A DNA stretch of 64,000 bases from assembly GCA_030062745.1 (NCBI GenBank), contig CP099846.1, forward strand, positions 1,364,001 through 1,428,000, given 5' to 3'. The notes under the pieces were generated by a model. The model had not been told where the DNA came from, searched no databases, and saw only the letters and a program-made list of their open reading frames with translations. Positions 1 to 64,000 of the stretch are shown here, one piece after another. How positions within the stretch are numbered: the stretch's first letter is position 1; each line of letters begins with the position of its first letter. The position numbers and the translations under genes are program-made. This DNA comes from Capitulum mitella (lineage: Eukaryota > Arthropoda > Thecostraca > Pollicipedomorpha > Pollicipedidae).

Positions 1-3000
1 CTCCTGCGCTGGCCCCGAGCCGGGCGGCGCCCCCAGGTGGTGCCTATCGGCTTGGTCCCTGGATTCAGCCCCGGTGATCTGTTCACCGGTCTGCTCCTGT
101 AGGTTAGGTCGGCTGGGATCGGCCGATGTCCCTGAGGATTGTGATCGGGATCAGCGTGTTCAGCCGACATTCCTGGTGAGCCGTGACGAAGGTCGGGTCG
201 GCCGGCACCCCTCTGAGCTTAGTCAGGAGTGTGGTCAGAGTCAGGTCGTCCCGGGTCGGTTGACCTCTGAGCCGCGGTCGGGGCCTGGTCAGCCACGGGC
301 CTCCGAGCCTGGTGACGGCTGTCTGGTGGCGCTGGATCGGGCCGGGTCAGCGGGTCGTGAGCGCAGCGGGCCGGGCTGCGGCGGCGGTCGGCCGTCGGTC
401 CGTTATCGCGGCCGACTGCCTACTCAGCCGGCCCGCCGCCTGGCCGCGCCGATACCGGCTCCGTTTGCCCGGCTCACGCCACGGCTCGGCTTGGCGTCGT
501 GCCCCCGGTGCCGGCTCAAGGTCGGACGTCGGTCGTTTGTTGTGTCCAGCGGCTCCTGGAGCGTATCACAGGGGATATCACTGGACGCCGGGCGTCTGGA
601 CCTGCAGGCGCCATGACGCGCTCGCTGAGCGTGTTGGGTGCCACTCTGCGTGCCCGAGGGGTGTGGGCGGTCGGCACACTCTGTCATTGACTCATGCCAG
701 ACTGAATGACTCTCCCAGACCGTCTCCCACTCTTGGGGACCTCTGGTCAGTCTCGGGTGTCCGTGGCGGGCTGTCGGAGCTCCTCCGATGTCCGTCTCGG
801 GCTTTTGGAACTCCTCTGCAGTCCGTGCCGGGCGGTTGGACCGCCGCCGCTGTCCGTCTCGGCCTAGGCCGCGTGACCTCTCCCAGGCGGCCGGGCTGAC
901 CCGATGGGAGAGCGGCGCTGCGGCCGGCCGGGCCGCGGCGGCCCGACCGTGGGCGGTCCGGGACGGTGTCGACACGGCGCCGCCGTACGGGGCCGGCCGG
1001 CCGCGGTCGTGCCCGGCCGACCGGCAGCGCCGCTCAAAGGGCGCCGCAATGGCACAAACCGGCCATTGTGCCGCGCCGACCGACCGTTCTTTGTTGCGCT
1101 GTGTCGGAGATCGCAGGGCTCCGAACGGGTTCGGTCAACAGGATGCCCCGGTTACGTGCCGGCAGGCTCGCTGCTGACGCGGCCTCGCGCCAGCACAGCG
1201 ACGCCGTATGGCGATTCTGTACTCGGTTCGAACCAAGCAAAAGAGCCTTTGACGTGATTTGCAGGGATCGCGAGACTGCGACGACGCACGTGCCGCTGTT
1301 GCTGGGAGACTTGGTCGGCGCAGAAGAACGCAACACTCGGCTGGCCAGCTCCCAGAAACTGCGTTTTCTCCCGGAGACGAAGTCCTGGAATGGAGCGCGG
1401 TTAACGTGATGAAAAATTAATGACCACCGATGTGTCAGGGTTCGGCTGACAGGGACAGACGGAGCGTGCTGCGAGGGCTCGTGCCGCGCTGTCAGCTTCT
1501 GTTTTATGAGTTCATTACCGTCTGCGACCCGGCCTCACGCCCAGGTGGCTGGGCCCCAGACGTCGGCAACAAACTGTGAGAATGCGGTCTCCATGGGAGG
1601 ATATGCTAACGAGCTGTTGATGGGATCTTTTTCGTGCTGGACTGACTCTTCATTGGTCGGGGAGCACATCAGAGTTGTGGCTTAATGACGACACTGAGTG
1701 GTGAAGAAAATATTATTATGACTAGCAGCTATGTTTACCACTGGAAGCAAACGATTAGGAACTTTCAGATCATAACACCGGGAATGCTCCCAGTCTCTTG
1801 TTCAGCTCTTGCTGCTGCTCTCGTCCGGTGAGTTAGCCGCTTGCAGGGCCGTGTCGAGTCTGAAGAATGGTCCGGCCCCGCGCCCTGCTGACCCGGTGTA
1901 ATCCTGAGGCGGCAGCGTTTCGCCGCAGCTGCGCTGGGCGCTGACGCCGCTGACGGCGGCCGCCCGGGCCGGAGCCGCGTCCAAGGCCGGCCGACGGCGG
2001 CGCCGCGCCTCTGCGCTGCCGCGGCGACATTGGCCGAGGTCAACAGCTCTGTTTGTTTTGCGTAATCGGCTGCTGTCCGCCATGGGCCGGCGGCGCCGCA
2101 GCCCCGGGCCGTGTCGCCGCGCTCGGCCCGCCGCCGGTCGTCCGGCGCGGCTCCGAGAGGTCCCAGATGCCGGGGAACACGGCCGCCGCCCGGCCTCCCT
2201 GGCGATCCCGCTGACGGCGCCGCGTCGCCGACAAAATTGGCCCTTTTGTTCGCTTTTTATCGGCGTTTTCCGGTCCGAAGCCGGCAGACGCCCGGGAAGA
2301 GCCCGGAGCGCGTGCCGGTTTTTGTGGTGGCCGTTTAACCCACGCAAGTGATTTCGCCGTTATTATGCCGATTGGTTTTTAATTTTCCTTCCCGGAGGAG
2401 TGCCGGAACTGCTCGCGATGTGGATAAGAAGTGGGCGATTGTTGAATTATACGTTATCTCACGTCCCTGAATCTCGCCACCAGTGAGCTCAGCAGGGTAA
2501 TTTGCAGCGTGACGGCGATTTCACATTGTTGAGCCGGCGTTTATGATCCAGATGGTGCTGCTCATGCCGGCCAGTAATTATTTTCATGGTAAAGTGCACT
2601 CAGGCCATCCATTACTCTTTGCCAGTGTGTTCCTGTTTTTTTTTTCGGGGTTGATGGCGACGTTACATTTCTCTTTGTGACGCCTCATTTTTATGTATAC
2701 TTTGTTGAGCTTTTTTGAGGACTGCATTCTCAGAAATCTCGCGGACTGCGACACCTTCAGTTGCCGGCTACTGGAAGCCGGGCGAGTACTGCCTGAAGTG
2801 AACGCGTCGTGTAGCGTTCGGGCTGATAGGACGGGGTACGTGTCGTGAGAAAAGAGCCCGGACAGATTGCGCGTGTCTGCGACCGGCCGCGCCAGTCACA
2901 CCATGCGGTCGGTCGGCCGGGTCGCCGCCGGGTCGCAGCACCCTGCCGTGAGGCCGACGCCGCAGCTGGGCTCGGCGGACGGGCGCAGCTCCGTCATCAG

Positions 3001-3734
3001 CGGCCCCCGCACGGGGGCGGCCCGAGTCGAGCCGGCCCGCTGACGGCCGTTTAATGGCGCTGCCCTTCCCGGTCGTGCGCCGCCGACGGTCACGCTAGCC
3101 GCTCGTCACGGACCGGACCGGGCCGGGGCGGTAACCCGGGCACGCCGTCCGCCGCGGCCCCATGTCCGTCCGCCCCGCTCCCCACTGGAGGGCCGATGTC
3201 GGACCCGCGCGCAGTGAAGGCCCTGTCCTTCCACACGGCCGTGTTTTGTCCCGCGGTGTCGTCAGGCGGTATCTGTTTTGACATTTAAATGCCTCCAGTT
3301 GGGCAATCTAGCGGTGATTGATTAGTGATCGGCCCGCGATGTTGATCAATATTTGCGACGCGGAACAAGTGGCCCTATTTACCGGGCTGCCGGCTGCCTT
3401 CGAACCGCCGGCACATCGAACCAGCTGGTCGCAACAGGATCTGGCTCATCGTACGCGACTTTTTTCCAGTTTGAAGTTGTTTTGCATGGCTTTCTTTGGC
3501 ACGATGACTCATGGCTCCGGCTGTTGTTATCGGTTTGTCTGTCGTGCCGTGCAGGAATGACCCTTATCTGAGATATCGTGGTAACTGGACACAATCTGTG
3601 TCACATAATGTTATTCCGGTTCTCGTTCTCACAAGCTGGCGGTCCCCGCGCCGCGGCCGCCGAGTCTCTTGTGGGTTGTGCCGTGCCGTGCTTCTTTATT
3701 CACCTCCAGCGCCCCAGATGTCCTCGTGGTTGCT
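1..3734. other. GC-rich region, no gene seen
   Basis: I see no exon that reads like a known protein on either strand. Long open frames here follow from the high GC content (few stop codons) and have no recognisable domain. The stretch 1400-1800 and 2340-2800 is more AT-rich and equally featureless. It could be intergenic or a 5' intron of the downstream myosin gene. Confidence 0.5.
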
Positions 3735-4140
3735 GTGTGTCCTCGCTGTCCCGGCTGTGCGCTATGGTGGTCCGTGCGGTGGCCATGTTCCCCCAGTTCC
3801 TCCTGTTTCTCTCGCGGTCCTTGCGGGGGTTGTGTACCCCTCAGTCGCAACTCTTCTCCTGGTGGCCCCTGTGGTAGTCATGTTCCCATGTCCCTCCTGG
3901 CCCTCCGACGGTCCCTGCGGGGTTGTGTACCTGTCCCAGCTGCCCCCTCTTGTGGTCCCTGTGGTGGCCGTGTCCTGTCCCTCCTGTGCCTTTGACGGTC
4001 CCTGCAGGGTTGTGTACCTCAGTCCCAGCTGCCCCTCTTGTGGTCCCTGTGGTGGCCGTGTCCTGTCCCTCCTGTGCCTTTGACGGTCCCTGCAGGGTTG
4101 TGTACCTCAGTCCCAGTTGTCCCCTCTGGTGATCCCAGTG
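3735..4140. repeat. Degenerate minisatellite, unit about 88 bp
   Basis: About four diverged copies. The landmark TTGTGTACC recurs near 3830, 3923, 4010 and 4098, spacings of about 93, 87 and 88 bp. The last two copies are nearly identical and the first is clearly older. The open frames on both strands that cross it are by-products of the repeat. Confidence 0.85.
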
Positions 4141-5727
4141 GTGACCAGGTTCTCCCAGTCCCGTCGGACGCTCTGGTGTCCCGGCCGTGTCGCGGGGCGT
4201 CCGATCGCACGGCCGTCGCTGACGTACGGCGGCGGCCGCCGCTCGCCGAGCCCGCCCCTGTTGTTGCAGCTGGCGGCCTTCCGGCCTCTCAGCCGGCGCG
4301 CGACAGCCACCGTCGCCGCCTGAACCGCGCGTGGGAGCCGAGGCGGCCGCTCGTCCTTCTGCTCCATCCGTCGCGTTTCGCTGCATCTCCGCTCGCAACG
4401 CTGCAGGACTGTGCGTCCGTCCTGTTGACGGGCCGCCCCGGGGACACCTCGTGGGAGGGCTGCGATTTGTCTCCATCCCCTGGACGGTCTGTTCTGAGGG
4501 CGCCGCGTGGGAGCCGCGCCCGGTGGTCCGGCGGCGCGCCGGCCGCCGCCAAGGCTGACCCATTGTGCCGGCCGGTCGGGTCGGCGGAGCGGCGCCGTCC
4601 GCGGCCGCCCTCCGGAAGTGATCGGACGCCGTGACGCGGCCGGCGGCGCGGTGACGCCGCGCGCCGCGCCGTTTTTGTCCCGGCCGCGCCGCCGCTGACG
4701 CCCTGCCGGCCGCGGCCGCTGCAAGGCGGCGTTTTTGTGGCGTCGGCGGCCGTTTCCGCGGCGGCCGCGGCCGGCGGGAGGCTGCCGTCGGCCGCCGCCC
4801 AGCGGCCGCCCGGCCGAGCTCCACCCTGGGCCGTACCGCGACGGCGCGCCGGCCGCCGGGCCTGTACCGCCGTCACGGCACCGCTGCTCCCACACGCCGC
4901 CCGCTCAGACGACGGCTCCTGACTAGGGCTGGACCCCCGGGACAGCCGGCGTCAGATGCTGCGGCGAGATACAGGCCTCTAGTCGACACGACAGCCAGCT
5001 ACAGCGTACTACACCCTCCTTCCTGAACAGACCCCAGGCAGCCCGGAGGAACATCCTCCCGTCCTCTGCCAGCGCGTCGTGACCAGGCCCGCGTGTCCGA
5101 CCCCACTGCCCTGGAATTGCGATCCCTGAAATGACTCCCAGCATCTCTAGATTATGTCCGCACCGTCTACGGCGCTTACGCTGACCGCATAGCATCACTG
5201 AGCCCAGTGTGATGGCTGAGCATTGACTGGTGGTCAGTTGTTTGCACACGGGTCCGCCGTAATCCGTATTGACTGTCGAGGCCGTTTCGGGAAATGGAAT
5301 GGTTGTGGTCAGACGCTCTGACCGCAGCTGTAGGCCTGCCACGGAGTTGTTCCGTTTGAACGATTGGCGAACTCCATAAGACGGACTGCTGGGCTTCAAG
5401 CCAAGGGACTGGTAGACTCGGGACATTCTTGAGTGATTTACGGCCATCGTAATGTCGTGACTTTTTTCGGCTCGTTCTTTGGAAGCCACCTAATTACAGG
5501 TGTAATCCGCGAACGTTCGCGGACTGGAGTGGCGTCAGTTACGTCGTGTTGTGTCATATAACCGCCACCTGGTGCGCGATATAAGTCCGCCGATCCATTT
5601 CGGCTCCATGTCCCAATTAGCCGCCGCCCGAGGCCGGTGTGTAACCGCCGCCGGCCGCCGGAGCTGTGCGCACACTCGATTCTCACGGCGCCCTGACGTC
5701 TGTGGACCGCCGGCGGCGCGGGCTCGG
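4141..5727. other. GC-rich region, no gene seen
   Basis: Very GC-rich to about 4900, then mixed composition. Overlapping open frames exist on both strands, but none has a recognisable domain or convincing splice context. Confidence 0.45.
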
Positions 5728-6672
5728 CGTGCGGGGTCTGTGCCGGCCCTGTTCCAGGTCTAGCCTGGGTCTGTGCCGGCCCTTGTCCCAGGTCCATCCC
5801 GGCTCCGTCCCAGGTCTGTGCCGTCTCCTTGTCCCGGCTCTGTCCCAGGTCTGTGCCGGCCCTGTCCCAGGTCTAGCCTGGGTCTGTGCCGGCTCCTTGT
5901 CCCAGGTCCATCCCGGCTCTGTCCCAGGTCTGTGCCGTCTCCATGTCCCGGCTCTGTCCCAGGTCTAGCCTGGGTCTGTGCCGTCTCCATGTCCCGGCTC
6001 TGTCCCAGGTCTGTGCCGTCTCCATGTCCCGGCTCTGTCCCAGGTCTGTGCCGGCTCCATGTCCCGGCTCTGTCCCAGGTCTGTGCCGTCTCCATGTCCC
6101 GGCTCTGTCCCAGGTCTGTGCCGTCTCCATGTCCCGGCTCTGTCCCAGGTCTGTGCCGGCTCCATGTCCCGGCTCTGTCCCAGGTCTGTGCCGGCTCCAT
6201 GTCCCGGCTCTGTCCCAGGTCTGTGCCGGCTCCATGTCCCGGCTCCGTCCCAGGTCTGTGCCGGCTCCATGTCCCGGCTCTGTCCCAGGTCTGTGCCGGC
6301 TCCATGTCCCGGCTCTGTCCCAGGTCTGTGCCGGCTCCATGTCCCGGCTCTGTCCCAGGTCTGTGCCGGCTCCATGTCCCGGCTCTGTCCCAGGTCTGTG
6401 CCGGCTCCATGTCCCGGCTCTGTCCCAGGTCTGTGCCGGCTCCATGTCCCGGCTCTGTCCCAGGTCTGTGCCGGCTCCATGTCCCGGCTCTGTCCCAGGT
6501 CTGTGCCGGCTCCATGTCCCGGCTCTGTCCCAGGTCTGTGCCGTCTCCTTGTCCCGGCTCTGTCCCAGGTCTGTGCCGGCTCCATGTCCCGGCTCTGTCC
6601 CAGGTCTGTGCCGTCTCCATGTCCCGGCTCCGTCCCAGGTCTGTGCCGGCTCCATGTCCCGGCGCTGTGCCG
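5728..6672. repeat. 35-bp minisatellite, about 26 copies
   Basis: The unit reads roughly TCCATGTCCCGGCTCTGTCC followed by CAGGTCTGTGCCGGC, 35 bp, and is highly homogeneous from about 5930 to 6660. The 5' copies (5728-5930) are more diverged and variable in length. The unit has no stop codon in several frames, and 35 is not a multiple of three. Open frames of 200-340 residues on both strands are therefore expected and should not be read as genes. Confidence 0.97.
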
Positions 6673-9600
6673 CTGTCAGCCGCCGGCCGGCGGTCCCGGC
6701 TGAGAGCGCCGGCTGGGGACTGGGAAGCTCGGCCGGCCTCAGGCGGCCGGTTCAGGTGCTGGCCACAGCCGGGCTCCTGCGCCCGCTGTGACGGCTGAAC
6801 GGCTGCGACCGCAGGCCCTGCGGTCGCCGCTCCTGATCAAGCAGCGGCGCGGTGATAGAGACCAGCGCGCGCCTCTGCTCTGCGCCGATCCGGCCCTGCC
6901 TGTTTGCCTGCGGCGGTTTGCGCCGAATTGCGTCGTGCGCGGAGTCGGATCTCACAGCGGCGCGGCGAACGATTCTCAGGCCTGAGAAGCGTTGGAGTCC
7001 ATCGCCTCGCCGAGCGCTGACGCGGTCCTGCACCTTTCTTGAGGTCAGAGCCGGATAGGCGGCGATGTCTCTCCTGGTTCAGGGGAACTGAAGCTCGTTC
7101 GGCGCGGCCTGGCCTCCAGCTCCCTACGCCTCACATGGTTTGGTGGCGCACAGCTCATGCGTGTACCCCACCCGGCCCTGTCCGCGTGCGAGCAAGAGAC
7201 CGCACCGCCGCTGGCCGGCATGAATAATCCGGCCGACCGGTGGCGTCTTCGTGCGTCGCCCGGTCTGTCAATGGGCTCCGAGTCCCGGCCGGCTTTCACT
7301 TTCGGGCCGGCCGGACGGCGCGGGTGCGTGACCCCTCTTGCGTCGGCGGCCGGGCCACCCGCGGGTACTGGCCGGCCCGGTCGGCCGACCCGGACATCGC
7401 CCGGCCGGCCCACAGCCGGCTGGAGGCCCGCCGGCGACGGATCGCGAGCGGCCGGGCGGAGGATCGAGTCGGCATGCTTAAATAACGGCTACCTGGTCTT
7501 ATCTTGCCGATCGGCACGGCGGCTGCGGTGAAGCCGAAAGGTGGAGCGGTGCAGTTCGGCGCTGTAATGACCGCGCAGTCGTGCCGCCTACGGACCGACT
7601 AATCGGCCGCTCTTTAGGCTTGATTTACAGCGGTGCCCCGTCTCGGTGGTTTTATTACAAATTTCGCGTGGTGAATTAATTGCTCCGTCGACACAAAGCT
7701 TTGCTTCTTCGATGAATATGTATTTGTCCATCTCATGAATAGATCCGGTCTGCCTGCTGATTCGTATTCAATTCTGTTCGCAGCATGATTTCGCTTACGG
7801 TCTTCCGCTCCAGCTCACGATTTCTCGAGCGGTTCACGATCGCAGCGGCGAACCGGGGGCGGGCCTATTGAAACGTACCCGCGCCCGCGGTCGGCGCCTG
7901 ACATTGAGCGCCCTTTCATTTGACCGTCGGTGGCTCATTAGCATGTGGAGACGGCGGCGGCGCTGGCCGTCACGGCCACCATTAGGCGCTGCCCCACATG
8001 CTGAGGCGTGAAGCTAACGACTGCCGCTCCGGCAGTGGGCTGTGAAAACGCCCGGCTGCCGCGTCACCCCGCCCGGCCCCGGCTCTTGTGGCCGGCCGGT
8101 CACCCTGCGTCATCACCTCCCCTCCAGCGGGGGTACTGGGCCGTGCAGACTCCGGCCAGCTGGGTGTACTGAGCAGGCCGACTCTCGCCAGCTGGGTGTA
8201 CTGAGCAGGTCAGCTCCTGCAGAGACTGACGCCGCCTGTCGCGACCTCGACTGAGCCGGGCCTTTCGCCGGAAGTGCGCGAGTGTGCAGTTAACGTCGAC
8301 TTCCCATCGCGAGTAAAATACGGGACGAGCGACAGCCGGCGGCCGACGCCCGCGCCGGAGACGGACTGCGGCCCGCCTCTGTGGCCTCTCCTGCTGCCGG
8401 CCGCCGGCGCTCCGCAGCGCCGCGCGCCGCGTCCCGGGCGGCTCCGAGCCGGCGCGGCACCGGTCGGCTGGCGGACCGCCGGTGGGGGTACGAATAGTGC
8501 CCGGTCCTTCTCCAGTCCAGGAGTCGGTGCCGAGCACTTGCCGTCGTCTGGTGAACCAAACGCCCGAAGTTGGGCTTCCGGTTTTATTTCGGCGTACTTT
8601 GGCGGAGATGAGACCGATGCAGTTTTCGAGTTGTTGCTGTTTTATGTCTTTTAGTTTCGCCGTCGCACGTTGTGCTGTTTGTCGTCGCTTATCTCTGAGT
8701 ACGTCTTCTGGTGTGAATCCGAGATGAATACCTTTTCATTATCTGGGATAGGATAGACTGCGGCGTGGAAACGATGTTACTAAAAAAGAAAATGGCATGG
8801 ACGTGATTATTTTGAAAGACGTGCTGGCACTGTCTCAAGACCTGCCATCATCGAAACGAAATCGTCCTACGATCGTAAACGTTTGATAAAGTACAGGTCA
8901 CGCTCACGAGTTCGTCATTCCTGATGCGAAATCTGTCATTGTGGTCAAGCCATCCATCGTGAGGATTTTGAAACAAATGAGATGTGACAAGTCCCACGAT
9001 TGGAAAATCTAGCTAAACTTTTGCCATCATACCAGTTCTGCGGCCAGGCGGAGTGGCTGATATACCTGTTGCACGGCATTTTCTGTCCATGGCCGCGCCT
9101 GTTCTTTGATTGCACGAAAAGTTCTGGGGTCGATAATTTAAGATTGACGGATGAGCGATGAACTTCGCCGCTTATCCTGGTTCGTCGCAATCGGCTGCGG
9201 CCGGCGTTTCGGAGTTCGTTGCACCTCCGCGCCGTACGGTGTACCGGCGCCGCCTCCGTGCCGCCGCCTGACCAGCGGGACGAGGCGGCCGTCCGGCCCG
9301 CCAGCCCGCCCGGCGCCCGCCGGACGGCAGCCGGCTCCTGGGCGGCGTCCGCGCGCCTGGCCGACTTTGGGTAACGCACCGTAACCTCCGGTCCAGATTC
9401 TTGGGAAACAGCCGGCCGGGCGCCGCTCTCCGGGCTGTGTACAAGTGGGCCGGCGCGCGGGGGTCGGCACGCGCTGGCCGCTCCCTGTGCAGCCGCGTCA
9501 GCCGCTCGCGCCGGCCTGCGCTGTGTCAGAGGAAGCCTGATTAACCGGAGACGGTGCCGGACTCGTGGTCTTTTCTCGGCCTTCGCTGAAGTGGAGCGGT

Positions 9601-11046
9601 GACGACATGTCCAGATGGTGCGGCTACGCGTGTGGAGTGGCCCGGCCGGTGGTCGTCTGTGGTAGGCCGGGTACAGAGACTGCCGGGTCCCGCCTCCGAC
9701 AGGTCCTCGGATCGGAGCCGTCGCCGGTGTGATAATCTGACGGCGGGCTGGCGTCATATCGTGAGCGGCTATACGGCTTCGGTGAACCCTGTCCAGGACT
9801 GCCTCGTAAAGAACGACGCTCGATAGACGAGAGGAGTTGCTTCATTGCACCTGCTGCCATATTGACCATGCAGCGCCAAGACGTGTGGGACAGCTGACAC
9901 CACTTCTTAGTTGTGCGATAGCTAGTACCACGGGATTGCTAATCTGGCGAACCGTTCTCGCACGGCCTTCAGTGCTTGCCGTCCTCGATCGTGCTGCAGT
10001 CGCGCGGGGGCGCGAACGGCCGCCGCCTCTCGTAGCGAACACGCCCCGTACGTGCGGCGGCGGTATGCGTGTGCGTAGGAGCGCCGCCGGGCCAGCCGAC
10101 CGGTGACGTCAGACGCACGGCCGACAGCCGGCGACGGGCCCACTTTCGTCGGCGCACGCCGCGCTGGAATAAGTGGTCCAGGTGTGCGCGGCGCGTGCGG
10201 GAGGTACAGGGCCGCCGAGAGGCGCGCACGCTCCTCGGGCAGCGCCGTCATGTGGGCCAGCGGGCCGGCCGGGCCGAGCCGCCGCCCACGGTGGCCGCTC
10301 TCCGGGCCCGGCGCTGCTACTGGGGCCTCTGGTACTGCTGCTGCGCCGGACCGTACATGGCCGCGGGCCGCAAGGCTCTGAACTGGTGTACATTGTTGAT
10401 GGGCGGGACGATACAGGACTCACTGGCCAGATGGCACTGAACGGCACGTGAACGGCACGCTTTTATGACAGGCTGGTGTTTATCAATCAGCCGTACTTTG
10501 CGGGAGAACATCTCCATTATTCCGCCAGCGGCCCTTTCATATTGGCAATGCGATTAGACGCACAGAAACCTGCGCGGTCATTTCCCTCCATTCTGTGGTT
10601 GTAAACTTGTTCTATAGCACGCTGCTCTGTGAAAAGGGCTCTTTGCGTGCTAGGCTGGCATGCATGCTATGTGCCTGTGGGTGTTAACAGTAGGTGCTGC
10701 CAAATTGGGTGTCAGGATCAGTAAATGCTGGCTTCTCCATTTCTTTCCGTTGTAAAAAATCAATTTGCGGCTCGAGGTTGCGGGTTTTGACTCGTTGAGT
10801 CGCTCACCCGGAGACGCGGCACCCACCAGTCACCGATTTTCTGATGCTCATGTGAGTGATGCGTTGTGATTGTGAGCTTGACGAAAACGTGCTTTGTCCG
10901 AGAGACCTGATCTTTTACTGTTCGCTTCGGATTGGCAGATAACGTCTCTTCGCGTTTCTTTGAAGCCTCTATCGGTTTCTGTCGGGACAAGGCGCAGGTG
11001 TTTTGCGGTCGGCATTTTTCGGGGGGCCGTCCGAGGGCGCTGCCGT
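6673..11046. other. No gene seen; one small tandem repeat
   Basis: No supported exon. A 32-bp unit (GCCAGCTGGGTGTACTGAGC plus 12 bases) occurs two to three times at 8124-8212. The parts at 7600-7800 and 8700-9150 are AT-richer but show no transposon termini I recognise. Confidence 0.45.
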
Positions 11047-11386
11047 CTGCGGTGCTGGGAACCGGGAGCTGGGAGCCGGTAGCCAGTAACCTGGAGGCGG
11101 GTTCTGGGAGCCGGGTTCCGGGAGCCGGGAGCCAGTAGCCGGGTGTCGGGAGCCGGGTGTCGGGTGCCGGGAGCTGGGAGCCAGAAGCCGGGTGTCGGGT
11201 GCCGGGAGCTGGGAGCCAGTAGCCGGGAGCCGGGTTCTGGGAGCCGGGTTCCGGGAGCCGGGAGCCAGTAGCCGGGTGTCGGGTGCCGGGAGCTGGGAGC
11301 CAGAAGCCGGGTGTCAGGAGCCGGGAGCCAGTAGCCAGGTGTCGGGAGCCGGTGGCCAGCCGGGAGCCGGGAGCCGGGCAGCACCG
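11047..11386. repeat. GGGAGCCGG-based low-complexity array
   Basis: Irregular array built from GGGAGCC, GGGAGCTGGGAGCC, CAGTAGCC and GGGTGTCGG words, with a loose higher-order period of about 50-90 bp. Open frames on both strands are artefacts. Confidence 0.9.
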
Positions 11387-11820
11387 TGTCGTGACCAGCG
11401 GCGGCCGTCCGCAGTCAGTTGCGGGCGCTCACCGTCGGCCGCTGCGGTCTGGTGATACGTGGTGGCCGGTGTATCCCTGACACGTTTTCTGGGCCGCAAG
11501 AACGGATCGCCCCGGCACGGCGCTGGGGTGTCGCGTGCTGCCGCGGCTTGCAGGGCTGCCGTTCTCCGGGGGGGCAGCCCGGCCGTCCGTGCACCCAGTG
11601 ACCGCGGCCGTCGGTCGGGATGAGAGTGACATGTTTTGACGGGGCGGACACGGTGCTGGAGACAGTCACGGCTGCTGCCGTGCCTGCGGTAGACTGCTCC
11701 AGACGCGCCAGACCGGCAGCCTGAGCCACCGTTTGTGCGGGTGTGTCACGTGCTGGGCCGAACCGTTACAGCGTCGGATGACTGGGCCTGGTCTGTTTTG
11801 CTTGTCGTGCGTGCTGACAG

Positions 11821-11846
11821 TCGTGTGCTCTGTTTCAGGTGAGTTG
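11821..11846 (+). other. Candidate recursive splice site (juxtaposed 3' and 5' sites)
   Basis: A pyrimidine-rich run is followed by TTTCAG and immediately by GTGAGT, so a good acceptor and a good donor abut with no exon between them. This matches the ratchet-point pattern known from long arthropod introns. No transcript evidence is available, and such a pattern also occurs by chance. Confidence 0.2.
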
Positions 11847-14800
11847 TTTGCCAGCGTTCGGACGAAGTAGCCGTGAGGCGTCGGTGAGTACGCCATTGAC
11901 TCTGCGCTCGGCCAAGAAACTGTCAAGGCCACTACATTAAGTTGTAGACGTTCCTGAATTATCAGCGCCACTCGGAAGAAAAAAAAGGTTCTGGCATGCT
12001 GCAAGTCCACGAGCCGTGCTGACCACAAAGTGTCAGCATGACAAGCTTAGTTAAGCGGATCCAGCCAGTTTTCTCTTGTTCTTAGCGTGTCTTGTCATTA
12101 GTGAACTCTAAAAATTTGTCGGGACGCGCTTCTTGATTACTTTCAGCACGGTCGATCCGTCGTTTCATCTTTTTTGCGAAGCCGAGCACCTTAAAGTGAA
12201 CATCTTTGGATTCAAGCCACATCGTAAACAAGCTGTTTCCTAAATTCTGATCCCACCACTGATGGGTCCGATGGCAGTGATTATATTTCTATCTTGGAAC
12301 TAAGTATTGCTAAAGGGCTGACGTGCCGCGTAAGGAGCTCTCACGCGCTGCGGGAAGCATCGGCTGGAATTTTGCCTCTGTCGCCGGATTTTTGGGTGGC
12401 GGCGACCTGTGAGGATCGTGAGAGCGACACCGGATGGGCGTGTCTTTGTCAGCCTTGCCTGGGAGGACCGGGACGGGCGTGCTCCGTGCGTATCGGGATA
12501 CCGGGCGTGCAGAGCGCGGGGAAGGTCGTAGTCTGAAACACAGGACGACCTGCCGCGATCGGCGGCCAGATTGCAGATTGTCGGCCAGCACCGGTCACGT
12601 TCGGTGTCGGCGAGACGGGAGGCCGTGCCGGAGAGAGTCACGCCGGGCCGCCGCCGGAGCAGCCAGTTGTGTCTCAACACAGGAGTGGGTTGCGTTGCCA
12701 CAGAGGCGGCCGGCGCCGGCAGTGAGCGCCTTCCGGGCGGCCTGTTCCGGGTGCGCGCGGTCCGGCGACGGCGGCCGCAGACGGGCGCCAAGGCGGCCCG
12801 AGAGGTCCTGCCGAGCGGGCCGGCCGAGACAGGTCTGACCTGCCCGCCTTCTGGCCTGCCGCGAGAGGGCTGACCTGCCGGCCCGCTGTTGTTCCGAGAG
12901 ATGCTGGGGCTGTCGGCCTCGAGATCTGTGTAGGGTGTCTGACCGGGCAGATTTTCGGGAAGAAGTGTGGCTCCTTGTGGAGGGCCGCAGCGGTGGTCTG
13001 ACGTGACAGGTGCGGCGTGGTCCGGGTGTGGCGCTCCCCTCTCGGGTGGTGTCGGACGCCGCTCCGCCCCGCCCCGCCCCGCCCCGCCCTGAGCCGCCCG
13101 ACAGACGGACGGCACACGTACAGTCCCGGCCGTGACTCACCAGCTGATTCACGATCGCAGACCGTTCTGATTGACGGCATTTCCGTGACGGAGTGACACA
13201 ACAGTCACGGCGTGCGGTGCGTATCACTACCGGCTCTGAACTCTACCGTCAGTTGGCGCGTTGCCCGTTTCTGTCATCCATTGCTCTTCTGCTGTTTTAT
13301 TATTGCATGGACATTTGTGCTGTTCTGTTTACTGGAGCACGTTCTTTAGAATATCTCATCCCGGATTATGCTTTCGGTCCCTCATTTGATTAAAATACAT
13401 CACCCTTGTCGATTTTTGCTTTATTTCCTCGTGCTGACGTCACTGCGTCAGGCTGTGCTGTTGCCTCTTTTAAGTCTGGTGTCGCTCCGTTTCGCCCCGT
13501 CCACCGCTGACTGGTCCGAGCGAGTCTCCTTCCTCCCTCCGTCCCTCTGTCCCTCTCTCGTCTCTCCCTCTGGGAACCGGCGGCGGGCGGCGCCCAGTTA
13601 CATTAGTACATGTATCAGCTCGTCTTCGGAGCGATCTATCGCCTGTTTACCGGCCGTAGCCGCGGCATTAAGAGATCTCACGTGCTGCGAACGGCAAACG
13701 TAATAACGACGGCGGCCGGGTAAACACGGGCGACGGTCCGGAGCCCGTTCACCGGGCCTATCGGCCGGCCATCAGCCGGCGGACCCGGCCGGTCCGGCGG
13801 CTCAGCCGACTCAGCCCGCCGCCGGCGTCAGAGGTGACCCGTCTGGCCCGCGGCGCCGACGTGCTGACCCGACCGGTCGGGTAGGGCTGTGACCCAGACT
13901 GTCCACGTGGAGAGGCGAGGGAGCCGGCCGTCCCGCCGCCGAGGCTGGCCCGGTCCAGGGGCGGAGAGTGGTGGCCGCGCCTGCCCTCCTGTCCAGGCCT
14001 GTAACCTGACCGGCTCCCATGTAGAGAGCGGTGACCTGTCCGGTCCGTGCGCTGGCATTCCGATTAAATAGCGGCTCGTGCCAGATTTCTGTCATGCAGT
14101 AGGAGCATCGAGCGAGAGTGCTCCGCGCGCATGAAGCTGATGAGCTGGTTGGCGGTTTCTCTGCACTATTGCGTGGTATTTAGCTCGCGGGCAGTTCGGT
14201 TGTTACGAGCTGCTGGGATTGCCACGTATGCTATTGATATGCAGCTCTTCTTTACACGGACTTATTGTGGTATTGGTAACCGGCCGCCACGTATGAGGAA
14301 AATTTACTGATTTCACCCATGGCCTGTTTCGTACTGATGAACCTTTTCCTCGCGAACTCTGACCGAAATGACACGTCATGGAGCTGGAGGACTGATGGTC
14401 GTGCGGCGTTCTCCCGGTTTTAGCGGCAGTGCTAACGCACATTTATCCATGTTGTCCGTCGGTGGTTATACGTTGCGATCAGGCCGTATCTCACGGCCTA
14501 AGGCCAGGGAGACGATTTAGGAGCCGCTGCGTTCCAAGGTCGGACGTATATGGCCGGTCTGGTCTGGTCACGGTCTGTGGTAGGGGAGGGTGTTGGAAGC
14601 AAGACATTCTAGAATTACCAACGTGGCGTTTCGGTCGCCATCCAGTGTTTGATCCAATCTAGTGTTTGGGTCATGAAACATGTGCTTAGGTGAGTCATTT
14701 TCTCTTTTCCTTTTAGTTGTAAACCTTGAAGTCTAGTCGTCGTGTATCACACCAGTTACTGCTCTCCCTTAGCAGGAGTGTGGACTTTCCATGCATCACC

Positions 14801-15867
14801 CCGCCCAGAGACATAGTTTTTGTGCACATACATCCGTGATATCTCGTGCGATAAACGGCGCAAAATTTGCTCACGACCACGCCTGGTATCTGCCGAGATC
14901 GCCGTGCCCCTGCTCTGTCGCTATTTCCGCCATTCGGGTTTGTCTGTGACCTCAGCCGTGACCCTGCTCTACCATGTTTCCGCCGTCTGGACCAGTCGGT
15001 GACCACGGTGATGTCCATGCCGTCTCATGTTGCCACCCTGTGGACTAATCCGGAACCGCAGCGACGTCCCGGCTTCGACCCTGATCACCACCTCTCAGCC
15101 GACGGCCTCGGCCGGCCGCCGATCCGCGCGCAAATCACTGTGTACGGAAATCAGCTGTGTCAACGTCGGCCGCTTTTAGTGTTCCTGGTCGGCCGCCGAC
15201 AGGCCGTTCTCCCATGAGCGCGGGCGGTCGCGACGCCGCCTCCTCCGTCCCGGAGAGTCATGCTTGTGGATACATCTGGACTGCCAGCGGCGGCGGCGGC
15301 GGCACCGGTCGGACGCACCTGGGACGGAAGGACGCGCGTCCTCGGTCACCGACGACGGCCGCTCCGATCAGGCCGCGGCCGACCGGCTGCCAGGCAGTGG
15401 CCGGCCGGTACAGGGACAGTCTGTATTCGGTGGCAGTGGTCGGATGGGCGGCCGGGACGAGGTGCCGCCCGGCTCGGCCGGAACAGCGGCGGCCGGCCCG
15501 GCTCATTGGTATGCCGCCTTCCGGCCGCCGTGTACCAGATACCGCCGCCGGCCCGGGAAGGTCGGATTTCTCTTACTTGCGTATGAGAGTGACAGAGATC
15601 TTTCTCGGCTGCCTGTGCGCGTCCTCCGGCGCCGTCCGGCCTCCGGGGCGTGTCCGCCGGCGCGGCTGCTGACTGAGACGTCAGGCGCCGCGCCCTTGAC
15701 GTCCGGCGCCCCTGGCACGTGATCGGCTCGGCTCGTCCGCCGGCCCGCCGGGAATGTCTGCGGTCAGGACGGGCCGCACCCCGGCCGGTACGGCTCCCGC
15801 CGGCCGGGCCGGCAGCCTTGCGGAGGGGCGCGCCGGGCGGCCGTTTGACCGGCCCGCTATGGGCGCG

Positions 15868-15918
15868 TGACGCGGCTGCCGTGACGCGGCTGCCGTGACG
15901 CGGCTGCCGTGACGCGGC
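15868..15918. repeat. 14-bp tandem repeat
   Basis: GACGCGGCTGCCGT repeated three to four times without interruption. Confidence 0.9.
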
Positions 15919-16073
15919 GGCCGGCCGCTGTTTTTACCGGCCGGCGCGCGGAGGCCGCCGAAGGCCGTGCCGCTCCTCCTCCTCACACCTGAGCGGCGGC
16001 CGGTGTTTTCCGCGCGGCCGGCGGCGTGGGCGGCCGGGCCTTGAGTCGCCGTCTGGGCGCCGGCGCTGGCGGC

Positions 16074-16235
16074 CGGAGACGCCCCAGAGTCCGCGTCCGA
16101 GCCCCCTCTCCCAGTCCGGGACGTGTCGACCGGAGACGCCCCAGAGTCCGAACCCCTTCCCTTCTCCCAGTCCGGGACGTGTCGGCCGGAGACGCCCCAG
16201 AGTCTGAGTCCGAACCCCCTCTCCCAGTCCGGTTT
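16074..16235. repeat. Tandem repeat, unit about 58 bp, three copies
   Basis: Units carry GGAGACGCCCCAGAGTC followed by CCCTCTCCCAGTCCGG. The copies differ by small insertions. Confidence 0.85.
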
Positions 16236-19200
16236 GTGCCGCCGGTGCGCTCTGCTGTCCTCGGCCTCCTCTCTGGGCGCGGTCCGAGGTGGCGGCCGGT
16301 GCTGCCGTGACCGGCGGCACGTAGCGCGATCGACCGGCCCGCTGACTAACCGTGCCGTGCTGCTGGCCGGCGGACGTGGCCGGCACGGCTCGGCCGTGCT
16401 GCGGCCCGGCGTGCCGCTCCCTCTGGCGCGCGGCCCGTGCACGTCCGCCTCGGAGCCTGATTCCGGCGGCGACCTGACGAATTTACGACTGCTTTCTGGC
16501 GGCTGCGGCCCTGATGATCGCTAATGCCCACCGAAACCGCAGACGTTTTCACCGCATCGGATTGGGTATTTTTGTTATCCCGCCCGTTAACGGATCAGGC
16601 GAACTCGTTAAGATGCCGCGCTTTGGCTGGGCGGCGCGGCGGGTCGTTTCGCTGCCGGCCGCGGCGCCCGGTGTTTTTTGTTTGATCGGTGAGTAATGGA
16701 TGGATGTCGTCCGTGGGTGCGGCCCACGTGCGCTTCTCACGGTCCGACGGCCCGGCGCGGCGGTCTCGGCCGGGCCGGGCCGAGCTCTGCCGAGCGGCGG
16801 CCAGCTGGTCCGGTCTGGTCCGTTGTGGTCCTGTCCGGTCCGGCGTGGTCCGGTCCGACATGTCCTGGTCCGTGCTGCCCACCCGTGTCCTGCCGTGGCC
16901 TGATCCGGTCCGGTCCGGCGAGCCGCTGCTCCGGCCACGGTCCGGGCGTCACGGTGACGCCCGTGACCCGGGCACGTGCCGTTGCGTCACGGCGGCGGCG
17001 CTTGGCGCCCGCGTCACGTCGGCCGGCGGCGGACCTTGATCGGCCGGAACCGGCGCGCTGACCTCGCCGGGTCGCCGGGTCGGCCGGCGGCGATCGCCGG
17101 CGAAGGCCCGCCGCTGATAAAGGCCCGCCGCTGTGTGGAGCGCGCGCGGCGCATAAATCAGCCGTGCGCCGCGCGCTTCGCGGCACCTTTTCAGTCAAAC
17201 CCTTTGTCCCGGTACGCTGTCGGGTGATCGGAGGCGGGCGGCCGGGTCGGGCTCGCTCGACGCTGGTCGCCGTGGCCCGGCAGCCGGCGTCGGAGCTGTA
17301 GTCGGCCGGCGTCCGTGACCGAGCCGCGGCGACGGGGCGCCGGCGCCCGGTCCACGGCCGCTGCCTGGGTGACGGCGGCGGCCCGTCGGCCCGGCCACGG
17401 CGGCTCGTAAATCGGCCGAGCGGCCGGCTGTCGGTGTCGGCTGTCCGCCCATGTCGTCCGGCCGGGCCGCGGCCGTGTCCGCTGTCCGTGTCCGCTGTCC
17501 GCGGCGTCCGCGCCCGCCGGCGGCCGCGTTCGTGCTCGGACGCGCGGACACGTTGCCTGCGGATCGCCGCCGAGGTCGGGAATGCCGCAGCGTCCGGCCC
17601 TCGTGATTGGAACAGGAACTGGTGCGGTGGTTACGGCTCTTCACCGCTGGCCACCCCGCCAGTGCCCAGTCATGCGACCATCCCGGCCGGAGACAATACG
17701 GCGGGAAGCCTGCAGTGGAAGGGGACCTTGTGCGGCGAGGGCAACGGCGCGGAGCGCATTCTTCACGCGCTCACAACAGTCCGGAGGCAGCGTCGTTGTG
17801 GAATTCATTCGTTAGCCGCTCCACACTAATTACGGCTCCGACAGGCCATTGTGCGCCGCCTCATCTGGTTCAAAGTCACGAGCGGCGGCCGCTGCCGCGC
17901 ATATTTACCGGCGCTGACGGATCATTCGGCCTGCGCCCGGCGAACTTGACCCGAATCCGGCCGCCGCCGCCGCCGCCGCCGCCGATGGCATCTGCGATCG
18001 AGTTGTTCCCGGTCGGCGGCCGGCCGCCGCGCCGGAGGACACCGGGACCATGACGCGCGGCCGCGGCGCCCCCGTGAGGTCCCACGTGCCGCGCCGCCCT
18101 CTCTCCCCGGCCCCGGCTCTGCCCGCCGCGGCCTGGCCTTTTTTCGACATTCTGTCGTGGGATACGTACACGCCTCGCTGCTCTGTTGAGCCTCCGCTTT
18201 CGCACGGTCATTTTGCTCTTTTTAGGAGCGTTTTCATTGCAGTTTTTTCGGTCGAGTTCTTCCCTGTTTTCTGTTCAAGCAGTTTTGCACTTGTTTTCTG
18301 ACACTCGTGTTTGTACTGTGGCCTGCATCGTTGTTCTTCCTTCCATTGACCGCCGTTTTTCGTGGAGGCCGTGTTTTCGGATGTCGATTGTGCGATTGTC
18401 CTATCAGCCCGCACGGTACTCTGACGGTCACGTTGTCGACACGGTCAGTCTGCGACAGCCGTGTCTGTGGACCGGCCGGCCGCTCGGTCTCTGCCAGTCA
18501 GCTGCTTGCTGACCCCGCCCGTGACCCGGTCACCCGGCGCTGCGGTCAAGCGATGGGGGGGGGGGGCTCCTGCACGGGCCGCCCTCGGTCGGTGCCGGAC
18601 CCGTAATCACGTACTCCCAATAATTGGCGGCCAATTGATTTGTGTCGTGAGGCGGGTGCTCGGCCGCTGCCGGTCGCCGCCGCCGCGCCGCCCGTGTCAA
18701 GGTTTATCCCCGCGTAACTCATCGCCGCCCGGCATCGGCAGCCGACGCCAGAGCGGTGGCGGAGGGGGGGGGGGGCGTGGCGGCGACCGTCTGTTTAGGT
18801 TTAGGAGGTGATGCGACGGGGCAGGTAGGGCGGTGATGATAATTTCGTTTGTCTGTTTTTAGTGATCGGCCGCTTTGAGCAAAGCTGTTAACGGGCCGAC
18901 TGGACGCGTGTGGGTGTTGGAATTTCAATTTATCGATTTGCTGAAGTTGGCTCAGCTGTTAGCGAGAGGCGGTTTACGATCTGATGATCATCATAAGGCA
19001 CGCTGCGGTACACGCTCATCAGCAAATTGTAGGGGAGCGAGGCGAGGAGAAGTGAAAGAGGCCGTTGACCTCGGCGTCTCGCCGATGCACGTTGATGCGT
19101 TCGCTGTTGTTTCTGCGCGGCACAGGTGGCTCCCGTCGGGAGGGCGTATTTCTGTCGCGGCCCGGTCGGCGCGACCGCTGGCCGCAGACCGGCGCGCCGC

Positions 19201-19374
19201 CGGCTGTGCTTCCGGCCGGTCTGGAGCCGGGCCCGGTGTCGGCCCTGCCCGCGCCCGTCTTCGGCCGGACTGGGCCCGGGTCGGACTCGGTCCGGATCAG
19301 GGCGGCCGCAGCTGGCGGTGGCACAGGCCCGGGGCGGTGCGGCTGTTGCCGCTGGTTCAGGTGTCGCTGCTGAC

Positions 19375-19535
19375 CCGGGTGTCTCAGCTGTTGTCTCAGC
19401 TGGTTCAGATGGTTCAGGTGGTGCAGCTGTTGTCGCCGGTTTAGGTGGTGCGAGTGGTGCAGCTGTCGCAGCTGTTGCCGCTGGCTCAGGTGGTGCAGTT
19501 GGTGCAGGTGCCGCAGCTGTTTTCCGCTGGTCCAG
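19375..19535. repeat. Triplet-phased cryptic repeat (CAG/CTG-rich)
   Basis: Words such as CAGCTGTTG, GGTTCAGGTGGTGCAG and CAGCTGTTGCC recur with a 3-bp phase. They give low-complexity open frames on both strands (for example a His/Gln/Leu-rich frame on the minus strand). No independent sign of coding. Confidence 0.7.
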
Positions 19536-19805
19536 GTGGTGCCGCCTGCCTGCTCGGCGCTCGTCTCCCGGGCCGGACCGGTGACAAATAGACCGGCGAC
19601 CGACGCACATGAGCAATGGTGTACCCTACAGTCTGTGAAATATTGTTCCATTAGCATTGCATAAGAGGCGGCGGCGGCGGAGCGGGCCGGCGCGGCGCGC
19701 GCGCGCGCGCCTCGTGGCCGCGTATCGACAGCGGCGCGGTCATTTGTCACGGCGGCACCAAGGCCGCCGGTGGAGCCGCCCCGCCCGGGATACGGCGGCG
19801 CCTGT

Positions 19806-20240
19806 ACACGCTCTGCACGACCCGTACACAGACTGTGCACAGATGGTACACGGCGCAGTTTGTGCATGGCGTTGCAGACAGTCTGCATACGGCCTGTACG
19901 CAAGGCGTGCACTCGGCCTGTACGCGGCCTGTGCACGCCACAGCGTGGACATAACATGTACGTGGTTTGTATTGTTCACCTCATACTGCGCTCATTTCGT
20001 GAACAGTGGCGCACAGAAACCCTTTGCACGGCATCAGTGGCGCTCATCCTGTAGACAGTCCGAACACATCATGAGACTATACAGCCTGCACGAAGCCTGG
20101 GCCCAGCCCGTGCATTGCATGTGCACAGCCCGTGCTCGGTCTTTCTCTGCGCACAGTTCATACGCATCAGCCCTCTGCACAGCACCGCTGTTACGCTCAG
20201 CTCGTATACAGCAGCTGAACAGTCTTGCAGCCTGTGTGAG
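19806..20240. repeat. Degenerate repeat rich in TGCACA/GTACAC words
   Basis: GTGCACAG, TGTACACG and TGTACGCGG words recur at irregular spacing, consistent with an old, heavily mutated tandem array. No coding signal. Confidence 0.5.
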
Positions 20241-20604
20241 ATTGATACAGCATGAACATCGCCACCCTCCGTCTGGCGGCGCCAGAGCGAGGTTCGAATC
20301 GCTGGGACAGCCTGGCCGGGCGTGGTTGACCGGGCTGGATCAGAAGCGGCGGTCCGACGGTGGCCGTCCGCCGAGCAGCGGGGAGCGACGCAGCGTGCCC
20401 TGATTGTTGAGAGATGGCCTTGTGCACGGCGACGTACGAGCAGTGCCTCGGGTTACAGAAGTTCACTCTCGGGTGTCAGAGCGCCGAGTGATTGGAAAAG
20501 TGGTTGCCGAGGCCAGGGCGTTATGAATGACATGCCCTTAATGGGAGAACCGAGGGATTGCGTTGTAATGAGTAACGAAAGCCGCCATGTTTGTAGTACC
20601 GTTT

Positions 20605-21624
20605 TTAACCCCATTCCCGGAGGGCTAGCGGTATGGCCGATTCCCGGCGGGGGGGGGGCGATTCGGCCCCCTGAGATCTCGAGAACTACTCGTCCGATTT
20701 CATCGCAGCAAACGGCAATCGGTTTGCCATGACGTAAACTACATTTTTATAAACAGAAGTTTTCAAAATTTAGAAAACGATGGATATGGGGGAGCAAAAA
20801 AGCCAAAATTGGGGATATTTTTGGACTTCTTATAAGTCCGTTGTTTATGGACCGATTTTGATGAAATTGGCATGAATCGAGAGGTTATGGATGGGACTTT
20901 TACCATTGGTCCATACGTTTGGAATTTTGAGGGAATTCATAGGCGTTCACAGGATTTCAAAAATAGACAAAATTAGTTTTTCGGTAACTGAATGAACAAA
21001 AAAGGCATTTAATATTATCTGTGAACGTTTTCTATCATTTGAATTCACTCTGCTTCAAAAAATCCATCTTACGACTGTTGTAATATAAGGTACGCACGCT
21101 TACATTTTAGGTCATAGCTCCGTGACCGAACCTGATATCAAGTTGAAACTTGATACACAAGTAAAGGTAAAATACACAAGATACACCATTCTACGTCATA
21201 TATATTCCGGGTTTGGCATTTCCAAAAATAGCGCCGAAATTAGTACTTTAAAAGCAAATGTTGACTTTTGACCTTGACCTGACCTTGTAAAGCGACCTTA
21301 GATGAACAAAATTGTATTTGCACGTTGTCCAACTATTTGGCTATACATCCATATAAAGTTTTAAGTTCTACCTTAAAAACGCTGGTTTTGGCGATCATTT
21401 TCCTTTTACTCTCAACAGGGCCAAAAATGGCTAGATGTGCCTCCCAAAAACGTTGCCTGACTCCGCCCCTGAGCAAAATAAAATTTCAAAATTTTGTCAC
21501 AATACGTAGAAAGAAACAGCTAGGAAAAGTTCCCAAGTTTCGTGAAGCTGTGTCAAAAAGCCTGGAATTTGGAAGCAAAAAACCCCGGGGGCGGATTCAG
21601 CCCCCCTGCCGGGAATAGAATTAA
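20605..21624. mobile_element. TTAA-flanked AT-rich element with G-run/C-run hairpin ends
   Basis: About 1.0 kb of AT-rich DNA in a GC-rich setting. TTAA lies at 20605-20608 and 21621-21624. The left end reads TTAACCCCATTCCCGG, and the reverse complement of the right end reads TTAATTCTATTCCCGGC. Inside each end is a hairpin: G10, 8 nt, C5 at 20649-20671; and G5, 9 nt, C6 at 21587-21606, with related loops (CGATTCGG and CGGATTCAG). TTAA target sites next to CCC/GGG termini are typical of piggyBac-like elements, and no transposase frame is visible, so it would be non-autonomous. A 97-residue frame near the right end (21325-21618) resembles no known protein. Confidence 0.6.
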
Positions 21625-23249
21625 GCAACAGTTGCTGCGCTATGGTATAACTACGTTTCGGAGGTAGCAAAGGTTCGGGGCATACACGATGGAACGTTTT
21701 TAGAGTTGGAGGAAAAGCACTGAAGTTCTTCTTTCATCCAACGTCATAGCGCTTATGCCAAAGTTTCCGAATGATTAGGACAGCAGCTGCCCACGCGGCC
21801 CCACGCTTCTGCCGTACCGGTATGGGAGCGATCGCAGGTCGGTCGTCTGCAGACAGTATGTTTCAGCTGCGGGGCGGACCGTTTCATATTTCGACTCTGT
21901 TGAGGATCAGACCGGCCTGTGGTCGGCTCCGCTATCTGCCGGTGATTTGTGAGGCGTCTGCTGTGCAGGGCTGTCGGCGGCGCCGCGGCGGCCGTGTTTT
22001 GCTCGGACCTGAGACGGCCATCAGGTCCGGCCGGACTTTCCACGGGCACCCGCCGCCCCCTGGCCCCCGGCGCCGGGTCGGCGACCGCTGCGTGACGCCG
22101 CTATCGCGGCATCAGGGCGCGGGCGGCGCGGCGGCGTATTGTCTTGCGCCGGGCTGCAGAGGGGCGGCGGCCGGCGCGGGATCGCCGCCGCCGGCCGGAT
22201 CATCGCGCAGGCCCGGCCCGCCTCTGCCGGCCCGGCCCGGCAGTCTCTCGACTCGGCCGGAGCTCGGATCGGTCGGCAGTTTCCGCTCAGGTTGGCGTGT
22301 AGGATCGCACACATCCGGCCGTAATCAGCCGACGAGCCGAGCTTTCTGGAGATGTGGAGATCGGGCTGCTTTGCCGACAGTGCGGGTTTACCGGCGGCGT
22401 GTGGGGCCGTCCGTGCGCGGCGCGGTGCCACGTGGCGTGCCGTGTGACGTGCGGCTGCCGTGTCGGCGCGGCGGCCCCGCCGGCCGGGCTGGGACCTCGG
22501 GCCGGCGCCCCGACCATCCGTCAGCCGGCCGGCCAGGAAGGAAGTGGCGCGTCGGCGGCGCGCCAAACGCGGCCGGCGCGCCGCGCGCCGCCGCCGGAGT
22601 CGGCCGTATCGTGGCGGCCGATCGGCGCGCGCGCCGCGGCCGGCGCCCATAATTGGAGGCGTCGTCCGGCCCGTGTCGCCGGGCCTGACCTTTACCCAGT
22701 TCTGCGGCGGCCTCCCGCAGGCGCCGGCTCCTCCGTCCCGGGGAGCTCATGGGCGCCGCATGACGTGGTACTCGCGGCGCTCTGGGCTCCCAGCTTCCGA
22801 GCACGTTTATGTGGAACGGCTGTTCTTTCCTTTATTGTATCCGACTCTAAGCGGGGGTGCCATGGCCGAGATCGCCGATTCGTCACCGGTATCTACAGGA
22901 CGAGCAGATGGAGGTCGGTGAAGAAGAAGCGCTCTGCTGAGTGGAAAGCGAGTAGCAGTGGGAGTGGGGCTCCTGTTCCGTCCCGGGGTGGTTGTGATGA
23001 TATCTTGTCTGTCGCTCTTGAAACTGTGCCGGGTCGGCAGTAAGGTGGAAGGTTGATTGTTAACTGGGTCTTCACCGCCCGCCAGAGGCGCAGATATAGA
23101 TTTTCGATAATGAATGTGTCTGAAAGGTTGCACCGCCTCATAACCCAGTTCTGGACGGGATTGCTCGACGGTCCGAAGCGGACGGGCCGGCCGGCGGCGG
23201 GAGGCCGGTCGGCTGTGAGCGCTGGGTCTGACCGTGCGGACGCCTCTCG
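21625..23249. other. GC-rich region, no gene seen
   Basis: No supported exon. Long open frames on both strands are explained by composition. Confidence 0.45.
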
Positions 23250-23864
23250 CCGTGCTGCCGGACGGAGCAGTGGGCCGTCTGGCTGACCGGCTGGGCCTGC
23301 AGCCTGGCCAGGTGGGCCGCGGCGCCGGAGCCGGCCGCCGCCGGACGCGGGACGCTGGCGCTCGCGGACCAGGTGGGCCGGCGGCCGCCGCCGCGCTGCC
23401 TGTCGTGCCTGCGCGCCGCTGCAGTGGGCGGACTGCGGGTGTCCCCGCTGAGGCTGTGGCGCTGCAGGCTGTGGCGGCCGCTGTCGGCTGCGCTGCGCGC
23501 CGTCGGCGGAGGCGGAGGCCGCGCTGGGAGCAGATGCCTGCTGCTCGTAGATGAGTAGATGCTGCCGCGCCATCTGCTGGGGAGATTGCAGTCCGTGCTG
23601 GGTGAGCAGTAGGGTGTAGTCTGTTGGCTGACTGTTGGCTGCTCAGTCGCTGTGTCTGCTGGGTAGGCCCTGCTTATCGTGCGTCCGGGACTGGCTGCTG
23701 CTGGTATGCTGTTCCTGGCTGCTGGCCTGGTCGCCTGTCAGCGTGCTCCGGCCACCGTAGGAGGCCCCGCTCAGTGGTGTGGCCGGCCGCCGGGTCGGCT
23801 GCCGGAGGAAGCCCCGCCAGCTGTCCCGGTCCGCCCACAGGAGGCCTTTCTCGACCGCTCGCAT
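23250..23864 (-). other. Possible minus-strand Gln/Ser-rich coding segment with in-frame TGA
   Basis: Reading the minus strand in one frame gives a Ser/Gln/Thr-rich stretch (from 23864 down to 23646), a TGA at 23643-23645, and then a Gln/Ala/Pro-rich stretch that includes QHGLQSPQQMARQHLLIYEQ. The composition looks like a disordered protein rather than random GC-rich frame. Against this, the + strand has CTG-type cryptic repeats that would create Gln and Ser by chance, there is a stop in the middle, and no clear donor or acceptor frames it. It could be a pseudogene piece, two exons with unseen boundaries, or an artefact. Confidence 0.2.
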
Positions 23865-24387
23865 GCAGCGGCGGCGCGCTCTATTTTTGCCAGATTGGAA
23901 TCAGCGTTTCACTGTTATTTTCTATTTGCATGCGGGCGGCTAATTGACGGCGCATCTGGAGGGCCTGGCGTGGGCCCGGCGCACTATTCAGCTGTCACTC
24001 CGCCCGGAGCGGCGCGGTGCGCCGACTCCGAATCAATTATGATGCGGAGGCGGGGCGTTTTTTCAGTTATCGAAGGGTGTGAAGCCTGGCGCTCTCATGG
24101 TAATGAGGCAGGGACCCTGACGAGAAAGAGCTGCCCGGGGTGACCGAGCGAATGGTGCGCGTTGGAGGCACGCCCCCGTCGCGATGTGGTTAGCGTTGTC
24201 TGGGAGGTCCGTGCTCGAGACGTAAATCAAAATAATGCATTGTCAGAGGCGAGTTCGATCGTGCCAAGTCCTAGGTGATGCTGACGGTATCTGTGATGAG
24301 TTTTATTTTACGGAACGAGCAGTTGACGGGCCCTGTTGCGGCTAGCGTGTCGGACTGTCTGTTGACCGTCGTTCTGTCGTTCCGCAG

Positions 24388-24609
24388 GCGAAGACTGAAG
24401 ACCAGCTGGCCTCGGAGAAGGCTTGGCTGGAGACGGAGCAGGTATGGCTGGTGCACAAGGAGGGCTTCTCGGCGGCCCACCTGCTGCGCGCGCCCGACCC
24501 CGACCCCGACCCCGGCTCCGGCTCGGGCCGGCCGCCGGACGGCAAGGTCAAGATCCGCCTGCAGGGCACCGGCGAGGTCATCGAGGTCGACGAGGATGAC
24601 ATCGAGAAG
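24388..24609 (+). CDS. Myo18: Myo18 exon 1 of this window: SH3-like N-terminal subdomain
   Basis: Acceptor TTCCGCAG before 24388 and donor GTACTG after 24609; 222 nt, phase 0 at both ends, 74 residues. The segment [15 protein letters not shown] and the later [19 protein letters not shown] match the SH3-like fold at the front of Myo18 motors. Between them is a short [12 protein letters not shown] insertion encoded by a CCCGAC-type repeat. There is no convincing initiator here, so it is an internal exon and upstream coding exons must exist. Confidence 0.92.
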
Positions 24610-27600
24610 GTACTGGGCCGGCGGTTGGACGCCGGGACGGCTCGCGGCCGGCTGCCCGCCCAGAGTCGCAGACCGCATGTGACGGACGGTGGTGACTGGA
24701 CTGTGAAGGATCACTTGAGACGCGCGTGACAGACGGCCCTGACTGGACGGAGTCTCAGACCGTGTGAGACACACGTGCCACGCGGCCGGCGACCGCTCGG
24801 GGTGTGACCGACCGTGTGTGACGTGTGTGACGGCGTGTTGTGACGGCTGTATCGGCTGGGATCTCGCTCGCCGCCGCCGCCAGTGGCGGGGCCGGTGTCG
24901 GGTGGCGGGCTCGACCGTCCCGTCAGCAGCTCAGTCAGGTGTTCAGCTGCGATGTCCGTATGTCTGAAGCGTCAGGCCTTTACACAACCGCCCGGTGAAG
25001 GCCACTCAGGAAATTGGCTTCACGCCTTCGCGGTCATCACATATTCAGTTCTTACGGCGGGCCGTTTTTCGTGCGTTTCGATGGACCCGCGAGACGGGGT
25101 AGCAGCTGGGTCAGGCTGCCGGCGGTCCCGGTCCTGCGCTGCACACGGCGGTAACCGGTCGTCGCCGCCGCCGCCCGCAGGCGAATCCGCCCCAGTTCGA
25201 CCAGACGGAGGAGCTGTCGCAGCTGCGCCACCTCAACGAGTCGTCGGTGCTGCACACGCTGCGCCAGCGCTACGGCAACAACCTGATCCACACGTCGGCC
25301 GGCGCCAGCACGCTGGTCATCAACCCCATGTCCAGCCTGGCCATCTACTCCGACAAGGTGAGCGCCGCGGGTCCTGCCGGCCCCGTCCGGCGCGGCCGGG
25401 GGAGGACGAGACGGTACTGGGGCAGGGCGGGGGGAGAGGTCAGATTAGGCTGTAAACTGGGAAGGGTGGGGCGGTATGTGTACGATGACAGGAAAGGATA
25501 ACAATTGCGGTTGCAAAGAATAAGAAGTGGCGGATACTAAAACAAAATTTACTGATGTCGCAAGAGTCGTGGCCAGTAACTGATATATTGTGGACGCAGA
25601 CAATGTCGGGAAAATGTACGCCTCTGACTCATGAAACACAAGAGCTCAGTGCCTCTTAATGCCACTGATAGCTACGATGAACGAGGGAAATAGTAATGTC
25701 GTGTAGTTCGCCTGGAAAGGGAAACGTCATCGCTTGTTTTGTTTTCTTGACTGTCATGGTGCATGGACCCGTGGTAACATGGACGGAAGTCACGTTAACG
25801 AACGAGGAAAATGGATTAATTTGTCAATGACAGGGACTAAACATGATTCCTCTGAATCTTTTTAAACCATGTTACCATGAACCGTTGGAACAATAACATT
25901 CCTTTTGTGCGAACCGGGATGCACTGAACAGGAATTTCTTACGAGTTAGCAACTTGTGTTATGTTTTTTCCTTGCCATTTTTATCTGTCGTTTTCGTTCA
26001 TTTTCTCCTTCAGATCCCCGTTAGTAGATGGCTCAGCGATCATGTGTGGCGGGGCTAGCCTGCTGCATGCGAGGTCGCAGGGCAAACCCCACACTTATGA
26101 TGGTGGTGGGTTGGAGGGCTAAAAATGCGGGGAGTGCTGTGACCAATGAGGTTGTGAATTGTAGAGTAGCGCATTGTCATATATCGTAATGGGGTCACGT
26201 GGGCATGGCAGGGTACGCCGGGATACGCATTAATGGGCAGGGTGATTAAAAGCAATTATGTAACTCAACCTAACCTGAGTTGGAAATGGATTATCGATTG
26301 GATCACGTATCCTTGCTATCACGTTTTCCGCAGTCCGCCAGAATACTCGCCGTCCGGTGTGCCACCGCAGTATCCTGAACCGGTGTTAATCCACGTTATC
26401 TTTTTGTCCGCTGGTGTACGTCCACATTATCTGCGGCTTGGTGATGTTTGTCATTTGCATTTATTCGCCGGCGTAGTGGTGCGGAGTAAACAGAACCGCC
26501 GGTGGTCCGGACGTTTTTGCCGGTCCCGTGCCGGTATCAGATGTATGTACAGCAGTCAGACTCGCCTGTGTGTCTCATCTGTCGTGCGGGAGTTTGGAGA
26601 TGTGGCAGGTGTAGTGAGTGTGCTTAATGAAGCGTGCCTGCTAGAGGCTGGACGGCATGGTTGACTCACGATCGGCGACTGAAACGCATGGAGAGCGTAT
26701 GGTGTTGTTTTTCTTGACCGCACAGAGCATTTCTGAACATTTCATGGTCTGGTATTTGGATCCGTTTCCCGATGGCTGTGGTGCATTTATCAATGACATC
26801 CCGGCGCATCGCTCTGAAGAATGCTCCCAGGAATGAAGTGCAGGTGTCGAATTTCCTTCTAAATGAACTCGTATGAGGGATCTGCCCGCCAGATGAGCCG
26901 AATATCAAGTGCGATGGTGAGATATGACGCGCCGGCTTTCCTCAGTGGAATCCTGCCAGTACGGCGTTCCGTGTCAGCGAGCCGTCCGAACGAGGGACGT
27001 ATCGGCGCCCGAGGCGGCCGCGGCCGCAGCCCGGCCCGCCGCCCGGTAATGCGCGGCAATTAATGCGCCGCTAACTGGGCGAACTTTCACCGGCAGACGC
27101 CTCCCGGACTGGGTGCGAAACAGGCGAGGGAGGGGCGTTTTAACCCGTGGCGAGGAGAGGCGCGCGGTCGCCGCCTCGCGGCCGGACGGAGCCGCTGCCG
27201 GCCGACCGGACGTGCCGAATCGGCGGAGACGGCGGGGCCCGGGCCCGCTGGCGGCCCGCCGGCCGGCGATGATGGCGCGCCAAACCGCCGCCGCCGCCGC
27301 CGCCGCCGGCCGTGGCGCAAGCGTGCCCTGGCCGGCCCTAATAGCCGACCATCAGTGGTGTTGTGTGTCGGCACCGCTCGCCGCCGGCAGCTGATCCGAG
27401 TCGGCGCCGGGCCGGGCCGAGCCGGGCGGGCGCAGCCCCACCGGCCGCCGGTCGCCGCGAGCCGCCGGTGTCACGGCCGCGCTCTGATTGGGCGCGACGG
27501 GGCGGCCGCGGCTGGCGCGGCGACATCGACAGGGGTGCCTTTGTCCGGGACGAGACGGGCCGGATAAAACCGGGCGGCGTTAGTCAGCCGGCTGGGCGCC

Positions 27601-30600
27601 GCCGGCCGCCGTGCAGCGGAGAGCTGCAGTCTGTCTGACGCCCCTCTCAGGACGGGCGGGCCGCGGGGGACTCCGCGCCGCGCTGGCAGCCGGCCCGGCT
27701 GCAGCGGCGCCGCTTTCCCTTTTCTTTCGCGCCTGCCGGCTGATCCGGATTAGATGTGCCGTGGACGGTGAAACGCGGCCAGCGACTGACCCGACAACTG
27801 GGCGCTGCACACAGGCCGGGCCCCGGCCCTGTTGGGGAGGGGGTGCGCAGCCGCCGCTCGTGACAGCTCAAGCAGTGGTGACGGCAGCCAGCCCCGTGGC
27901 TCGATCTCCGGGCGCGTCTCCCGTCCACGTCTTTTCCCCGGCCTCCCTGCTGTGACCTCTTCTTTTAACGTCTGCGTTCACTCTCCCCTGGCTCAGCTGA
28001 CCTAACTCCTCGCCTCCTCTCGACCCTTAGTCCATCTCTTGCCGCGGTGCGCTGCTCCGCGTCCGTGTCAAAGTTCAGCCCTCCTGGCCAGCGTCGGTCC
28101 AGCCCCCCAGTTGGTCTCAGTCCCGCTCTTCCAGCTCATTAGCTGAAGGCGTCCGCGGGGATCCCGCAGCAGTACTGTGACCGGGGTCAGCATCCGCCCA
28201 TCTGGACACGACTCCCAGCCTTTCCCTCTGCCTGACGACCGGCCGTTCCGGCGGCCGAACAGGTTTCCGGCCGTGTTCTCCCCGCACCCGGCGCTCCCCC
28301 GTAAAAACATGATTAACAACAAATCACGGCCGATATCGCCGTCATCAGCCTGTTGCGCCGAGTATCGCTTCACGCCGGGCTGGGCGCGTAAACGCGCCGT
28401 TTCGAAAGCGGCAGATGTAATCTGGCCACGGTACGACACACGGCCGCGCGGCGTGAGACGAAAGTCTGCCTGGCCGGCCGGTTTACGCTCGCCGGGGCGA
28501 CCGGTCCCGGCGCCTTCATGGCACCGAGCCCGCTGACGGACGGCGTCCGGCGGGCGCTGCGCCGCCGGACTCGTTCCCTCTGCGCCGTGATAGGCGCAGG
28601 GGAGCCCGTTCCCGACGGCCCGCACGGCCTCCGGGGCGGCTGCTGTCTGCGCAGCGTCAGGTGACGTCGTGTTCGTCAGCAGGGGCTGGCGCGTAGCAGA
28701 CCCTGAGAGCTTACGTCAGACTGCCGCCGTCCGTTCAGCATGTTCAGCGTGTTCAGCCTCTCCGGACGGACAGTGTGTTTGCTTGCTGTGCAAGCACCTG
28801 ACGTACCAGTCGTCTCCCTGATGACCCTTGTGAGCGCATCTCGACTGGAAGCTCCGAAGACGAGCGCCAGGGGTGTTTTCCTCCCGCTTCTCGTCGTGTA
28901 TTTCTGGGCGCCGCGCGCGCCGACAGCCTCCAGGGCCGGGCCCAATTGAATGCGCCACTCGATCAGTCATCGGCGCGGCGGCCGGGCGGCGGCCGGCTCT
29001 GAAGGGTCCGATTGTTCCCGCGCGGCGCCGCGCCGACCTCCGGCGCCGACCTTGTCGCCCGGCGGCCGACCCTGCCGGCACGCGGCCGCCCCCCGGCGCT
29101 GCCGGCACGCAGCCTCGGCGGGACCGCGCACCGGCGCTGCCGGCTCTGAGTGAAACAGTGTGGAAGATGAGCTGGAGGCTGAAATGTCGCTCACTGTGTG
29201 GACGTATTGGGAGAAGTCACGGACGGCTGGACGAGGCCGGCGGGTCGGGGCGGCCGCAGCAGGTCTGTGTCGGGCCGCTGGCGGCGCCGGTCGGGGTGAC
29301 GGGGTTGTCGGTCGGGCCGCCGCTGACCACCGCCCGGCGCCGGCGCCGCCCGCGTCCGCCGCCGTCACGTACACGCCAGATTTATCTCGGCACGCTACGG
29401 TCAAGGCCGCAACATTGTGCTCAAGGATGGCCCGCCGCGGAACGGGCCTGGAACCGTTGCAAAATTTGGAGCCAGTTCAAGGGTCCTGCGTGGCCCTGGC
29501 CCGCAGGTCTGCCGAGCGCGTTCTGCATATGTATTGCCATGAAGTTGGGCTCCGATGTCCTTACGCTACGTCCGTTAATTGCGCTCGTTCCTGATTGGAG
29601 TAAGTAGCCTCCTGCCCATGTTGCACTGTGGTAGGGTTCACGCGTACCGCGAATCGTATCCTAATAATACTCTTATGTCCGTCCTCGTTGATGAAATCGG
29701 GTGGGTCTTATCGTAGTGATTCTTCCTACAGTTCCTCGTTTACTCATATCAGGTGCGCCCCTGCAAGCCTTAGTAAAACGACATGCATGACATTAGTGAT
29801 TGCGAGCGAGACCGGCGGCCGACTGGCTTTATTTCAAGTAGCAGCAAAAATCAGGAAAAATCATTGACCAGCTCGTCCATAACACATTTGACAGGCGTTC
29901 TCTGGTGTTTTTGAACCGCATAATAATGACAGCGAACAATGTTTAACGCGTAACGCTGGAGGCGTAAGTTGGAGGTAAACACCTGTCTTAAAACGCGTAA
30001 TGTTTGGTTATCTTAAAATGCGTAATGTTTGAATAAGGGGAATCCGAGCCGGAGGATTCCAGCGTTGCAATTTCCAGCGTGCAAGTGCTGAAAGAAGTCG
30101 GTAAATGTCCGTTTGTTTTAAAAATGCGTCAAGGACAAGACATGTGCCCAAAAATATAAATAAATAAATAAACGAAACGCCTCCAGTTTAAAGCGAAACG
30201 CAGTAGGAGGCGCTCGTCATGCGATCCGCAAGGCGTCCTACCGGTGTGGTTTGTTTCCCAGCGCTTTCATTGCCACAAACCGCTGTTATGTTTGTCATTG
30301 CTGCGAACCGCTGTAATGTCGCGCGGGCATCAGCGGGCGCCGTTTTGACGTCCGTCCGCTGCTCTGGCGTGAGCCGTGCGGTGCTGATTCCTGCCCGCGC
30401 CGGCTGTGGTGGCGGCGGCCCGTGTGGAGCCGGCCGCCGGACCGGCCAGTATGTTAATGGAGCCAACGTTCGGCCCGCCCAGGGTGACGGGGGACGGTCC
30501 GGCCGCCGCGGTCCCGGCAACGGCCGCCGTCCGGCGTCCGCGCGGTCAGACGCGCCGGGCCGGGGACGGACGGGCAGACGGCCGAGCAGGCCGCCGCTGT

Positions 30601-33600
30601 CGTCAGCGCGCCGTGCTCGGCCTTACGTCACGCTGGCCGCTTCACGCGCCGGCCGGCCGGCGGCGGCCGTCGGACACGGCGGTGCCCGCTGCCGTCGGCC
30701 GCGGTCGGCGCCATCTGGCGGCCCCCGGCGCCATATCGCAACGGCCGTGCGACCGTCGACGGCGGCGCGGCCAGAGGCGGCCGCCGCCGCTGCTTGGCGG
30801 CCCGGCCTGCCCCGTCCGCGGACGTTCGGCGGCGGACGGGGCGGACGCACCGTCGTGCCGATTCTGTCACCTTGAGTCATACTTAGCTGGGTGGGAGCGG
30901 CGAGCGGGTGGCCGGTGATCGGGCGACGGCTGTTCGGCGGCCGGAGCGCCGCCCGGCTCGGGCCGGCTCAGCTGCGCCGCAGCTCCGCTCCCGGAGGTCC
31001 GAAATGGCCGCGGCTCGCCGGCCTGCCCAGGTGTTCGCCATTTGCGCTTTGATTAGCCGTGAAAACAATGCTGCAGGCGGTCGGCAGTGTGTTTAGATAA
31101 GAGAGAGACAGCCGAGACAGTCATTGGGCACGTACGGCTGGCACGGGGCCTCTCGGTCTCAGGACGGAGCTTGCGGCGTTCTGTCGTCAGGTGTAGGCCG
31201 GTAGTGTGAGTGGGTCTCTGAGTCAGGGAGTCATAGTGGGCTGGTCGGCGCCGGTGGCGAGATCTCGAGACTGCTTCTGGGCCGTCCTGCTGGTCGCCGG
31301 CGAACGAGGGGGAGGTCTCACTGTCGCCCGAAGAAACCTCACGACCGCCTGAGGAGGAGACCATAGAACCACGTGTAAGACAGACCTCGAGTCGCGTGTA
31401 AATCAGACCTGGAGTCGCCTGTGTAGCAGACCTGAAGCCGCCTGTAAAACAGACCTGAGGCCGCCTGTAAAGCAGACCTGAGACTGCTTGTATAGCAGAC
31501 CCGGGGCCGCCTGTATAGCAGATCTGGGGCCGCCTGTAAAGCAGACCTGGGGCCGCCTGTACAGCAGACCTGGGGCCGGTCGGGGCCGCCTGTACAGCAG
31601 ACCGGGGGCCGGTCGGGGTCGCCTGTACAGCAGACCTGGGGCCGGTCGGGGCCGCCTGTACGGCAGACCCGGGGCCGGTCGGGGCCGCCTGTACAGCAGA
31701 CCTGGGGCCGGTCGGGGCCGCCTGTACAGCAGACCCGGGGCCGGTCGGGGCCGCCTGTAAAGCAGACCCGGGGCCGCCTGTGCAGCAGACCGGGGACCGG
31801 TCGGGGCCGCCTGTACAGCAGACCTGGGGCCGCCTGTAAAGCAGACCTGGGGCCAGTCAGGGCCGCCTGTACAGCAGACCTGGGGCCGGTCGGGGTCGCC
31901 TGTACAGCAGACCTGGGGCCGGTCGGGGCCGCCTGTACAGCAGACCTGGGGCCGGTCGGGGCCGGTCGGGCCCGGCCGCCGGGACACGGCCGCGGCACTA
32001 ATCGCCTCTTCACGGGTCGGCCGCCGTGCCCGCCATTGTTTGCGCCGATAACCGCGCAGAATGGAATTAAGAATACAAATGAGCCGCGCTGGTATTGTTG
32101 GCTCGCGGCGCGGTGGCGCTTTTTGTGCGGCCCGCGGCCCGCCCGCCTTTTTCCGCGTGGGCTCGCCCTCCGCTGGATACGTTTTAAATCCGCAGGCGAG
32201 CCGTGTTCTCACAGAACATCGGAAATTCGGCCGAAAACGGACCCAACCACAAGGTGTATGGCGTCGGCGGCGACTGCCTTCATCAGTATCTGCTGCGTTT
32301 AATGGAAGCGGAGCCGGGGGAGTTGGCCGGTGACGAATTGGAGGGCGCCTGACGCTCCACGGGACAGCTCTGTGGAGGAACCAGCCACCGGTATCCTCGG
32401 CTGCCGGCCCAGCCCGCAGGGAGATGTTTCGGTGCGAGGCTAGCCATTATTCGTTATCGACACGTGGTGGCTTGTCCCCCTGTTCGTTCGGACAAGTCTG
32501 TCCAGTGAGAGCCTGCACCGCCGGCCGCTGACGGGCGGCCGACGCCGCCAGGTCTGCGGTGGCGGGCCGCTCGCTGAGGGTCTGCTCTGCTGGCCGGCGG
32601 CCGACGCCGCCAGGTCTGCGGTGGCGGGCCGCTCGCTGAGGGTCTGCTCTGCTGGCCGGCGGCCGACGCCGCCAGGTCTGCGGTGGCGGGCCGCTCGCTG
32701 AGGGTCTGCTCTGCTGGCCGGCGGCCGACGCCGCCAGGTCTGCGGTGGCGGGCCGCTCGCTGAGGGTCTGCTCTGCTGGCCGGCGGTCGACGCCGCCAGG
32801 TCTGCGGTGGCGGGTCGCTCGCTGAGGGTCTGCTCTGCTGGCCGGCGGCCGACGCCGCCAGGTCTGCGGTGGCGGGCCTCAGTGACGCCGCCTGGCGTGA
32901 TTGGCCGCGCCGGGCCATCGGGCTCTATCTGGGCGACGCCCTGCCGTGAATCGCGGCCGACACACGGCCGGAGCGGGCCGGACTGCGGGGCGGCCGTCTG
33001 GCAGCCGGCCGACCGGGGCAGCCGGCGCACGTCCCACACACGCGCAGAGCCGACACACACACGTCTGACACAAACACAGCCGGCACAGTGGTCACATAGG
33101 CCGCCGACGCACAGGGCCGACACAGAGCCGACATACGGTGACAAACACACAGCCGACACAGGCGGCCGACACCTCGGCGGACTCTGCCGCGACGCCGGTC
33201 AGCCGCGGCAGAGACAGCGCCGGGCTGCCCTCCTGTCGGCGTCGTGCAACACCATCACGCTGGCCGGGCCGCGGCCGCCGCCCCATGTAGGGAGGCGGTG
33301 GAGCGGGTCCGGTCGGCCCGGCCGTCCGCGGCGGGCCACCTCGTCTGGCCGCCGTATGTGTGTGTGTGTGTGTCTGCGGCCGGCGCTCGGCGTCGGATCG
33401 TGACCCGTGCCGCCGCCGCCGGCCGCCGGTCAGCCGGACCAGACCCGGCCCTGGGTGGTCCCCGGCCGCGGCGCCTGACCGGTCCGGGCCGTTTGTTTTA
33501 GTGCGCCGCCGCCGTCCGTTTATCGGTCGGCTAATGGAGGGCTGGCGGCCCGGGGCGGTGCGCCCGACGGCCGCCGACGCGGGCGCAGAGCCTCGGCCGG

Positions 33601-36600
33601 ATGCGCGAGCGGCTCCGAGCCGCTTTGGTCCGGTATCGGCGGATCGGCTCGGCGGCGGTGGCCGGGCATTCCTGGAATAATGAGCCCGGGCGACAGGCAC
33701 CGGCCGCCCTGGCGGGACTTAATATGGGTGTGTTCGTGTGCAGGGGAGGGCCAGCCGGCGTCGGCTTCCAAGCTCTGCACGTGGGGCTGAACAGCACAAG
33801 TCGCGGCGAGCGGTGCCGAACTGGACGGCGGCGGCGGCTCCGATTCAGGGGGTACCTGGTGACTGTCGGCCCGAGCTCGGTCCCGTGGGTCCCGAACCAC
33901 AGGGTTCGGGACCCACAGGGACCAGACAGCCGGGCGGCTCCCCGTGACGGACCACTGGCGGTCAGGCTATGCAGTGGCGTGCTGGTCCGTCGTGCACAGC
34001 GCACGGGGCCGTCTGAAGGACGGGGACCGGCTCTCAGCCGCGGTGTTTGGTATTCATGCGGTAACCGGTGCGCTAATGCAGCGGGCTTTGTTTGTTTGGC
34101 TGCTGTTATGACGTGCAACGTTTCGGATGACGTCAATCCGAGTGCTCAGCTTCGATGGCCATGTGGGGCCAGTTGTTTTGAAATCCGGACAAAAGCATTA
34201 TGGCTCGGGGCGAATTATTCAGCAGATGGGTCTGCTTGTGTAACGGTGTGGCGGCAGACTTCGCTTTTTGTGGATCAGGGTGGTCGCTGTGTGGTCACGC
34301 ATCTGCCGGCGGCCTCTGCGTTGGCGCGTCGGAAGTACTCTGACTGAGGGACGGTCGGCGGCAGGGGCAGCAGGCACTGCCGCACGCCGGCGGCCGGCAG
34401 GGCTGCATTACCGGCCAGATAGCCGTAAAGAAGGCGCGCCCGCCGCCCTATCGCCCCACGGATCGGCCGTGCGCGAAGGTCGCACATGACCGGCCTGCCT
34501 GTTCGTCGGACGGCGGAGGCGTCGCGCGTGCGGTTTTTGGCGCGCTCTTGCGTGCAGTTCTGACGCTGGACGGTGGCTCCGGGGACCGAGTTGTCGCGTT
34601 TGCCGAGGCTCGACGTCGCGTCCGGTGTGGGTAACGCCGGCGTGCCAGGCGGGGGCGTGGACTCCCCGTGGTCTCGCGCAATTACCTCAGCGTGGGGGCA
34701 TGATGATGCAGTTTTCCAGCCATCCATCCTACACCTCCATATATTGAGCAGTTTGCATTTGCAGGGCGGAATGGTTGTCCGAGCTAATTTTGACTGTTCA
34801 TTTTTGTCAGGATTTATTGCCCTAATAATGCCTTCGTTTGTTCAACAGCGTGATCACACGACGAGCGAAAAAGAATGGGGTGTCTTGGCGATTTTATCAC
34901 GCGTTTTCATTATTTGCTTTGGCGCTGATGTCGCGCATGAGTTTTTCACATGATTGTGTATGCGGTGGGATCACACCTGGCGTGTCTCTGTGAACTGGGC
35001 TACCATGTTCCTGTGGTATGAGCCAATAATACATGATTTTGAATATCATTGTCTCACTGTGTTGGCCTTGACAGGACAGGTCTGTTATCGTGTATTGTGC
35101 GTGTGGCAATCGCAGTAGTGAAAACACTTACCGCTGTTGGGATATCTGAAATGTTTTTGTTTGCTGTCCATTAAGTGCGCCCAGTTTTTGTCTCTTTGTG
35201 GATGTGTGTTGACATTTGGGAACGAACTGAGCATTATTTGATGTATCTATGTGTGCCGCAAATTTTGCCTTTTGTTGTCAGTGGTGCAACATTCGTGAAT
35301 AGATCATTTGAATGTCCATTCCCCGGAATAACGAATGAAATATTCAAATGAGTTGTCAAATGATTGTCTCGTTTGCGACCAATAGGTGTGAATTTAGGTT
35401 ACTTCGATTTCAGCGTACTTTTTCGTATGGCTTAGGAAGCCAAGGTCCGTATGTCTGGCCAGTGCTGACGGCCTGTGACGACGCCATTTCGTAACGACGT
35501 CATAGCCGCGACGTATGGGCCGGAAAGAAAACGCACCATTCGTGCTTCCGTAGTCATGAATGGGCCGTAAGTTTGGATCCTGCGGCAGACGATTGATAGG
35601 TAAATGAGTACGTCAGTGTAGTTTTGAAGTGTTCAAGGCTCCATCGGAGATCTGACGCGACGCGACGCGCTCGTCGGGCGGCGCGGACGGTCCTGTCGCG
35701 TCACTGCTGTCACACGGAGGGCGGGTATTGTGACGCGGGGGCACGTATTGTGACGGAGCCGTGACGGCCCGGGTCGGCGGCACCTTGGTCGCCGGTGGCC
35801 GGCCGGCTCACGGCCCGCCGCGTTCCGTTCGAATGCCGTTTCGCCGCATCAGATAGGGCCGTCTCATGGCCGCACTCTGTTTTGAATTCGGCGGGGCCGT
35901 GCACGGCGGGGCCGATCGCGCGCGATAGCCGGGACCCACTTCACAACTTTTACCTGTCGCGCGGCGGTCGTGACGCGTGAGGTCGCCGCCGGGGACCGTG
36001 ACGGCTGCCGGCCGTCGGCCGTGCGGTCCCGCGCGGGATCTCGGCGGTGGCGGTCGGGTCAGACCGGCCGGCAGCGGGCGGAGAACTGTCTGCGGGGCCG
36101 TTCAGGGCCGGGTCTGTGGCTGTGGTCTGCGGGACACGCCGGCCGTCTTGCCCCCCCCCCCCACGTCGTCTTACTGCCACACTGGAGCAGGGATACCCTC
36201 TGCTGCCGCGGTACCTCCTGCCAACTACGCACCATTGCCGTGCGATATTCGAGCTCGAGCTCTTTTCTTACCCCACCGGCGATAGCGCTAATCAGGGTAC
36301 CGGACCAGTGCCGTAAAGTTGAAATGCGCCAGCTGTGCTGAGTCGGGTGAAGCTGGTGCTATCCTCGGTGCCGATTCCGCAGCATCGCATGTATCGCTAT
36401 TTTTAATCAGACGCCGGCGGTATCTGGCCGGTCTTTGCTGGACAAATTTGGTGCGCGGAGGTGGAGGAGCGAGTCGTTTATCGGGTCGGCCCGCCCACTC
36501 GGCAGCCGAGTTCGCCGCCTGCCTGCCGGACGGACGCCGCGCCGGGCCGGCTCGTCCCGCTGCCGTATTTGTTCGGCCCGCTCGATGGGCGCGCGGCGCC

Positions 36601-39600
36601 GCGCGAACTTTTTGTTCGTCGGTGGCGCTGGCGCGACCAGCGCACCGGCCGACTGACGCGGGCTGAGGGCGGCCTCTTGAGACGAGGATCTGGAACGGAC
36701 GTTTTGGACGCTTGCGTATCTGGGCACTGTAAGAGCTCAGACAGGAGCTTCCCTTTTGAACATCATCGTTGAGATCGGCGCCGGCCGGAGCACAGCAGTC
36801 AGCTGTCATTCTGATTTCTGCAACGCGGGCTGAACGCTGTGAAACGTTAATGATTATCGTCGAGGAAAAGTAAAATTTTGCAAACCATTTCCCCTTTCCG
36901 CTTGAATACATCAGGGCGATTGTTATGGCCTGTGGAGGATGACATGAGAGCATCCTGCGAAGGCCTCTACTCGATGCTAGTACAGATGAGTGAAAGAGTA
37001 CCAGTCGTTCGGTTCGGAAGGTACCTTCGCGTAGTCTGTACATGTGCCTGAGAAGACACGTCCGTCAGTGGTCAGGCTCAGGCTTGGAAATTCCGTTTTT
37101 GTGCTTGGTGTCAGAGTATCATTTTTTGTTTCGAAGTACAACATTTTGCAAAGATTAATGCTGCTTTCAGTTGGCATTCGTGTTGTAAGTCAGCTAGGCA
37201 TGATGTCATGCCTGCTAAAAGCAGGTATGACATCACACCTGCTTCCTACTGAATGAAGACAAAGTCATTTTCGTGCTGAGTTAGAAATTCGTCAACATGG
37301 TTATAATGTAGCCTTTTGATGGAGGCACAAGATCGAACTTTTAGAGCATAAAACGCCTTTGGAGCGCAAAGTTTCTGGTGGCCTTCAGTACCAAAAATCA
37401 GCCCCTTTTCCAAGTCTGGTCACGCCTCCTGGCCACCGTTGGCCGGCCTGGCGGCGACATCCTTTCCGCCCCGGTGCCGGAGAGTGGTTTCCGGGCTGGC
37501 GCCGGCGTCCGACCGTGTTTACCTGCCGATGCAGGGCCGGTTTTGTGCGCCCCGTGTTGACAGATGGCCTGTCGCCGACCGGGCCGCTAATGTGACGGCC
37601 CGGTTATTTACGAGCCCGCCGCGCCGCTGAGGAGGCGACGGCGTGGCGTCCTGCACCGCCTCAGGCCCCCTTCGGCTGTCCGATCGGCGTCCCGGCGCCA
37701 CCGCTTCGTCCGACCCCGGGCGGAGGCGCCGCGCCCGCTGACGCTGACGCCCCGCCCCGCCGCCCGGCAGGTGATCCAGATGTTCCGCGGCTGCAAGCCG
37801 GAGGACATGCCGCCGCACATCTACTGCACGGCGCAGACGGCCTACCGCAGTCTGCTGGGCCAGCGCCAGGACCAGAGCCTGGTGCTGCTCGGACGCAGCG
37901 GCAGCGGCAAGACCACCAACGCCCGCCACCTGCTGCACTACCTGGTGTCGGCGGCGGCGGCGGCCGGCGCGCCGTCGGCGCCGCGGCCCGTCACAGGTAC
38001 GGCCGGCCGGCAGCGGCCGCCGCCGCGCCGGCCTGATTTACGTCCGGCCTGCAATGGGGCCGCTGTCACTCGCCGAGCGAGCGAGCGCCGTCTGCGTGTA
38101 ATTTACGATTCCTCTGCTGCCGCTACCTGCAGCTGAACGGACTGACGTGGGCCTGGCGTGACGTGGGGCTCTTCGGATTGACGTGGGCTGCCGCAGCTGA
38201 CCTGAGCTGGGCTTGGCAGGTGTCCTCCCGCAGGTCTGACTGATCTAGTGCTTATCGGTGTAGCATATGTTGGCATATGCCAGTAACATGCTGAAGCACA
38301 TACCGATTCGAACTGATGTTAGGCTGACGCCATTTTCCGCCATGATGGGAGCTGTGCGATCATCTACCAGAGGACAGTGGGCGAGTCTGGATGAATTGAC
38401 GCCCACGTTCGCGCTGTTCGTCCGGCTCTGTGCAACGCGCGCTCTGCGGCCGACAGTGGAGAAACTGCGCGCCGTCTGGACACTGCTGGAGGCGTTCGGC
38501 AACTGCAGGACGGTGATGAACACCAACGCGACCCGCTTCACATCCGTGTTCAGCCTGGACTTTGACCAGTCGGGCCAGGTGGCGTCCGGCTCTGTGCAGG
38601 TCAGTGTACAGGACTTCTTGGTGCAGGCCGCTGTAAACGAGTGCTGATCGCCGGCCAGTGGGAAAGAGTGCCGAGTGCTCGGTGGTGGACAGGAGCGCTG
38701 AGTGCTGTTTAGTGAGGAGCGCAGAATGCCGGTTTCTGTAAAGGTGTTCTCGGTGCAGGTCATTGTAAAGTGCCCGACATGTCGAGCCTGATCCGAGCTG
38801 GGGTCTCGGCGACGGCAGCCGCCTTGTGACGTCAGCCGTGTCTGCGGGCTCGGCGGCGTGTTATCACGCCGTAAATGGCGAGCGGCGATTATCTTTCTCT
38901 GTCGTGCTGCTCGGCTGTCTCGTTCTCGGTTCGTTTCCTGGCCGGCGTGACCTCAGGATGTGGCCCTGCCGTCCCCGACTTTCCCCGGCGGTGCGAGCCG
39001 GGCCGGACGTGAGGCACACTGACCCGTGACGCCGTGTCCGCGTCGCCAGGTGCTGATGCTAGAGAAGGGCCGCGTCGTGCGCCGGCCCGAGGGTGAGCCC
39101 AACTTCCACGTGTTCTACCAGCTGCTGGCGGGCGCCGAGCCGGCGCTGCGGCAGCGGCTGCAGCTGGACGAGAGCGGGGACACCAACGGCTTCATGACGC
39201 CGCTGCAGAGGGTACGTGTGGCCTGCAGGGTCCAGTAACGCCGTCAGGTACCGCGCTGTCTCGAGAATGGGTCAGTTCACGGAGGGGACGAAACCAGCGT
39301 TTGATATTAGTTATGCTCTGTGCTTCGACGGCACCGGTACGAAGCTTGGCGCCAGCAATGGTACTTTACCACAGTACTGAAACAGTAGACCAGCGTCGAT
39401 GGTGTCCAGTGACAGCCCTTACAGCGACGTCTGACTTGTTCGCGTGCGCTCCTCAAGCACCCAGAGCCCGAGCACCGGCAGTCCTGTTCGGGGAGCAGAT
39501 CGGGCACGGTTCAGGGAGCAGATCCCTCCTTTTTCGGCCGGCGGCCAGACGCTGCGGTGCCGGTCAGTCGGTTCTCGCCGAGTGCAGCTGCACCCGGCGG

Positions 39601-42600
39601 CGCGGCGGCAGGGACGCGAGGGAGCCGCTCCGTTCTGGGGTGCCAGCCGTGACTCAGCTGGAGACCGGCCAGCCTGGTTCTCGTGTCCGCCCCTGTCGTG
39701 GTAGCCGTGGATGCGGCCCAAGCACCCCAGTGTCGCTGTTGCTGCTTGACAAAGTCTGACGAGGCCGGAACACAGGGAGACGTCCAGAAGATGCAGCAGC
39801 TGTACACCTGGCCTGGCTGTATACCTGGGGTAACAGAAACAACAGATACACGGATCATTGTACGGGCTCAGGCGGTAACCCGAGGCAGATGCGCACACCG
39901 GCCATTGCACAGGTTTAGGCTGTATAACCGGGGCAGGTGTACATCAGGTGCACCGGCCATAGTACAGGTTCAGGGTGTATACCCGAGGCAACAGATGCAG
40001 CAAATACACCGGCCATGGTGCAGGTCCAGGCTGCATACGCGGAGCAACAGATACAATAGGCATACCGGCCATTGTACAGGTTCAAGCTGTTGTACCTTGG
40101 GCAGGTGTGCAACAGTTTTTTCGGCCATTGTGCAGGTCCAGGCAGACGGGCAAGTACACGGAGCGGGACAGGGGTGCAGGTACAAAGGGTAGGCCGTAGG
40201 TGGCTTTACACTGACAGCATAGACAGCAGGGCAGCGGTGCAGGTGCACAGCGGTTACACAAGACATCGTGCAGATGCACAACAGTTACACAGGACATGGT
40301 GCAGGTGCGCAACAGTTGCACAGGACATGGTGCAGGTGCGCATCATTTACACAGGACATGGTGCAGGTGCACAGCATTTACGCAGGACATTGTGCAGGTG
40401 CACAGTATTTGCACAGGACATGGTGCAGGCGCGCAGCAGGCCACGGAACACGGCGTCAGGTACACAGAAGATCCACAGACCAGGCCGCGGGCGCAGTAGA
40501 CGACAGGGCAGAGGCAGGACGGGGAGCGCGTCCGCCACACGCAGCCGGGCAGTCGGCACGGGCTGACGGCGGGCGGAGTCTGCCGTCGGCCGGCCGGTCC
40601 GACGCCGGCCGGCCGATCCGTGCGGCGCCCTGTTACCCGTCGCCAAGGCCGAGCGCGGCCGCGGGCCCCCGCCCGGTATGCCCATTGTTTGTCTGGCCCT
40701 CCGGACCGGTCGGCGGCGTTTTTCGCCGATAGCCGTAAGTGAGCGGGGAGCGTGAGCGGCCCGTGATTAAACACGTCCGCGTGCCGCGTCCCGGCCGCTC
40801 GGGGGCGCCGCGGGGATTGCCGCTGTCGGCTTTGCCGGTCGGCGCCTTTGCCGTCGTCGGGGGTCGGATTCTGGAGACGCACAGCTCGCGGTCCCTCGGA
40901 AGATCTCGACACAAAGCCCGTGGCTGAATCTCCGAGAACATATCTCGCGTGACACGGTGGTTGCTTGTCGGGCCGTGTCGGTGTCCGGATTAGCCGTGTC
41001 GGGCGTGATCGCTGTCGTCGTCCCGTGAACGGTGTGACTTCCAGCCGTCTGACGGGATTCGGGAAGCGGAGGCGTCGGCTCCATGGGGCGCCCACTCCCC
41101 ATGGCCGGGCTCTAAACAAATGGACCTCTTGTCGCCTGTTGTAGTCGCGCGCGGGGGATGCGGAGGTAACAGGCTCGTGGGAGAAGAGCATCGCAATCGT
41201 TCGTACCTGCTTGCGTTTCGCTCGTAATGAATTTTGAAATCCCAAATCTTGATGAATTGTGGAATGAAGTAAAATCAACGGAAAAACCGTCCGGGCGTTT
41301 GCGTAGCTTTCTCCGGCGGACGGGCGGGCGCCGCAGGAGGCCGCAGAGCCGCCCGGTCGGGCGGATTCGTCGCGCGGTTGCCGCCTCAGTCGCCGTAACT
41401 CTGCGCTCTCCAAATCGGCTCGGGCGACTTAGCGTGCCGGCGCTGCAGGGATCAGGCCGGCCGCCGTCCTCAGGAGCTGCGTGATCGTTTAATTAGCGAG
41501 CCCGTCGGTCGCCGGCCGTCTCAGGTTTTCGCTCGGCCGCGTCGGCCGACGGCCTGACGTCTTGACTTGGCGGGGCGAGGCGCTCGGCTGCGAGCTTCAC
41601 ACTCTCTGTGGGGTTTTTGGCTGTGGAGGGTTAGAACCTCATTGCTGGGCACGCGGACTGGGCGGTAACCGCTCTCAGTTTCTCGCGACTGGCAGCGGCC
41701 ACTGCGCTCGGGCCGTTGGTAAATACATCCGAGCTACCTGGTGAAAATGGGCGCGGCAACTGGACCCGCGTGACATACTGACCTGGCTGCTGTTAATATG
41801 GCCACGGTACCTGGGCCTTTGTGACGTCTGTAAATCACTTTGACTGGCAGTGATAGTGGTCGCGGTGACCGGATCCGTGTTACAGTCCTGATTACTTCGT
41901 AATCCGTAGTAACAGTAGAAACAATGACGACCCTCGTGACAGCCGTGGTTTGAAATCTTCAACATTCATGATGCTTTTTGTCTGTGTCGCTTGAGGTTGA
42001 TCTGCGCCCCCAAAAGATATACGTTGAGCGTTTGGCATTGCTGCTGTTTCCCCTGAGTTTTCGCGAGTTGCCGTGCGGTGTGAGAGCCGTCGTGAGCTGT
42101 CTGGAGTAGTTTCCGTGCGGTCCGGACAGGTGGAGGACAAGCAGAGGGCGGCGGCCGCCTGGTCCCGGCTGCTGCTGGCGGCCGACACGCTGGCCGTCCA
42201 GCCGGCCGAGGCCGAGGCGCTCTGGGCCGTGCTGGCCGCCATCTTCCACCTGGGCGCTGCCGGCGTCACCAAAGGTCAGCCGCCCAGCGGGCCGCGGGAA
42301 AATGGTAGCGGTCTGCGCGCTCGGTGTACCAGTTTGTACTGTGCTGTCCGCCTTGCCTGTGTCGTTTCCCATATGCCTGCTCAGCGACTGGTTTAATTGT
42401 CGTCGTATTATTGCAGTCTGTCACTTTGCACTGATTAGGTGGGAATAGTTTAGCGTAGTCGTGTTTTCTCGCCGCGTTTTGCTATTTAAACGTTGTTTAA
42501 AAAGCACATGTTTTTAACTGCCTGCGCCCAGCCGTGACCCGCCGGTCTGCCGCGGCCAGGTCCGTCCGCTGGTGCAGGTCTCCCCACCGTTACTCCCCAC

Positions 42601-45600
42601 TCTGAACCGTGACCCGCCGGTCTGACGCGGCCAGATCTGTAAGGTCCCCCGCTGAACCGTGACCCGCCGGTCTGACGCGGCCAGATCTGTCCGCCTGGTG
42701 CAGGTCTCCCCGCTCCTACTCCCCGCTCTGAACCGTGACCCGCCGGTCTGCGGCGGCCAGATCCGTACCCTGGTGCAGGTCTCCCCACCGTTACTCCCCG
42801 CTCTGAATCGTGACCCGCCGGTCTGACGCGGCCAGATCCGTACCCTGGTGCAGGTCTCCCCACCGTTACTCCCCGCTCTGAACCGTGACGCGCCTCTCCG
42901 CCGCGGCCAGGTCCGTCCGACAAGTACCAGTTCGCGGAGCCGGGCGCCGCGCGCCGCGCCGCCGCCCTGCTCGGCGTGCGGCTGGAGGAGCTGGCGCGCG
43001 CCATCTTCAGCTCGCAGTCGTCGGGCGCGGCCACGCTGGCCCGCTCGGCGTACCGGACCCCGCCGCGGCCGCAGGACGCCGAGCGCGTCGTGGAGGGCCG
43101 GGAGGCGCTGGAGGCGTTCGTGGCCGGCCTGTACGGCGACCTGGTCACCGTGCTGGTCTCGCTGATCAACAGGTCAGAGGGCGACGGGGCCGCGACTGCG
43201 CGGGGTGGAGGGTTAGTGCTGGCGGGCGAGGCAGGGCCACTGGAGATGTAGGCGGGTGGTACTGGTCAGAAAAACGGGAGGTGTTGGTGTTGGAATTGCG
43301 AGACGTTGATCATGAAGGAACGTTTAACAACTGGTTTCAAAGGACAGGGGCCCAGGATGTTCATGTTCAGTTTATTTGTGAATCTTTCCACCGCGTGGAT
43401 TACTGTCTGATTCTAGTCTATACAGTACAGTTTATGCGCAATAGTCATACAAATAAAACTAGAGGATGTTAGTACTGATTTCCGCTTCACGTGTCTGGCA
43501 AGTCCCATGGTGTGACTGCTGAATGTGATGTATTCCGTTTTTACGACGCCCAGTTTTCCCGCCGCTGAGACGAGGTCTCGCCTCCCCGCGGCAGGTCGAT
43601 TTCCAGTCCCGCCCACACGATCAACTCGATCGTCGTGGTGGATTCCCCGGGCTTCCAGAATCCGAGCTCTTGCGGCCGCCAGGGCGGCGCCACCTTCGAC
43701 GAGTTCTGTTTCAACTACGTGCAGGAGCGGCTCCAGCTCCTCTTCCACGAGCAGACGTTCATCAACGAGCGCGACAGATACGCCCAGGTGGGTGGACGGA
43801 GCTTTGTCTTGTTGAAGGGGACAAATGCATCCTGGTGGATGGAGGGAGCTGTAGCATGTGACTGGAGGGGACTGGACTAGGGGAAAAATCTGGAAGCAGT
43901 GCTAATTTGGAGTGGGAAAAACGGTCATGCTAAATCATAGTCAACGATCGCATTCTCACGAAATGTGTATGTGTTGGGCGCAATATTCGGTAGCCTGTAG
44001 CGTAGTATAGGATAGCGTAGCTGTAGTTACGTATAGCCTGTATATAGTGTGTAGTATATAGTCTGAAGTGTATCGTGTAGTAGTCTAATAATAACTTAAG
44101 TCTCCGCCGTGGCCTGGTGATTAAGGAGCTGGACAGCAGGGTTTGGTGTGAGCACACACTGGGTGACAGCAGGGTTTGGTGTGAGCACATACTAGGTGAC
44201 AGCAGGGTCTGGTGTGAGCACACACTGGGTGACAGCAGGGTCTGGTGTGAGCACACACTGGGTGACAGCAGGGTCTGGTGTGAGCACACACTGGGTGACA
44301 GCAGGGTCTGGTGTGAGCACACACTGGGTGACAGCAGGGTCTGGTGTGAGCACACACTGGGTGACAGCAGGGTCTGGTGTGAGCACACACTGGGTGACAG
44401 CAGGGTCTGGTGTGAGCACACACTGGGTGACAGCAGGGTCTGGTGTGAGCAGACACTGGGTTCGAGTCTTAGAACGTGCACATGTATTTGGCCCGATACC
44501 GACCGACAGGGTCGGCCGGTCACGGGGCGGCCGTGTCGTGGAGTTCCACGGCATGATAAAGATCATCCATCGCTATCTGGCTCGGCACCTGGGGAAAATT
44601 ACTCCATGTTTGACAACACCTGGGTGGTAGGGTCTGGGTCCAGCAGTAAGCTCGGCAAAGCACGACCCAGAACACCTGAGTGGTGGGGTCTGGGTCCGGC
44701 AATAAGCTCGACTTAGCATGGACGCAGATACCAACGCCATCCACAACACATTCGGGCTAAGTTTATATATATATAAAAAAGAGTTAACGGTTGGTCCAGT
44801 TTCATGTGCCGCGTGCATTTCACTGGCTCACATTTTATAGCGTGTAAAAAGACGATCTGAAGTGTTTGACGATGCCTTATCCCTTTTAAAAACAAAATGG
44901 CAAGGATCTAGCCGTGCCAGTGTGCTGTCGGTGATGTTTAGGTCGATCCTTGTTCCGGTGGCACCAGACCTCCGCTGACACCCCTCCCTGTCGGCCGCCA
45001 GGAGAACATAGCGCTGAACATGTCGGAGCTGGAGGGCGACGTGTCGACGCCGGCGCCGCTGGTGCTGGCGCTGGACAGGGCGCCGGCCGCCCGGCTGGCG
45101 CGCACCTCGCAGACGGAGCTGCGCGGCGCCGACCGGTGCGGCCTGCTCTGGCTGCTCGACGAGGAGGCGCTGCAGCCGCAGCCCTCCGACGCCGGCTTCC
45201 TGGAGCGCACGTTCGCCATGTACGACTCCAGAGGTGAGCCGAGCCGGACCGCGGCGTCCTGAGCGCTCGGCCGGGGCGGGCGTGCGGCCAGTCGGAGGCA
45301 GGAGCCGTCCAGTGCGCGGGAGCTGGAACTTGCACGCGTGGCTTGACATGGCCGGCTGTCATGCCGAACAGGCGGTGAGGCGGGGCGGCATCGTGCGTTG
45401 TCTGACGGCTTACAGCTCAAGAGTCGGGCCATGTCGACTTCCGTAACCCCCCCCCCGCCGTCAGTCAGCTGACCGTGCCTGCTCGGTGTTCCAGCCGACC
45501 AGCAGGTGCTGGTGAAGGGCCCTGCTGCCGGCCACGTGACGCTGCAGCACTTCCAGGGCACGAACCCGGTGACGTACGACGTGAGCGGCTGGGTGCGGGC

Positions 45601-48600
45601 CGCCCGCGAGTCGCCGGCCGGCCGCACCGCCGCGCCCCTCCTGCTCGAGTCCAACAAGTGAGCGCCACGACGACCGGCCGGCCCGCCCGGTGCCGGTGTG
45701 CGGGGGGGGGGACGTTCACTGCTGTGCGGAGGCGGCCGTTGGTGTTTTCTACTGAGGAGGCCAGACTTGACTGCCTTGGTGTGCTGTTGTGCGAACGATA
45801 AGAAATAGGTCCACTGTTCCGGGTGCTTGGGCTCTGTGGGGTCGATATGCTGTTGGCTGGGACTGGCTCGTCTGGTGATGGTACTCGGGCTCTGTGGGGT
45901 CGATATGCTGTTGGCTGGGACTGGCTCGTCTGGTGGTGGTACTCGGGCTCTGTGGGGCCGATATGCTGTTGGCTGGGACTGGCTCGTCTGGTGATGGTAC
46001 TCGGGCTCTGTGGGGCCGATATGCTGTTGGCTGGGACTGGCTCGTCTGGTGATGGTACTCGGGCTCTGTGGGGTCGATATGCTGTTGGCTGGGACTGGCT
46101 CGTCTGGTGATGGTACTCGGGCTCTGTGGGGTCGATATGCTGTTGGCTGGGACTGGCTCGTCCGGTGGTGTACTCGGGCTCTGTGGGGTCGATATGCTGT
46201 TGGCTGGGACTGGCTCGTCTGGTGATGGTACTCGGGCTCTGTGGGGTCGATATGCTGTTGGCTGGGACTGGCTCGTCTGGTGGTGGGCCGATATGCTGTT
46301 GGCTGGGACTGGCTCGTCTGGTGATGGGCCGATATGCTGTTGGCTGGGACTGGCTCGTCTGGTGATGGGCCGATATGCTGTTGGCTGGGACTGGCTCGTC
46401 TGGTGGTGGGTCGATATGCTGTTGGCTGGGACTGGCTCGTCTGGTGGTGGGTCGATATGCTGTTGGCTGGGACTGGCTCGTCTGGTGGTGGGTCGATATG
46501 CTGTTGGCTGGGACTGGCTCGTCTGGTGGTGGGCCGATATGCTGTTGGCTGGGACTGGCTCGTCTGGTGGTTGTACTTGGAACTCTGCCGCCGCAAACGA
46601 AACCTTTTAAACGGAACCCCCCCCCCCAAAAAAAAAAGAGAACGGGGTGAACATTCTCATATTAGTACAACGATACGGGGCCAATACGTCGTCACACAGG
46701 CTACAAAGATAAAAACCTTACCAAATCACACGTTTCCGGATCGTCGGCACTTCAGATATCGCTTGAGGCTGTGCTGAAAACTGTGACTAGAACAAATTCT
46801 TGTGTCGTGCGGTATAAAATTTTGAATGGAGGGTGCACGGCAGCAAGCACGCCGCTTTTCGGCCCCAGCAGGCGATCGAGCAAACGCAGATCTTCACGCC
46901 AGGCGCTCTTGATCAGCATGTGCCCGTGCAGCCGGATATCGGATCGACTCGGACGGATCTGATCTGATCGAGTCAGACTCCACTGATCGCCGGCAGTGGA
47001 GTATGGTTCGCCATGGTCCAAAGCGCTTTTTAGTAAACACTGTGTTTTTGTTCGGAAAAGTGCTTAGGTGGCAATCAGCCGAGCGTCTCCTTCAGATCCG
47101 TCACATGTCCAGATTTTCGTTGGTCAAAAATTGCTCTTCCGGCAAAACCGAAAATTTTCCGGATTCGAGATGGGTTTTTTTAGTGTCACTACCGTATACC
47201 GAAAAGCGGGAACTGGCCTGAGAGAGGGTCAAGGCTGTCACCACCGAAATCATTGGCCTCTCTGGGACGTATTGTGGTAGAGGCCGGACAAAATACCAAA
47301 GCACCGGCGGTGTAGCTCGCTAACTTGAGTGGGTGCTTGTCGAACATTACGCCTGGATTCTTGGCTTCCGGGCATGGTGAACGGTGGGCATCATTAAATT
47401 GGACGCTGTTGTGTCCTGTTTTCGAAATGGTTTACGGCTCCCGTATACGACCAGCTGGGTCCCGTTGTCGTTAACTTTGAGGGTACAGACACGAAACCGC
47501 TGCTTCAGCGAAGCAAGAGACGCCTCTAGCTTTGCGATCGTGTCTGGGGGCGCAGTCCTGGAAACAGTCACGAACACCTGCATGCCGTTCGCGTACTGAA
47601 AGACGTCTGCCTCCTGTGTGTAAGGCTGAGGTCTGAGAAGACGATAAATAGTTTGGGGCCCAGCCAGGAGCCTTGAAATACATCGATGCTGTAGTTATGA
47701 TCCAGAGGTTTCATAGTTAGTTAGTTTTTTAGTTAAAACATAAAAAATTGTGTGTGGCCAGATCCAGAGGTTTCATAGTTAGTTAGTTTATTAGTTAAAA
47801 CATAAAAAACTGGGTGTGGCCAGACACATAAGAGCTGAACCAAGAATTAATACCGTACTAATGAAGTCTTTGAAGCACAGTGCCGTGATCGATAAACCTC
47901 AAAACATTTATTGAGGACAGTTAGGCAAAGAGGAGATGTCGCACCGGTCCAGTACATTCTCATTGTGTGTCCACATCACCATCAGTGTTAGCTTGTGATT
48001 CCTAGTCGTGCTGTGCGTTGTGCGTCCTCAGGGAGCTGGTGTGGGTGTCTGAGGCGGGTCACTGACAGATCTGTCACATGAGGGAGAAGGAGCCGGTGTG
48101 GGTGTCTGGCCGGCCACTGACCGACCCTCCGTCACCCCAGGGAGCCGGTGTGGGTGTCTGGCCGTTCACTGACCGACCCTCCGTTACCCCAGGGAGCCGG
48201 TGTGGGTGTCTGGCCGGCCACTGACCGACCCTCCGTTACCTCAGAGAGCCGGTGTGGGTGTCTGGCCGGCCACTGACCGACCCTCCGTTACCCCAGGGAG
48301 CCGGTGTGGGTGTCTGGCCGGCCACTGACCGACCCTCCGTTACCCCAGGGAGCCGGTGTGGGTGTCTGGCCGGCCACTGACCGACCCTCCGTTACCCCAG
48401 GGAGCCGGTGTGGGTGTCTGGCCGGCCACTGACCGACCCTCCGTTACCCCAGGGAGCCGGTGTGGGTGTCTGGCCGGCCACTGACCGACCCTCCGTTACC
48501 TCAGAGAGCTGGTGTGGGTGTCTGGCCGGCCACTGACCGACCCTCCGTTACCCCAGGGAGCTGGTGTGGGTGTCTGGCCGGCCACTGACCGACCCTCCGT

Positions 48601-50555
48601 TACCTCAGGGAGCTGGTGTGGGTGTCTGGCCGGCCACTGACCGACCCTCCGTTACCCCAGGGAGCCGGTGTGGGTGTCTGGCCGGCCACTGACCGACCCT
48701 CCGTTACCCCAGGGAGCCGGTGTGGGTGTCTGGCCGGCCACTGACCGACCCTCCGTTACCCCAGGGAGCCGGTGTGGGTGTCTGGCCGGCCACTGACCTA
48801 CCCTCCGTTACCCCAGGGAGCCGGTGTGGGTGTCTGGCCGGCCACTGACCGACCCTCCGTTACCCCAGGGAGCCGGTGTGGGTGTCTGGCCGGCCACTGA
48901 CCGACCCTCCGTTACCCCAGGGAGCCGGTGTGGGTGTCTGGCCGGCCACTGACCGACCCTCCGTTACCCCAGGGAGCCGGTGTGGGTGTCTGGCCGGCCA
49001 CTGACCGACCCTCCGTTACCCCAGGGAGCCGGTGTGGGTGTCTGGCCGGCCACTGACCGACCCTCCGTTACCCCAGGGAGCCGGTGTGGGTGTCTGGCCG
49101 GCCACTGACCGACCCTCCGTTACCCCAGGGAGCCGTTGTGGGTGTCTGGCCGGCCACTGACCGACCCTCCGTTACCCCAGAGGAGCCGGTGTGGGTGTCT
49201 GGCCGGCCACTGACCTGACTCTCCGTTACCCCAGGGAGCCGGTGTGGGTGTCTGGCCGGCCACTGACCGACCCTCCGTTACCCCAGGGAGCCGTTGTGGG
49301 TGTCTGCCTGGCCACTGACCGACCCTCCGTTACCCCAGGGAGCCGTTGTGGGTGTCTGGCCGGCCACTGACCGACCCTCCGTTACCCCAGGGAGCCGGTG
49401 AGTCGGCTGTTCCTGGCGGCCCGCGGCGCCGGTGTGGGCGTCTCCGGCGGCTCTGTGGTCGGCATTGACGGCTCGCTGTCGCTGCGGCGCGCCTCCAGCA
49501 TCCGGCGGACGTTCACCAGCGGCGCGGCCGGCATCAAACGCAACAGCCGCGCCCTGCTGGTCAAGTTCCAGCTGGTGAGCCGCCGCCCACCGCCCGGCAT
49601 TGATGGTGGACCGCCTGATGGGCGGTTTTACGTTGTTGACGGAAACGGAATGTTCTTCATTCGTATTTTGTGTGGCCTGGTTATTAATGACTGGAAGGGA
49701 TTGGTCAGAGTGTTCTTTAAAGACATCTGCGAAATCCTTGGCGTTCGTGTGACTGATACACCTTTTTGATCTGTGCTGGCCGTTGCCTTCGGTAGATGGT
49801 CAGCGTCCTGCGCAGTGTGAGGGTGCCGTGTGACCCCGGTTTGGTGACGCCGTAAAGGCCCATCAGCTGACAGCTGTCCGATCTGCGCCTGCAGGACGGT
49901 ATCGTGGAGCAGCTGCGGCGCACGCGGCCCCGGTTCGTCCACTGCCTGCTGCCGCAGCACAACGCCGGCCTCTGCGAGCTGCGGACGGCGGCCGCTCCGC
50001 CCAAGACCAGCACGCCGGAGGAGATCATCATCAACGTGCCGCTGCTGCGCTCCCAGGTCCGTGGGCCGGCCGCAGTCCGGCAGGCTGGGGCGGAGGGACT
50101 CTGGCCGGCAGCCTGGAGAGAAGCCGGCGTTCACGCCAGGTTGTTTGCCTGTTGGGTTTCGTTACCGAAAGGCGGAAGTAGCCTGGGACTTGGACGATGG
50201 AGAACCGACGCGCTGCGCTACCCAGAGCGGCGCTGCCGTGCTTGCCGTGTCCATCTGACCGGTGGCTGCTTTTTTCCGTGCTGTGCCGTGTCGTGCCGTG
50301 CCGTGTTCACGCCTGACCGGCGGTCGCTCTGTGCGTTTCCAGCTGCGCGGCGCCCAGCTGCTGGACGCGCTGCGGCTTCACAAGCAGGGCTACCCGGAGC
50401 ACATGCCGTTCGCCGAGTTCCGGCGTCGGTTCGCGCTGCTGGCGCCGGACGCCGCCGCCGGGGAGGATGCGGCCGGCGACGAGCGGGCCGCCGTGGACCA
50501 GCTGCTGCTGCAGCTCGACCTCGACACCGTCTCCTACCGACTGGGCCTCAGCCAG
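24388..50555 (+). CDS. Myo18: Class XVIII unconventional myosin, motor domain (13 exons, incomplete at both ends)
   Basis: Joining 24388-24609, 25181-25357, 37771-37996, 38457-38599, 39050-39211, 42130-42274, 42911-43172, 43595-43787, 45002-45233, 45495-45657, 49391-49574, 49895-50056 and 50343-50555 gives an uninterrupted 828-residue frame. Order: SH3-like subdomain (residues about 15-74), P-loop GRSGSGKTT (174-182), switch I NTNATRF (230-236), switch II DSPGFQ (462-467), an actin-interface segment FVHCLLP in exon 12, and an SH1/converter region (758-828). Switch II departs from the conventional DIxGFE in the same way as known Myo18 proteins (DTPGFQ), which bind actin but have little or no ATPase activity. 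The family acts as an actin cross-linker or anchor with non-muscle myosin II and in muscle and Golgi-linked complexes. The N-terminal extension, converter end, IQ motif and coiled-coil tail are not seen here. Intron 2 is 12.4 kb. Confidence 0.93.
25181..25357 (+). CDS. Myo18: Myo18 exon 2: start of motor head
   Basis: Acceptor CCCGCAG, donor GTGAGC; 177 nt, phase 0, 59 residues. It contains [20 protein letters not shown], the conserved head segment that couples the N-terminal subdomain to the motor. It ends IYSDK, which continues directly into exon 3 despite the 12.4-kb intron between them. Confidence 0.95.
31360..31975. repeat. Minisatellite with 23-bp units passing into 33-bp units
   Basis: The left part (about 31370-31560) consists of diverged 23-bp units of the type GCCGCCTGTAAAGCAGACCT plus GGG. 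The right part has mainly 33-bp units: the same 23-mer plus GCCGGTCGGG. Because 33 is a multiple of three, a minus-strand frame rich in [11 protein letters not shown] repeats stays open for over 200 residues; it is not a gene. Confidence 0.95.
32519..32886. repeat. 62-bp minisatellite, six copies
   Basis: Unit begins GGCGGCCGACGCCGCCAGGT and ends with GAGGGTCTGCTCTGCTGGCC. Copies are nearly identical. It lies within Myo18 intron 2. Confidence 0.95.
33030..33160. repeat. CA-rich simple sequence
   Basis: Irregular CACACA/GACACA words with CCGACACA repeats; a pure TG run of about 16 bases follows at 33356-33372. Confidence 0.75.
37771..37996 (+). CDS. Myo18: Myo18 exon 3: P-loop exon
   Basis: Acceptor CCCGGCAG, donor GTACGG; 226 nt, ends in phase 1. 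It contains [10 protein letters not shown] and the Walker A/P-loop GRSGSGKTT at 37891-37917; family members have GxSGSGKTT where conventional myosins have GESGAGKT. The exon ends in an Ala-rich tract ([11 protein letters not shown]) encoded by a GCG-rich run, longer than expected for the loop at this place. Confidence 0.96.
38457..38599 (+). CDS. Myo18: Myo18 exon 4: switch I exon
   Basis: Acceptor CGACAG, donor GTCAGT; 143 nt, entering with one base carried from exon 3. It encodes [16 protein letters not shown], then switch I NTNATRF, then [19 protein letters not shown] in place of the usual NSSRFG is the Myo18 form. Confidence 0.95.
39050..39211 (+). CDS. Myo18: Myo18 exon 5
   Basis: Acceptor GTCGCCAG, donor GTACGT; 162 nt, phase 0, 54 residues. 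Contains [20 protein letters not shown] and YQLLAGAE, matching the segment LLEKxRVxRRPxxExxFNVFYxLL of the family. Confidence 0.93.
39880..40200. repeat. Degenerate repeat with CCGGCCATTGTACAGGT landmarks
   Basis: The landmark (with changes) recurs near 39900, 39953, 40008, 40067 and 40122, spacing about 53-59 bp. The units are heavily diverged. Confidence 0.7.
40244..40443. repeat. 31-bp minisatellite, about six copies
   Basis: Unit AGGACATGGTGCAGGTGCGC plus 11 bases; exact 31-bp spacing is visible at 40291, 40322 and 40353. Confidence 0.92.
42130..42274 (+). CDS. Myo18: Myo18 exon 6
   Basis: Acceptor CCGGACAG, donor GTCAGC; 145 nt, ends in phase 1. Encodes [14 protein letters not shown] and [19 protein letters not shown]; the latter matches the motor helix ...CWFILAAIYHLGAAGATK of vertebrate Myo18A. 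Confidence 0.95.
42534..42910. repeat. 75-bp minisatellite ending exactly at the exon 7 splice acceptor
   Basis: The landmark GTGACCCGCCGGTCTG recurs at 42534, 42609, 42659, 42735 and 42810, and as GTGACGCG at 42885. Spacings are 75, 50, 76, 75 and 75 bp. Each unit carries GCGGCCAG followed by a version of GTCCGTCC or ATCCGTAC. The last, partial unit supplies the true acceptor GCGGCCAG used by exon 7 at 42911. Confidence 0.93.
42911..43172 (+). CDS. Myo18: Myo18 exon 7
   Basis: Acceptor GCGGCCAG, donor GTCAGA; 262 nt, phase 1 in and 2 out. Encodes [31 protein letters not shown], and [16 protein letters not shown], matching the family segment before switch II. The first bases of the exon are shared with the upstream 75-bp repeat unit. 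Confidence 0.94.
43595..43787 (+). CDS. Myo18: Myo18 exon 8: switch II exon
   Basis: Acceptor GCGGCAG, donor GTGGGT; 193 nt, joins in phase 2 and ends in phase 0. It encodes [15 protein letters not shown], i.e. switch II DSPGFQ, then the relay helix [20 protein letters not shown]. The Pro after Ser and the Gln in place of the switch II Glu are class XVIII features expected to impair ATP hydrolysis. Confidence 0.96.
44110..44469 (+). mobile_element. tRNA-like SINE head, A and B boxes split by a minisatellite
   Basis: TGGCCTGGTGATTAAGG at 44110-44126 fits the RNA polymerase III A box/D-arm of tRNA-derived SINEs. GGTTCGAGTCT at 44459-44469 fits the B box. In a normal head they lie some 30-50 bp apart; here ten 33-bp units separate them. 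Removing nine units restores normal spacing. The downstream SINE body is not delimited. Confidence 0.5.
44132..44461. repeat. 33-bp minisatellite, ten copies
   Basis: Unit GACAGCAGGGTCTGGTGTGA plus GCACACACTGGGT. Exact 33-bp steps from 44132. The unit length is a multiple of three and lacks stops in most frames, so both strands show 11-residue repeat frames that are not genes. Confidence 0.97.
44615..44725. repeat. 56-bp direct duplication
   Basis: Two diverged copies beginning AACACCTGGGTGGTAGGGTC (44615) and AACACCTGAGTGGTGGGGTC (44671). Confidence 0.85.
45002..45233 (+). CDS. Myo18: Myo18 exon 9
   Basis: Acceptor CGCCAG, donor GTGAGC; 232 nt, phase 0 in and 1 out. Encodes [11 protein letters not shown], then [20 protein letters not shown] and [20 protein letters not shown]. 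The motif [11 protein letters not shown] is diagnostic for class XVIII at the loop after the relay. Confidence 0.96.
45495..45657 (+). CDS. Myo18: Myo18 exon 10
   Basis: Acceptor GTTCCAG, donor GTGAGC; 163 nt, phase 1 in and 2 out. Encodes [20 protein letters not shown], matching the conserved HxxGTNxVxYxVxGW segment of the lower 50-kDa domain. Confidence 0.95.
45829..46575. repeat. Minisatellite with 58-bp units passing into 41-bp units
   Basis: Eight units of about 58 bp (landmark GGGCTCTGTGGGGTCGATAT, at 45829, 45887, 45945, 46003, 46061, 46119, 46176, 46234). About seven 41-bp units follow that lack the 17-bp TACTCGGGCTCTGTGGG part. Confidence 0.95.
47100..47690 (-). pseudogene. Decayed LINE (non-LTR) reverse transcriptase fragment
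   Basis: Minus strand, broken by frameshifts. From 47681 downward it reads [15 protein letters not shown], matching the RT signature GVPQGSxLGPxLFxxF. In another frame comes [12 protein letters not shown], where the catalytic YADD box has become YANG. Then [22 protein letters not shown] near 47350, and [11 protein letters not shown] with SVYGS near 47220. This order fits Jockey/CR1-like LINEs. The loss of both catalytic aspartates and the frameshifts show it is inactive. Confidence 0.7.
47699..47822. repeat. 62-bp direct duplication
   Basis: Two near-identical AT-rich copies starting GATCCAGAGGTTTCATAGTT at 47699 and 47761, next to the 5' side of the dead LINE. Confidence 0.95.
48030..49390. 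repeat. 52-bp minisatellite, about 25 copies, ending at the exon 11 splice acceptor
   Basis: Unit GGAGCCGGTGTGGGTGTCTG, GCCGGCCACTGACCGACC, CTCCGTTACCCCAG, 52 bp. Every unit contains a pyrimidine-rich run and CCCCAG|GGAGCCGGTG, the same sequence as the real intron 10/exon 11 junction at 49390/49391. The last junction is the one that continues into coding sequence. Copies are very similar, with occasional changes (GAGCTGG, CTCAGAG). Confidence 0.97.
49391..49574 (+). CDS. Myo18: Myo18 exon 11
   Basis: Acceptor TTACCCCAG, donor GTGAGC; 184 nt, phase 2 in and 0 out. Encodes [20 protein letters not shown] and [20 protein letters not shown], matching the family LALRRATSMRKTFTTGMA segment. The first ten bases are shared with each unit of the upstream 52-bp array. 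Confidence 0.95.
49895..50056 (+). CDS. Myo18: Myo18 exon 12: actin-interface segment
   Basis: Acceptor GCCTGCAG, donor GTCCGT (weak); 162 nt, phase 0. Encodes [20 protein letters not shown], then a variable loop, then [13 protein letters not shown]. It matches the strut region FVHCFLP...LDVPLLRTQ. Confidence 0.95.
50343..50555 (+). CDS. Myo18: Myo18 exon 13: SH1/converter start
   Basis: Acceptor GTTTCCAG, donor GTCAGT; 213 nt, phase 0. Encodes [34 protein letters not shown] and ends LGLSQ. In the family the next exon should begin with V/I-F-F-R-A-G; no such sequence was found in the following 13.4 kb. Confidence 0.95.
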
Positions 50556-50880
50556 GTCAGTCGCGGCTCGCTGTCGCGTCGTGTCGTAGTCATGTCGGTC
50601 ACCGTCCGCTACTTTCGGGTCCTCGTTTGAGTTTGAATTGGACGTACAGCGAAGGGGGACGAAATCGGCACCTTTTCCGGTTTCTTTTTCTGCCTAGTCC
50701 GCGCCAAAATCGTGTACTGCAGTCATGTAGGTTTGTCGAAGTAACACAGGAAGGGGGGAAGTGTTAAATTGAAATATAAACGATGATTATCGTAGCGTGA
50801 CATTAGATGATGCTCGCGGGATGTGCAAGCGTGCGTTAGTTTCTCACGATCAACGCTGTGTTCCCATCAGCATCTTTTGC

Positions 50881-51145
50881 ATGAAATTAAGAAACCTCAA
50901 GTCCGGTTTTAAAAAAGAGATCAGTTTAAAATAAGACATCAGGTTAAATTCTTAAAAAACTAAACCAAAAAAACGTAAACGTAAACTTAAATCTAAACTT
51001 AAAAACCTAAACGTCAGAAAGATAACCTGAAATTCAAATTAGGAACCCTTAGGTCTATATTAAAAGAACTCAATCTCGATAAAAAACAAATTGAAGCTCA
51101 AAACAAGAATGTCGGATCAGAAGTTAAAACGGATATCAGTTAAGC
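50881..51145. repeat. AT-rich degenerate array, left arm of an inverted pair
   Basis: Built from words such as AAATTAAGAAACCTCAAGTCC and AAGACATCAGGTTAAATT. The same words occur in reverse complement at 52521-52745. Confidence 0.5.
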
Positions 51146-51666
51146 TTTCTCACGCCTTCAATGTGCGAAATCCATGTAAAACGCGGTAAATTCATAAGAA
51201 TGTTCTTCCTTTGCGTGTCATTCTTCTCGTAGTCCATTATGTCGCATGAACATGATGTGAAAAAACGGGCATCATGATAGAAACGAAGAAACGACAAAAC
51301 AAATAAACTAACAAAAAAACGACGCAGTGATCCGCGACACAGTCCATCGCACACAACACGAGACAAAACGCTTGTTTGCAGTTTGGCGACAAGCATTGCG
51401 AACATTGACGTCCATGTGCAAGTCTGTCGTCTCCGTACATGCGACGAAATGCCTCCGGGCATGGTTGCACGCCGTCGTGCAGAGCGGGGGCGACTGCAGC
51501 GGCAGACGGCAGACGGCAGACGGCAGACGGCAGACGTGCATCGATGGCGGCCTCCAAATGCCGCAGCGTCCGCAGCCGATGTCCGGTTTACGTTACGCCT
51601 GCCGGTGGTTCCGACATCATCGCCGAGGAATGTTCGGCGGTTCGCCGTGTCAGCGCCGCTCCAGCA

Positions 51667-52108
51667 CTATTTGATCGGGCTGAGAGGCGCGCTGTGCAGA
51701 CTGGCGCGTAGGATCGTGACGCCAGTGATCTCTTCTTCGCCTGCCACTTTTTCCAAGTCCATGTGCACTGGCGCGTGATATCATACAGCAGCTATTCGCT
51801 CCGGGGGCTCGGTCATCTTGCGCAGCATCGAGTGCAGTCATTTCGCAACAGCTGTGTTGACGGTGTGAGCCGCATCGATACAACGACAGTTTGGCAAATA
51901 CCACGCCAAATTAGGGACGTTTTGCCTCCTTGAGCTCGGCACTTGACGGTGCAGTACACGCCTCTTGCAGAACGTCCTTGTGCTCGACGTAGGAACGTGC
52001 AGCTGTTTGTTTCGGTCGATGTCAGCTTATGGTCTTTTCATCTCCAGTGGCCTGCATGAGGGCACGGACGTAGGCCGCTCGTTTTTCTTTCTTCCCCGGT
52101 GAGTTCAT
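51667..52108 (-). pseudogene. Decayed short reading frames between the inverted AT-rich arrays
   Basis: At 52022-52108 the minus strand encodes a 28-residue frame starting MNSPGKKEKRAAYVRALMQA. Beyond its TGA the same frame continues with protein-like sequence (SYVEHKDVLQEA, SSAELKEAKRP) to a second stop. In another frame 51667-51762 encodes MDLEKVAGEEEITGVTILRA plus 11 residues. The composition is unlike chance frames nearby. I recognise no family; a dead transposon gene is the simplest guess. Confidence 0.25.
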
Positions 52109-52520
52109 AGTGGAAGGTTCATTTACAGTTTGCTTTATTGTGTGTCATTGACCTTCAAGATAGTTGTGTACTGTCGTCGATATCCATATTCCGTGGCTGG
52201 CCTCCGGCTTGTCCATTGGTTCATTCAGTGAGATGGATGGGTTTTGCGAATCCCATTTCAAGATGCTGTCGACGTGTTGTTGCTCCGTTTTGCGAGTTGT
52301 CGTTCCGCCGCGCGGTGTAGGCTCCTGTTCCTGACCGGCACGGCTCAGTGACCCGTGTGCCGACTGTTCGGCGACGCCGATGGCCGCGGCAACGGCTCTC
52401 CGGTCACCACCTTCTGCTGCAGCAAAGCAGAAATGTCGACAGCCTCAAGACAAAGCAGTGAAGCAGAAAAATACTAGTTATCGCCCCGTCGTTTACTGCT
52501 GGCTTTTTTAGTTTCACCCT

Positions 52521-52745
52521 GGATTTCTTCTTGAAGTTGAACGTGACTTGTTAGATGGAACTGAAATATGAAAATGAACAGAAATGACATCAGATTTTCG
52601 ATTTATTTGAACTAGAGATTTCTTAATTTGTACCTGATGTCTTTTAAGTTTACCTTTTGTACTTGTAGGCCCGTAATTTTGACTCGAGATTTTAAATTTG
52701 GTATTGATGTTTTCTTAATTTGATACGAGAAAGGCTTCTGAAAGT
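52521..52745. repeat. AT-rich degenerate array, right arm of an inverted pair
   Basis: Contains ACCTGATGTCTTTTAAGTTT and GAACTAGAGATTTCTTAATT, whose reverse complements match the array at 50881-51145. Confidence 0.5.
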
Positions 52746-55589
52746 TTGTAGTATGGTAAAATTTATGTGGATTCACATTGATGTCCATTAGGTATTGAAG
52801 GTTGTAGGTTACGACAGGGCATCTAGGGCCATGTTAGGTGGCTACGGTGAGTGCCGTTGCCCGTGTGGATCCTCTTAGCTTCTTTGGTATGAAGTGGACT
52901 TCAGGTGTTTAAGAAAATCCGGGTGGTATCTTCACAATAATTGGATTTTCCAGCCGGTTGGATTCGATTACGCTCTCGGATATTCGTGCGACACAGGAAA
53001 GGTTACGATGGTATCTTCAAAGTAATTGGCTTCCGCCAGTTGTTGGTAGTTCGATCTTACCCCGGATGTTTGTGCAATGGAATCGTGGCTTTCTCCGACT
53101 GCCGCCGGAATAGTTCCCAGCGTCCGTGTCACGCTGCTGGACTCTGTTTCTGCCAGTCGTCTCGGCGGTGTGAGTTTTCGTCCGGCGGGTCTCATCAGCT
53201 CCGGGAAAGTGTTGTCGGCTCCCGCTGCACGGCTCTCGCAGCCGCCGGATTGTCTGGTTACCGTCTCCCACGAGCCGCGCGCCGCGCCTTGCGCCGGCCC
53301 TGCCCGCACGGGGCCGGCGACGCCGACGGCCGACCTCAGCTGACGTCGGACCGACGTTATGACGTGATCGGACGTCGGCCGACACGGGCCGGCGGCCGGT
53401 CGAGTGACGTCACCGCCAGGTGGCCCGCAGATGGCTCCGGCCGGGCCACTTCAGGACGTCACGCAGGACGCGGGCCGGGCCGTTAGCGCCCGGCCCATTA
53501 GACGATGATGAAGCTGTGGAGCGAGCTGGCGGCGCGCCGGGCCGAGCTGCCGACTCGCTCCTGTGTCAGTCGGGGGCGGGGCAGCGCGCGCTCGTACGCG
53601 GAGCGGAGCCGGCGCTGTACGGGCGTCACCGGCGGCAGCGAAGTTACTCCAGATCAGGAACCATTTGGGCAGCGGGGCCAGGGTCTGCGCATTGAGCTCT
53701 GCTTAGTGTGGGCCGGTCCTGGTGGACGGCTGTGATCGCTCCAAAACGTTCAGGTTATATGTAAAATGAGGCCTAGCAGCACGTCGCCATGCGTTGAACG
53801 AGCGTGGTGGTCTGCGGCCTTCGCGGATGACCGTTTGAAAGACCTTTGTGGGAACGCGACCGGCGATTGTTAATGACCAGTGCAGAGAGTTTGTGATTAC
53901 GATACCGTTTGCGGCCGGAACGGATCATAACCTGCTGTTTCGTCTTGACGTTAGCGATTGGCATCGGCAGGGTCGTGTTCGCCGCATACGACAGCTCCCG
54001 ATAAGACTGTTGGTTTAAGGTATGAGTAGTTTTCCCATTGGGAGTTGTGTGCACATGTGTTAGGCGGGAGTCTCGCGGTCGCTGCAGGGACAGGGAGGTT
54101 GATATCGGCTGTCGTCTGGCCGCGGGACTGCCGGCCGGCAGATCGGGAACTCAGTGCCGTCAGATGACGCCAAGTCCGGCGGTTTCGGCGGTGTATTGTC
54201 CTGGTCTAATTGTTACCGAGCGGCGGCGCCGGCCGGTCGCCCGCGGCCACATACGGCGCGCCGATCCACATGGCTCACGCCCGAGCGGATGGATGTTTGC
54301 TCCGCGGGCGCTCTGATGTTGATCGATCCGTCGGCGGCCGGCCGTTCGGCCGGTGTGATGTGGTGTTAGCGGCTGCTCCGCGGCCGGCCGCCGCCGCCGT
54401 CTGGCGAGGCGTCAGATGCCGTCCGGGGAGAGCCCAGGCCTGAACAGTGAACGCCAGTGCGGTCCGGTTTTGTGGATCGTTCGGCCTCCTTGGTTTGGCC
54501 GGTTTCGGTTCGAAGCCGGACAGCTGCGTCGGGGTTGGCGCGTTCGTGTGCGTCCGAACGGCTGAGGGTGGGCGCGGCGCCGACCCTGGCCGTCCGAGAG
54601 TTCCCAGGGTCGAGTTACGGGCTGCCCTCTCCCCGGGACCGGCCTGCGACGCGGACGGCCGCCGGCTCCACCTCGTCCGCCGGAACCGCGAACTCGGCCG
54701 CTGATGGTGTCACTATGGCAGCGTCAGTGCGGACGTCGAATGCGGGGCTGGTTGGCGGCTGTCCACGTGATCGTCGTCCCGCTTTGCGATCTCGGACAGA
54801 CTTTGTCTTTATGAAGTCACGGGGCTTCATACGTGGCAAGGAGTATGTTCCAGCCATGATCCCGAGAGCGGCGTTTTGAAATGCAACGTTGTTTATTCAA
54901 GCCGAGAGAAGATCTACCCGGCATAATGAGGAGTTTGCCATGCTTCCTATCATCTCGAGCAGGCGTTTGCGTTGATTTGGCGGATGAATGTCCTCGACCG
55001 GTGACGGTGCTGGTGTAGTCAGCCAGTCAGTTTCTGTATCACAGAGGAATCAGTTTGTCTTTGTGGCCGCGGGACCGTATGGGTTGCCGAAGACAGACCA
55101 GATGGCAGCTATAGCAGCGCTGAAAGGGAGCTGAAGTGCTGCCCAGTAAAGCCAGCCACGTACCATCTTCGGCGGGCTTTCTCCTTATCACTGTCCCATT
55201 TGGGCGCTCTCGGGAACCCGTTACGGCACTCGGCGCGGATCTGCGGGGTTCATCGCGCCCGCGGCCGGCGGCGCGTATGCCGTTGCCCGTGCCGGGAGAG
55301 GGCCGTCCGTCACGGTGACGGCCTTTGTGTGCCGGCCGCCGTCGGCGGGTGACGGCCCGGCCGGCCGGGACGCGGCTCGGCGTCTGCTGATCGCCGTCTG
55401 CGCCCGGACGGCGGGCGGCGGTCGGAGAGCGGGCCGGACCGTCAGCCGGTCCTGCCGTCGCCGCTGCTCGGCACGGCGGCGGTGGACCGCGACCGATCGC
55501 GTCATCCCGCTCCCGTCCTGCCGCCATGGCCGGGCACGCGCGCCGCCCGGGCCGGCCTGGGACTGAGGCCGTTCGGGACGACATTCGGA

Positions 55590-55920
55590 GCTGATAACGG
55601 TCCTCCAGGAGTCTGGCAGGCACAGGACAGGACAGGACACTCGGAGCTTGTAACGGTCCTGCAGGAGTCCAGTTTCATCCAGGACGACACTCGGAGCTGG
55701 CAACCGTCCTGCAGGAGGCTGGCGGGGACCGGACAGTACTCGGGGTTGGAAATGGTCCTGCAGGAGGCTGGCGGGGACCGGACAGTACTCGGGGTTGGAA
55801 ATGGTCCTGCGGGAGTCTGGCGGGCATAGGACAGTCGCGAAGCTGGTAACGGTCCTGCAGGACTCTGGCAGGGACAGCACAGTACTCGGGGCTGGTAATG
55901 TTTCTGCAAGAGTCTGGTGG
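55590..55920. repeat. 49-bp minisatellite, about seven copies
   Basis: Unit GGTCCTGCAGGAGGCTGGCG, GGGACCGGACAGTACTCGG, then GGTTGGAAAT. Exact 49-bp spacing is seen at 55742/55791; other copies vary by a few bases. Confidence 0.9.
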
Positions 55921-56423
55921 GGACAGGCGGGTCGCGGTGGTGATGTGTGGTTTCGAGACCGGTATCCGGTGACGGGCCCTGCCGCCTGGAACCGCCTTCT
56001 GAGGCAGGGTCGACGGATCCCTCTGACGGCGACGCTGTCTGCCATGCAGTCTTCCAGGAGGCTGTGCCCCGGATAGTGCGCTGGGGCGGACCGTCGGTGA
56101 TGGCACTCAGCTGAATGCCGGGGCTTTCGTCCGGGTCGGTACCGACGAGGCCGAGGGCAGCCAAGGCCGCGATGGCGCCCTGTGCCCGTCAGTCGGCGCC
56201 CGGAGACGTCAGGGGGGGGGGGGAGGACGGCAGGTTTGCCGGGATCTTATCCGGAGTCCTCTCGTCGGAAGTCGCAGTTCCCCCGGCCCGTTCATAATCC
56301 GCCATGAGGCTGTAGTTTCTGTTAGTGGACGCCGCGGATGCCCAGCAGATGGCCCAGTCAGGCACGACGTTCCGAGTCTCTGGCGACGGAGGCGACGGCC
56401 GGGAGCAGCGCCGCCGGCCGACG

Positions 56424-56790
56424 CCTCCCACCTCCGACAGAGCCGGCGTCCAGAGCTGACCACGTCCGGTCCCCGCCACTGTCGCCTCCCACCTCCGACA
56501 GAGCCGGCTTCCAGAGCTGGCCAGGCCGGCCCCCACTACTGTCGCTTCCCACCTCCTACTGAGCCACCGTCCAGAGCTGGCCAGGCCGGCCCCCGCCACT
56601 GTCGCCTCCCACCTCCGACAGAGCCAGCGTCCAGAGCTGACCAGGCCGGCCCCCGCCACTGTCGCTTCCCACCTCCGACAGAGCCACCGTCCAGAGCTGA
56701 CCAGGCCGGTCCCCGCCCCCCTCCTACTGAGCCGGCGTCCAGAGCTGACCAGGCCGGTCCCCGCCACCTCCTGCTGAGCCGCCGTCCGGA
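56424..56790. repeat. 60-bp minisatellite, about six copies
   Basis: Unit CCCCGCCACTGTCGCCTCCC, ACCTCCGACAGAGCCGGCGT, CCAGAGCTGACCAGGCCGGT. The last copies are shortened. A 12-base G run lies just upstream at 56212-56223. Confidence 0.93.
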
Positions 56791-57439
56791 TTGCGGTCCG
56801 GAACATCCGGACTCCGAACATTCGAGAATTGCGGTTGGACAATTGGCTAGTGTGCCTCTCCACTTCCCAATCACCTTTGCAGTTGGTCCGGTAGTGTTGA
56901 AGCCCACACAGTTCACGTGATTCCGGCGGACTGGCAGTCGGAATGTTGTATGTGACGTTTGGACTCCCGTGTTTTTGACATAAAAAATGCGATGGAAACA
57001 TGTGATTTTATGCAATCCGATGCAGATAATTCTTTCATCGTTGGCTCATGTGTCTTGTTCCATTGTTGTGCTTAGATGTGTCCATGGAATTCCATATACA
57101 TTGTACATACACTGAGTAAATCCAGTCTGCCAGCCCGGGGATTGGTGGCAGTGCAGTCTCCATCGCAGGTGGTCCTGGCAGGCGTGATCCTCGATTGTTT
57201 TCCCCGATAAATGAGTGGTGCTGCTGATCAGTCGGTGAAGCGAATGTGCTGACCACTTCAGTGAGCTCGCCCGGTTATCGAAGCCTGCTGCCCGATAGGG
57301 CATATCGACTTGGACGGACCGGCGCCGGGCGCGGCCCCGGCCGGCCGACTGGCCGGGATTCTGCGCTGTGCTGCGCTCCCGAGCTGTCCCTGGCTGGACG
57401 GCTCGCTGAGGAGGCCTTGTTCTGTCGCTGGTCTTCTCC

Positions 57440-57935
57440 CGGCCGGCCGTGGTAGGTCAGGTCGGCCCGGCGGTGACCTGTTACCGGCCGTGGTAGGTCA
57501 GGTCGGCCCGGCGGTGACCTGTTACCGGCCGTGGTAGGTCAGGTCGGCCCGGCGGTGACCTGTTACCGGCCGTGGTAGGTCAGGTCGGCCCGGCGGTGAC
57601 CTGTTACCGGCCGCGGTAGGTCAGGTCGGCCCGGCGGTGACCTGTTACCGGCCGTGGTAGGTCAGGTCGGCCCGGCGGTGACCTGTTACCGGCCGTGGTA
57701 GGTCAGGTCGGCCCGGCGGTGACCTGTTACCGGCCGTGGTAGGTCAGGTCGGCCCGGCGATGGCCTGTTACCGGCCGTGGTAGGTCAGGTCGGCCCGGCG
57801 GTGACCTGTTACCGGCCGTGGTAGGTCAGGTCGGCCCGGCGGTGACCTGTTACCGGCCGCGGTAGGTCAGGTCGGCCCGGCGGTGACCTGTTACCGTCCG
57901 CGGTAGGTCAGGTCGGCCCGGCGATGACCCGCCGC
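57440..57935. repeat. 41-bp minisatellite with AGGTCA/TGACCT in each unit, about 12 copies
   Basis: Unit GGCCGTGGTAGGTCAGGTCG, GCCCGGCGGTGACCTGTTACC. The array ends about 20 bp before a probable splice acceptor (TCCGTCTCCAG, ending 57953). Each unit has AGGTCA and TGACCT facing each other, 14 bp apart. Confidence 0.95.
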
Positions 57936-57953
57936 TGACCTGTCCGTCTCCAG

Positions 57954-58541
57954 CCGCCTCTCGGCGCCGTCGCACCGTTAGCGGGCGGCGGCGGCGTCGC
58001 CGCTGGCCGGCCCGGCTCAGTGGCGGCTGAGCTGCCGCGGCGGCTGGACGTGCGCCGGAGCGGCTGCTGCCCGCGCGGCCGTCGGGCGCCGCTCGCCGGC
58101 CGCGCCGCCATGGCCACCGCCGAGTGCCTGCTCAAGAGCCCGCAGATGGTGAGCGCCATCCTGCGCAGCCAGCGGCGCCGCGCCTACAGCGTCGACCGGC
58201 TCCACCTGCTCAGCGAGTACGACGAGACGGCGGCCGAGGGCGGCAGCGACAGCGGCGACAGCGGTGTGCTGACGGCCTCGCCGCGCACGCCGCGCCGCCC
58301 TCTCTGCGCCTCGCTCAGCAGCGACGACGGCGGCTGGCTGTCGGCGCGCCGCGCCGCCGCCGTCGCCGGCGACGAGCGCTCGGAGCCGACCGACGAGGAC
58401 GAGGAGGCGGCGGTGGCGGCGGGCGCGGCGAGCTGCGCGCGCGCCCGCCGCCTGCTGGACTCGTACCGGCCGCCGCCGCCGCGCCCGGAGCGCGTTGACT
58501 GCCAGGTGCAGACCGAGGACGTGTTCCGCACCGAGCTGCAG
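57954..58541 (+). CDS. Probable coding exon of an unrecognised gene (possible first coding exon)
   Basis: The frame is open from an acceptor-like TCCGTCTCCAG (ending 57953) to a donor GTAAAC after 58541. An ATG at 58110 sits in GCCGCCATGG, an excellent start context, and gives 144 residues. The protein begins MATAECLLKSPQMVSAILRS, has a Ser/Asp/Gly-rich acidic part (EGGSDSGDSGVLTASPRTP), an acidic DEDEEAA tract, and ends VDCQVQTEDVFRTELQ at the donor. GC3 is very high, as in the Myo18 exons. Upstream of the ATG the frame also stays open, so it may be either an internal exon or a 5' exon. I do not recognise the family; it does not fit the next part of Myo18. It could be an alternative first exon or a separate, perhaps nested, gene. 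Confidence 0.55.
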
Positions 58542-59447
58542 GTAAACGCCGGACGAGGATCGACTCAGGCCGCGAGGTCCCCGGTTCCAATCGTAATGAT
58601 GGCAGGATTTTTCCGCACCCGGAAGTTTGCGGCGCGGAATGATGCCGGTGGTTAAAGCGTTTTTCTTTAGGCCGGTGACAAAGTCCTGGGCTGGGTCTGC
58701 GGCGGCCGTGGACGGAGGTTTTCCCGATGGCCGTCTGTATCTGTGCGTGGGCGGCGGGCGCTGGATTCGTCTCGATGGACGTCCCACCCTCGCCCGAGAC
58801 GCCTGAGGGCCGTATATCTGGGAACGCCGGGCATGAGCCGGCTGGCGAAAGGCTCGCCGGCCACGCTCCCTTTCTTTGGCTGCTGCAGCGTCCGATCGTT
58901 TTCCCCGCCGCGTCATGATTCTGACGGGGCAGCTCGAGTCAGCGCCGATCGTTATCCGCTCCGCTCTCTCGCCGTCACGAGCGCGTCGCCAGGCGCGGCC
59001 CGCGGCGCGTGATCCACCGCTCAGGATCCCACGCGCCGCCGCGCCGTCGTGCCGATCGTCGGTGTGGCGTGTGGCGGCGGCCGGTCTGGCTTCCACGCGC
59101 CGTGTGGTCCGGGATATCCGCCGCATTCTGTCCCGATTTTCGGCCCCGTCACAGCGATTTCCCTCGTGTTTGGTGGCGCAGCCGTAACTGAGACGACACT
59201 TGTGTCGGCACGGCTCTTTAGTGATGCTATCTCTCACGCGTCAGAGGTTTGCGCGGTGCGATGTCCCGTACCTGTTCCCCGGGCGATTTTTGCACCCAGA
59301 TGCGGGTTGCGAAATCTAGTTTCGAGGACGTGGGAGAAGCGCAGTGAGTCGTGCAGTCCAGCGCGCTGCCTGGCTGGTGTTACGGTCTGTAGTTTGTGTG
59401 AGCTCGATGAATGCGTATTTTTATGTGTTCAGAGCAGCCCCACTCCC
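58542..59447. other. Downstream of the unrecognised exon; no second exon seen
   Basis: GC-rich to about 59200. No exon continuing the 57954-58541 protein is recognisable. Confidence 0.45.
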
Positions 59448-59949
59448 TTAACCCTCGCCAGCATTCACCAGTTGGCCATCTTCGACAGTGCATGAATGGG
59501 GGTTGGTGACGACCCCCAGCCCTTTCCGAACTTGACGTGCTAGCACTGAAACAAAAGCGAGTGTGTAGCGTGGTCGTTTGGCTACACGATGATACTCGAT
59601 TTAACTTAAAGTTACGTTGACCTCACAGGCGACCTCAAGGGAGATTAGGTCATTGGATTTTGGCTTGCATTGGATATATGAGACGTAACGGACAGGGCGC
59701 TTGTGAGGTGCTTAAAACGATTTTTAGCGTTGAAGAAGGACTGAGACTGTCGTCAGTATGGAAATACGTGCTTCCAAGTACGTAACGACCCCGGCGTCAA
59801 TGAAAGGTCAGAAAGGTCAGTGACCTCAGTTTTTTACCTACGATGGCCTTGACCGAAGCAAAAATCCAAGTGCGAAGGTTACTGGCACCTTGGGTGACAC
59901 CGATGCTTACGACTGAGTACGACTGAGCATCGTGAAATGCGCCCAATGC
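59448..59949. mobile_element. Possible lone end of a third TTAA/hairpin element
   Basis: TTAACCCTCGCC at 59448 is followed 50 bp later by a G5-10 nt-C5 hairpin (59498-59517) and AT-rich DNA. The layout matches the long-spaced end of the two complete elements. No matching right end is visible before the next element starts at 59950. Confidence 0.3.
59814..59826. promoter_or_regulatory. Perfect IR-1 of nuclear-receptor half-sites
   Basis: AGGTCA-G-TGACCT. An inverted repeat of AGGTCA with one spacer base is the ideal ecdysone receptor/USP site of arthropods. It may be functional or a chance product of AGGTCA-rich repeat DNA. Confidence 0.3.
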
Positions 59950-60090
59950 TTAACCCGTCCCCGACTGGGGGGCAGTTGACTGCCCCCCCCCCCGAGGTTT
60001 TTCTGGGATTGCGAGAGAACGAACGAACACAGAGTCACAAAACTTTGTGTACCTTTTGCTTCATCAATTTTACATCTCTTTTCAAAATTT

Positions 60091-60131
60091 TGACCTCAGG
60101 TCACGTCAGATGCCTGACCTAGGTCAGGTCA
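60091..60131. promoter_or_regulatory. Cluster of AGGTCA half-sites
   Basis: TGACCTCAGGTCA at 60091 and TGACCTAGGTCAGGTCA at 60115: everted and direct arrangements of the half-site inside the second TTAA element. Confidence 0.25.
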
Positions 60132-60266
60132 AACAGACCTATGTCCAAAAAAGTTAAGCGTCCTGTAACTTTTTCTCAAAACAAGATATCTCAATAATAC
60201 TTTCAAGAATTAGTGAACGTGATGGATGCAACAAATCTGCTATCTCAGATTTTTCGGAGTTTTCCG

Positions 60267-60286
60267 AGGTCACTGACCTAAGGTCA
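60267..60286. promoter_or_regulatory. Second perfect IR-1 plus an extra half-site
   Basis: AGGTCA-C-TGACCT at 60267-60279 followed by AGGTCA at 60281. Another TGACCT-G-AGGTCA lies at 60411-60423. Confidence 0.3.
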
Positions 60287-61439
60287 AGCCCATTTTTAAC
60301 ACATGTCGTTTTTTCGGAAATTGACGGAATATTTCATAACATTTTTAGTGTGGAGTGAAGCAGACATTTGGTTGCCGTCATTGGGCAAAGTATCAGTGAC
60401 TTCCAGCCATTGACCTGAGGTCAGGTCACGATTAACTGTAGCGAGCCAAAATGTACCACCGTCAAAATCGGCGATAAATTACTCAGAATGAGTAGAAAAT
60501 GGCAGAACTAGCTTGCACAGACGGAAGTAATACCGTGAACCTTAAAAAAGTTTGAAAAAGTAGCATATTTTGGAAATAAACAGGCTCTCGCTAATAAAGC
60601 TCCGCCAGTTGTGTAGATTTGTAACTAATGAATTTTTCCAAAATTTCGGCATAAAAACCATGACAAGAACCACTAAGATCAATAAGGTATACATAGATGG
60701 TCTTTTTTGGCGAAAATAAATGAACGCTAAAATTAGTTCCCGTCAATTTGTTACCGCATACGGCAGCAGCGCACGCCTAGAGCCGCCGCGAGAAATGCCG
60801 TGTCTTTAACTCAACGTTTCGGCGTATATATTGAACAAATCCGGAAAATTAGGTGTGCATCGGCATTTACGGACCTTTACTTGTCCGCTGGCGCCTTTAC
60901 TTATGCGTTATTAGTCACAGCCCTTGAGATTCAGACCATTTCTCGGTCTCATGCAGTCGGCTATGAGAAAACATATATAGGACACAAATTGCTTACATAT
61001 TATTTGAAACTAAAAAAAAAATGAGACCAGTTTCGAGCTGTACTCGTCACTGGCTTTCCAACGGTATGCTTATTTTTATCGTGCGACCAACCGTTCGTGA
61101 GTTAGAGGGGGCGGCCAACTGCCCCCCCCCCCAGTCGCCCATGTTCGAAACGGACCGACGGTCGTGCGCGGGTTAATATACGATGGAGACCGTCGCCGTA
61201 TCAGGACTCCTCCATGGCCTGCCGTCGAGAAAGAAAGCATAGGTCAGTGACCCATGAAGTTATTCGCCACAAATTTTCAGGGAATGTGTAAAAAAGGTAT
61301 GAAAGTCGCTTATGCAAGATATCGGAGCGGTCGGAGCGGTCAGAGCGGTCAGAGGGGCGTTTGTGGTCAGCTAACGAAAACCATCAGGAGCGGTTGCGCC
61401 CTCTCCCTCTTGTACTGTGGAGGGTGAATACCTCAGTGC

Positions 61440-61872
61440 GACACGGTCCTGTACTGTGTTTTGTGGTTCGTCCACCGTGGCGTGGCTGGACGCGGTGCCG
61501 GAGACTGGGCTGATACGGTCCTGTACTGTGTTATGTGGTTCGTCCACCGTGGCGTGGCTGGACGCGGTGCCGGGGACTGGGCTGATACGGTCCTGTACTG
61601 TGTTTTGTGGTTCGTCCACCGTGGCGTGGCTGGACGCAGGACCGGAGACTGGGCTGATACGGTCCTGTACTGTGTTATGTGGTTCGTCCACCGTGGCGTG
61701 GCTGGACGCAGGACCGGAGACTGGGCTGATACGGTCCTGTACTGTGTTCTGTGGTTCGTCCACCGTGGCGTGGCTGGACGCAGGACCGGAGACTGGGCTG
61801 ATACGGTCCTGTACTGTGTTCTGTGGTTCGTCCACCGTGGCGTGGCTGGACGCAGGACCGGAGACTGGGCTG
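61440..61872. repeat. 72-bp minisatellite, six copies
   Basis: Unit GATACGGTCCTGTACTGTGT, TTTGTGGTTCGTCCACCGTG, GCGTGGCTGGACGCAGGACC, GGAGACTGGGCT. Exact 72-bp steps, for example 61511 and 61583. Because 72 is a multiple of three, repeat frames of 24 residues stay open on both strands; they are not genes. Confidence 0.96.
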
Positions 61873-62019
61873 ACAGCCGGCGCCGTGCGGCGGGCTCGGC
61901 CGGCGGCGCGGGCCGCCCTGTTGACGCCTCTACGGCTGGCTGGCTCGGCCGGGATTCGGTCTGGCCCGGAACGTCAGGCCGGGCCGATCTGAACCCCCAT
62001 CACGGACCGCGGAACAGAG

Positions 62020-62230
62020 GGAACTACGGTCACCGATCAGGGGAGGGGGGAACCCCAGTCATTGGTCGAAGGACGGAAGGGGATCCTGGTCAGACATCGG
62101 GGAAGGGGACACCGATCACCGGTCGAGGGACGGAAACTAACCCCGGTCAGACATCATGGAAGAAAAGGAAACACTGGTCGCCGGTCGAGGGAGGGAAGGA
62201 AATCCGTGTCACGTGGAAGAGGCGATTTTC
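62020..62230. repeat. Degenerate tandem repeat, unit about 50-60 bp
   Basis: GGTCAGACATC, CACCGGTCGAGGGACGGAA and related words recur about four times with changes. Confidence 0.7.
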
Positions 62231-64000
62231 ATGGTTCCCGGGAGGTGACTGATACTTTCATAGTATGTTAATTTCCACAGCATAGTTCTTATATCAAAAT
62301 GTTTTGTAGAAGAACTTTGTTGTCCTTGTACCCGTCTTGGTCTGCCTTCGTTTTGGTTTCGACATGGTGGCTACAGGAGTTGTTCATCGATAAGTTATTT
62401 TTCATTCATCAAACTACTCGTATGTGCGTTGGTTTTGTGGTCCATTTGTGAACAAAGAGGATGCGCTGGTTTTCGTAAGCTGGGGTTTTCGTCACGGGCT
62501 GCTGGGGCGTTTTAAAAGCAACGAGCTACAACAAACTCTTCCAGCCAGCCGCGTGTACTTTCCCACCAATAAATGCTTTATTTCCTCGACTTGGGTGGCC
62601 GTTAGCCAGTAATGGGTAGAAAGCAGTCATTTCATTGTTTCAATAAGTGCCATGTGTGCCCCGGAAGCTGTTGAACTTCCCCGCGTTTTGATGGGAGGCT
62701 AATCGTGTCTGTGTTCCGCCGCTTTTCTCCTGCCGGCTCCGAGTGTCGCTGTGTCACACTTACGGCTGGCCGGGAAGTGGCCGAGAACTTCTCCCACACG
62801 GGTCCTCAGCCGCGCCGGCGATGTAATGCCGCGTGTGGCCACCACGGGCGAGGTGCCGTTGCTCGTCACGAGCGTGGCCAGGTGTGCTGACGCTCAAGCG
62901 GGCCGATGAGGCCTCTGTGGCGACTGCCCACCTGGAATTCGAGACGATCACCTGTGACGTCTGTGGGAATGGCATCCGTCCATTATCTGTGGGCATGGCC
63001 GGCGATGTGCTGCCGCCTGCGACATCCTGTCCCGCGCGACGTCTCCGGAGACTTGAGCCTGCTGAGCCGAGAGCCGGGCCGAGCCGGCGCGCCGGTGGAC
63101 CGTGACGCTCCCGCTCCTGTCGAGTGTGTCTCCCGCGCCGGCGACGGCCAGCCGTCCCGGCCCGTCCCGTCCCGGCCCGTCCCGTCCCGGCCGGGCCCGT
63201 CCCGGCCCGGCCCGGCCAGGCCAGGCCCGGCCCGGCCAGGCCGGCGCCCGTGCCCGCCGGCCACGCTCGCCGTGAGCCGGCGGCCGGCCGGGTCCGGCAT
63301 CGTGTCACGGTGCCCGTTACTCGACGATTGGCCGCCACGTTTTATTCGCTCACGCTTTGAGGCGGCTCCGTTGTGCGGGAATTGCCGGTTTTTGTTTGCC
63401 GGCGCCGACGGCACGACATCACGGCGCGGCGGATGCCGGGTGGAGCCAGATGCCGCGCCGCCTGTGGTCTCGGCGCCCCGCTGCAGCCGAGCTCGGGAGC
63501 TGCGGAGGTCGGGGATCACGTCCGGGTGCCCGGCTGGTCTGTGTAGGAGGCGAGTTGACGTGCTCCACCGGCGCCATTTCCAGCCGGGCGACGCTGCTCT
63601 GGCCGATCGCCCAGGCGATGGTGTTCTGGCGCCGGCTGGGTGTTCCAGTTCTCACGGCGCCCTGCTGGGCCGATAACCACTGCCTCCGCGAGGTCAGGGG
63701 TGGCAAGTGTTTGACCTGTCCTGGACTGGATAATGTCCGCCGTGGCTGTGTAGGACGGGAAGTAGTCGCCTGGTTTCCCTGTGTCCGTCTGGGCTGGTGG
63801 CTGCCATTGCTGCGTGGACATCTGGTGGACTAGTGATGACAGACGTCACCTCCTCCATCCGGCTGTTGTCCTCCGTGGCCTGGGCCTCCCTAGTGTCCGC
63901 CGCTGACCGCCGACCGCGCTGGTCCTGTCCCAGTCAGTCCGCCGCAGACCGCCGACAACGCTGGTCCTCTCGCAGCCAATCCTCGACAGCGGAGAGTGGC
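62231..64000. other. No supported gene; repeat beginning at the window edge
   Basis: A short frame near 62880-63000 and another near 63520-63700 look mildly protein-like but have no recognisable domain. 63150-63245 is CCCGTCCCGG low complexity. From about 63900 a roughly 45-bp unit (CCGACCGCGCTGGTCCT type) appears twice and runs to the window end. Confidence 0.4.

Follow-up and report, generated by a model that had tools for sequence, protein, structure and literature searches.

An intron of a myosin gene in this arthropod genome carries a minisatellite of about 25 units of 52 bp, and the repeated unit spans the very intron/exon junction at which the array ends. Judged from its sequence, the array has the anatomy of a "mirage", the name given in a study of amphioxus to intron/exon boundaries duplicated in tandem in the manner of a minisatellite (PMC3087553). 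We consider it likely that the array is a minisatellite of this kind, one that arose by tandem duplication across the junction, expanded and was homogenized, and that the exon-proximal acceptor is chosen by exon definition. Arrays built from copied junctions recur at three other exon edges, one in the same gene and two in other myosin genes.

Gene Context of the Array

The window, i.e., the whole 64-kb stretch of DNA that was analyzed (G000:C8:1364001-1428000), has a GC content of 62%, and 11 exons of the gene were mapped in it. Exon numbers are those of a preliminary description of this DNA. We take the gene to be Myo18, as named in that description, since the unusual P-loop GRSGSGKT and its neighboring sequence agree with that assignment. 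No second Myo18 copy was seen in the genome: of 12 matches, nine belong to this gene and the remaining three, elsewhere, are weaker (37-50% identity). Coordinates of the array, the exons on either side of it, and the related features are given in Table 1.

Table 1. Positions of the junction-bearing arrays and associated features. Positions without a locus prefix are those of the window; a slash marks an exon edge.
Feature	Position	Strand	Description
Upstream exon (exon 10 in the preliminary description)	45495..45657	+	donor GTGAGC at 45658, AACAA/GTGAGC
Acceptor-locked minisatellite	48031..49400	+	~25 units, 52 bp each
Leftmost unit, most degenerate	48031..48088	+	58 bp; closest unit to exon interior
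Exon behind array (exon 11 in the preliminary description), motor domain	49391..49574	+	in-frame join
Exon-interior segment related to unit	49425..49453	+	score 30; 23/29 to leftmost unit
Second acceptor-locked array, same gene	42532..42916	+	main unit 75 bp; TRF periods 50, 75, 126
Exon behind second array	42911..43172	+	in-frame join
Myosin V donor array	L035:7317-7713 (G000:C2:10677001-10687000)		exon end + donor repeated into intron
Third-myosin donor array	L037:8870-9121 (G000:C14:5776001-5786000)		79-bp unit = ~38 nt exon end + donor

The acceptor at 49391 reads CCCCAG/GGAGCCGGTG, and the first 10 nt of the exon form the final partial unit of the array. Splicing from 45657 to 49391 keeps the frame (..LLLESNK/EPVSRLF..), and the joined protein aligns with myosin II across this junction (best PDB match E 8.6e-10). 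The Pfam family Myosin_head also matches the spliced protein (E 3.1e-39), its best stretch (residues 247-526) spanning the array junction, and it also matches exons of the gene on that strand, in one search above the cut-off and in another below it (30.5 of 33.3 bits). Alignment across the junction required the longer spliced protein. A 66-residue piece around it matched no Pfam family, and with the protein of exons 11-13 alone, the best PDB match had an E of 0.025, missing the 0.001 threshold, and its alignment started only at residue 45. Seven nucleotides past the real acceptor (49391-49403), the exon contains CCG/GTGAGT, a strong donor-like motif at which a 7-nt exon or a re-splicing site is conceivable.

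Anatomy and Uniqueness of the Array

TRF called the array at 48089-49400 (period 52, 25.2 copies, 97% match), and the array ends 10 nt into the exon, which confirms the preliminary account of roughly 25 units of 52 bp tied to the real acceptor. Each unit consists of 42 nt from the end of the intron and 10 nt from the start of the exon, and it contains a branch-point-like CTGAC, a pyrimidine stretch, CAG, and ~10 nt of exon-like sequence. Tandem units that span a boundary, as these do, are one hallmark of mirages. A second is retention of the splice signal: among 23 aligned units (four of the 27 sites were omitted as degenerate or shifted), 10 of the 52 positions vary and the AG is invariant. 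A third is the combination of a homogenized inside with a diverged edge, and here the inner units are mostly identical and the leftmost ones degenerate.

It had also been claimed that all units carry CCCCAG/GGAGCCGGTG. This was an overstatement, as there are 17 exact copies in the array, with the real junction included, and other units carry CCTCAG, GAGAGC, GCTGG or GCCGTTG variants. Upstream of 49391, there are 26 AG sites with a copy of the exon start behind them, and 12 of these sites show no difference from the real one in the 50 nt from -40 to +10. Folding of two array units as single-stranded DNA gave a stability that is not unusual (z -0.04).

An exact scan of the 477-Mb genome (16 contigs) for the 16-nt junction returned 17 matches, all inside the array, and a 301-bp piece of the array searched against the genome had all of its seven matches there as well (this search skips very common words). 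The 52-bp unit, unmatched elsewhere in the genome, is therefore not a dispersed element, and we rejected an origin from a dispersed repeat, an introner-like element or a transposon.

Such arrays are prone to misjudged copy number, and one amphioxus mirage is described as aberrantly assembled in a genome draft (PMC3087553), so the repeat could in principle have been collapsed or inflated during assembly. However, its units show ordered private variants and a 2-nt insertion, and several arrays of the same architecture stand at other junctions; we regard an assembly artefact as extremely unlikely.

The history that we infer for a mirage-type array would begin with a tandem duplication of a segment made up of ~42 nt of intron end, with its branch point, pyrimidine tract and AG, and 10 nt of exon start. 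This segment would have been expanded to ~25 copies by slippage or unequal exchange, the inner copies being homogenized and the left edge decaying, and the true acceptor would persist as the copy that runs on into the full exon.

Decoy Acceptors and the Choice of Splice Site

In the pre-mRNA, the copies would present a row of near-identical 3' splice sites, from which exon definition would select the exon-proximal one. Local signals are nearly alike in the decoys and the real site, and only the last site precedes the full exon with its donor. The exon-proximal acceptor is the one most likely used, because the intron holding the array is 3.7 kb long, the exon behind it is 184 nt, and the donor lies nearest across that exon. 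A preference for the sites closest across the exon where flanking introns are large is described in PMC9225289.

The ladder of decoy acceptors that had been proposed for this intron is borne out by the 26 upstream AG sites, which are non-productive on paper. From every one of them, reading meets a stop after 9-46 codons, even where the distance to the real site is divisible by three. The early stop had been predicted correctly on the grounds that 52 is not a multiple of three, but this is only part of the reason: the frame is restored with each third unit (156 nt), and what halts reading is a TGA that the unit has in one of its three frames. Since decoy use gives an early stop, the decoys would add nothing to the protein and selection would hold the last site. 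Selection would in turn tolerate the array because the last acceptor wins. The copies are thus probably spliced around and not used, and a neutral, self-expanding by-product is the simplest account of them.

RNA folding in 240-nt windows, covering the real site and 24 of the 26 upstream sites, gave mixed evidence. The AG dinucleotide of the real site (predicted unpaired 0.65) is less open than that of 18 of the 24 decoys and more open than that of the other six, which include the four closest to the exon. In the wider interval -20..+3, 23 of the 24 decoys are predicted to be less open than the real site (0.51). RNA structure could favor the real site on this modeling.

The predicted openness of the AG in those 18 decoys would also suit a functional role of the decoys, in which acceptor choice diverts some transcripts to stop-containing mRNAs and array length tunes the output of the gene. 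The early stops from all 26 upstream acceptors, 12 of them matching the real site over 50 nt, fit such a role too. Nevertheless, it appears very unlikely: exon definition favors the last site (PMC9225289), which is also the more open one over the wider interval in all comparisons except one, and amphioxus mirages are reported to leave splicing undisturbed (PMC3087553).

Probable Relationship between the Unit and the Exon Interior

The preliminary description went further and derived the unit from the exon itself. GCCGGTG does occur twice in exon 11, at 49394 and 49428, and the second copy is followed by TGGGCGTCTCCGGCGG as described; the spacing is 34 bp, not the ~30 bp given. Joining the exon across the two copies yields a 26-mer, which aligns with the 25-mer of that description, said to be almost exactly alike, with 22 matches, three mismatches and one gap.

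A broader comparison gave a local alignment score of 30 between the unit and GGCGCCGGTGTGGGCGTCTCCGGC, which starts at 49425 in the exon. None of 2000 dinucleotide shuffles of the exon reached this score (maximum 27), nor did any of 714 tiles of the window. The leftmost unit and the exon interior are identical at 23 of 29 positions without gaps. Taken after its GCTGGTG, the leftmost unit agrees with the 23 nt after the exon GCCGGTG at 17 positions, which is the top value among plus-strand window positions outside the array (the runner-up has 15). The inner consensus unit set at the GCCGGTG anchor reaches 13/23 ungapped, and background places reach up to 16. The exon interior and the array are thus likely related, and the most exon-like unit is the one at the old edge, which leans toward the exon as the donor.

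To explain why the array is locked to the acceptor, a plain tandem duplication that takes in 10 nt of exon along with the intron end is enough, with no deletion at all. Such a duplication does not require the match between the unit and the exon interior, a match that suggests a seed of greater complexity. In the seed suggested by the preliminary description, the 5' end of the exon lost the 34 bp between the GCCGGTG copies through microhomology, was joined to the intron end, and was amplified. What holds of this suggestion is that the exon interior is related to the array; the microhomology deletion and the exon-to-array direction are putative steps. We hold this model tentatively, as a plausible account that falls somewhat short of an even chance. 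It is favored by the alignment score that none of the shuffles or tiles equaled, by the exon-like leftmost unit with its top plus-strand match, and by the composition of the 52 bp as 26 from the intron and 26 exon-derived (a hand count). Against it, the consensus unit matches at the anchor no better than background does elsewhere, and a single genome gives no direction of copying. The exon-interior segment, moreover, lies in loop 2, a variable region of the motor, and may be old or recent.

The same similarity would arise if copying had run the other way, i.e., if the exon interior had acquired a piece of an array unit by conversion or by insertion into loop 2. The segment lies within a stretch of length differences in the alignment to myosin II, as such an acquisition would have it, but without gaps the homogenized inner units match it less well than the decayed edge unit does, and we consider this direction unlikely.

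Junction-Bearing Arrays at Other Exon Edges

Four junction-bearing arrays were found in three of the five myosin loci examined, each locus being covered in part. The 52-bp array was given at the outset, and the other three were unselected. The second array of the same gene ends 6 nt inside the exon starting at 42911, and its leftmost copy has a 20-nt run across the junction in common with the real site. It carries five decoy GGCCAG acceptors, all of which lead to a stop within 2-17 codons.

The other two arrays copy donors. In the myosin V gene, copies of the exon end GGATACCCGTCCAG/GTGGGC continue into the intron, making 13 CAG/GTG donors with the real one included. This exon end encodes AAGYPSR, and since it matches AAGFPSR of solved myosin Va, the exon is older than the array. 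Two of the decoy donors in this array, at +45 and +90 nt, keep the frame; their use would lengthen the protein by 15 or 30 residues, with YPSR once more at the end. In the third myosin, the real donor, placed from the open frame 24 nt beyond where the profile match stops, is GTGAGG, and the two copies downstream of it have GCGAGG. No junction arrays were seen in two further myosin stretches, L036 (six exon hits) and L038 (five exon hits).

Two other arrays only abut an acceptor and were rejected as mirages. One is an 80-bp array (L009:5224-5467) that ends 12 bp upstream of the acceptor of an exon farther along the reported gene and whose unit does not contain the junction. The other is a degenerate 19-bp array (L038:4388-4452), next to a minus-strand acceptor, that repeats CTGAC branch-point-like motifs.

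Within Myo18, the overlap of arrays with exon edges has a P of 0.007 or 0.05, depending on the overlap allowed (exact placement counts, made post hoc and with some exon edges approximate). Enrichment was counted over arrays with a period of at least 20 and at least three copies in stretches with mapped exons. Three of 10 unselected arrays are locked to a junction, which has a P of 0.003 at a 3% chance each and 0.04 at 8%, both chances coming from exact placement in Myo18 and being assumed for the other genes. Once 10 arrays in poorly mapped parts (four at 50.6-64 kb of the window and six in L009) and one 19-bp array in L038 are added as unlocked, the count becomes 3/21 and P rises to 0.024 and 0.23, respectively. 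Pfam searches of the window returned no family for the plus-strand parts 1-10, 13-23, 26-36, and 54-64 kb or for the minus strand of the last of these parts, and arrays there could therefore not be placed against exons. A preference of arrays for junctions is only suggested by this small sample from one protein family; that the junction itself is copied can be read directly from the sequence.

The window holds 34 merged arrays (period of at least 10) that make up 13.4% of its bases, vs. 3.4% in 200 kb sampled elsewhere at fixed points, a sample that served for repeat density only. In one intron array (45822-46571), the unit length changes from 58 to 41 bp. Elsewhere in the genome, a single stretch of the myosin profile (377-439) is matched four times within 3.4 kb (G000:C16:5450234-5453643), and similar sets occur on C15 and C14. 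These sets resemble the mutually exclusive exons of arthropod muscle myosin. The genome also contains at least 150 Chitin_bind_4 cuticle domains (150 of 627 candidates were scored), which together with the repeated alternative exons of its myosin loci identify it as that of an arthropod.

Comparison with Known Systems

In amphioxus, mirages are described in Adh3, the globins BflGb6 and BflGb9, TnC, and PGBD5 (PMC3087553, PMC3902484). Like them, the arrays found here copy boundaries at both acceptors and donors, many units keep intact splice signals, and inner copies are homogenized and edge copies diverged (PMC3087553, PMC3902484). The 52-bp array differs in its arthropod host, its unit length, its 25 copies, and the resemblance of its unit to the exon interior, and it is known here from one assembly. 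No arthropod mirage appeared in the literature searched, judged by title or the start of the abstract, and within that literature the arthropod host is new.

Splice-site-bearing minisatellites of other kinds are also known. The minisatellite of human IFI6 (6-16) reportedly gives multiple splice donors, i.e., it acts on the donor side, in contrast to the acceptor side in the 52-bp array. Human internal tandem repeats, as described in PMC2812944, include boundary minisatellites that alter splicing or form introns, but they are found in recent segmental-duplication paralogs and half of them lie within coding exons. Polyubiquitin UBC shares with the 52-bp array a tandem arrangement with a splice site in each unit, whereas its repeats are coding and its AGGT serves as donor or acceptor (PMC10809524). 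We rejected such a dual-specific array for the 52-bp repeat, which is intronic and reads AG/GGAG or AG/AGAG at its unit boundaries; the myosin V array does carry AG/GT. An account of intronic minisatellites in C. elegans has no bearing on junction copies (PMC4039745).

Implications

It is possible, though rather doubtful, that this genome habitually makes junction-seeded minisatellites at acceptors and donors, with junctions as preferred birthplaces of arrays and some arrays, such as that of myosin V with its two in-frame decoy donors, as candidate sources of exons or introns. A route from mirages to intron gain has been proposed in one amphioxus paper. Four such arrays of both boundary kinds in a few arthropod myosin genes suggest that the underlying process is wider than amphioxus. 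They are also natural test pieces, in which near-identical splice sites stand in a row and differ mainly in exon context and position, so that the choice of the spliceosome between the first and the last of 25 near-equal acceptors becomes directly addressable by experiment.
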